Origin: Sporichthyaceae bacterium
GTDB lineage: Bacteria > Actinomycetota > Actinomycetes > Sporichthyales > Sporichthyaceae
Assembly (NCBI GenBank): GCA_036493475.1
Contig: DASXPS010000123.1
Coordinates: 1-34,363, forward strand
DNA: 34,363 nucleotides
Direction of reading: 5' to 3'
Positions 1 to 34,363 of this stretch are shown one piece after another (position 1 is the stretch's first letter; every line of letters starts with the position of its first letter). The translations under genes were made by a program, and so were the position numbers. The notes under the pieces were generated by a model. The model had not been told where the DNA came from and made no database searches. It saw only the letters and a list, made by a program, of their open reading frames with translations.

Positions 1-284
1 AAACCGACCACACCATCCGACGCGAACACGGCGGACTGACCGTGCGGGCCAACCTCGGTGACTTCTGCACCCACCACCACCAACTCAAGGACGCACCCGG
101 CTGGAAGGTCTACCAGGACCCCGACGGGAACTTCACCTTCACCACCCCCAGCAGACGGGTCTATCGAACCCGACCACCCGGCACCGACGGCGAGGTCAAA
201 CCCGTCGAGACCATTGAGATCCCCACACCATCCTCACGCCGGAAAGCCCCACCACCGAACGACGACGACCCCCCGCCGTTCTGA
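1..284 (+). CDS. DUF222/HNH endonuclease family protein, C-terminal fragment
   Basis: The reading frame is open from base 3 at the window edge to the TGA at 282-284, so the start lies outside. About 93 residues are visible. They include the end of an HNH module (Asn-Leu, one Cys, a run of His, then Lys and Gly-Trp), followed by a Pro/Lys/Asp-rich low-complexity tail. This resembles the C-terminus of the DUF222-HNH proteins that occur in many copies in actinobacterial genomes; their cellular role is poorly known. It converges on the next gene with an 8-bp gap. The first His and Cys pairs of the zinc/HNH site would be upstream, so nuclease competence cannot be judged here. Confidence 0.7.
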   Translation, partial: TDHTIRREHGGLTVRANLGDFCTHHHQLKDAPGWKVYQDPDGNFTFTTPSRRVYRTRPPGTDGEVKPVETIEIPTPSSRRKAPPPNDDDPPPF

Positions 285-292
285 GAGCGAGG

Positions 293-1300
293 TCAGAGGC
301 CGATGGCGTTGGCGAGCGTGCTGTTGAGGTGCTCGCCGGCGTCACCGTGCAGGCGGAAGAACCGCGCGGCCGCGTAGGCCCGTGCGATCGGGTACTCCCA
401 CATGTAGCCGTAGCCGCCGTGTAGTTGCACGCCCGCGTCTACGGCGAGCGCCAATACATCCGCGGCACAACACTTCGCCGCGGCTGCCTCCGCCGGCCGC
501 AGTGAGGCGCCCTCGGCCAGGCAATTATCGACGAAGGCGCCCACGGCGGTCACCTGCGCACCCACACCGGCCAACACGTGCTGGGTGTTCTCGAACTCCG
601 CGATGGGTCGCCCGAATGCCTTGCGCTGCTTGACGTATTCGACCGTCATGGCCAGCGCTGTTCGTGCGCCGGCCATGGCCGCGACGGCCAGCAACAGGTG
701 ATGCCCGGCCCGGCCCGCCGCCAGGTCCGCGTCGATGAGATCGCCCGGGGTCGCGTCGAAGCGCAGGTCGGCGACGTCGGCGGCGTCCAGCCCGAGCAGG
801 GCGTCGGCGGGGGAGCGGTGCACACCCGCGGCAGCAGGATCCACCGCGAACACCATGTCTGATGCACCATCAGTCGCGACCACCAAGAGCAACCCCGCGC
901 TGTTCCCGTTGATGACCGAGTCCGCGGCACCGGTGAGCACCCAGCGGTCGTCCGACTGCTCGGCGCGCATCGAGCCCGCATCGACCACGGCGAGCAGACC
1001 CGACACGGCCCGCCCGGTCAGCGGTGCGAAGCTTTCGTGCCCGGCCAGCATCAGCGCCACCGCGGGCAACCCGGCGGCCATGGCCTCCTCGAGCACCACG
1101 GCGGCGAAACGCGGGTCTTCCGCGCTGAGGCCGAGGAAGCCGTACTTGTGCACCGCGGTCCAGAACTCCGGGTCGATGCCCGCGCCGTCCCACCGCTGCC
1201 GGTGCGGCACGGCCTGCTCGGCCAGGAACCGGCGCACCGAGTCCCGCAGGGCCTCGTGGTCGGCGTCATACACCGTGCGGACAATCACCGCCCGGTCCAC
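293..1300 (-). CDS. Acyl-CoA dehydrogenase, short non-catalytic-type subunit
   Basis: This 335-residue protein is shorter than the usual 370-390 residues of the family. The C-terminal ACAD helical domain is clear: an RKAFG motif at 226-230 (the RxxFG element that contacts FAD across the dimer) and a Leu-His-Gly-Gly-Tyr-Gly segment. The middle flavin-binding SEPxxGSD motif is not recognisable. The helix-G position that holds the catalytic Glu in LCAD/IVD is His, and the C-terminal MCAD-type Glu position is Gly, so neither base is present. That pattern matches the non-catalytic partner of heteromeric ACADs such as the FadE28/FadE29 type; the likely partner is the ACAD at 4020-5144. It is the last gene of the ten-gene operon and overlaps the upstream hydratase by 16 bp. 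GTG codons 5 or 7 residues in are alternative starts. Confidence 0.85.
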   Translation of the reverse strand: MDRAVIVRTVYDADHEALRDSVRRFLAEQAVPHRQRWDGAGIDPEFWTAVHKYGFLGLSAEDPRFAAVVLEEAMAAGLPAVALMLAGHESFAPLTGRAVSGLLAVVDAGSMRAEQSDDRWVLTGAADSVINGNSAGLLLVVATDGASDMVFAVDPAAAGVHRSPADALLGLDAADVADLRFDATPGDLIDADLAAGRAGHHLLLAVAAMAGARTALAMTVEYVKQRKAFGRPIAEFENTQHVLAGVGAQVTAVGAFVDNCLAEGASLRPAEAAAAKCCAADVLALAVDAGVQLHGGYGYMWEYPIARAYAAARFFRLHGDAGEHLNSTLANAIGL

Positions 1301-2052
1301 TTCGGTTCCCGCTTCTCCGCGAACGCCACCGCGCCCTCGCGAGCGTCGGCGGATTCGCGGATTCGCTGCATCAACGGCCGTTGCCGCTCGAACGCCTCGT
1401 CCAGGGATGCGCCCTGCACCAGGTTCACCACCTGCTTGGACGTGCGCACCGCCAGCGGTGCGTTCGCGGCGATGGTGGTGGCCAGCGCCCTCGCGGCAGC
1501 GAGCGCGCCACCCGGCAGGGTCAGCTCCACGACCAGGCCGAGTTCGAAGGCGCGTTGGGCAGAGATCGGCTCTCCGGTGAGGATCATGCGCATCGCGTGC
1601 ATGTAAGGGATGCGCTGCGGCAACCGGACGGCACCACCCGCCGCGGCGGCCAGCCCACGTTTCACCTCGGGCAGGCCAAACGATGCGTTGTCCGCCGCCA
1701 CGATGAGGTCACAGGCCAGCGCGATCTCGAAGCCACCGGCCAACGCCGCGCCCTCGACCGCGGCGATCAACGGCTTGGCCGGCGGCTGCTCCACGATGCC
1801 GAATGCGCCGCGTCCCGGCACGATCGGCCGCGGCCCACCGGCCGCGATCACCTTCAGATCCATACCCGCGGAGAACACCGGGCCGTTGCCCGTGATCACC
1901 CCGACCACCAGGTCGTCGCGCTCGTCGAGTTCGCTCAGCGCGGCGCTCAACGCTTCCGCCGTGGGCAGGTCGATGGCGTTGCGGCGTTCCGGTCGGTTCA
2001 GCGTGAGAACCGCGACGCCGTCGAAGGTTTCGAACAGCACGAGATCGCTCAT
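1285..2052 (-). CDS. Enoyl-CoA hydratase (canonical crotonase)
   Basis: A 255-residue crotonase-fold protein of normal length. The oxyanion-hole region reads SAGMDL near residue 61, and both catalytic glutamates of the rat mitochondrial hydratase are conserved, as E109 (in GGFEIALACD) and E129 (in LPEVKRG). It is therefore expected to add water across 2-enoyl-CoA, giving 3-hydroxyacyl-CoA, in the cytosol. Its ATG overlaps the stop of the preceding SDR by 4 bp (ATGA), which implies translational coupling. The neighbouring SDR would oxidise its product. It contrasts with the second crotonase of the same operon (5952-6740), which lacks both glutamates. Substrate chain or ring structure cannot be read from sequence. 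Confidence 0.92.
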   Translation of the reverse strand: MSDLVLFETFDGVAVLTLNRPERRNAIDLPTAEALSAALSELDERDDLVVGVITGNGPVFSAGMDLKVIAAGGPRPIVPGRGAFGIVEQPPAKPLIAAVEGAALAGGFEIALACDLIVAADNASFGLPEVKRGLAAAAGGAVRLPQRIPYMHAMRMILTGEPISAQRAFELGLVVELTLPGGALAAARALATTIAANAPLAVRTSKQVVNLVQGASLDEAFERQRPLMQRIRESADAREGAVAFAEKREPKWTGR

Positions 2053-2807
2053 CGGGGCGCCATGCGGATCGCGCCGTCCAGCCGGATCGTCTCGCCGTTG
2101 AGCATCGGGTTGTCGATGATGGCCAGCGCCAACTTCGCGTACTCATCCGGTGTGCCCAGCCGGCTGGGGTGCGGCACCGACTTGCCCAGGGACTCCTTCA
2201 CCGGCTCCGGGAGGCGGGCGAGCAGGGGCGTGTCGAACAGGCCGGGCGCGATGGTGCACACCCGGATCTGTTTCGACGCCAGGTCGCGCGCGGCCACGAT
2301 GGTCATGCCGACGATGCCCGCCTTGGATGAGGCGTACGGGATCTGGCCGATCTGGCCCTCGTACGCGGCCACCGACGCAGTCAGAATGACAATCCCGCGC
2401 TCGCCGTCGACGGACTCGGTGCGCGCCATCCGCGCGGCGGCCAGGCGCAGTACGTTGAAGCTGCCGATGAGGTTCACCGTGACGGTGTCGGTGTATTTCT
2501 CCAGCGAGCCCGGGCTGCCGTCCTTTTCCACCACCCGCACCGGTCCGCCCTTGCCCGCGCAGTGCACGACGGCGCGTAGCGTGCCGGCCGCCTCGGCCGC
2601 GTCCATCGCCGCCTCGACCTGCGCGGTGTCGGTGACATCGGCGGCGACGAAGGTGCCGCCGAGCTCGGCGGCCACCTCCGCCCCGGCCGAGGTGGGCAGG
2701 TCGAGAATGGTGACCTTCGCGCCGGCCTTGGCCAGCGCGCGGGCGCTGGCCAGGCCGAGGCCCGAGGCGCCGCCGGTAACCAGGGCGGAGTTGCCTGCGA
2801 TATCCAT
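2049..2807 (-). CDS. SDR, 3-hydroxyacyl-CoA dehydrogenase type 2-like
   Basis: A 252-residue classical short-chain dehydrogenase. The cofactor motif TGGASGLG is at 11-18, with Asp36 after the second strand favouring NAD. The tetrad is N112, S145, Y158 and K162. The NNAG motif is changed to HCAG at 82-85. The sequence resembles the HSD17B10/type 2 3-hydroxyacyl-CoA dehydrogenase group, so oxidation of 3-hydroxyacyl-CoA to 3-ketoacyl-CoA is the likely reaction. It sits 4 bp after the thiolase stop and overlaps the hydratase by 4 bp, so three consecutive beta-oxidation steps are co-translated. It is a paralogue of the SDR at 28260-29021; the last 20 residues of the two proteins are identical. 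Confidence 0.9.
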   Translation of the reverse strand: MDIAGNSALVTGGASGLGLASARALAKAGAKVTILDLPTSAGAEVAAELGGTFVAADVTDTAQVEAAMDAAEAAGTLRAVVHCAGKGGPVRVVEKDGSPGSLEKYTDTVTVNLIGSFNVLRLAAARMARTESVDGERGIVILTASVAAYEGQIGQIPYASSKAGIVGMTIVAARDLASKQIRVCTIAPGLFDTPLLARLPEPVKESLGKSVPHPSRLGTPDEYAKLALAIIDNPMLNGETIRLDGAIRMAPR

Positions 2808-2811
2808 GTGC

Positions 2812-4011
2812 TCAGAGCCTTTCGATGATGGTGGCGTTGGCCATGCCGCCGGCCTCGCACATGGTCTGCAGGCCGTACCGGCCGCCGGTGGCCTCGAGGT
2901 GGTTGAGCATGGTGGCCATCAGCCGCGCACCGGAGGCACCGAGCGGGTGACCCAACGCGATCGCGCCGCCGCGCGGGTTGAGCTTCGCGGGGTCGGCGTC
3001 GAAGTGGGAGGCCCAGGCCAGCGGCACCGACGCGAACGCCTCGTTGACCTCGTAGTGGTCGATCTGATCGATGCTCAGACCGGAGCGCTTCAGCGCCTTC
3101 TCGGTGGCCGGGATGGGCCCGGACAGCATGGTGATCGGGTCGTCGGAGGCGACCGCGAACGCGTGGAACCGGGCCCGCGGGCGCAGGCCCAGGGCGGCAG
3201 CGCGTTCCGCGCTCATGATGAGCATGGCGGTCGCGCCGTCGGTGATCTGCGAGGAGTTGCCCGCGGTGATCGACCAGTTGATCTGCGGGAACCGCGCGCT
3301 CATGTCGGGGTTCTCGAACGCGGGCCTCAATCCGGCCAGGCCCTCCGCGGTGGTCTGCGGACGGATGGACTCGTCGGCCGCGAAGACGCCGTCGGGCGTG
3401 GTGATCGGCACGATCTCGTTGGTGAACCCACCAGAGGCGGCGGTGGCCGCCGCTCGCTGGTGTGAGCGCGCTGCATACGCGTCGAGGGTCTCGCGGTCCA
3501 ATTTCCAGCGCGCCGCGACGATCTCGGCGGAAATTCCCTGCGGCACCATGCCCGGCGCGTAGCGGGCGGTGGCGGACGGACCGTACACGTCGGCGCCCTG
3601 CCGGGCGGAGCCCATCGGGATGCGGCTCATGGATTCCACGCCGCCCGCGATCACCACGTCATAGACGCCGGCGATGACGCCCGCCGCGCTGAAGTCGGCG
3701 GCCTGCTGGCTGGACCCGCAGCGTCGGTCCACGGTGGCCGAGGGCACGTGCTCGGGTAGACCCGCGCCGAGCCAGGCCCAGCGTCCTATGCACCCGGCCT
3801 GCTCGGAGACCTGGCTGACACAGCCGATGAGCACGTCCTCCACCTCGGCCGGGTTCAGCGCCGGGTTGCGATCGATGAGCCCGCGCAGAGTCTGGGCGAG
3901 CAACTCCACCGCGTGCACGCCGGACATCGCCCCGCCGGGCTTGCCGTCCCCGGGCGCCTTGCCCTTCGCCATCGGCGATCGGACGGCGTCGACAATGACC
4001 GCGTCGCGCAT
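2812..4011 (-). CDS. Thiolase (acetyl-CoA C-acyltransferase)
   Basis: A 399-residue thiolase. The acyl-accepting cysteine is C98 in RRCGSSQQ. The second-half motifs NEAFA, the GHPLGASGAR histidine loop and a C-terminal CEAGGMAN cysteine loop (usual form CxGGG) are all present. It should cleave 3-ketoacyl-CoA with CoA. The frame is open far upstream, to 4845, but the true start is the ATG at 4009-4011: a GAGGAG ribosome site lies 4 bases before it, and the typical thiolase N-terminus (DAVIVDAVRSP) begins there. It starts 8 bp after the ACAD stop. A close paralogue with a similar C-terminus lies at 30036-31229. FadA family; the exact acyl substrate is unknown. Confidence 0.93.
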   Translation of the reverse strand: MRDAVIVDAVRSPMAKGKAPGDGKPGGAMSGVHAVELLAQTLRGLIDRNPALNPAEVEDVLIGCVSQVSEQAGCIGRWAWLGAGLPEHVPSATVDRRCGSSQQAADFSAAGVIAGVYDVVIAGGVESMSRIPMGSARQGADVYGPSATARYAPGMVPQGISAEIVAARWKLDRETLDAYAARSHQRAAATAASGGFTNEIVPITTPDGVFAADESIRPQTTAEGLAGLRPAFENPDMSARFPQINWSITAGNSSQITDGATAMLIMSAERAAALGLRPRARFHAFAVASDDPITMLSGPIPATEKALKRSGLSIDQIDHYEVNEAFASVPLAWASHFDADPAKLNPRGGAIALGHPLGASGARLMATMLNHLEATGGRYGLQTMCEAGGMANATIIERL

Positions 4012-4019
4012 GGTGCTCC

Positions 4020-5144
4020 TCACAGTCCCAGTCCCTGACTGACGATGACCTTCATGATTTCGCTGGACCCGCCGTAGATTCGGCTGACCCGGGCGTCGGC
4101 GTAGGCCCGGCCCAATCGCGACGAGCGCTGCACACCCTTGGGGCCCAACAACTGCACACAGCGGTCGACAATTCGGCCCTGCAACTCGGTGCAGAACAAC
4201 TTCACCATCGCGGCGTCGGCGGGGCTGAGCTCGCCGACCTCGTGCGCGGCGAGCGCTTGGTCGACAATCGCCTGCCCGGCTGCCACATCGGTGGCACACG
4301 CGGCCAACTCGAATTTCACGTGCTGCCCGGGCCGCGGCCCCGCACCCACCAACTCCACCGCAGCCGCCAATGCCGCGACCGCGGCGGCCTGCGAATTGAC
4401 CCCGATGGACAACCGCTCCTGCGCCAGATTCGCGGTGAGGTAGGCGAAGCCGCGATTCTCCTCGCCGAGCAGGTTGGCCACCGGGACCTCGACGTCGTCG
4501 AAGAACAACTCGGCGAGGTCCTGGGCCTGCTGCCCGATCTTGTGCAGCTTGGACCCGTGGGAGAAGCCGGGCATGCCCTCCTCGATCACCAGCAGGCTGA
4601 TGCCGTCCCGGCCCGCGTCCCGGTCGGTTCTCACCGCGACCAGCACCAGATCGGCGTGCGTACCGTTGGAGATGAACGTCTTGGCGCCGTTGACGATGTA
4701 GCGATCGCCCTCCCGGCGGGCCGAGGTGACCATGCCCTTGAGGTCCGAGCCGGTGGCCGGTTCGGACATGGCGATCGCGGCCACCGCGTCCCCGGCGGTC
4801 AACCGCGTCACCCAGCGCTGCTTCTGCTCTGCGGTGCCGTAGCACAGGTAGTACGGCATGCAGATGTCCACCAGCACCCGCACGCCGCCCAGCGCCAGGC
4901 CGAGCGCCTGCGCCTCCTCGGCGAACACGGCGCTGTGCAGGTAGGTGGTGCCCGGTGTGCCGCCGTACTCGGTCGGCACGCCGATGCCGAGGATGCCGAC
5001 CGCCGCCGCGCGCGGCCAGAAGTTGCGCGGCGGTGCCCCGGCCTGTTCCCAGTCCGCGTACTCCGGGACGACCTCATCGGTCAGGAAGGCCCGGACCTCC
5101 TTGCGGAAAGCCTCGTGCCGCTCGTCCAGAACCGTCCGCCGCAT
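4020..5144 (-). CDS. Acyl-CoA dehydrogenase, catalytic-type subunit lacking RxxFG
   Basis: A 374-residue acyl-CoA dehydrogenase. It has the flavin-binding SEPATGSD motif at 127-134 and an LCAD/IVD-type catalytic Glu at E243 (QERL, helix G). The C-terminal motif IYGGSSEI has Gly where MCAD has its Glu, as in LCAD. The RxxFG element normally about 26 residues after the Glu is missing: that stretch reads GAGPRPGQHVKFEL and is several residues short. The shortened ACAD at 293-1300 has RKAFG but no Glu, so the two are likely complementary subunits (inference). Its ATG directly abuts the TAA of the upstream hydrolase, with no intervening base. Expected reaction: alpha,beta-desaturation of an acyl-CoA, with electrons passed to ETF. 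Confidence 0.9.
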   Translation of the reverse strand: MRRTVLDERHEAFRKEVRAFLTDEVVPEYADWEQAGAPPRNFWPRAAAVGILGIGVPTEYGGTPGTTYLHSAVFAEEAQALGLALGGVRVLVDICMPYYLCYGTAEQKQRWVTRLTAGDAVAAIAMSEPATGSDLKGMVTSARREGDRYIVNGAKTFISNGTHADLVLVAVRTDRDAGRDGISLLVIEEGMPGFSHGSKLHKIGQQAQDLAELFFDDVEVPVANLLGEENRGFAYLTANLAQERLSIGVNSQAAAVAALAAAVELVGAGPRPGQHVKFELAACATDVAAGQAIVDQALAAHEVGELSPADAAMVKLFCTELQGRIVDRCVQLLGPKGVQRSSRLGRAYADARVSRIYGGSSEIMKVIVSQGLGL

Positions 5145-5933
5145 TTACCCGGACAGGCCCTGCATGAAGGTCCGGATGGCAGCGCACACCTCGAGCGGGT
5201 GGGTCAGCGCGGCGGCGTGCGGGCCGCCCACGATGACGGTCACACCGAGGGAGTAGGGCACCATGTACCCGGTCGCCCGGGCGATGTCGACGGAGAACGC
5301 CGCGTCTTCGCTGCCGTGCACCACGGCCACCGGACAGGCGAACTTTTTGACCTGGTCGCTGATGTCGTCGCGGTTGAGGATGGTCTGCCACACCTGGGCC
5401 CAGGCCGACGGCGGCTTGGACTGCCACCGCTGGATGTAGTACGAGCCGTCGTAGTCCGAGCCGGCGAACTGAATGCCCAGCACCGCGTTCGCGATGTCGC
5501 CGACCGGGCCCGCGGTCACCCAGGCCTCCCCGAGCTGGGCGTAGCCCGCCTGCTCCTCCTCGGTGAGCAGGCTGACCGAGGTGCCCTGCAGCACCAGGCC
5601 GCGGACCTTCTCCGGCGTGCTCAGCGCAGCGCGCTGGCTCAGCCAGCCACCCTGCGACATGCCCACGAACACCGCCTCGTCGGCACCAACGACGTCGAGC
5701 AGGCCCAGCGCGTCGTTGGCGGCGTCCCAGTAGTCGAACGGGCCGTTGCACTCGGACATGCCGTGCCCGCGCGCGTCCCAGGTGATGCACCGGTAGTCAC
5801 CGGACAGTTCGGCCACCACGAGGTCCCACACCGTGTGGTCGAGGAACGCGCCGTGGGAGAAGATCAGCGTCTCGGGTCCGTCACCGGTGACCTCGTAGTA
5901 GAGCTTGTTGCCGTTCAGTTCCGCGATGGGCAC
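5145..5933 (-). CDS. Alpha/beta hydrolase
   Basis: A 262-residue single-domain alpha/beta hydrolase. The oxyanion loop is SHGAF at 26-30, the nucleophile is S93 in GMSQGG, the acid is D210 (VHGSED) and the base is H239 (GGPHAA). No signal peptide is seen, so it is cytosolic. It lies 18 bp after the crotonase stop and abuts the ACAD start, inside a beta-oxidation operon. That placement suggests it opens a ring, or hydrolyses an ester, lactone or CoA thioester of a pathway intermediate. Ring-cleavage hydrolases of the MhpC/HsaD type share the fold, but nothing here identifies the substrate. Confidence 0.85.
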   Translation of the reverse strand: MPIAELNGNKLYYEVTGDGPETLIFSHGAFLDHTVWDLVVAELSGDYRCITWDARGHGMSECNGPFDYWDAANDALGLLDVVGADEAVFVGMSQGGWLSQRAALSTPEKVRGLVLQGTSVSLLTEEEQAGYAQLGEAWVTAGPVGDIANAVLGIQFAGSDYDGSYYIQRWQSKPPSAWAQVWQTILNRDDISDQVKKFACPVAVVHGSEDAAFSVDIARATGYMVPYSLGVTVIVGGPHAAALTHPLEVCAAIRTFMQGLSG

Positions 5934-5951
5934 GGGAATCCTCCGAGTGGT

Positions 5952-6740
5952 TCAGCGGCCCGAGAAGCTACCGGGACGGCGCTGCTGGAAAGCATCGATA
6001 GCCTCGATTAGATCCTGCGACGCCAGTGTGGTCTCCTCGTGGGCCAGGGCCAGGTCCACAACCTCGCCCGCGCGCTGCTGGGTGACCCGGTTCAGCGCCC
6101 GCTTGGTGCCCTGCACGGCCAGCGGCGGCAGCGCCGCAATCCGGGTGGCCAGCGCGCGGGCCGCGGGCAGCACGTCGTCGGCGGTCTCCACGAGGTCGGT
6201 GACCAATCCCATGGCGAACGCGGTCGACGCGTCGACCTGGTCCCCGGTGAGCAGGTGCCGCCGGGCCCGCAGCATGCCGACGGCCTGCGGCCACACCAGG
6301 CAGCCACCGTCTCCGGCCACCAGGCCCATGTGCACGTGCGGGTCGGACAGCGACGCCGTGCGGGCGGCGACCACGGCATCGGCGGTGAGCACCACGGTGG
6401 CGCCGAGCCCGATCGCGGCCCCGTGCAGCGCGATGACCAGCGGCTGGGGCAGCGAGATCAGCGCGTCGAGCAGGCGCCGTCCGTCGTCGACGATGCGCAG
6501 GCGGGTCCCCACGTCGGCCTGCGCGGCGCGCATGAGGTCGAAGTCCCCGCCCGCGGAGAACACCTTGCCGGTGGACGCCAACACCACCGCGCGGACCTTC
6601 TCGTCGGCCCGAATCGACTCCAACGCTGCGCTCAGCTCGATGTGCAGCACGTCGTCGAACCGGTTGAACAATTCCGGCCGGCTCAGCGTGATCTCGGCAA
6701 CCGATCCGTCGACGCGCAGGGTCAACGCACGGTGCTCCAC
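5952..6740 (-). CDS. Crotonase-family protein lacking both catalytic glutamates
   Basis: A 262-residue crotonase. I place the start at the GTG at 6738-6740, where an AAGGGG ribosome site lies 5 bases upstream; the frame stays open to 6827, but that would run into the end of the TetR gene. The fold signatures are normal (SAGGDF oxyanion loop, HGAAIGLGATVVLTAD, GLVAGDGG). The two hydratase glutamates are replaced by Thr (in GATVVLTAD) and His (in DPHVHMG). It may be an isomerase-like, lyase or hydrolase variant rather than a hydratase. Related actinobacterial crotonases with a HVxxGLVAGDGG motif are common (family knowledge). A 46-bp gap separates it from tetR, the longest in the operon, so a secondary promoter there is possible. 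Confidence 0.87.
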   Translation of the reverse strand: MEHRALTLRVDGSVAEITLSRPELFNRFDDVLHIELSAALESIRADEKVRAVVLASTGKVFSAGGDFDLMRAAQADVGTRLRIVDDGRRLLDALISLPQPLVIALHGAAIGLGATVVLTADAVVAARTASLSDPHVHMGLVAGDGGCLVWPQAVGMLRARRHLLTGDQVDASTAFAMGLVTDLVETADDVLPAARALATRIAALPPLAVQGTKRALNRVTQQRAGEVVDLALAHEETTLASQDLIEAIDAFQQRRPGSFSGR

Positions 6741-6786
6741 ACTCGCCCCTTGGTTTTTGAGCTTGCCGGTCTCAGTAATCGGGAGA

Positions 6787-7425
6787 CTATTCTTTCGTCC
6801 CGGGCAGCACAAGACGCAGGGCGACATCGGCGATGTGCGCGGAGTCGAACGGACCGTCGGGTCGGACCCAGCGAGCCACCCAGGTGGTCATGCCGGTGAG
6901 CAGCCGGGTGACCAGTCGCGGATCGTCGTCCGGCAGGTCGCCGCTGGCGATGGCGGCGGTGACCACGGCGATCCACAGACCTTCGTAGGCGCGCCGCCAG
7001 GTGGCCCACCTCTCCAGGTCCTCGGCGGGCAGCCCACCGCCGCCGAAGAACACCAGCAGGTACTTGCGCTGCCGGAACGCGGCGTCGATCTGCTCGCGCA
7101 CCAGGCGTTCCAGCCGTTCCCGCGCGGACAGCGTCGGGTCCTCCACGATGGCCTGTGCGGCGGCGTAGAGCTCGGTGGTCATCCGCTCGAACAGGATGGC
7201 CAGCAGGTGCTCCTTGGACGGCACGGTCCGGTAGAGCGTGGCGCGGGAGACGCCCAGCCGCTTGGCCGTCTCCTCGATGGAGACGGCCTCGTAGCCGCCG
7301 TCCTCGAAGATTTCCTCGACCGCGTCGGCCACTTGCTCACGATTGATGTCGCGACGCGGCCGACCGCGACCCCGGGGCGCGCCGTTCTCCTCCATCGGGG
7401 CCAACCGTAACGGCGCGTCAGTCAC
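6787..7425 (-). CDS. TetR-family transcriptional regulator embedded in the operon
   Basis: A 212-residue regulator. The first third is a TetR DNA-binding domain with a helix-turn-helix around TAKRLGVSRATLYRTVPSKEHLL, preceded by a basic stretch (RGRGRPRR). The remaining two thirds form the variable ligand-binding helical domain. I chose the GTG at 7423-7425 because it overlaps the ligase stop (GTGA), which fits the coupling seen elsewhere in this operon; an ATG at 7393-7395 would give a 202-residue protein, and neither has a strong ribosome site. Being co-transcribed with the ligase, it is likely the pathway-specific repressor and may respond to a CoA ester or acid. Candidate targets are the palindromes at 10420-10436 and 15194-15210 (inference). 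Confidence 0.9.
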   Translation of the reverse strand: MTDAPLRLAPMEENGAPRGRGRPRRDINREQVADAVEEIFEDGGYEAVSIEETAKRLGVSRATLYRTVPSKEHLLAILFERMTTELYAAAQAIVEDPTLSARERLERLVREQIDAAFRQRKYLLVFFGGGGLPAEDLERWATWRRAYEGLWIAVVTAAIASGDLPDDDPRLVTRLLTGMTTWVARWVRPDGPFDSAHIADVALRLVLPGTKE

Positions 7426-9197
7426 GAGACGTCCAGGACGCGCTCGGCGGGTGGGCCGTACAGCAAGTCGATCTCCGCGGCGTACTTCGCGTCGATGGGC
7501 TTGCGGCGCACCTTCATGGTGGGGGTCAGTTCCTCGGTGCCGGGCAACCACACCCCCGGCACGACCAGGAAGCGGCGCACCCGCTCGGCCGCATTGAGGT
7601 TCTCGTTCGCTTCCTGGACAGCGGTGCGCAGCCGGTGCAGCACCTCCGGGTGCGCGGCATTGCGCGCCGGATCGGTGTCCCCGGTGATGCTCGCGGTCAG
7701 CTCGGGCTCCAGCACGATCAACGCGGTGATGTAGGCGCGGGCGTCGCCGATGCACACCGAGGTGGCGATCAGCGGCGTGGCCGCGGCCAACGTGTTCTCC
7801 ACCAGTACCGGCGAGACGTTCTTGCCGGCGGAGGAGACCAGGATCTCCTTCTTGCGGTCGACGATGCGGTAGTACCCGGCCTCGTCGGTGACGAACACGT
7901 CGCCGGTGTGCAGCCAGCCCTCGGCGTCGATGGCCTCCGCGGTGAGCTCCGGCTTGCCGCGATAACCCTTCATCACCATGGGGCCCTTGAGCAGCAGCTC
8001 GCCGTCGGGCTCGATCCGCGCCTCGACGCCGGGCAGGGGCAGGCCGTTGGTGACCGGACGCGCCGCTCCGGCCGGGTTGCACAGGATGATCCCCGCGGTC
8101 TCGCTCTGCCCGTAGCACTCGCACAGGTCCACGCCGATGGCCGCGAAGAAGCGCAGGGTCTCCGGCGGCAACGGCGCGGCTCCGGTGAACAGCAGCTCGC
8201 CCGCATCCAGGCCGAGGGCGCGGCGCAGCTCGCGCAATACCGGGTCATGCGCCTGCCACGCCGCCCGGGTCGCCTCCTCGCCCGGGCGGTCCGCCAACCG
8301 GTCGTCATGCAGGCGCGAGCCGAGTTCGACGGCCTCCTCGAATTCGTCCTTGCGCGTGGAGTTGGAGATGAACTGCACCGCGACGCTCTGCAGGTGGTTC
8401 CAGATGCGCGGCACCGCCATGTACAGGGTTGGTTGGATCTCCGGCAGCAAGCCGGCGGCCGTCTTCGGCACCGGGTGGTACGTGATGGACGCGCCCATCA
8501 CCAGCGGCATGTAGTAGGCGCACAGTCGGTCGCCCATGTGCGCGAACGGCAGATAGGACAGCGCCCGCCCACCTGCGGGCAACCGACCCAGCGAGTGCAG
8601 CCCACGGATCTGCTCGAGGATGTTGAAGTGAGTGAGCTCCGCGCCCTTGGGGACGCCGGTGGTGCCCGAGGTGTAGACCACGGTCAGCACATCGTCGGGG
8701 GCGAGATCGGGTCGCGCGCCGGGAGCGAGCGGAGGCGCGAGCGACAGCAAGGTTGGCCAATCGGGCTCCGCGCCGGAGAAGTTGATGACAACGAGCACCG
8801 GCCTGCGGGCGCTCTGCGCAATTGCCGCCCTTGCCTTGTCGGCAAATGCCGCTTCGGTGACCAACACATCGGCGCCCGAATCATCGAGCAGGTAGGTCAA
8901 TTGGCTCGCGGCGGAGCTGTTGTATACCGACACCGGCACCGCGCCCAGGTGCAGCGTGGCCAGGTCCACCACCGGCGCCTCGTAACGGTTGCTGAGCATC
9001 ATCGCCGTGGTGCCGCCGACCCCGACCCCGAGCGCGCCCAGGCCCGCCGCGGCCGCGCGCACTTCGGCATCGACCTGCGACCAGGTCAGCGACACCGTGC
9101 CGGCGGAGGAGCGCATTGCGATCTGGTCGGGCCGCTCGGCCACGGTGTGCGCGAACGCCTCGCAGAGGTTGCCCGCCGCCAATGCCGATCCGGTCAT
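7422..9197 (-). CDS. Acyl-CoA synthetase (AMP-forming ligase, long-chain FadD type)
   Basis: A 591-residue adenylate-forming enzyme. The P-loop-like A3 motif is YTSGTTGVPKG at 175-185, followed by SYLPFAHMGDR, YGQSET (A5), the TGD of WLHTGD (A7), and DRKKEILVSSAGKNVSP (hinge and C-terminal domain, A8). The length and the DRKKE/SAGKNVSP sequence match the long-chain fatty-acid ligase (FadD15-like) branch. It would activate a carboxylic acid with ATP and CoA, giving entry into the beta-oxidation steps encoded downstream. It overlaps the alcohol dehydrogenase stop (ATGA at 9194-9197) and the tetR start (GTGA at 7422-7425). No membrane segment is evident. Substrate range cannot be inferred. Confidence 0.92.
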   Translation of the reverse strand: MTGSALAAGNLCEAFAHTVAERPDQIAMRSSAGTVSLTWSQVDAEVRAAAAGLGALGVGVGGTTAMMLSNRYEAPVVDLATLHLGAVPVSVYNSSAASQLTYLLDDSGADVLVTEAAFADKARAAIAQSARRPVLVVINFSGAEPDWPTLLSLAPPLAPGARPDLAPDDVLTVVYTSGTTGVPKGAELTHFNILEQIRGLHSLGRLPAGGRALSYLPFAHMGDRLCAYYMPLVMGASITYHPVPKTAAGLLPEIQPTLYMAVPRIWNHLQSVAVQFISNSTRKDEFEEAVELGSRLHDDRLADRPGEEATRAAWQAHDPVLRELRRALGLDAGELLFTGAAPLPPETLRFFAAIGVDLCECYGQSETAGIILCNPAGAARPVTNGLPLPGVEARIEPDGELLLKGPMVMKGYRGKPELTAEAIDAEGWLHTGDVFVTDEAGYYRIVDRKKEILVSSAGKNVSPVLVENTLAAATPLIATSVCIGDARAYITALIVLEPELTASITGDTDPARNAAHPEVLHRLRTAVQEANENLNAAERVRRFLVVPGVWLPGTEELTPTMKVRRKPIDAKYAAEIDLLYGPPAERVLDVS

Positions 9198-10324
9198 GCC
9201 GCCGCTCCTTGGAACGCCACGATCGCAGAGATAACTTCACCCGCGGCGACCGCCGCCATGGCCTCGTTGATCTCGCCGAGGGTGAAGGTCCGGGACACCA
9301 GCGAATCGAGGACAAGCTCGCCGGCCCGATAGTGCTCGACGAATCGCGGAATGTCACGGTGGATGTCGGCGGCACCGAACAGGCAACCCTTGAGCGTCTT
9401 CGCGCTGCCCACCAAACCGCGGAACTGCGGGATGTCGATCCGGGTCTGCGGTCCACCCGCACCGACGAAGACCACCTCGCCGCCCTTGTCGGTCATCCGG
9501 ATCGCCGCGTCCACCGTGACCTGCGCGCCGACCGCCTCGATGGTGACGTCGGCGCCGCGACCCGCGGTCAGGTCCCTTACCGCAGCGACAAGATCGGCAT
9601 CACGGGCCGGGATGACGTCGGTGGCGCCCAGCGTGTGGGCCAGGTCCAGTTTCGTCTCAACGAGGTCTATGGCCAGGATCCGTCCCGCCCCGGCCAGTCG
9701 CGCGCCCTGGATTGCGGTCAGCCCCACGCTGCCGCAGCCGATCACCACCACCGTGTCGCCGGCGCGGATGGAGGCGGTGTGCAGCGCCGCACCCATGCCG
9801 GTCAGTACCGCGCAGCCGAGCAGCGCGGCCGGAGCCAGTGGGAAATCGCGGGGCAGTGGCACTACTGAGATCGCGGGCACCACGACCTGTTCGGCGAAGG
9901 TGCCCGCGGCGACCATCTGCGCGACCGGAACTCCGTCCGCGGTAGCACACCGCAGCGTGCCGTCCAATTGGGCGCCGCTGAACAGCACGCCGTCGCCGCG
10001 CTCGCACAACCCGGTCTGACCGCGCTTGCAGCGGTAGCACTGCCCGCACTGCGGCATCGCACAGATCGCCACATGGTCGCCGACGGCGAGCCGGTCGACG
10101 CCGGCGCCGATTGCCTCGATGACGCCAGCACCCTCGTGGCCGAGCACGATCGGCAGCGGACCGGGCAGCGCGCCGTTGCGCACGGAAAGGTCCGAGGCAC
10201 AGATGCCCGCGGCGGCCATCCGGACGGCAACCTCGCCCGCCCGCGGGGCCTCCACCTGCAGGTCCACGACCTCCAGTGGCTTGTGCAGGCGGGTGCAAAC
10301 AGCGGCCAGGGTCGTGGTCCTCAC
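9194..10324 (-). CDS. Zinc-dependent alcohol dehydrogenase (MDR superfamily)
   Basis: A 376-residue medium-chain dehydrogenase with a GTG start at 10322-10324. Catalytic zinc ligands are C42 (GICASD), H63 (GHEGAG) and C171; structural zinc ligands are C93, C96, C99 and C107. The Rossmann motif GCGSVG is near 196-201, and the Asp after the next strand (LAIDLV) points to NAD. The overall pattern is that of the class III/benzyl-alcohol-type group. It is the first gene of the ten-gene minus-strand operon and probably oxidises a pathway alcohol to a ketone or aldehyde, which fits the divergently encoded Baeyer-Villiger monooxygenase. A -35/-10 pair (10360-10389) lies about 30 bases upstream of the start. 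Confidence 0.92.
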   Translation of the reverse strand: MRTTTLAAVCTRLHKPLEVVDLQVEAPRAGEVAVRMAAAGICASDLSVRNGALPGPLPIVLGHEGAGVIEAIGAGVDRLAVGDHVAICAMPQCGQCYRCKRGQTGLCERGDGVLFSGAQLDGTLRCATADGVPVAQMVAAGTFAEQVVVPAISVVPLPRDFPLAPAALLGCAVLTGMGAALHTASIRAGDTVVVIGCGSVGLTAIQGARLAGAGRILAIDLVETKLDLAHTLGATDVIPARDADLVAAVRDLTAGRGADVTIEAVGAQVTVDAAIRMTDKGGEVVFVGAGGPQTRIDIPQFRGLVGSAKTLKGCLFGAADIHRDIPRFVEHYRAGELVLDSLVSRTFTLGEINEAMAAVAAGEVISAIVAFQGAAA

Positions 10325-10359
10325 CCCGTTCCAACCGATTTTTGATCCAAAAGGTCTGA

Positions 10360-10389
10360 TTAATAGCGTGCAGGTCGGCGGGGCGTCAA
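10360..10389 (-). promoter_or_regulatory. Predicted promoter of the ten-gene minus-strand operon
   Basis: Read on the minus strand, TTGACG (10389-10384) is followed after 18 bases by TATTAA (10365-10360). A start near 10353 would give a leader of roughly 28 nt before the GTG at 10324. The -35 lies inside the left arm of the inverted repeat at 10380-10407, so a protein bound there would affect this promoter. Assigned by eye from sigma-70 consensus. Confidence 0.55.
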
Positions 10390-10407
10390 CGCAATCGGTG
10401 ACGCCCC
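10380..10407. promoter_or_regulatory. 9-bp perfect inverted repeat over the minus-strand -35
   Basis: GGGGCGTCA (10380-10388) and TGACGCCCC (10399-10407) are perfect reverse complements with a 10-base spacer. The left arm covers the -35 of the alcohol dehydrogenase operon. It could be a regulator site distinct from the 17-bp palindrome nearby, or a hairpin early in a divergent transcript. No U-rich tract follows, so a terminator is unlikely. Confidence 0.5.
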
Positions 10408-10414
10408 GTCGGTC

Positions 10415-10442
10415 TTGACTGAGACGCCGCGTCTCATATTAT
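10415..10442 (+). promoter_or_regulatory. Strong sigma-70 promoter of the monooxygenase operon, apparently leaderless
   Basis: TTGACT (10415-10420) and TATTAT (10437-10442) each match consensus at 5 of 6 positions, with a 16-base spacer. Only six bases separate the -10 from the GTG start of the monooxygenase at 10449, so the expected transcription start coincides with the start codon. There is no room for a Shine-Dalgarno sequence. Leaderless mRNAs beginning with GTG or ATG are well known in actinobacteria. Confidence 0.65.
10420..10436. promoter_or_regulatory. 17-bp perfect palindrome filling the -35/-10 spacer (operator)
   Basis: TGAGACGCCGCGTCTCA is a perfect palindrome with 7-bp arms around CCG. 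It occupies exactly the spacer of the monooxygenase promoter and touches the -10. A third half-site, TGAGACG, lies at 10443-10449 over the start codon. Size and placement are typical of a TetR-family repressor site. A related 17-mer is at 15194-15210. The most likely binder is the TetR protein encoded at 6787-7425 (inference). Confidence 0.7.
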
Positions 10443-10448
10443 TGAGAC

Positions 10449-12428
10449 GTGGCGAGTCAAAAAGACGGCGACTTCCGGATCTGCTCGCCGGCGGATCTGC
10501 GTCGTGGTGATGTCTGCGATGACGAGCTGCGTGCTGCCCTTGCCGAAGCCAACCTGCCGACGTTGCTCGCTGCCCTGGCGCAACTGACCGGGGACGACGA
10601 GTGGCTCACCGGCCCGTTCGCGCCGGGCGCTCCGTTGGGTGTCGACGACCATGACTCGGCCGGGCTGTCCGAGGAGTTGCAGGCGCAAGCGCGGGCCGAG
10701 GCGTTCGCGGTGCTGCGGGCCTGGCACGACGGCAAGCTCGAGGCCGCGCCGGCGCCGAGCCCGCAACGCCTGGTGCGGATGCTGTCGCTGTCGTTGGGCA
10801 ACAGCCAGCGGCTGCCCGAGGACATCGGCGGTTTGCTCGCCGAGGAGCTGGGCGTGGTGGATCGCGACGTGGTGCCCGACCTGGAGGGGGTGACCAATCC
10901 GATCGAGGTACTCATCATCGGGGCGGGTCTGTCCGGGCTGTGCGCGGCGGTCAAGCTGCAGAAATCCGGCGTCGTTTTCTCCATCCTGGAAAAGAATCCG
11001 AGCGTCGGCGGCACCTGGCTGGAGAACACCTATCCCGGTTGCGGTGTGGACACCCCCAGCCACCTGTACTGCTTCTCCTTCGCCCAGTCGCCGACCTGGT
11101 CGCGGTATTTCGCCAAGCGGGACGAGCTGCACGACTACCTGGAGCACCTGGCCGACGTTTACGACCTGCGCCGCCACATCCGCTTCAACAGCGAGGTGGA
11201 GGCGATGGCCTGGGACGACCCCGCCCAGTTGTGGCGGGTCACCGTCCGAGAGGCCGACGGCACCCGCACGCAGCTGGTCGCCAACGCGGTGATCACCGGC
11301 GTCGGGCTGCTCAACCGACCCTCGGTGCCGAACATCGCCGGCCTGGACGACTTCGTCGGTCCCCGCATGCACACCGCTGCGTGGGACAGCTCGATCGATC
11401 TGCGCGGCAAGCGGGTCGCGGTCATCGGCACCGGGGCGAGCGCGATGCAGTTGGTGCCCAACATCGCCGACGACGCCGCGCACGTGACGGTCTTTCAGCG
11501 CTCGCCGCAATGGGGTCTGCCCAATGACAACTACATGCGGCAGACCAGCGCGGCCACCCAATTCCTGATGACGTACGTGCCGTTCTATTTGGGCTGGTAC
11601 CGCCTGCGGCTGGTGTGGAACTTCGGCGACCGGCTTTACCCGGCGCTGCAGATCGACCCGCAGTGGGCGCACCCGGAGCGCGCGGTCAACCGCAGCAACG
11701 ATCGGCACCGGGAGTACCTCACCGACTACATCCGCACCGAACTGGGCGAGCGCACCGACCTGTTGGACAAGTGCCTACCCAGCTACCCGCCGTACGGCAA
11801 GCGACCGCTGCTGGACAATGGCTGGTTCCGCACCATGTGCCGGGACGACATCACGCTGGTCACCGACTCCGTCACCGAAGTGCGCCCGCACAGCGTCGTC
11901 GACGCCGCCGGCAACGAGCACGAGGTCGACATCCTGGTGTTGGCCACCGGGTTCCACGCGGTGCGGGTACTCGGCCCGATGGAGGTCCGCGGCCGGTCCG
12001 GGCGGACGTTGCGCGAGACGTGGGGCGAGGACGACGCGCGCGCCTATCTGGGCGTCACGGTCCCGGACTTCCCGAACTTCTTCATGCTCCTCGGCCCGAA
12101 CACTTTCGCCGCGCACGGCGGCAGTGCCGCGCTCACCATCGAGATGGAGGTGCGCTACGTCATGTCGCTCCTGCTGTTGCTTTGCTCCGGCGCGGCCACC
12201 AGCGTCGAGGTGCGGCAAGAGGTGCACGACGGCTACGACAAGCAGATCACCGACGCGCTGCAGGGCACGATCTGGTCGCACCCCGGCATGAGCACGTACT
12301 ACCGCAACGCCCGCGGCCGCATCGTGGTGCCGATGCCGTGGACCAACGTCGAGTACTGGCACATGACCCACGAGATCGACCCGAACGACTTCCACGTCAC
12401 CTCGACGAAGCAGGCGGCGGCGGGATGA
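10449..12428 (+). CDS. Baeyer-Villiger monooxygenase (FAD/NADPH, HAPMO-like with N-terminal extension)
   Basis: A 659-residue class B flavoprotein monooxygenase. Residues 1-150 form an extension like that of 4-hydroxyacetophenone monooxygenase (HAPMO). The FAD dinucleotide motif GAGLSG is at 158-163, the type I BVMO fingerprint FxGxxxHxxxW at 302-312 (FVGPRMHTAAW), the NADPH-binding GTGASA at 327-332, and a late ATGF motif follows. It should convert a ketone to an ester or lactone using NADPH and O2. The GTG start at 10449 has no ribosome site and lies 6 bases after a -10 box, so a leaderless mRNA is likely. It overlaps the next ACAD by 4 bp, and the third gene of the operon is a hydrolase that could open its product. 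The ketone substrate is not identifiable by eye. Confidence 0.93.
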   Translation: MASQKDGDFRICSPADLRRGDVCDDELRAALAEANLPTLLAALAQLTGDDEWLTGPFAPGAPLGVDDHDSAGLSEELQAQARAEAFAVLRAWHDGKLEAAPAPSPQRLVRMLSLSLGNSQRLPEDIGGLLAEELGVVDRDVVPDLEGVTNPIEVLIIGAGLSGLCAAVKLQKSGVVFSILEKNPSVGGTWLENTYPGCGVDTPSHLYCFSFAQSPTWSRYFAKRDELHDYLEHLADVYDLRRHIRFNSEVEAMAWDDPAQLWRVTVREADGTRTQLVANAVITGVGLLNRPSVPNIAGLDDFVGPRMHTAAWDSSIDLRGKRVAVIGTGASAMQLVPNIADDAAHVTVFQRSPQWGLPNDNYMRQTSAATQFLMTYVPFYLGWYRLRLVWNFGDRLYPALQIDPQWAHPERAVNRSNDRHREYLTDYIRTELGERTDLLDKCLPSYPPYGKRPLLDNGWFRTMCRDDITLVTDSVTEVRPHSVVDAAGNEHEVDILVLATGFHAVRVLGPMEVRGRSGRTLRETWGEDDARAYLGVTVPDFPNFFMLLGPNTFAAHGGSAALTIEMEVRYVMSLLLLLCSGAATSVEVRQEVHDGYDKQITDALQGTIWSHPGMSTYYRNARGRIVVPMPWTNVEYWHMTHEIDPNDFHVTSTKQAAAG

Positions 12429-13600
12429 CTGCCGCGATTGCGCCCACCACCGAGCTGCTGCTCACCGAGGAGCAGGCCGCGCTGGCGGAGAGCATCGCGG
12501 AGTTCTGCCGACGTGAGTGCGGCACCCGGGAGCAGCGCGACGCGCTGACCGAGAACGGCAAGCACGCGCACAACCAGGCGCTGTATCGGAAGATGGCGGA
12601 CCTGGGCTGGGCCGGGCTCTACATCCCCGAGGAATACGGGGGTGCGGGCGTCGGGCTGGTCGAGTACACGGTGTTCTGGGAGGAGACCTGGCGGGGCATG
12701 GCCCCGATCAACGGCGCCGGCTCCTCGGCCACGGTGTCCAGCTTCTACAAGCGCTACGGCACCGAGAAGCAGAAGCTCGACGCGCTCGGCGCCATCGCGG
12801 CCGGGGCCGTCTTCGCCATCTCCATCTCCGAACCGGAGGCCGGCTCCGACGTCGGCAACATCTCCACCCGCGCGGTGCGCGGCGACGGCGGCTGGATCCT
12901 GGACGGGCAGAAGACCTGGTGCTCCTCCGCGCACATCGCCGAGCGCCTGCTGCTGATCGCGCGCACCAGCCGGGAGGACTCCCGGCAGGCCGGGCTCACC
13001 GCGTTCGAGGTGTCCACCTCGCTGCCCGGCGTGGACATCCGCGGCATCGACACCATGGGTGGGCGCGAGGTCAACGACGTCTACCTCACCGACGTGTTCA
13101 TCCCGGACGAATGCGTGGTGGGCGAGGTCGGCCGGGCCTGGCCGCAGGTGATGGCGGGCCTCAACGGCGAACGCGTGGTGTGCGCCGCGCAGGGCATCGG
13201 CATGGCCCGACGCACCCTGGATGATCTGCTCGACTACGTCCGCACCCGCAAGCAGTTCGGCAAGGCCATCGGCACCTTCCAGGCACTGCGTCACCGCATC
13301 GCGGAGGTGGCCACCGAGGTGGAGTGCTGTCGATTGCTCACCTACGACGTGGCGCAGCGGGTGGACACCGGTCGCGGCACCCCGGAGCAGCTCACCCGGC
13401 TCACCTCGATGGCCAAGCTCAAGGTCACCGAGACCGCGAAGCGGGTGGCGCTGGAGGGCATGCAGATGATGGGCGGCTACGGCTACGCCTGCGAGTACGA
13501 CATGGAGCGCCACGTGCGCGACGCGCTGGCCCCGTGCATCTACGCCGGCACGAATGAGATCCAGCGGGAGATCATCGCCGCCACCTACGGGCTGCGCTGA
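12425..13600 (+). CDS. Acyl-CoA dehydrogenase, self-sufficient type
   Basis: A 391-residue acyl-CoA dehydrogenase. The start is the ATG that overlaps the monooxygenase stop (ATGA, 12425-12428). Motifs: SEPEAGSD at 135-142, a helix-G catalytic Glu at E249 (NGER), RKQFG 26 residues later, and C-terminal IYAGTNEIQ with Ala at the MCAD Glu position. Glu and RxxFG are both on one chain, so it should work as an ordinary homotetramer, unlike the two split pairs elsewhere in this window. It sits between the monooxygenase and the esterase-like hydrolase, so it probably acts on an acyl-CoA from the same substrate. Confidence 0.92.
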   Translation: MTAAIAPTTELLLTEEQAALAESIAEFCRRECGTREQRDALTENGKHAHNQALYRKMADLGWAGLYIPEEYGGAGVGLVEYTVFWEETWRGMAPINGAGSSATVSSFYKRYGTEKQKLDALGAIAAGAVFAISISEPEAGSDVGNISTRAVRGDGGWILDGQKTWCSSAHIAERLLLIARTSREDSRQAGLTAFEVSTSLPGVDIRGIDTMGGREVNDVYLTDVFIPDECVVGEVGRAWPQVMAGLNGERVVCAAQGIGMARRTLDDLLDYVRTRKQFGKAIGTFQALRHRIAEVATEVECCRLLTYDVAQRVDTGRGTPEQLTRLTSMAKLKVTETAKRVALEGMQMMGGYGYACEYDMERHVRDALAPCIYAGTNEIQREIIAATYGLR

Positions 13601-14406
13601 TGCCGCTGGTCGAGGTGGAGCCCGGCGTCGGGATCCACGTCGAGGACCACGGCAGCGGCCACCCGGTGGTGCTGATCGCCGGTTTCGGCCTGAACAGTGA
13701 AGCCTGGCAGGGGCAGGTCGAACTCCTCACCCACCACGGGTACCGGGTCATCGCTCTCGATGTGCGTGGCACGGGGAAGTCGGCGAAACCCTTACAGGGC
13801 TATGGAATGGACCGCTTGGCCGCCGATGTGTTGGTCGTGCTGGACGCTCTCGAGGTGTCGGAGGCCGTGCTGGTGGGCTGGTCGTTCGGCGGTCAGATCG
13901 CCATGCGGGTGGCCGTGACCGCCCCCGACCGGGTGTCGGCGCTGGTCATGGTCGGTTCCAATGGCGTCCGGGCCAGCCGCAGCGCGGAGTACCAATTCGG
14001 CCCGGCCGGTGCCGACCTGGAGGGCCGCCTGGTGCACCTGGAGCGCACCAAGCGAATCGTCACGCGTCGCCGCACCATCCAGAGCGCATTTGCCACTGAA
14101 CCCGACCCCGATGTGACTGCCTGGTTGCTGCGCATGCAACTGCAGATGCCGTCCTGGGCGGCGATCGCGAGCTATCCCACGTATCTGCACACCGATCAGA
14201 TCGCCGACCTGCCGATGCTGAAACTGCCGGTGTGTCAGATCATGGGCGCCGTCGACCCGGTGAGTCCGATCGAGGGCGCTGCCTGGCTGCAGGAGCGGCT
14301 GAGCGACGGGCGACTGATCACTCTGGACTGCGGGCACTACCCGATGCTGGAAGTGCCCGCAGCCTTCGACCAGGCGCTGCTCGGTTTCCTCACTACATTT
14401 TCGTGA
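13600..14406 (+). CDS. Alpha/beta hydrolase, probable ester/lactone hydrolase
   Basis: A 268-residue alpha/beta hydrolase. The nucleophile is S95 (GWSFGG), the acid D218 (GAVDP) and the base H245 (CGHYP). The oxyanion loop is AGFG at 27-30. No signal peptide is visible. The ATG shares one base with the ACAD stop (TGATG). A Baeyer-Villiger monooxygenase followed in the same operon by a hydrolase is the classical pairing for ketone to ester to alcohol plus acid (established for HAPMO and cycloalkanone pathways). Its 3' end overlaps the convergent SDR by 14 bp. Confidence 0.87.
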   Translation: MPLVEVEPGVGIHVEDHGSGHPVVLIAGFGLNSEAWQGQVELLTHHGYRVIALDVRGTGKSAKPLQGYGMDRLAADVLVVLDALEVSEAVLVGWSFGGQIAMRVAVTAPDRVSALVMVGSNGVRASRSAEYQFGPAGADLEGRLVHLERTKRIVTRRRTIQSAFATEPDPDVTAWLLRMQLQMPSWAAIASYPTYLHTDQIADLPMLKLPVCQIMGAVDPVSPIEGAAWLQERLSDGRLITLDCGHYPMLEVPAAFDQALLGFLTTFS

Positions 14407-15151
14407 TCATGCCGCCATCGACCACGACCGACGACCCGGTCATATAGGCGGACATGTCGCTGGCCAGGAACACGATCGCGCCGGTCACGTCGTCCGGGGT
14501 GGCCGGGCGACCCAGCGGGATCGGGAACACCTGGGTGGCCGCCTCCATCGGCAGGCCGAAGTCGGCGGTGACCAACTCGGTGCCGACCACGCCGGGGTGC
14601 ACCGCGTTGACCCGAATGCCTTGCGGGGCAAGGTAATTCGCCGCCGAGTAGGTGATCAGCTTGATCGCGCCCTTCGAGGTGGAGTAGGCCACCACCGCGC
14701 CACTGCCGACCATGCCCAGCACACTGGACACGTTCACGATGGCGCCGCCGCCCTTGGCCACCATGCGCTGCGCGGCGGCCTGGGTGCCGAAGAACACGCC
14801 CTTGGCGTTGACGTCCATCTGCCGGTCGTACTGTTCCTCGGTGAAGGACAGGAAGTCGCCCATGACCACGATGCCCGCGTTGTTCACCATGATGTCGATG
14901 CCACCGAACTCGTCGGCGGCGGCGACGGCGGCTTGCAGGTCGGCGGGCTTGGACACGTCGCACATGACGAACCGACCCTCGCAGGACACCGCCTCGTGGG
15001 TGGGCGTGCCGCCCTCGCGCGGGTCCTTGCGCACGTCCGCCACGATGATCGCCCGCGCGCCCTCGTTGGCCAGGGCGAGCGCCGCCGCCCTGCCGATGCC
15101 ACTTGCCGCACCCGTGATGACCGCGACCTTGCCGTCCACCAGTCCAGGCAT
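14393..15151 (-). CDS. Classical SDR oxidoreductase
   Basis: A 252-residue short-chain dehydrogenase with textbook motifs: TGAASGIG at 13-20, Asp39 (ADV) suggesting NAD, NNAG at 90-93, and the tetrad N115, S143, Y156 and K160. It probably interconverts an alcohol and a ketone. A ribosome site (AAAGGAG) lies just upstream of the ATG at 15149-15151. It is transcribed divergently from the SDR at 15230, and the 17-bp operator-like site at 15194-15210 lies between them. Its end overlaps the convergent hydrolase by 14 bp, so it is a single-gene unit lying between two plus-strand operons. Confidence 0.92.
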   Translation of the reverse strand: MPGLVDGKVAVITGAASGIGRAAALALANEGARAIIVADVRKDPREGGTPTHEAVSCEGRFVMCDVSKPADLQAAVAAADEFGGIDIMVNNAGIVVMGDFLSFTEEQYDRQMDVNAKGVFFGTQAAAQRMVAKGGGAIVNVSSVLGMVGSGAVVAYSTSKGAIKLITYSAANYLAPQGIRVNAVHPGVVGTELVTADFGLPMEAATQVFPIPLGRPATPDDVTGAIVFLASDMSAYMTGSSVVVDGGMITKM

Positions 15152-15193
15152 CTTCGCCCGCTCCTTTACTTCGCCGAATGGCCGTGACTATTC

Positions 15194-15217
15194 TGCGACG
15201 AAGAGTCGCAATATTAC
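15194..15217. promoter_or_regulatory. 17-bp operator-like palindrome and -10 box between divergent SDRs
   Basis: TGCGACGAAGAGTCGCA (15194-15210) has perfect 6-bp arms and a 5-base centre. It has the same length as the site at 10420-10436; the shared consensus is TGmGACGnnGmGTCkCA. A TATTAC -10-like box follows at 15212-15217, nearly as in the monooxygenase promoter, and an AAGGAG ribosome site (15218-15223) precedes the ATG at 15230. A shared repressor for both promoters is the simplest reading. Confidence 0.6.
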
Positions 15218-15229
15218 AAGGAGTGCGGG

Positions 15230-15994
15230 ATGACGGGCACCCTGGACGGCCGGGTAGCGCTGATCACCGCGGCGGCCGGCGCCGGAATCGGCGCGGCCAC
15301 CGCGCGCGTGTTGGCTGCCGCGGGCGCGGACGTGGTGATCACTGACCTCGATGCCAAGCGCACCGCGAAGGTCGCCGAGGCGATCACCGAGGCGACCGGG
15401 CGCAAGGTGCTCGGCCGCCCGCTGAATGTCACCGATGAGGCCGGCGTCACCGCGGTGGTCTCCGAGGTGCTCGGCGCGTTCGGCCGCATCGACATCCTGG
15501 TGAACAACGCAGGCACCTCGGAGCCGGCCGCGCTGTGGGAGACCTCCATCGAGTCCTGGCGTCGGGTGATGGACGTCTGCCTGACCGGCCATTTCCTGCT
15601 GATGCGCGCGGTGCTGCCGCACATGATCTCCCGCGGGTCCGGGTCGATCATCAACATCGCCTCGATCGAGGCGTGGACGGACGTCATCCCGGACAACGTC
15701 GCGTACCAGTCGGCGAAGGCGGGCGTGCTGGGGTTGACCCGGGCGGCCGCCGCGCAGGTGGGCCGCTACGGCGTGCGGGTCAACGGCGTCGCGCCGGGTC
15801 TGGTGCCCAACCCGTTCCTGGCCCGGATGATCCCGGCCGAGGACCTGCAACGGCTGCACGAACGCCAACCGCTGCCGATCACCATCGACCCCGAGGACAT
15901 CGCCAACGCGGTGCTGTTCCTGGCCGCCGACACCGGCCGCTCGATCACCGGTGAGATCATCAACGTCTCCGGCGGCGCATACATGAGGGCGTAG
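15230..15994 (+). CDS. SDR oxidoreductase with Asn-to-Cys change in the tetrad
   Basis: A 254-residue SDR. The glycine-rich motif is atypical (TAAAGAGIG, residues 13-21), then NNAG at 92-95, S145, Y159 and K163. The segment that normally reads NxTG reads CLTG, so the fourth tetrad residue (Asn) is Cys117. The C-terminus has the usual ITGEIINVSGG motif. The ATG has an AAGGAG ribosome site 6 bases upstream. It leads an operon with two ACADs; the first of these starts 2 bases after its stop. The likely reaction is alcohol/ketone or hydroxyacyl-CoA oxidation, with substrate unknown. Confidence 0.9.
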   Translation: MTGTLDGRVALITAAAGAGIGAATARVLAAAGADVVITDLDAKRTAKVAEAITEATGRKVLGRPLNVTDEAGVTAVVSEVLGAFGRIDILVNNAGTSEPAALWETSIESWRRVMDVCLTGHFLLMRAVLPHMISRGSGSIINIASIEAWTDVIPDNVAYQSAKAGVLGLTRAAAAQVGRYGVRVNGVAPGLVPNPFLARMIPAEDLQRLHERQPLPITIDPEDIANAVLFLAADTGRSITGEIINVSGGAYMRA

Positions 15995-15996
15995 GG

Positions 15997-17094
15997 GTGG
16001 ACTTTTCCTGGACCGCGCAACAGCAGCAACTGCGCGCCGAGGCCAAGGAGGTAGCCGCTGACGCGGTGGCGCGCTACGGCTGGACGGCGGACTCCTGGAT
16101 CAACGGCTACTGCCCGCCCTTCGCCCGGGAGTTGGCCGCGCGGGGCTGGATCGGTATCTCCTGGCCGAAAGAGTTCGGCGGCGCCGGCCGCCCGGCGATC
16201 GACCGCATGATCATCGCCGAGGAACTCATCGGCGCGGGCGCGCCGGTGGGCTCCTACTGGGTGGCGGAGCGGCAGATGGGGCCGTCCATCTTCACCTTCG
16301 GCACCGCCGATCAGCAGCAGCGCTACCTGCCCGCGATCCTGGCCGGCGAGGCGACCTGGTGCATCGGCATGTCCGAACCCGGGGCGGGCTCGGATCTGGC
16401 GTCGCTGCGCACCCGGGCGGTGCGGGACGGCGAGGACTTCGTGGTCAATGGCCAGAAAATCTGGACCAGCTTCGGCGCCGTCTCCGATTTCGTCTACCTG
16501 ATCTGCCGCACCAGCGCCGATGGCCCGCCGCACGCCGGGATCAGTGAACTGATCGTGTCGATGGACTCGCCGGGCATCGAGGTGCGCCCCATCAAAGACA
16601 TGGCCGGCGGCGCGCACTTCTGCGAGGTGTTCTTCACCGACGTGCGGGTACCGGCGACGAATCTGGTGGGCGTGGCGGGCGCGGCGTTCAAACAGACGAT
16701 GCGTCAGCTGGAACACGAACGCGGCGGCATCGACCGGCTGGTGTCCAACCACGCGCTCTACCGGCGGGCCCTGGACCGCGCGGACATGACCGACCCGCTG
16801 GTGCGTCAAGAAGTCGCGCAGTTGGAAACGCGTTACCGGCTGGGCCGATTGCTGGTCTACCGCGAGGCGCTGGGCCAGGCGCCCAAGGGATTCAGCGCGG
16901 CTACCAAGCTGTTCTGCACCGAGCACGAGCGGAAGGTGGCCGACTTCACCGCGCGTACCTTCGGCGCCGACGCGATGTTGGCCGGCGACGTCTCGCGCGG
17001 GCTGTGCTACGCGAACAGCTACACGATCATGGGCGGCACCTCGAACATCCTGCGCAACATCGTCGCCGAGCGAATCCTCGGACTGCCGCGGTGA
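15997..17094 (+). CDS. Acyl-CoA dehydrogenase, catalytic-type subunit of a heteromeric pair
   Basis: A 365-residue ACAD with a GTG start two bases after the SDR stop. Motifs: SEPGAGSD at 126-133, helix-G catalytic Glu at E241 (HERGGID), and a C-terminus of the IMGGTSNILRN...RILGLPR type. The RxxFG element is absent: the corresponding region reads DMTDPLVRQEVAQLE. This composition matches the catalytic subunits of alpha2beta2 ACADs known from steroid side-chain degradation in mycobacteria (FadE26/27 and FadE28/29 types). The adjacent gene encodes the complementary subunit. Confidence 0.9.
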   Translation: MDFSWTAQQQQLRAEAKEVAADAVARYGWTADSWINGYCPPFARELAARGWIGISWPKEFGGAGRPAIDRMIIAEELIGAGAPVGSYWVAERQMGPSIFTFGTADQQQRYLPAILAGEATWCIGMSEPGAGSDLASLRTRAVRDGEDFVVNGQKIWTSFGAVSDFVYLICRTSADGPPHAGISELIVSMDSPGIEVRPIKDMAGGAHFCEVFFTDVRVPATNLVGVAGAAFKQTMRQLEHERGGIDRLVSNHALYRRALDRADMTDPLVRQEVAQLETRYRLGRLLVYREALGQAPKGFSAATKLFCTEHERKVADFTARTFGADAMLAGDVSRGLCYANSYTIMGGTSNILRNIVAERILGLPR

Positions 17095-17105
17095 GGGGCT
17101 GAATC

Positions 17106-18155
17106 ATGGATTTCGCGCTCTCGCCCGAGCAGGCCGAACTGCAGCGCACCGTGCGGGCCTTCCTCTCCGAGAAGTCCGACGATGCTGCGGTGCGCCGGCT
17201 GATGGAGGCCGAGGTCGGGTACGACACCGCGGTGTGGCATCAGATGGCCACCCAACTGGGCCTGCACGGCTTGGCCATTGCGGAGGAGCACGGCGGCGCG
17301 GGTTTCGGGCTACAGGAACAGGCCATCGTGTTCGAGGAGATGGGGCGCGCCCTGCTGTGTGCGCCGTACTTCGCCACCGTCGCGCTGGCCGCCCCGGCGC
17401 TGGCGTTGAGCGACGCGGCCGCGCAGTACCTGCCGGACATCGCCGCAGGCGCCACCATCGCGACGGTCTCCACCGACGCGGCGACGGCGGTGCAACAGCG
17501 CGCGGACTGGACGCTGACCGGCGAGTTGGACCACGTGCTGGACGGGCATCTGGCCGACCTGATCCTGGTCTCGGCCGGCGACGGGTTGTTCGCGGTGGCC
17601 GGCGATGCCAACGGCGTCAAGCGCGAACTGCTGGCCACCATGGACCAGACCCGTAAGCAGGCCCGGTTGACCCTGGACTCCGTGCCCGCCCGGCGCATCG
17701 GCAGCGCGGCGATCCTCGGTCAGGTGCTCGACATCGCGGTCGTGTTACTCGCCGCCGAGCAGGTCGGCGGCGCCTCGGCCTGCCTGGAGCAGACCGTGGA
17801 GTACGCCAAGGTGCGCGAGCAGTTCGGTCGCCCCATCGGCTCGTTCCAGGCCATCAAGCACACCTGGACCGAGATGCTGTTGGAGGTCGAGTCGGCGCGG
17901 GCCGCGGCCCAGTACGCGGCCTGGGCCGCCGACGCCGCCCCCGAAGAGCTACCCGTCGCCGCGGCGTTGGCCAAGGCGCACTGCTCCGAGGCCTACGCCC
18001 GGGTCGCGACCGAGAGCATCCAACTGCACGGCGGCATCGGGTTCACCTGGGAGCACCGCACGCATCTGTACTACAAGCGGGCCAAGAGCTCCGAGCTACT
18101 GTTCGGCGCGCCGGCCGCACACCGCGAGCAGTTGGTGACCAGGCTCGCCCTCTGA
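17106..18155 (+). CDS. Acyl-CoA dehydrogenase, non-catalytic-type subunit of a heteromeric pair
   Basis: A 349-residue ACAD 11 bases after the previous one, with GAGGGG as its ribosome site. It keeps the RxxFG motif (REQFG, 237-241) and the C-terminal QLHGGIGFTWEH segment. The helix-G Glu position is Ala211, the MCAD-type C-terminal Glu is also absent, and no SEPxxGSD motif is seen. It therefore should not be an active dehydrogenase by itself but complements the 15997-17094 product, which has the Glu but no RxxFG. The family precedent is the FadE28-type subunit of heterotetrameric ACADs. It converges on the phosphotransferase gene with a 15-bp gap. Confidence 0.9.
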   Translation: MDFALSPEQAELQRTVRAFLSEKSDDAAVRRLMEAEVGYDTAVWHQMATQLGLHGLAIAEEHGGAGFGLQEQAIVFEEMGRALLCAPYFATVALAAPALALSDAAAQYLPDIAAGATIATVSTDAATAVQQRADWTLTGELDHVLDGHLADLILVSAGDGLFAVAGDANGVKRELLATMDQTRKQARLTLDSVPARRIGSAAILGQVLDIAVVLLAAEQVGGASACLEQTVEYAKVREQFGRPIGSFQAIKHTWTEMLLEVESARAAAQYAAWAADAAPEELPVAAALAKAHCSEAYARVATESIQLHGGIGFTWEHRTHLYYKRAKSSELLFGAPAAHREQLVTRLAL

Positions 18156-18170
18156 CCGGCCGGCGCTGTG

Positions 18171-19217
18171 TCACAACGTCTTGAACGACTCCAGTTCGGC
18201 GATGTGCCGCAGGCACCGGGTGGTGATCCTGTCGCCGAGACCGCGCCCGTCGCCGATGTCCATGGCACCGAGCAGCGCCATCCCGGCACCCAACGGGTAA
18301 ACGATGTTCTGCCGGTAGTGCTCCACGCAGTCGTCGTAGGAGTAGCCGGAGATGCCGTTGGCCACCAGTCGGCGGTGGTAGCGCTTGAGCAGTGATTCCC
18401 AATTCGCCGATAGGTCGTCGCCATCCATGCTCCCGGCCAGCAGGTTGCCCACGTCCTGGGTGCCGCGGCCGCGGGCGACCACCTGCCAGTCGATGAAGCA
18501 CGGCGTGGCGTCGCCGGCGAAGAACAGGTTGTCCAGTCGGGCGTCGTTGTGGATCAGCGTCTGCGGGCCCTCGACGAGGCGGGCCAGGATCTGCGGCCAG
18601 ACCGGCGCGCGTTCCAGGATCGCGGCCATCACGTCGGCGGGGACCGATTCCCCGTAGCGCTCGGCCAGCGCGGGCGCGCCACTGGCCACCAGTTGGCCGA
18701 TCAACCCGGCGAAAATCCCCTCGCCGGGGGAGGCCAGCGCGGGTTCGGCCAGCCGGTCCGATCCCCAGTACGCCGCGTGCAGGTCGGCCAGCGCGTCCAG
18801 GGTCGCCTCGGCGTCGGGCACCGTCATGCCGTCCATCTGGTCGCCCATCCGCTGCGTGCCCAGGTCCTCCAGCAGCAGCGGAGTGCTGTCCCCGTCGCCG
18901 ATAAACCAGCAGCGGGGCGTGCGCACCGGGACCGTGTCGGCGAAGTTCGCGTAGAACGCGGCCTCGCGGGCGAACAGCCCCATCACCGAGTCCATCTGCT
19001 GCTGGATCTCGCGCTGACCGCGCAGCTTGGCGATCAGCGTCGCGGGGCCGGGTGTGCCGTCGTCGGCATAGCCGACGTGCACCCGCGCCATGTCCGTGGT
19101 CGCCCCGGTGAACGCGACCGGCTCGACGTCGAACGATGTAACTGACGCTACGTCAGGTACCAGCACCCTTCGCAGCCAGTCAACGCCCAGTGCCGCGATC
19201 CGCTCGACGCCGCTCAT
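18171..19217 (-). CDS. Kinase-fold phosphotransferase (EcKL/APH-like)
   Basis: A 348-residue protein of the aminoglycoside-phosphotransferase/choline-kinase fold. The catalytic loop reads HNDARLDN (the usual HGD has Asn for Gly), and the metal-binding aspartate is in FIDWQ. The ATG at 19215-19217 overlaps the stop of the upstream oxidoreductase by 4 bp; the frame continues open upstream, but that part is a shadow. The sequence looks closer to the EcKL/DUF1679 group than to antibiotic kinases. It may phosphorylate a hydroxylated small molecule or CoA ester. It is third in an operon with two luciferase-like oxidoreductases, so a joint modification pathway is plausible but unproven. Confidence 0.82.
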   Translation of the reverse strand: MSGVERIAALGVDWLRRVLVPDVASVTSFDVEPVAFTGATTDMARVHVGYADDGTPGPATLIAKLRGQREIQQQMDSVMGLFAREAAFYANFADTVPVRTPRCWFIGDGDSTPLLLEDLGTQRMGDQMDGMTVPDAEATLDALADLHAAYWGSDRLAEPALASPGEGIFAGLIGQLVASGAPALAERYGESVPADVMAAILERAPVWPQILARLVEGPQTLIHNDARLDNLFFAGDATPCFIDWQVVARGRGTQDVGNLLAGSMDGDDLSANWESLLKRYHRRLVANGISGYSYDDCVEHYRQNIVYPLGAGMALLGAMDIGDGRGLGDRITTRCLRHIAELESFKTL

Positions 19218-20293
19218 GCCATCGCCTTCCACGCCGCCAACAACCCTGCGTTCTGGTCCGGTGTCGACCCGTAGGTCGCGATCTCGTCCGCCCCTGCGTC
19301 GACGAAGCGTGCCAGGTTGGCCGCGCACTCCGCGGCAGTACCGAACGCGCAGGAGTCCAGCATCCACTCGTCCGGGATCAGCGCGGCGGCGTCCATCATC
19401 TGGTGGCGGTGCATCTCCATGTCCGCGACCTTGCCCAGCCCGGAGAAGATCGGGTGGTTGCGGACGTCGCGGACCACCTGCTCGTCCCAGCCGTTCACCC
19501 GGGCCAGCTGCTCGCCGTAGCCGGGATAGACGAAGTACGTGGTCGCCCGGCCGTGCGCGAGCTGGCGGAACTCCTCGGAATCGAGGTCCGGCGCGGTGAT
19601 CACCGATTGGCAGATGCGCACCGATGCCGGGTCGCGATCGATGCGCTCACACGCCTCGTGGATGCGCGCCACGGCGGCCTTCGTCGCGGAGGGGGTGAAC
19701 ACCGGTGGCAGCACCACACCGTCGTAGGCCGCGGCGATCGTCGCCGCCCCGCGCGGATTGGCGAACGAGCCCAACCACAGCTCGGGCGGTGGCCCGTCGT
19801 AGGTCTCGGAGAAGGAGAAGTTCTCGAACGAGCCCGACTGTCCCGTGTAGGACACGGACTCGCCGCGCCATAGCGCCCGGTACAGCTGCGCGTACTCCAC
19901 CATCTCGGCGTACGAGGCCTTCCGGACACCCATCCGCGCGAAGATTGCGTCGTCGCCCAGGCCGAGGGTGATGGCCAACCGCGGCCCGAAGCAGGCGTGG
20001 AAGGTGGCGCCGAACGCGGCGGTGTTCCACACCTGACGGGTCTGCGGGTCGATGGTGCCGGTGGCCAGGCGCAGCGTGGAGGTACGGGCGGCGATGCCCG
20101 CCAGCAGCACGTCGGCGTGCTTGATGTCGTAGCGCTCGGAGAGGAATGCGCGGTGGAAGCCCAGGCGTTCGGCGGCCACCCCGTCGGAGATGCCCTCCGC
20201 CACCGTGCGCGATTCGGTCTCGAAGCGCCGGGGCCGGTCGTGGGCGCTGACGGCACCCGAAACGACGTAGGCGCTCAGGTCGGCGCGACTCAC
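19214..20293 (-). CDS. LLM-class F420-dependent oxidoreductase
   Basis: A 359-residue luciferase-like monooxygenase-fold (TIM barrel) protein. Recognisable features are the N-terminal GVAAERLGFHRAFLSERYD segment, TGTIDPQTRQ, the LGLGDD turn and the PELWLGSFANPRG flavin-region strand. It most resembles actinobacterial F420-type family members; whether it uses F420 or FMN cannot be decided by eye. The GTG start (20291-20293) overlaps the previous gene's stop (GTGA), and its own stop overlaps the kinase start. Likely a cytosolic redox enzyme acting with the second LLM protein upstream. Confidence 0.85.
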   Translation of the reverse strand: MSRADLSAYVVSGAVSAHDRPRRFETESRTVAEGISDGVAAERLGFHRAFLSERYDIKHADVLLAGIAARTSTLRLATGTIDPQTRQVWNTAAFGATFHACFGPRLAITLGLGDDAIFARMGVRKASYAEMVEYAQLYRALWRGESVSYTGQSGSFENFSFSETYDGPPPELWLGSFANPRGAATIAAAYDGVVLPPVFTPSATKAAVARIHEACERIDRDPASVRICQSVITAPDLDSEEFRQLAHGRATTYFVYPGYGEQLARVNGWDEQVVRDVRNHPIFSGLGKVADMEMHRHQMMDAAALIPDEWMLDSCAFGTAAECAANLARFVDAGADEIATYGSTPDQNAGLLAAWKAMA

Positions 20294-21432
20294 GACGCCC
20301 CCTTGAGCCGTCGACAGATCTCGATGTTGCGCCCCAACGCCTGCTGCGCGTCCTCCGGCTCGAGCACCAGCGGCATCAGGTCACACACGCTGACCCAGGT
20401 GGCGCCCGCATCGACGTAGGTCTGTACCTCGGCGGCGACCTGCTCGGGGGTGCCCTTCACGTAGGAGCGGTCCACGATCTCGTCGGTGATCCGGTCGAGG
20501 AACTCGTCGATCTCGCTGTCGGTCCACTCCACCGGCCGCAACTTGACGGCGTAGTGCCAGTCCTCGGGCATCGGCGGGGTGATGCCCTCGCGGGTCCAGG
20601 CCGCCATCTCCACCCGGCCGGCGATGCCCGCCATATACCGCAGCAGCTTGCCCCGTAGGGCTGTGCGGATGACCTCTTCGTCCTCGTGCACCGCGGCCAT
20701 GAACCACAGGCCGAAGCCGAAGGCCTCGGGGTCGCGGCCCTTGTCGGCGAGCGTCTTTTTGAGGTCGTCGATCCCGGCCTTGAACGACTCCGGGGTCGGA
20801 TACACCGACGGCACGATCGCCGCCATGCCGTCGGCATAGGAGGTGCCGAGGTCCAGCAGCTTCGGTCCGCCGCCCAACGCCCACAGATGTGGGCGGGCAC
20901 CGCGGGCGCTGCCCAGCCACGCGGTCTTCAGGCTCCAGTGGTTGCCGGTGCGGTCGACCGGGCCGGCGGTGGCGTCCCACAGCGCGTGGAAGGAATGGAG
21001 CTGGTCCTCCAGTCGCGCCAGGCCCTCGGCGCGCTTCCAGCCGTACGGGGTGGCCTGCTTCGCCTCGCCCGCGCCCATCATCACCGTGATCCGACCCGAG
21101 GTCATGTTCTGCAGGGTCAGCATGGTCTGGAACAACTCGGCCGGCCCGCGGCGGATCGCGTCGGTGCTGACGGTGATGCCCAGGTTCGGCGCCGCGGCCA
21201 GCACGTAGGCACTCAATGCGTAGGCGTCGGCGTAGGAGTCGATGTCCGGCAGCAGCGCGGCCAGGGGGGAGTTCTCCGGCGTCCAGAGTTGGCGCGGCCA
21301 GAAGTTGGTCATCTGGTCCCAGACCAGCAACTCGTCCACGACGCCACTGGCGGCGGCGGCCTGCGCGTAGGCGGCGAAGGCCGCGGGCGGGGTGAAGCGG
21401 TCGGAGATCAACGGGATCGAGGTGGTCACCAT
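20290..21432 (-). CDS. LLM-class flavin/F420-dependent oxidoreductase
   Basis: A 380-residue luciferase-like fold protein. Features include an N-terminal PLISDRFTPP strand, GVVDELLVWDQM, the MGAGEAKQATPYGW segment and a WLGSARGARP flavin-region strand. It is a divergent relative of the gene downstream. The start is the ATG at 21430-21432; the frame stays open upstream through the divergent tetR gene, but that part is a shadow. Only 30 bases separate it from tetR, and no ribosome site fits, since the bases before the ATG are CGCCCTC. A TACGGT -10 box lies 7 bases upstream, so the mRNA is probably leaderless and controlled by the palindrome at 21440-21455. Confidence 0.86.
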   Translation of the reverse strand: MVTTSIPLISDRFTPPAAFAAYAQAAAASGVVDELLVWDQMTNFWPRQLWTPENSPLAALLPDIDSYADAYALSAYVLAAAPNLGITVSTDAIRRGPAELFQTMLTLQNMTSGRITVMMGAGEAKQATPYGWKRAEGLARLEDQLHSFHALWDATAGPVDRTGNHWSLKTAWLGSARGARPHLWALGGGPKLLDLGTSYADGMAAIVPSVYPTPESFKAGIDDLKKTLADKGRDPEAFGFGLWFMAAVHEDEEVIRTALRGKLLRYMAGIAGRVEMAAWTREGITPPMPEDWHYAVKLRPVEWTDSEIDEFLDRITDEIVDRSYVKGTPEQVAAEVQTYVDAGATWVSVCDLMPLVLEPEDAQQALGRNIEICRRLKGAS

Positions 21433-21439
21433 GAGGGCG

Positions 21440-21455
21440 ACCGTACATGTACGGT
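21440..21455. promoter_or_regulatory. Perfect 16-bp palindrome: mirror-symmetric operator and twin -10 boxes
   Basis: ACCGTACATGTACGGT is a perfect palindrome centred at 21447.5, which is also exactly the midpoint between the ATG of the minus-strand gene (21432) and the ATG of tetR (21463). Each arm reads TACGGT outward (TANNNT, an actinobacterial -10), and each is followed by exactly 7 bases and then ATG. One site can therefore be both operator and -10 for two leaderless divergent transcripts. The likely ligand is the adjacent TetR protein. Confidence 0.7.
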
Positions 21456-21462
21456 ACGTGTC

Positions 21463-22092
21463 ATGACTAGTGCTCGTGCGGACCGTTTGACGCTCGACGT
21501 CATCGTCGACGCAGCCGCGCGGTTGATCGCCGAGGAGGGCTACGACGCGCTCAACATGCGGCGACTGGCCAAGGAGTGCGGCGTCGGGGTGATGACGCTC
21601 TACGGCTACGTGCGCACCAAGGACGAGTTGCTGCAGGCGTTGGCGGATCGGCTGTTCCACCTCGTCGACCTGGCCGATGACGAGGACCTGCCCTGGCCGG
21701 AGCACATCGCCCGGGTGCTGCGCTCGGTGCGCGCGATCTTCCTGGAGCACCCGGAGTTGCTGCCGATCACCGCCATGCACCGACTGGACGGCGCGGGCGC
21801 CTACCGCGGTGCGGAGTCGTTGTTCCGCGCGCTGGAGCAGGCGGGGCTGCAGGGCGCGCAGGTGGTGCACGCCTTCGACGCCATGGTCGCCTTCACCCTC
21901 GGCTTCGTGCAGCGCGAGGTGGGCACCGACCGTTCCACCGCCGGCCCGATGCCCGGCCTATCCCGACTACCACGGGAGGAGTACCCCCGGGTGCTCGAGC
22001 TGGCCGGACACATGGTCGCCCGCGACACCGACGCCGCCTTCGAGGCGGGCCTGCAGCTGTTGATCGCCGGGATCGCCGCGGTTGGTGCCTGA
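21463..22092 (+). CDS. TetR-family regulator of the LLM/kinase operon
   Basis: A 209-residue regulator. The N-terminal TetR DNA-binding domain has its helix-turn-helix around MRRLAKECGVGVMTLYGYVRTKDELL; the C-terminal ligand domain is helical. The ATG at 21463 follows a TACGGT box by 7 bases with no ribosome site, so the mRNA is probably leaderless. It is divergent from the LLM oxidoreductase operon across a 16-bp palindrome, the standard arrangement for an autoregulating repressor. It converges on the DHA2 exporter gene with a 30-bp gap. The inducer is unknown. Confidence 0.93.
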   Translation: MTSARADRLTLDVIVDAAARLIAEEGYDALNMRRLAKECGVGVMTLYGYVRTKDELLQALADRLFHLVDLADDEDLPWPEHIARVLRSVRAIFLEHPELLPITAMHRLDGAGAYRGAESLFRALEQAGLQGAQVVHAFDAMVAFTLGFVQREVGTDRSTAGPMPGLSRLPREEYPRVLELAGHMVARDTDAAFEAGLQLLIAGIAAVGA

Positions 22093-22122
22093 CCGCCGGC
22101 CACGCAACTGACGTTCGTTGGG

Positions 22123-23649
22123 TTAGACGTGGGCGACGTCCGGGGCAGCGGCGTCCGCCGGGCCGCCCTGCTTCGGGATGGTCGAGCCGCGCAGCGTCAC
22201 CTGCTTGATCAGCAGCGAGGCCAACAGGCCCACGATGCTCGCCAGCGCGGCGGCCAGGAACACGTGGCTCGCGCCGTGGGTGATCCCGTGCTGCAGGGTG
22301 GCGGCCGTGTCGTGCGGCAACGAGGCGAGTGCCGAGGGCGGCAGCGAGACGCCGTGCGAGAAGGCACCGTGCGTGTCGCTGGCCAGCGTGTGCGCGTACA
22401 GCGCGCCGAACAGCGAGACACCCAGCGAGCCGCCGATCGCCTGCATGAACGAGACGCTCGCGGTGGCCGCGGAGATCTCGGACATCTGCACGCTGTTCTG
22501 CGCGATGGTCTGGGTGGAGCTGAACATGCAGCCCAGGCCCAGGCCGAGCACGAACATGAACACGCCGGTCTCCACCCGCCCGGTGTCCACCTTGATCAGC
22601 GACAGCAGCGCCAGACCGGTGACCATGAACGCGGAGCCGAGGATCGGGAAGACGCGGTACTTGCCGGTCTTGGAGGTGATGCGGCCGGAGGAGATGCTCA
22701 TGATGACCACGCCGGCCATCATCGGCAGCATCAGCAGGCCGGAGCCGGTCGCCGAGGCGCCCTGCACGTACTGCTGGAACTGCGGCAGGAAGGTCATCGC
22801 ACCGAACATCGCGAAGCCGACCATGAAGCGCAGGCCCGCGGCCACCGCGAAGTTGCGGTTGCGGTAGATGCGCACCGGCACCACCGGCTCGTCGGCGTCC
22901 AGTTCGATCCGGATGAAGCTGACCAGGCCGACCACGGCAACCGCGAACAGGCCGAGGATGACCGGGGAACCCCAGCCGTACTGGGTGCCTGCCCAGCTGG
23001 CGGCCAGCACCGCGGAGGTGATCCAGAGGATCGACAGGATGGTGCCCGCCCAGTCGAAACCGGCCTTGCGCACGCGGTTCGGCGGAAGCTTCATGGTCTT
23101 GGCCAGCACCGCCATGGCGGCCAGGCCGACCGGCAGGTTGATGTAGAAGGTCCAGCGCCAGGACAGGTTGTCGGTGATCCAGCCGCCCGCCAGCGGGCCG
23201 CCGATCATCGAGATCGGCATCACCGCCATGAAGTAACCGGCGTACTTGCCGCGGTCGCGCGGCGAGACCAGCACGGCCATGGACGCCATCACGCCGGTCA
23301 TCAGGTCACCGGCGCCGATGCCCTGCAGCGCGCGGAAGGCGATCAGCTGGTTCATCGACTGGGCCACGCCGGACAGCGCCGAGCCGATCAGGAAAATGCT
23401 GATCGAGCACATGAACACGGCCTTGCGCGGCAGGATGTCGCCGAGCTTTCCCCACAGCGGCACCGAGACGGTGGAGCCGAGGATGTAGGCGGTGGTCACC
23501 CATGCCAGGTGCTGCAGACCGCCCAGATCACCGGTGATCGTCGGCAGGGCCGGCGAGACGATGGTGTTGTCCAGCATCGCGAGCATCATCACGATCATCA
23601 GACCGGACATCACGATCAGGATTTCGCGCTTCGAACGTTCCTCGTACAT
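22123..23649 (-). CDS. DHA2-family MFS multidrug exporter (EmrB/QacA type, 14 TM)
   Basis: A 508-residue membrane protein with about 14 hydrophobic segments. Family signatures: LDNTIVSPALPTI in the first helix (motif D1 with the membrane aspartate D27), motif A GKLGDILPRK in the loop after the second helix, and a motif C-like GPLAGGWI in the fifth helix followed by SWRWTFYINLPVG. It is expected to export lipophilic or cationic compounds using the proton gradient. It stands alone on the minus strand; a GC-rich leader (GGGGCGGGCGG) precedes the ATG. The C-terminal tail is hydrophilic. It may export toxic intermediates of the nearby pathways, but nothing in the sequence proves that. Confidence 0.92.
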   Translation of the reverse strand: MYEERSKREILIVMSGLMIVMMLAMLDNTIVSPALPTITGDLGGLQHLAWVTTAYILGSTVSVPLWGKLGDILPRKAVFMCSISIFLIGSALSGVAQSMNQLIAFRALQGIGAGDLMTGVMASMAVLVSPRDRGKYAGYFMAVMPISMIGGPLAGGWITDNLSWRWTFYINLPVGLAAMAVLAKTMKLPPNRVRKAGFDWAGTILSILWITSAVLAASWAGTQYGWGSPVILGLFAVAVVGLVSFIRIELDADEPVVPVRIYRNRNFAVAAGLRFMVGFAMFGAMTFLPQFQQYVQGASATGSGLLMLPMMAGVVIMSISSGRITSKTGKYRVFPILGSAFMVTGLALLSLIKVDTGRVETGVFMFVLGLGLGCMFSSTQTIAQNSVQMSEISAATASVSFMQAIGGSLGVSLFGALYAHTLASDTHGAFSHGVSLPPSALASLPHDTAATLQHGITHGASHVFLAAALASIVGLLASLLIKQVTLRGSTIPKQGGPADAAAPDVAHV

Positions 23650-23961
23650 TTTGCCGCCCGCCCCATGGTTCTTCGCTTACCTACGCGAGTCTGCTTTTCG
23701 GGGCGTTTGCGCGCCTCGGGCGAACGCGTGGATCTTCCTCGGTCGAACGGATGATTCGGCCGGGGGTGGACGTGTCGGGGCAAACCGGTCATAGTGGGAT
23801 GTATTAATCCGATGTGACGTAGGTTATTGAGCCGCCCCCGCTGGAGCGTGCCTGGGAAATCCCTACGCAGTAAGGCGATTCACCTGTCCCATCCCTCGTC
23901 CCGGCCCGGACGCAGAACCCGACTCGGAGTAGCTGTAACCGCCCGGGGATTGGAGTTCGCG
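23650..23961. other. Intergenic region between divergent exporter and secreted-protein genes
   Basis: About 310 bases without a convincing gene. It must hold the promoters of both flanking genes. AT-richer patches occur around 23800-23830 (TATTAATC and GTAGGTTATT), which could be promoter elements, but I cannot assign a -35/-10 pair with confidence. A plus-strand frame is open from 23827 but lacks coding character before the ATG at 23962. Confidence 0.4.
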
Positions 23962-24489
23962 ATGAACCGCGCCTTTGTCCGCGTCGCCGTGATCGCGCCG
24001 CTGTTCGCTGCCACCACGTTGTTGCCCGCCGGCGTGGCCGCCGCCGACGACCACCCCATGGGGCACGGCGGGAACGGCGACGGTAACGCCTGTTCGATCG
24101 TCGGCACCGTTACCAGCGCGAAGGGCCTGCGCTACGAGCCCAACAATGGCTCCTACAAGGTCAACGGCGTCATGGACTGCGTCTCCAAGCAGTACTCCCA
24201 CGGCGTGGTCACCGGTTCGGGCAACGGGGTGATCGGCTGCTTCGGCGGGGTCAGCCAGGCGGTCCTGGACGTCGCCTGGCAGGACGGCCGGCACAGCGTA
24301 CTGACCATGCAGACCGGCGACTTCGGCTACGGCACCGGCGGCTACGGCGAGGTCACCAAGGGCGCGCTGATGGGTAGTCACGCGGGCCTGATGTGGGGCC
24401 GGGAGGCCGCGGGCGCGGAGTACGCCTGTGCCGCTGACGCGGTGCACTCGTACGAGTTCGCCGGTGGCATGGGCTTCCACACCCACTGA
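23962..24489 (+). CDS. Small secreted four-cysteine protein, function unknown
   Basis: A 175-residue protein. I place the start at ATG 23962 because a Sec signal peptide begins there: basic MNRAFVR, a hydrophobic core, and cleavage likely after GVAAA, before DDHP. A GGAG sequence lies upstream. The mature part has four Cys residues (in NACSIVG, MDCVSK, IGCFGG and YACAAD), enough for two disulphides, and is rich in Gly, with His-containing ends (DDHPMGHGG and GMGFHTH) that could bind metal. It looks like a compact extracellular beta-rich domain. I do not recognise the family. It stands alone, upstream of an MFS gene in the same direction. Confidence 0.75.
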   Translation: MNRAFVRVAVIAPLFAATTLLPAGVAAADDHPMGHGGNGDGNACSIVGTVTSAKGLRYEPNNGSYKVNGVMDCVSKQYSHGVVTGSGNGVIGCFGGVSQAVLDVAWQDGRHSVLTMQTGDFGYGTGGYGEVTKGALMGSHAGLMWGREAAGAEYACAADAVHSYEFAGGMGFHTH

Positions 24490-24508
24490 ACTGTCACCCG
24501 CACTGAGC

Positions 24509-24542
24509 GACCAACGCGTCCAGGTGACCAACGCGTCCAGGT
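24509..24542. repeat. Tandem 17-bp direct repeat
   Basis: GACCAACGCGTCCAGGT occurs twice with no gap (24509-24525 and 24526-24542), 20 bases after the stop of the secreted-protein gene. The copies are identical, so the duplication is recent or maintained. It may be a slippage product, or paired regulator sites for the MFS gene downstream. Confidence 0.8.
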
Positions 24543-24574
24543 GCGCGCGGGCGTCGACCAGGAGGGCCTTTCCT

Positions 24575-24589
24575 GACTGACCGTCAGTC
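24575..24589. promoter_or_regulatory. 15-bp palindrome upstream of the MFS gene
   Basis: GACTGAC-C-GTCAGTC is a perfect palindrome with 7-bp arms about 100 bases before the MFS start. Its size fits a TetR- or MarR-type operator. It could also form a short hairpin for the upstream gene, but no T-tract follows. Confidence 0.5.
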
Positions 24590-24689
24590 CGGATGCGTCC
24601 GGGGGCGACGGTGTGGTCCGGCGCCGAGCGCGCGCCCGGCGGCGCATCGGCTTGGTGTTGGCCACGCCGTCGTGGGGTAGGCGCTGGCG

Positions 24690-25949
24690 ATGCATAGCGC
24701 CCGGTTGAGCCGTCGATCCTCGCTGGTCGCGGTGTTGGCAACGATGGCGCTGGTGTTCGCCGGCAGCACGGTGCCCACCCCGCTCTACCCGATGTACCGA
24801 CAACACCTCGGGTTCTCCCGGGTCACCCTCAGCCTGGTGTTCGCGGTGTACGTGGTGGGCACCATGGCCGCGCTGTTCTTCGCGGGACGACTGTCCGATC
24901 AGATCGGACGGCGGCGGACGATCTTCCTGGCCATGGGCTGCCTGGTGGCCTCGACGTTGGTGTTCGTGTTCGGCGCCGACGAGGTCGGACTGTTCGTGGG
25001 CCGGGTGCTCACCGGTTTGGCGGTGGGGCTGGGCGCCGGCACCTGCACCGCCTGGATCGCGGACCTGGACGCCGGCGGGGAGACCCGCTCGGCGATGTTG
25101 GCGGCGGCGGCGAACATGGCGGGTCTGGGTCTGGGCGCGGTGGGTGCCGGGGTGTTGGCGCGGTGGGCGGCGCAGCCGTTGGTGCTCAGTTGGGTGGTCT
25201 ACCTCGACATCGCCTTCGCGCTGTTGGTGCTGCTGTGGTTCGTGGCCGACACCGTCTCCGAGCCGGTGGACCGACTGCGCGAGTTGTCGCTGCGCCCGCG
25301 GTTGGGCGTTCCGGGCGATCGCCGCGCCCGGTTCGTGGCGCCGGCCACCAACGCGTTCTGCATCTTCGCCATGGGTGGCTTCTACGCGGCGCTGATTCCC
25401 TCGGTGCTCGGCCAGGCGTTGCACCGGACCAATCCGGCGTTGTCCGGAGGCCTGGTCGCTGAATTTTTCCTCGGCGGCGCCGTGATCATGGTGGTCACCC
25501 CATGGCTGCCGGACCGCCGCGCGATGCTGACCGGGCTGGTGTTGATCGTGCCTGCCGGCTGGCTGTTGGTACTGGCCACCGTCGCGCACTCGCTGCCGCT
25601 GCTGCTGGTCGCCACCGCGGTGGGTGCGGCGGGTCAGGCGCTCGGCTACCGCGGCGGACTCAGCGTGGTGAATCGCCTGGCTCCGCAGGAAAACCGCGCC
25701 GAGGTGCTCTCCACCTACTTGCTGTGCTGCTACCTCGGTTTGGCCGTGGCGCCGGTGGGGGTGGCGGTGCTCACCTCGGTGTGGGGTCTGGTGCCGGCCG
25801 AGTCGGTCTTCGCGGGATTGCTGCTGGTGATCTCCGCGGTCGGCCTGGCGGTGGAGCTACGCCACGGTTCCTCAACAGAGGGCGACACCGCGCGCTCGGA
25901 GCACGTTGCGGACCGCCGCCTCGAACCGGTCGGGGTGCAGCGCTCCTGA
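24690..25949 (+). CDS. MFS transporter (12 TM, DHA1-like)
   Basis: A 419-residue membrane protein with about 12 hydrophobic segments. The start of helix 1 is followed by STVPTPLYPMYRQHLGFS, and motif A reads GRLSDQIGRRR after the second helix. It resembles actinobacterial drug/sugar-efflux-like MFS proteins; substrate and direction are unknown. No clear ribosome site precedes the ATG. Its last 78 bases overlap the convergent GH3 gene. The hydrophilic tail encoded there (STEGDTARSEHV onwards) is therefore the antisense of the GH3 C-terminus and may be an accidental read-through extension after loss of an earlier stop. Confidence 0.87.
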   Translation: MHSARLSRRSSLVAVLATMALVFAGSTVPTPLYPMYRQHLGFSRVTLSLVFAVYVVGTMAALFFAGRLSDQIGRRRTIFLAMGCLVASTLVFVFGADEVGLFVGRVLTGLAVGLGAGTCTAWIADLDAGGETRSAMLAAAANMAGLGLGAVGAGVLARWAAQPLVLSWVVYLDIAFALLVLLWFVADTVSEPVDRLRELSLRPRLGVPGDRRARFVAPATNAFCIFAMGGFYAALIPSVLGQALHRTNPALSGGLVAEFFLGGAVIMVVTPWLPDRRAMLTGLVLIVPAGWLLVLATVAHSLPLLLVATAVGAAGQALGYRGGLSVVNRLAPQENRAEVLSTYLLCCYLGLAVAPVGVAVLTSVWGLVPAESVFAGLLLVISAVGLAVELRHGSSTEGDTARSEHVADRRLEPVGVQRS

Positions 25950-27071
25950 CGCCGACGCGTCGCGCAGTGCGGCGATGATCTCGTTGAACGAGTCGCGGAT
26001 GCCCGCCGCGCCCAGTTGCGCCTTGTGCGGGTCGGTGTCGGTGGCGCCGAACAGCACCAGATCCGCGCCGGACTCAATGGCGTCGGCCGCGGCTTCGCCC
26101 AGGGTCGTGGTCGCCGCGGTCACCGCGCCGGCCGAGAGGCTGTCGGTGACCACCAGCCCGGTAAACCCGAGCTGCCCGCGCAACAGGCCGTCGATGACCG
26201 CCGAGGACAACCCGGCCGGATGGGTGGTCATGCCGGGCACGGTGGCGTTGGCCACCATCACCGCCGGGGCGCCCGCCGCGATGGCGTCGCGAAACGGGCC
26301 GAGATCGCCCGCGCGCAGCGTGGCGAGCGGTTTGGTGGGCGCGGGTCGGACGTCGGTGTTGCCTGTGGTGCCGCCGAGGCCGGGGAAGTGCTTGATCACC
26401 GGAAGCACTCCACCGTCCCGGAGCCCCTGCAGAAACGCCACGCCGTAGCGGGAGACCGTCGCGGCGTCGCCGCTGAACGAGCGCTTGCCGTCCGGGTTGT
26501 CGCTGGACGGGCCGGGCCGGTCGTCCACGTCGAGCACCGGGGCCAGGTCGACGTTCACCCCGAGCGCGGCCATCGCCCGACCCCACGCCGCCGCTTTGGC
26601 GCGCACCTGCGCGACGGTGTTCGTGGCGGCCAGGTCCCGCGGCCAGGGCAGGTCGGGAATGGCGCCGCGCAGGCGTTGGATGCCGCCGCCCTCCTGGTCG
26701 GCCATGATCAACGGGTGGCCGGGCGCCGGGGCCGCGCCCACCGCGGCGCGGATGCGTTTGCTCAGGTCAGCGGGGGCCTGATCGCCGCCGAGGAACAGCA
26801 CGCCGCCCGCGCCGGCGGCGAGTTCGTCGGGCACGGTGTCGAGGTTGAAGTTGAGCACCGGCAGCGTGATCAGGGTGGCGGCGCGGCGTTCCACCGGCCA
26901 GCCGGCGATGTCGGCGGTAGACGTGCAGTCGGCGCTCGTGGTCGGTGACGCTGTTGGGGCTGCCGTGTGCGTGGGCAGCGGGTTCGGCTGCGCCCCGCCG
27001 CTGCTGGTTGCGCCGCAGGCGGCCAGCAGTGCTGCGGCCGCGGCGGTCGCGGCGATGCTGGTCCCCCTCAT
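25872..27071 (-). CDS. Glycoside hydrolase family 3 lipoprotein (NagZ/LpqI-like)
   Basis: A 399-residue lipoprotein. The signal peptide ends in the lipobox LLAAC (C19), followed by a Pro/Thr/Ser-rich linker to about residue 50 and then one GH3 TIM-barrel domain. Substrate-binding KH is at 227-228 (KHFPGLGG), and the probable nucleophile is D310 in VVTDSLSAGAV. The loop that carries the D-x-H acid/base dyad in classical NagZ reads GNTD here, as I recall for actinobacterial LpqI-type enzymes. Likely role: removing N-acetylglucosamine from peptidoglycan fragments at the outer face of the membrane. The ATG has an AGGA sequence upstream. The 3' end overlaps the convergent MFS gene by 78 bp. Confidence 0.9.
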   Translation of the reverse strand: MRGTSIAATAAAAALLAACGATSSGGAQPNPLPTHTAAPTASPTTSADCTSTADIAGWPVERRAATLITLPVLNFNLDTVPDELAAGAGGVLFLGGDQAPADLSKRIRAAVGAAPAPGHPLIMADQEGGGIQRLRGAIPDLPWPRDLAATNTVAQVRAKAAAWGRAMAALGVNVDLAPVLDVDDRPGPSSDNPDGKRSFSGDAATVSRYGVAFLQGLRDGGVLPVIKHFPGLGGTTGNTDVRPAPTKPLATLRAGDLGPFRDAIAAGAPAVMVANATVPGMTTHPAGLSSAVIDGLLRGQLGFTGLVVTDSLSAGAVTAATTTLGEAAADAIESGADLVLFGATDTDPHKAQLGAAGIRDSFNEIIAALRDASASGALHPDRFEAAVRNVLRARGVALC

Positions 27072-27119
27072 GTGCCCATCCTGCCCAGCGCGCCTCGGGA
27101 CGGGTTGGATGGGGCGGGC

Positions 27120-27233
27120 TCAGCCGCCCGGGTGGGCACGCACCTCGGTGCCGCTGTCATCGAGCCACCCCTTGCCGGCGGCGTAGGCCATGGTGGCGTC
27201 GAAGCCACTGTTCCACTCCACCACCACGATCAT
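27120..27233 (-). CDS. Candidate 37-residue microprotein coupled to the kinase gene
   Basis: A short frame starts with the ATG at 27231-27233, overlapping the TGA of the phosphotransferase by 4 bp (ATGA), and ends at TGA 27120-27122. The product begins MIVVVEWNSGFDATMAYAAG and ends in a Gly/His/Pro-rich tail. The codons are GC-rich in third position, and the composition is protein-like rather than Arg/Pro-rich shadow. The stop/start overlap is the same device used by annotated genes in this window. No known family is recognised. It could also be chance: a 38-codon open frame is not rare in GC-rich DNA. Confidence 0.45.
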   Translation of the reverse strand: MIVVVEWNSGFDATMAYAAGKGWLDDSGTEVRAHPGG

Positions 27234-28246
27234 GTGTCCACCTGGCCCAGGTAGGTCAGGCCCGCGGCGACCAGTGTCGGGACCACCTCGGCGGCTTTCG
27301 CGCCGTTGCCGAAGTCTGAGCCGGCCGAGGCCCGGTAGGCGATGCCCTCGGCGATCACCGCGAGTTTCAGGTGCGCCAGGCCCATGTGGAACGGCCAGTG
27401 GCGCAGCTCGCGGCCGGTGGCCTTGGTGTAGCGCTCGGCGAGGTCATCGGCGTGCGGTAGGCGCGGTGAGGTCCATGCGGCGGGCATGCCGAGGATGACG
27501 TCCAGCGCCGCGTTGCGGTAGGTGCACATCAGTGCGACGTCGGAGAGCGGATCGCCCAGCGTGGACAGTTCCCAGTCCACCACCGCGAGCACCTTGGTGG
27601 GGTCCGCGGCGTCCAGCATGGTGTTGTCGATGCGGTAATCGCCGTGCACCACGGTGCTCTCGCCCTGCTCCGGGATGCGCTCGGCGAGGCGCTCCTGCAG
27701 CCGCTCCAGGTCCGGCAGGTCGCGGGTACGGAAGTTGTCCCACTGGCGGCGCCAGAGCGCGACCTGGCGGTTGAGAAAGCCCTGTGGCTTGCCGAAGGTG
27801 TCCAGGCCGACGGCCGCCACGTCCACCGCGTGCAGGGCCCCCAGCACCCGCACCAGTTCCTCGACCAGCCCGTCGACCTGAGCATCGCTGAGCGGGGCCA
27901 GTTCCTCGCTGTCCCGGATCACCACCCCGGGCACCCACGCCGTCAGCGTGAACGAGGTCCCGATCACCGTGTCGTCCTCGCACAGCAGCACCGGACGGGC
28001 AATCGGCACGTCGGTGCCGTACAGCCCGGAGCACACCCGGAACTCCCGGCCCACGTCGTGCGCGGAGGCGGTGCGCCCGGCCAGCGGTGGCCGACGCAGC
28101 AGCCAGGTGGTGGCATCGTCGTTCAGACGGTACGTCAGATTCGACCGGCCGCCGGAGATCTGCTCGGCCACCAAGCCCCCGGACACTGCGATGCCCTGGC
28201 TGCGTAGGTAGCAGGCCAGGGCATCGAGGTCGAGATCATCGGTCAT
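27230..28246 (-). CDS. Phosphotransferase, ACAD10/LvaA-like (hydroxyacyl-CoA kinase candidate)
   Basis: A 338-residue kinase-fold protein. Near the N-terminus GGRSNLTYRL forms the nucleotide loop, with LLRRPP on the next strand (Lys replaced by Arg). The catalytic loop is VHGDYRIDN and the metal-binding aspartate is in VVDWELSTLGDP. This is the pattern of the kinase domain fused to human ACAD10/ACAD11 and of bacterial LvaA, which phosphorylate 4-hydroxyacyl-CoAs so that they can enter beta-oxidation. Context fits: it lies 13 bp after a 3-hydroxyacyl-CoA dehydrogenase-like SDR. It is unlikely to be an antibiotic-resistance enzyme. The true hydroxy-acid is unknown. Confidence 0.88.
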   Translation of the reverse strand: MTDDLDLDALACYLRSQGIAVSGGLVAEQISGGRSNLTYRLNDDATTWLLRRPPLAGRTASAHDVGREFRVCSGLYGTDVPIARPVLLCEDDTVIGTSFTLTAWVPGVVIRDSEELAPLSDAQVDGLVEELVRVLGALHAVDVAAVGLDTFGKPQGFLNRQVALWRRQWDNFRTRDLPDLERLQERLAERIPEQGESTVVHGDYRIDNTMLDAADPTKVLAVVDWELSTLGDPLSDVALMCTYRNAALDVILGMPAAWTSPRLPHADDLAERYTKATGRELRHWPFHMGLAHLKLAVIAEGIAYRASAGSDFGNGAKAAEVVPTLVAAGLTYLGQVDT

Positions 28247-28259
28247 CCGCGGAACAGTA

Positions 28260-29021
28260 CTAGCGCGGCGCCATCCGGATTGCGCCGTCCAGCCGGATGG
28301 TCTCGCCGTTGAGCATCGGGTTCTCCACGATGTGGCGGACCATCGCGGCGTATTCGCTGGGGTCGCCCAGTCGCGAGGGGTGCGGCACCTGCGCGGCCAG
28401 TGAGGCGATGGACTCCTCGGGCAGCGAGTCGAACATCGGGGTGCGGAACAGGCCCGGCGCGATGGTCATCACGCGGATCTTGGACTGCGCCAGGTCACGC
28501 GCGATCGGCAGCGTCATGCCGACCACGCCGCCCTTGGACGCGGAGTACGCGGCCTGCCCGACCTGGCCGTCGAAGGCGGCGGCCGAGGCGGTGTTCACGA
28601 TGACGCCGCGCTCGCCGTCCACCTCGGGGGCGTCGGCGATGGCCGCGGCGGCCAGCCGGATCACGTTGAAGGTGCCGATGAGGTTCACCGTGACCACCCG
28701 GGTGAACTGCTCCAGCGGCATCGGGCCGTTCTTGCTGACCACGCGGCCCGGCGTGCCGATGCCCGCGCAGTTCACCGCGACGCGCAGGGGGGCGTCGGCG
28801 GAGACCAGGTCGATCGCGGCCTGCACCTGATCGGCGTCGGTGACGTCGGCGCCGGCGAACTGCACCCGGGCACCGAGTTCCTCCGCGATGAGCTTGCCGT
28901 TGGACGAGGGCAGGTCGACGATCACGATGTGCGCGCCCGCGTCGTGCAGGGCCTTGACGGTGGCCAGACCCAGGCCCGACGCACCCCCGGTGACCAGTGC
29001 GGTGGCTCCGTTCAGCTGCAT
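28260..29021 (-). CDS. SDR, 3-hydroxyacyl-CoA dehydrogenase type 2-like (paralogue)
   Basis: A 253-residue classical SDR. The cofactor motif TGGASGLG is at 11-18, with Asp36 favouring NAD; NCAG at 84-87 replaces NNAG. The tetrad is N113, S146, Y159 and K163. It closely resembles the SDR at 2049-2807 along its whole length and shares an identical last 20 residues, so the two arose by duplication. Predicted reaction: 3-hydroxyacyl-CoA to 3-ketoacyl-CoA. It has a GAGGAG-type ribosome site and leads an operon with the LvaA-like kinase. It is divergent from a TetR gene, across an operator-like sequence at 29073-29090. Confidence 0.9.
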
Positions 29022-29072
29022 GACGCTCCTCGAGGCTCGTACCCGGCGGCGACTGGCGCTCGGGTCGTGTTT

Positions 29073-29093
29073 ATGTAACGCTCGCTAAGTACG
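29073..29093. promoter_or_regulatory. Operator-like site between SDR and tetR, shared with the thiolase promoter
   Basis: CGCTCGCTAAGTACG (29079-29093) is identical to 31266-31280 upstream of the thiolase. The wider 18-bp element (29073-29090) is a partly degenerate inverted repeat with CGCTAAGT as its strong half. The position, between a divergent TetR gene and the first gene of an operon, is that expected of an autoregulatory operator. Confidence 0.65.
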
Positions 29094-29134
29094 AGAGTAG
29101 GCAACGGGGCTGGGCTGCGTCAACGAAGGGGTCG

Positions 29135-29761
29135 GTGGGCGTGACCGAGATGCTCGAGCCGGTCCCCGCTGACTGGCGCGCCTTCGAACCCCTGAAGTTG
29201 CCGCCCACCCTGGCCGGGGCCATGGAGGCGTTCCACGAGCAGGGCTACCACGCCACTTCGGTGCGCGACATCGCCAACCGCGTCGGCCTCACCGTGCCCG
29301 CGCTGTACTACCACCACGGCAGCAAGGAGGGCATGCTCGTCGCGCTGCTGACCGGGTCGGTGCAGCACCTGCACGCACGGCTGCGCCTCGCGGTCAACGA
29401 CGCCGAGCCCGAGCCCACCGCCCGGTTCGCGAACTTCATCGAGGCGGTCGTGCTGTACATGGCCAACCGCCGGGAAGCCGCCGTCCTGGACGCGGAGATC
29501 CGTGCGCTGTCCCCGGCCAACCGCAAGGCCTACGCCAAGGTGCGCAAGCAGATCGAGGATCTGCTGCTGTCCATCGTGCGCGACGGGGTGCGCACCGGGG
29601 CGTTCTCCGTCGCCCACCCCGCGGACACCGTGCGTGCCCTGTTGGGCATGGTGCAGGCCGTGGCCACCTGGTACGACCCGGCCGGCGTGCTGTCGCCGCC
29701 GGAGTTGGCCGCGCGCTACGTGGAGATCTCGCTGCAGACCGTCGGTCACCGCGTCGTCTGA
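29135..29761 (+). CDS. TetR-family regulator of the SDR/kinase and thiolase genes
   Basis: A 208-residue protein counted from the GTG at 29135; a second GTG at 29141 is an equally possible start (AAGGG lies 4 or 10 bases upstream). The TetR helix-turn-helix is around TSVRDIANRVGLTVPALYYHHGSKEGML, and the C-terminal helical domain has the RF-NFIEAVVLYMANR segment typical of acyl-CoA-metabolism TetR proteins. It is divergent from the SDR, and the same 15-base sequence occurs in its promoter region and before the thiolase. It therefore probably represses both and is released by an acyl-CoA or acid (inference). Confidence 0.92.
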   Translation: MGVTEMLEPVPADWRAFEPLKLPPTLAGAMEAFHEQGYHATSVRDIANRVGLTVPALYYHHGSKEGMLVALLTGSVQHLHARLRLAVNDAEPEPTARFANFIEAVVLYMANRREAAVLDAEIRALSPANRKAYAKVRKQIEDLLLSIVRDGVRTGAFSVAHPADTVRALLGMVQAVATWYDPAGVLSPPELAARYVEISLQTVGHRVV

Positions 29762-29775
29762 CGCGGTGCCCTCTG

Positions 29776-29892
29776 CGCTCATTCATGAGCGCAGCGGGCA
29801 CTGTCATACGCCGGGCGTCATCGGAGGACACTTTCGGCGGCCAAAAGTGACGCCCCACGTATGAGAGAACTCGCTCAGATCATGAATGAGCG
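29776..29892. repeat. 117-bp long imperfect inverted repeat between convergent genes
   Basis: Arms: CGCTCATTCATGA (29776-29788) with its exact complement at 29880-29892; CATACG (29805-29810) with CGTATG (29858-29863); GGGCGTCA (29813-29820) with TGACGCCC (29848-29855). All three pairs share the same centre (29834), so the 45-base arms match at 36 positions without any gap. The centre also contains CACTTT (29829-29834) and AAAGTG (29844-29849). It lies between the ends of tetR and the thiolase and could be a bidirectional terminator, a MITE-like remnant or a structured RNA. Confidence 0.7.
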
Positions 29893-30035
29893 GAGCGCCG
29901 CGCCGCCCCTGACGACCAACCGCCGGCCCGCGCTCGGCGCGGACCGGCGGTGCGACGGCGCCGGGTGTCCAGTCCGGCCGCCCTGCGGCGCTCGAGAGTC
30001 CCGACCCGAGCATTCCGCAGTGTGTTGGTCTGAAA
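29893..30035. other. Non-coding GC-rich spacer after the inverted repeat
   Basis: About 140 bases between the inverted repeat and the thiolase stop. I see no gene, no clear hairpin with a T-tract, and no repeat. Confidence 0.4.
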
Positions 30036-31229
30036 TCAGAGCCGTTCGATGATGGTGGCGTTGGCCATGCCGCCGCCCTCACACATGGTCTGCAGGCCGT
30101 AGCGGCCGCCGGTGGTCTCCAGCTGATTCAGCAGCGTGGTGAGCAGCCGGGTGCCGGAGGCGCCCAGCGGGTGACCCAGGGCGATCGCGCCACCGCGCGG
30201 GTTGAGCTTGTCGATGTCGGCACCGAGCGCCTGTGCCCAGAGCAGCGGCACCGGCGCGAAGGCTTCGTTGACTTCGTAGGCGTCGATGTCACCGATGGCC
30301 AGGCCGGACCTCTTCAACGCCTGCTCGGTCGCCGGGATGACCCCGTCGAGCATGAGCAGCGGGTTGGAACCGGTGACGGCGAACGCGTGGAAGCGGGCAC
30401 GCGGGCGCAGCCCCAAGCGGGCGGCCAACTCGGCGCTCATGATCAGCGCCGCCGAGGCGCCGTCGGTCAGCGGGGAGGAGTTGCCCGGCGTGATCTTCCA
30501 TTCGATCTCGGGGAAACGCTCGGCATAGGCCTCATCCTGAAACGAAGGCTTGAGGCCGGCCAATGTGGCGGCGGTGGTGCTCGCGCGCACGGTTTCGTCG
30601 ACGGCGTGCGTCCCGGTCACGCCGTCGGGGCCGGTGACGGTGACCGGCACGATCTCGGTCGCGAAGCCACCGCTGGCTGCGGTGGTCGCGGCGAGGCTGT
30701 GGGAGCGCGCGGAGTACTCGTCGAGGGCCTCACGCGACAGCTGCCAGCGGGCGCTGAGCAGTTCGGCGGAGATGCCCTGGTTGACCAGACCCTCGGGGTA
30801 CCGCTTGGTCAGCGATGCCCGATTCGGGTCCTTGCCCGCGATCGAGGAGAACATCGGCACCCGGCTCATCGACTCCACGCCACAGGCGATGGCCACGTCG
30901 TAGGCGCCGGCCAGCACGCCCTGCGCCGCGAAGTGCACGGCCTGCTGGCTGGAGCCGCACTGCCGGTCGATGGTGGTGGCCGGCACGTGCTCGGGCAGAC
31001 CTGCCGTCAGCAACGCACTGCGCGCGATGTTCAGTGACTGCTCGCCGACCTGCGAGACACAGCCCGCGATGACGTCGTCGACCAAGCCCGGGTCGATGCC
31101 GGTGCGATCGATCAGCGCGCCGATCACCGTGGCCAGCAGGTCCACCGGGTGCGTCTCGGACAGCGCGCCACCGGGCTTGCCCTTGCCCGATGCGGTGCGC
31201 ACGACATCGACGATGACGGCGTCGGTCAT
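30036..31229 (-). CDS. Thiolase (acetyl-CoA C-acyltransferase), paralogue
   Basis: A 397-residue thiolase. Nucleophile C91 is in DRQCGSSQQ; NEAFA, GHPLGASGTR and the C-terminal CEGGGMAN cysteine loop are present, and it ends NATIIERL like the thiolase at 2812-4011. It should cleave 3-ketoacyl-CoA made by the nearby SDR. A GAGGAGAGGAA sequence upstream of the ATG is the ribosome site. The promoter region contains TTGACG and TACCGT 18 bases apart, immediately followed by the operator-like repeat at 31260-31277, so it is likely co-regulated with the SDR/kinase operon. Confidence 0.93.
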   Translation of the reverse strand: MTDAVIVDVVRTASGKGKPGGALSETHPVDLLATVIGALIDRTGIDPGLVDDVIAGCVSQVGEQSLNIARSALLTAGLPEHVPATTIDRQCGSSQQAVHFAAQGVLAGAYDVAIACGVESMSRVPMFSSIAGKDPNRASLTKRYPEGLVNQGISAELLSARWQLSREALDEYSARSHSLAATTAASGGFATEIVPVTVTGPDGVTGTHAVDETVRASTTAATLAGLKPSFQDEAYAERFPEIEWKITPGNSSPLTDGASAALIMSAELAARLGLRPRARFHAFAVTGSNPLLMLDGVIPATEQALKRSGLAIGDIDAYEVNEAFAPVPLLWAQALGADIDKLNPRGGAIALGHPLGASGTRLLTTLLNQLETTGGRYGLQTMCEGGGMANATIIERL

Positions 31230-31259
31230 GGGCTGTTCCTCTCCTCGATGCGCTGGACT

Positions 31260-31280
31260 ACCTAGCGCTCGCTAAGTACG
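31260..31280. promoter_or_regulatory. Operator-like inverted repeat in the thiolase promoter
   Basis: ACCTAGCGCTCGCTAAGT (31260-31277) is an inverted repeat with 8-bp arms (7 of 8 matching) around CT. Its right half plus flank (31266-31280) is identical to 29079-29093. On the minus strand it lies just downstream of a TTGACG / 18 bases / TACCGT promoter (31304-31275 region), so binding would block initiation. Confidence 0.65.
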
Positions 31281-31335
31281 GTAGGACCGCCGCGTGGCGT
31301 TCGTCAATACCCCGCGGTAAATGCAAACAGCCTGC

Positions 31336-31350
31336 CGGTGCCCGGCACCG
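31336..31350. repeat. 15-bp GC palindrome in the spacer after the small membrane protein
   Basis: CGGTGCC-C-GGCACCG is a perfect 15-base palindrome. A second small hairpin, GTGCA/TGCAC, lies at about 31430-31447, just past the stop of the minus-strand gene at 31456. Together they may act as a rho-independent-like end without a T-tract. In DNA this GC-rich, chance cannot be excluded. Confidence 0.35.
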
Positions 31351-31455
31351 CGGGCCGGAACGACGTCGTCCAGAGGATGTGCGTGCCGGATGCGGTTGGG
31401 GACGTGATCGCCCCGGGGTTCGGGTGCTGTGCACCGGCGGCTGCACCGCCCCGGC

Positions 31456-31665
31456 CTAGCGTCGGTGCACGAAATGGGGGGCGATCACCGAGACGAGCAC
31501 GCCGAGCACCAGGTAGTAAACGAACGGCCCCGGCGTCGCGCGCAGCGCCAACTTGCGAGCCTGATGGCGGGAGCCCGCCGCCCAGGCCCGGTCGTAGGCG
31601 ACCACGTAGGACACGACACCCGCGATGCAGGCGGCGATAAACGACAGTGCCAGCAGCTCGTTCAT
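31456..31665 (-). CDS. Small membrane protein, two TM segments, unknown function
   Basis: A 69-residue protein starting at ATG 31663-31665. Two hydrophobic stretches (LLALSFIAACIAGVVSYVVAY and FVYYLVLGVLVSVIA) flank a basic loop (RHQARKLALR), which suggests a helical hairpin with the loop on the cytoplasmic side. The ATG overlaps the TGA of an upstream frame (ATGA, 31662-31665), so it may have been translated by coupling to a gene that now looks broken. The frame continues open upstream to 31761, but that part is Arg/Gln-rich shadow. No family recognised. Confidence 0.6.
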   Translation of the reverse strand: MNELLALSFIAACIAGVVSYVVAYDRAWAAGSRHQARKLALRATPGPFVYYLVLGVLVSVIAPHFVHRR

Positions 31666-31960
31666 CTGCTGCCAGCGTGAACCTCCGCGGCTTTCCTGTC
31701 GAGTTCCTTTGCCGATTCGACGATCAACGGGCGCACCGTCACGTTGCTGCCGTTGAACCATGCGTTGCCCGACGGCCGGTCAGCGAATCGACATCGTTCG
31801 AGGTCAGGTCGTTGTAGCGGCCGCCACCGGCGGCCACCGCGGTACGCCATCCGCCCTGGTGACCGAAATGCGGGGCCAGGCCGACGGAGCCCGTTATGAC
31901 CTCATCGGTGCGGGTGGCCCGGGCGCTGATGGAGCCGGTGGCCGCCCGGGCGAACGCCAC
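31662..31960 (-). pseudogene. Possible frameshifted remnant upstream of the small membrane protein
   Basis: Two overlapping minus-strand frames look coding in different parts: 31739-31960, up to a segment reading GRYNDLTSNDVDSLTGR, and 31662-31850, from PSGNAWFNGSNVTVRPLIV onwards to the stop coupled with the next ATG. Joining them near 31785 by a one-base shift would give a single protein of about 100 residues. Outside the join each frame becomes Arg- or Ala-rich noise. This suggests a recent frameshift (or a sequencing error). I do not recognise the family. Confidence 0.35.
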
Positions 31961-32005
31961 GCTAACCCGACTCGCCGAGGTGTTCGGCGTCGATCTGACG
32001 TCGGC

Positions 32006-32326
32006 TCAGTCCTGAGGCGGCGTGGGCATGGCGTCCAACCGCATATTTCGGGCGCTGGAAACCTTGATCCCGTGTCGCTCACGGTCGGCCTGCAGCTCGC
32101 TCAGCACCGGGGCCGCGGCCTTGATGTCCGCCAGCGTGCCCCAGTAGGTGACCGCCGCCATCTCACCGGCCGCGGGGTTGGCGCCCCAGTACCCGAGCTT
32201 GAAGCCCGGCTGCTTCTCCAGCAGGCTCAGCGATTCTTTCGTGCTGGATTTCAGGTAATCCGCCGCCGCGGCGTCGTCGGCGTCGGGGGCGCAGTAGATC
32301 ACCACGCGCATCCAGGTCTCGGCCAT
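32006..32326 (-). CDS. ABM-like small protein, copy 2 (ferredoxin-like alpha/beta barrel)
   Basis: A 106-residue protein with an excellent ribosome site (GGAGGA, 5 bases before ATG 32324-32326). The repeated pattern (MRVVIYCAPDAD, then LEKQPGFKLGYWG, then AAVTYWGTLADIKAA) resembles antibiotic-biosynthesis-monooxygenase (ABM) or Dabb-type dimeric barrels, where QPGF precedes a strand. It is homologous along its length to the protein encoded immediately upstream, so the two arose by tandem duplication. Without the active-site Asn-Trp-His set of true ABM oxygenases being evident, the function is open: heme- or quinol-related oxygenase, or a binding protein. Confidence 0.7.
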   Translation of the reverse strand: MAETWMRVVIYCAPDADDAAAADYLKSSTKESLSLLEKQPGFKLGYWGANPAAGEMAAVTYWGTLADIKAAAPVLSELQADRERHGIKVSSARNMRLDAMPTPPQD

Positions 32327-32360
32327 GTGATTCCTCCAGGAAGGGTCGGCTCGCGGACAG

Positions 32361-32744
32361 TCAGTGGCGCTTGCGCCCGAAGCGACCGGCCAGCAAGCGG
32401 TGCTTGGGGGCCTCCTCCTCGGCCTCGTCGGATGACCACATCGAGATGGCCGGGACGGGGAACAAGCCGATGTTGTGCACCTCGAGCAAGCCCGCAGTGG
32501 AGTCGCGGATCGACTGGATTTTCGCCAGGGACGCCTCCGCGGCCTGGATGGCCTCCAGGCTGCCCCAGTAGGAGACAGCCGAGACGGTGTTGTCCTCGGG
32601 AGACTCGGCCCAGTAGGCGCTGCCGAACCCGGGCTGCGCTTCGAGAACGGACAACACGCTCGCGCTGCTCGCTTTGATCGATTCGATGGCCGCATCCGTG
32701 TCGGTGGCCGGTAATTGATAAGTGACGACTCGTAACCAGCTCAT
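32361..32744 (-). CDS. ABM-like small protein, copy 1 (ferredoxin-like alpha/beta barrel)
   Basis: A 127-residue protein. Core: MSWLRVVTYQLPATDTD, LEAQPGFGSAYWA, VSAVSYWGSLEAIQAAE and LAKIQSIRDSTAG, matching copy 2 strand by strand. It has an extra C-terminal tail of about 30 residues (acidic EAEEEAP, then basic RFGRKRH). It is 42 bases downstream of the Nei-type glycosylase gene and 34 bases upstream of copy 2, all on one strand. The two copies probably form a heterodimer or paired homodimers (inference). Confidence 0.7.
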   Translation of the reverse strand: MSWLRVVTYQLPATDTDAAIESIKASSASVLSVLEAQPGFGSAYWAESPEDNTVSAVSYWGSLEAIQAAEASLAKIQSIRDSTAGLLEVHNIGLFPVPAISMWSSDEAEEEAPKHRLLAGRFGRKRH

Positions 32745-32786
32745 GAACTGCCTTCCGAAGGCGGCGAAATCGACCTGGCACGCAGC

Positions 32787-33566
32787 CTATGGCTGACAAC
32801 GGGGGCACCAAAAGCTGCGCCGCGCCTGTTCATCGCCCAGTTCCTCCAGCTCGATGATGGTGCCGCAGCGCCGGCAGGGCCGTCCCGCCCGGTCGAACAC
32901 CCAGGTGTGCTCACCCGGGCGGGTATTGCCGGTGGTGGTCTGCCAGGGCCGGTCCAGGTTCGCCCGCAGCAGGCTGCGCGCCCGCTCCACCAACCCCGGC
33001 AGGTCCGGCACCTCGCCCACCGGCCGGCGGGGGTGGATGCCACGCAGGAACAGGGATTCCGCCCGATAGAAGGTGCCGATGCCGGCCAGGTTGCGCTGGT
33101 CCAGCAATGCCTCGCCGATGGTGCGGGCCGGCGCCGCGGTCAGCCGCCGCACCGCCTCGTCCAGATCCCAGTCCACACCGAGCAGATCCGGCCCGAGGTA
33201 ACCGAGGTGCGCCTCCTCCTCGGCGGTGCGGAAGAGCTCCACCACCGGCAGCCGGTAGCCGACCGCCTGCACCCGCGCCGTGGTCAACAGCACCCGGATC
33301 TGGTGCTCCGCACCGCCGGAGCGCCGGGCGCCGGCGGCGAACACCTTCCAGGTTCCGTCCATGCGCAGGTGGGTGTGCAGGGTGTGCTCGTTGTCCAGAT
33401 GGAACAGCTGGTGCTTGCCGCGGGAGCGCACGTCCCGCACCGTCACCCCGCGTAGATCCACGCTGGACAGCGTCGGCCGGCGCAGGTCCGCGCCGGTCAG
33501 CACCTGACCGGCCAGCGCCTTGTCCAACATGCGGCAGGCCCGCCAGACCACGTCTCCTTCCGGCAC
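32787..33566 (-). CDS. nei: Fpg/Nei-family DNA glycosylase/AP lyase
   Basis: A base-excision-repair enzyme of 259 residues. I set the start at the GTG at 33564-33566, because it gives Met-Pro-Glu-Gly-Asp: in this family the N-terminal Pro is the Schiff-base nucleophile and Glu the acid, and an ATG two codons earlier (33570-33572) would bury them. An SRGKHQLF lysine segment, the helix-two-turn-helix LDQRNLAGIGTFYRAE, and a C-terminal zinc finger (CRRC...CPRC) are all present. It resembles mycobacterial Nei-type proteins that cut oxidised pyrimidines and open AP sites. It is divergent from the MFS gene at 33678. Confidence 0.9.
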   Translation of the reverse strand: MPEGDVVWRACRMLDKALAGQVLTGADLRRPTLSSVDLRGVTVRDVRSRGKHQLFHLDNEHTLHTHLRMDGTWKVFAAGARRSGGAEHQIRVLLTTARVQAVGYRLPVVELFRTAEEEAHLGYLGPDLLGVDWDLDEAVRRLTAAPARTIGEALLDQRNLAGIGTFYRAESLFLRGIHPRRPVGEVPDLPGLVERARSLLRANLDRPWQTTTGNTRPGEHTWVFDRAGRPCRRCGTIIELEELGDEQARRSFWCPRCQP

Positions 33567-33677
33567 AACCATTCTTTATAGACACCTGGCGGCAGCAAGC
33601 TTGAACGACCCGGGCAAAACCGTTTGCGCGCTTCCGGATGATCATGGGGGGATAGCGGCGAGTGGGGGAGGGTCAGC

Positions 33678-34363
33678 GTGCGGCACACCCACCGAGTGCT
33701 GCTCGTCCTCGGGTTGGCCGCAGGGCCGGTGGTGGCGCTGGGCCTGGCCCGGTTCGCCTACTCCCTGCTGCTGCCGTCCATGCGCAGCGACCTGGGCTGG
33801 GGATTCACCGCCGCGGGTGCGATGAACTCCTCCAACGCACTCGGCTACATGATCGGCGCGGTCGCCACCGGCCCGGTGGTCGCCCGGTTCGGCGCGCGCA
33901 GCCCGTTCATCGTCGGCCTGCTGCTCACTACGGCGCTGCTCGCCGCGTCCGCGGGCACCGGAAACCTGGGCGTGCTGCTCGCGCTGCGCCTGGTGGTCGG
34001 CATCACCGGGGCGCTGGTGTTCGTCGCCGGTACCGGGCTGGCCAACCGGATCGCCCACGACGCCGGCTCCGGGGCGACCGCCTTGCTCGGGCTGTACTTC
34101 GCCGGTGGCGGCCTGGGCATCGTGCTGTCCGCCGGACTGGTGCCGCCGGTGGTGGACCGGGGCGGGGACTCCTGGCGGACAGGCTGGTTGGTGCTGGCTG
34201 CCGCCTCGGTGGTGGCGCTGGGCGCCGCGATCCCCGCAGCGTTGCGCTGCCCGGACGTACACCCGGCGCCGGCTCGACGGGTGCTCGGCTGGCCGGTTCG
34301 GGACTTCACGCCCTCGTTCATCGCCTACGCGTTCTTCGGCGCGGGCTACATCGCCTACATCAC
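33678..34363 (+). CDS. MFS transporter, YbfB/YjiJ type, N-terminal part
   Basis: A frame opens at the GTG at 33678-33680 and runs off the window end (228 codons visible). A GGGGGAGGG ribosome site is 5 bases upstream. The protein starts VRHTHRVLLVLGLAAGP, and the first helix contains LGLARFAYSLLLPSMRSDLG, the signature of the YbfB/YjiJ MFS family. Helices 2-6 follow (GYMIGAVATGPVVARFGARSP; VLLALRLVVGITGALVFVAGTG; LLGLYFAGGGLGIVLSAGLVP), then a loop and the start of helix 7. Substrate unknown. Confidence 0.82.
   Translation, partial: MRHTHRVLLVLGLAAGPVVALGLARFAYSLLLPSMRSDLGWGFTAAGAMNSSNALGYMIGAVATGPVVARFGARSPFIVGLLLTTALLAASAGTGNLGVLLALRLVVGITGALVFVAGTGLANRIAHDAGSGATALLGLYFAGGGLGIVLSAGLVPPVVDRGGDSWRTGWLVLAAASVVALGAAIPAALRCPDVHPAPARRVLGWPVRDFTPSFIAYAFFGAGYIAYI

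Follow-up and report, generated by a model that had tools for sequence, protein, structure and literature searches.

The gap between a TetR-family repressor gene and a divergent luciferase-like monooxygenase (LLM) gene in the window (the whole 34,363-nucleotide stretch of Sporichthyaceae DNA analysed) contains a perfect palindrome that is probably the operator of the adjacent TetR and at the same time, through its two arms, the site of two leaderless divergent promoters, with one bound dimer repressing both. The features on which this reading is built are as follows.

21440-21455, no strand assigned: perfect 16-bp palindrome ACCGTACATGTACGGT, putative operator bound by a single TetR dimer
21450-21455, plus strand: TACGGT, predicted -10 (TANNNT) of tetR, 7 nt before the tetR ATG
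21440-21445, minus strand: TACGGT, 7 nt upstream of the LLM ATG, predicted -10 of that gene
21463-22092, plus strand: TetR-family repressor gene, 209 amino acids (TetR_N and TetR_C_1 by profile matches)
20290-21432, minus strand: LLM (luciferase-like, F420-type) monooxygenase gene, 380 amino acids (Bac_luciferase match; 93% identical in the sister species)
19214-20293, minus strand: second LLM gene, sharing 4 nt with the first
18171-19367, minus strand: APH/ecdysteroid-kinase-like phosphotransferase gene, given as its longest reading frame

The ATG codons at 21463-21465 (plus strand) and 21432-21430 (minus strand) are separated by 30 bases, and the palindrome centre at 21447.5 is the exact midpoint between the two starts at 21463 and 21432. 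The palindrome is limited to 8 + 8 bp as positions 21439 and 21456 are unpaired, and on both sides TACGGT is followed by 7 nt and the ATG. The initial annotation had described a 16-bp palindrome centred between start codons 30 bases apart, which is exact, and an outward TACGGT-N7-ATG from each arm, which matches the sequence on both strands. The 16-mer is present as a single copy in the 4.27-Mb genome, and the full composite pattern of palindrome, spacers and ATGs was found in one of 98 related genomes.

The TetR protein scores above the cut-off for both PF00440 and PF02909, combining a TetR_N helix-turn-helix with a TetR-type ligand domain, and the nearest solved structures are those of ActR and SimR-type repressors. 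Both ATGs are credible starts: the proteins read from them give TetR_N/TetR_C_1 and Bac_luciferase matches, and the sister species has its starts at the aligned positions. An alternative LLM start at 21448, within the palindrome, lies in a frame different from that of the LLM protein and was rejected. The second LLM gene likely belongs to the same operon as the first, as does the phosphotransferase gene, the true start of which is probably nearer to 19217 than to 19367.

Comparison with relatives provides strong evidence, short of proof, that the neighboring TetR uses the palindrome as its operator. In a sister species of the same genus the identical 16-mer (L004:1475-1490) is placed between orthologous LLM (93%) and TetR (74%) genes, with different spacers flanking it and with third codon positions that are 63% identical for tetR and 75% for the LLM gene. 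The probability of a perfect 16-bp palindrome at one given centre is about 5e-5, and the conservation of the site among the relatives compared is well beyond chance. In three species of a second genus of the family the TetR orthologs are about 52% identical and located away from the LLM gene, and CCGTACGCGTACGG-type sites, some of them as overlapping pairs, are found directly upstream of them. Mycobacterium triplex has a TetR (41% identical) with CCGTACATGTACGC / CTACCGTACATGTACGCTT upstream; this gene, the start of which is uncertain, heads a co-directional set of TetR, kinase, LLM and LLM, the same gene types as the TetR and divergent LLM, LLM, kinase operon of the window, although in M. triplex it is the kinase that lies between tetR and the LLM genes. 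A site of the type CCGTAC-NN-GTACGG thus lies upstream of TetR orthologs that have no divergent LLM partner, and the site thus follows the TetR rather than the divergent gene order, a behavior that supports its reading as the operator. Six TetR orthologs have in common an MT(L/I)YGYV run (MTLYGYF in the sister species) in the helix-turn-helix region. The palindromic operator candidate is intergenic and conserved together with its regulator. The initial annotation had proposed it as the TetR operator, and that proposal is supported by the conservation of the site in changed neighborhoods.

The overlapping copies of CGTACGCGTACG in the second genus (L005:2146-2170 and L006:1435-1458) are 11 bp apart and lie between the promoter and the Shine-Dalgarno sequence of the TetR orthologs, suggesting that more than one TetR dimer may bind there. 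Further close relatives of the TetR, in Mycobacterium and elsewhere in the phylum, are associated with related but different sites, for example TTACGCGTAA or TTGTACAA. A conserved divergent TetR/LLM pair was looked for in Mycobacterium and not found; four LLM homologs from this genus (L033-L036) are each co-directional behind an upstream gene, and a further one (L037) has a Shine-Dalgarno-like leader. Near-matches to the site with at most one mismatch are rare, at 15 to 34 per genome and not above control, so that the chance of finding one in a given upstream region is well under 1e-3. A wider regulon for the predicted operator was considered and rejected on the same counts, the closest near-match in the genome itself (CCGTACATGTACTG) being inside a transporter gene, and regulation therefore looks local.

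The assignment of the arms as -10 boxes follows from the sequences preceding the two starts. A TANNNT about 12 bp before the start marks leaderless genes, which make up more than 20% of genes in Actinobacteria (PMC3160421). Both genes in both species have a TANNNT 5-9 nt before the start, and no clear Shine-Dalgarno sequence precedes the tetR or LLM start in the window or the sister species. In both species the 120 nt ahead of tetR contain no TANNNT other than TACGGT. On the LLM side TACGGT is found at 7 or 6 nt, together with an overlapping TACCGT at 17-18 nt (ending 18 nt before the ATG in the window) and, in the sister species, an additional TAACCT at 24 nt. Taking the two species together, the spacing from TACGGT to the start is 7 nt at three of the four starts and 6 nt at the fourth. 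About 10 of 30 TetR genes sampled in this genome likewise have a TANNNT that precedes a plausible start by 6-8 nt, most commonly by 7 nt, where about 1% would be expected by our own estimate from base composition; background rates were drawn from genome searches and from these 30 TetR loci. An extended -10 was considered and rejected, as the TG directly abuts TACGGT and is one base off the TGnTANNNT form.

These features have to be weighed against a reading in which the palindrome functions solely as a TetR operator, its arms contain TANNNT by coincidence, and at least one of the two genes is transcribed with a leader from a promoter elsewhere. In the second genus the TACGGT half-site is found downstream of a separate and clear TTGACC-N17/18-TACNGT promoter, with a Shine-Dalgarno leader, so that the half-site need not be a -10, and the -35 regions at the window locus are poor, with 3-4 of 6 matches. 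Against this, tetR has no other candidate -10 in the 120 nt examined, neither start is preceded by a Shine-Dalgarno sequence, the 6- or 7-nt spacing is held at all four starts, and TetR genes of the leaderless type are frequent in this genome. An operator without promoter function in its arms is accordingly rated as unlikely, though it is the best placed of the alternatives. Leaderless starts for tetR and the LLM gene are likely, given the lack of a Shine-Dalgarno sequence, the lack of a better -10 nearby and the similar arrangement at about one-third of the sampled TetR genes, and both arms likely act as -10 boxes in the window. Leaderless initiation of both genes and the use of each arm as a -10 box, as put forward in the initial annotation, thus stand as predictions from the upstream sequences.

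The exact mirror symmetry, which had been taken as meaningful and without a known parallel, fares less well. In the sister species the spacers are 6 and 7, so that exact centring is broken with the palindrome and -10 spacings in the usual range both kept. A sequence-neutral pattern, CAT-N7-ANNNTA-N4-TANNNT-N7-ATG (7-4-7), was searched in 394 Actinomycetes genomes and found at 18 places compared with 8 for the reversed control. Ten of the 18 places, the window locus included, lie between two divergent reading frames of substantial length, and besides the window locus they represent four unrelated kinds of pair with this geometry.

TetR/polyketide-cyclase-like divergent pairs, Micromonosporaceae-like, five genomes (four loci read directly, the fifth taken from a near-identical match)
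Ni-SOD/S26 peptidase divergent pairs, two small-genome actinomycetes (L093 and L094:1501-1536), in leaderless geometry
YaaA/prolyl-tRNA synthetase divergent pair, one place
Helix-turn-helix protein/N6-N4 DNA methylase divergent pair, Streptomyces-like genome (L098:1501-1536)

The window locus is alone among these pairs in having a perfect central palindrome with arms that coincide with both predicted -10 boxes. On this comparison the exact symmetry is not special; it arises because the palindromic half-site reads TANNNT outward and is combined with the modal 7-nt leaderless spacing. The survey suggests that back-to-back leaderless pairs with 7-4-7 spacing may be a recurring layout in Actinomycetes. 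In the helix-turn-helix/methylase pair, 11-bp arms CATGGGTGTAA...TTACACCCATG take in both start codons. The Micromonosporaceae-like TetR/Polyketide_cyc2 pairs (L104-L118 and L120) share a conserved TGTACCAAATGGTACA beside the start of the enzyme gene; two of these relatives have a second copy of the site, and the group alternates between leaderless and Shine-Dalgarno-led starts on the enzyme side, forming a natural set for studying the gain and loss of leaders.

Symmetric DNA giving divergent transcription has been described by Warman and colleagues for bidirectional promoters, and one of the promoters studied, acrR/acrAB, involves a TetR-type autorepressor (PMC12825309). A TetR-regulated promoter of this type, with one shared symmetric -10 melted either way, would account for the symmetric sequence and the divergent starts of the window locus. 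However, the two predicted -10 boxes (21440-21445 and 21450-21455) are separate, 4 bp apart and without overlap, and the predicted starts are separated by about 31 bp, compared with mostly 10, 18 or 23 bp for the published promoters with overlapping elements (PMC12825309), making a shared -10 very improbable. The least probable reading of all, that the palindrome is bound by another regulator or is there by chance, can appeal to the four perfect 16-bp palindromes observed in the 34-kb, 70% G+C window against 1.6 expected, which makes the mere existence of one unremarkable, but the site tracks TetR orthologs through changed neighborhoods down to about 41-52% protein identity.

In the proposed mechanism, the operator with two leaderless promoters in its arms, the GTACGGT half-site of the TetR operator would happen to fit the actinobacterial -10 consensus TANNNT, and the two arms would double as the -10 boxes of back-to-back promoters that drive tetR in one direction and the LLM-LLM-kinase operon in the other. 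One dimer of TetR bound to the 16-mer would span both boxes, repressing its own gene and the LLM operon, and a ligand would free TetR from the site so that either promoter could fire. The predicted starts, at or next to the ATGs, are closer together than one polymerase footprint, from which we infer mutual exclusion, with one polymerase at a time proceeding in either direction and the two directions competing. A stronger version is offered tentatively and with more doubt than confidence: the TetR half-site and the -10 would be the same six bases on both strands, with TetR and polymerase competing for identical contacts both ways in a minimal 30-bp two-way switch, operator mutations would necessarily change both promoters, and TetR sites reading TANNNT outward would have a recurrent route into divergent leaderless promoters. 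If confirmed, the locus would come close to the lower size limit for a promoter regulated in two directions, with 30 bp between the start codons, one operator, two promoters and no leaders. It would then serve as a test case for the constraint on an operator sequence in which a repressor and a sigma factor need the same bases, and for how polymerases compete where leaderless genes diverge.

A literature search, covering few subscription journals, found no published case in which the arms of a single operator supply the -10 boxes of two flanking leaderless genes. The closest known systems share parts of the arrangement. Leaderless actinobacterial promoters, with a TANNNT that precedes the start codon by about 7 nt (PMC3160421), have the same element and spacing as both sides of the window locus, which differs in placing two of them back to back with the -10 boxes inside one palindrome. 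The Micromonosporaceae-like TetR/Polyketide_cyc2 pair identified here has the identical 7-4-7 leaderless geometry in five genomes, whereas its palindrome-like TGTACCAAATGGTACA is off-centre, over one start, and several of its relatives have a one-sided Shine-Dalgarno leader. Divergent pairs of a TetR-family autorepressor and its target (TetR/TetA, SimR/SimX and ActR in Streptomyces, and many in mycobacteria) likewise diverge from a small gap that holds a palindromic operator; in mycobacteria about 60% of TetR genes have this orientation, in most cases with no more than 200 bp in between (PMC4482099). In contrast with these pairs, and with SimR, which has two separate operators (PMC5812520), the window has a single predicted operator in a 30-bp gap, the two predicted -10 boxes fall within that operator, and neither gene seems to have a leader. 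The window locus belongs among the divergent TetR-type autorepressor systems, which are common in mycobacteria and Streptomyces; with one operator that would double as the -10 boxes of two leaderless promoters, it is a compact version of this known arrangement.
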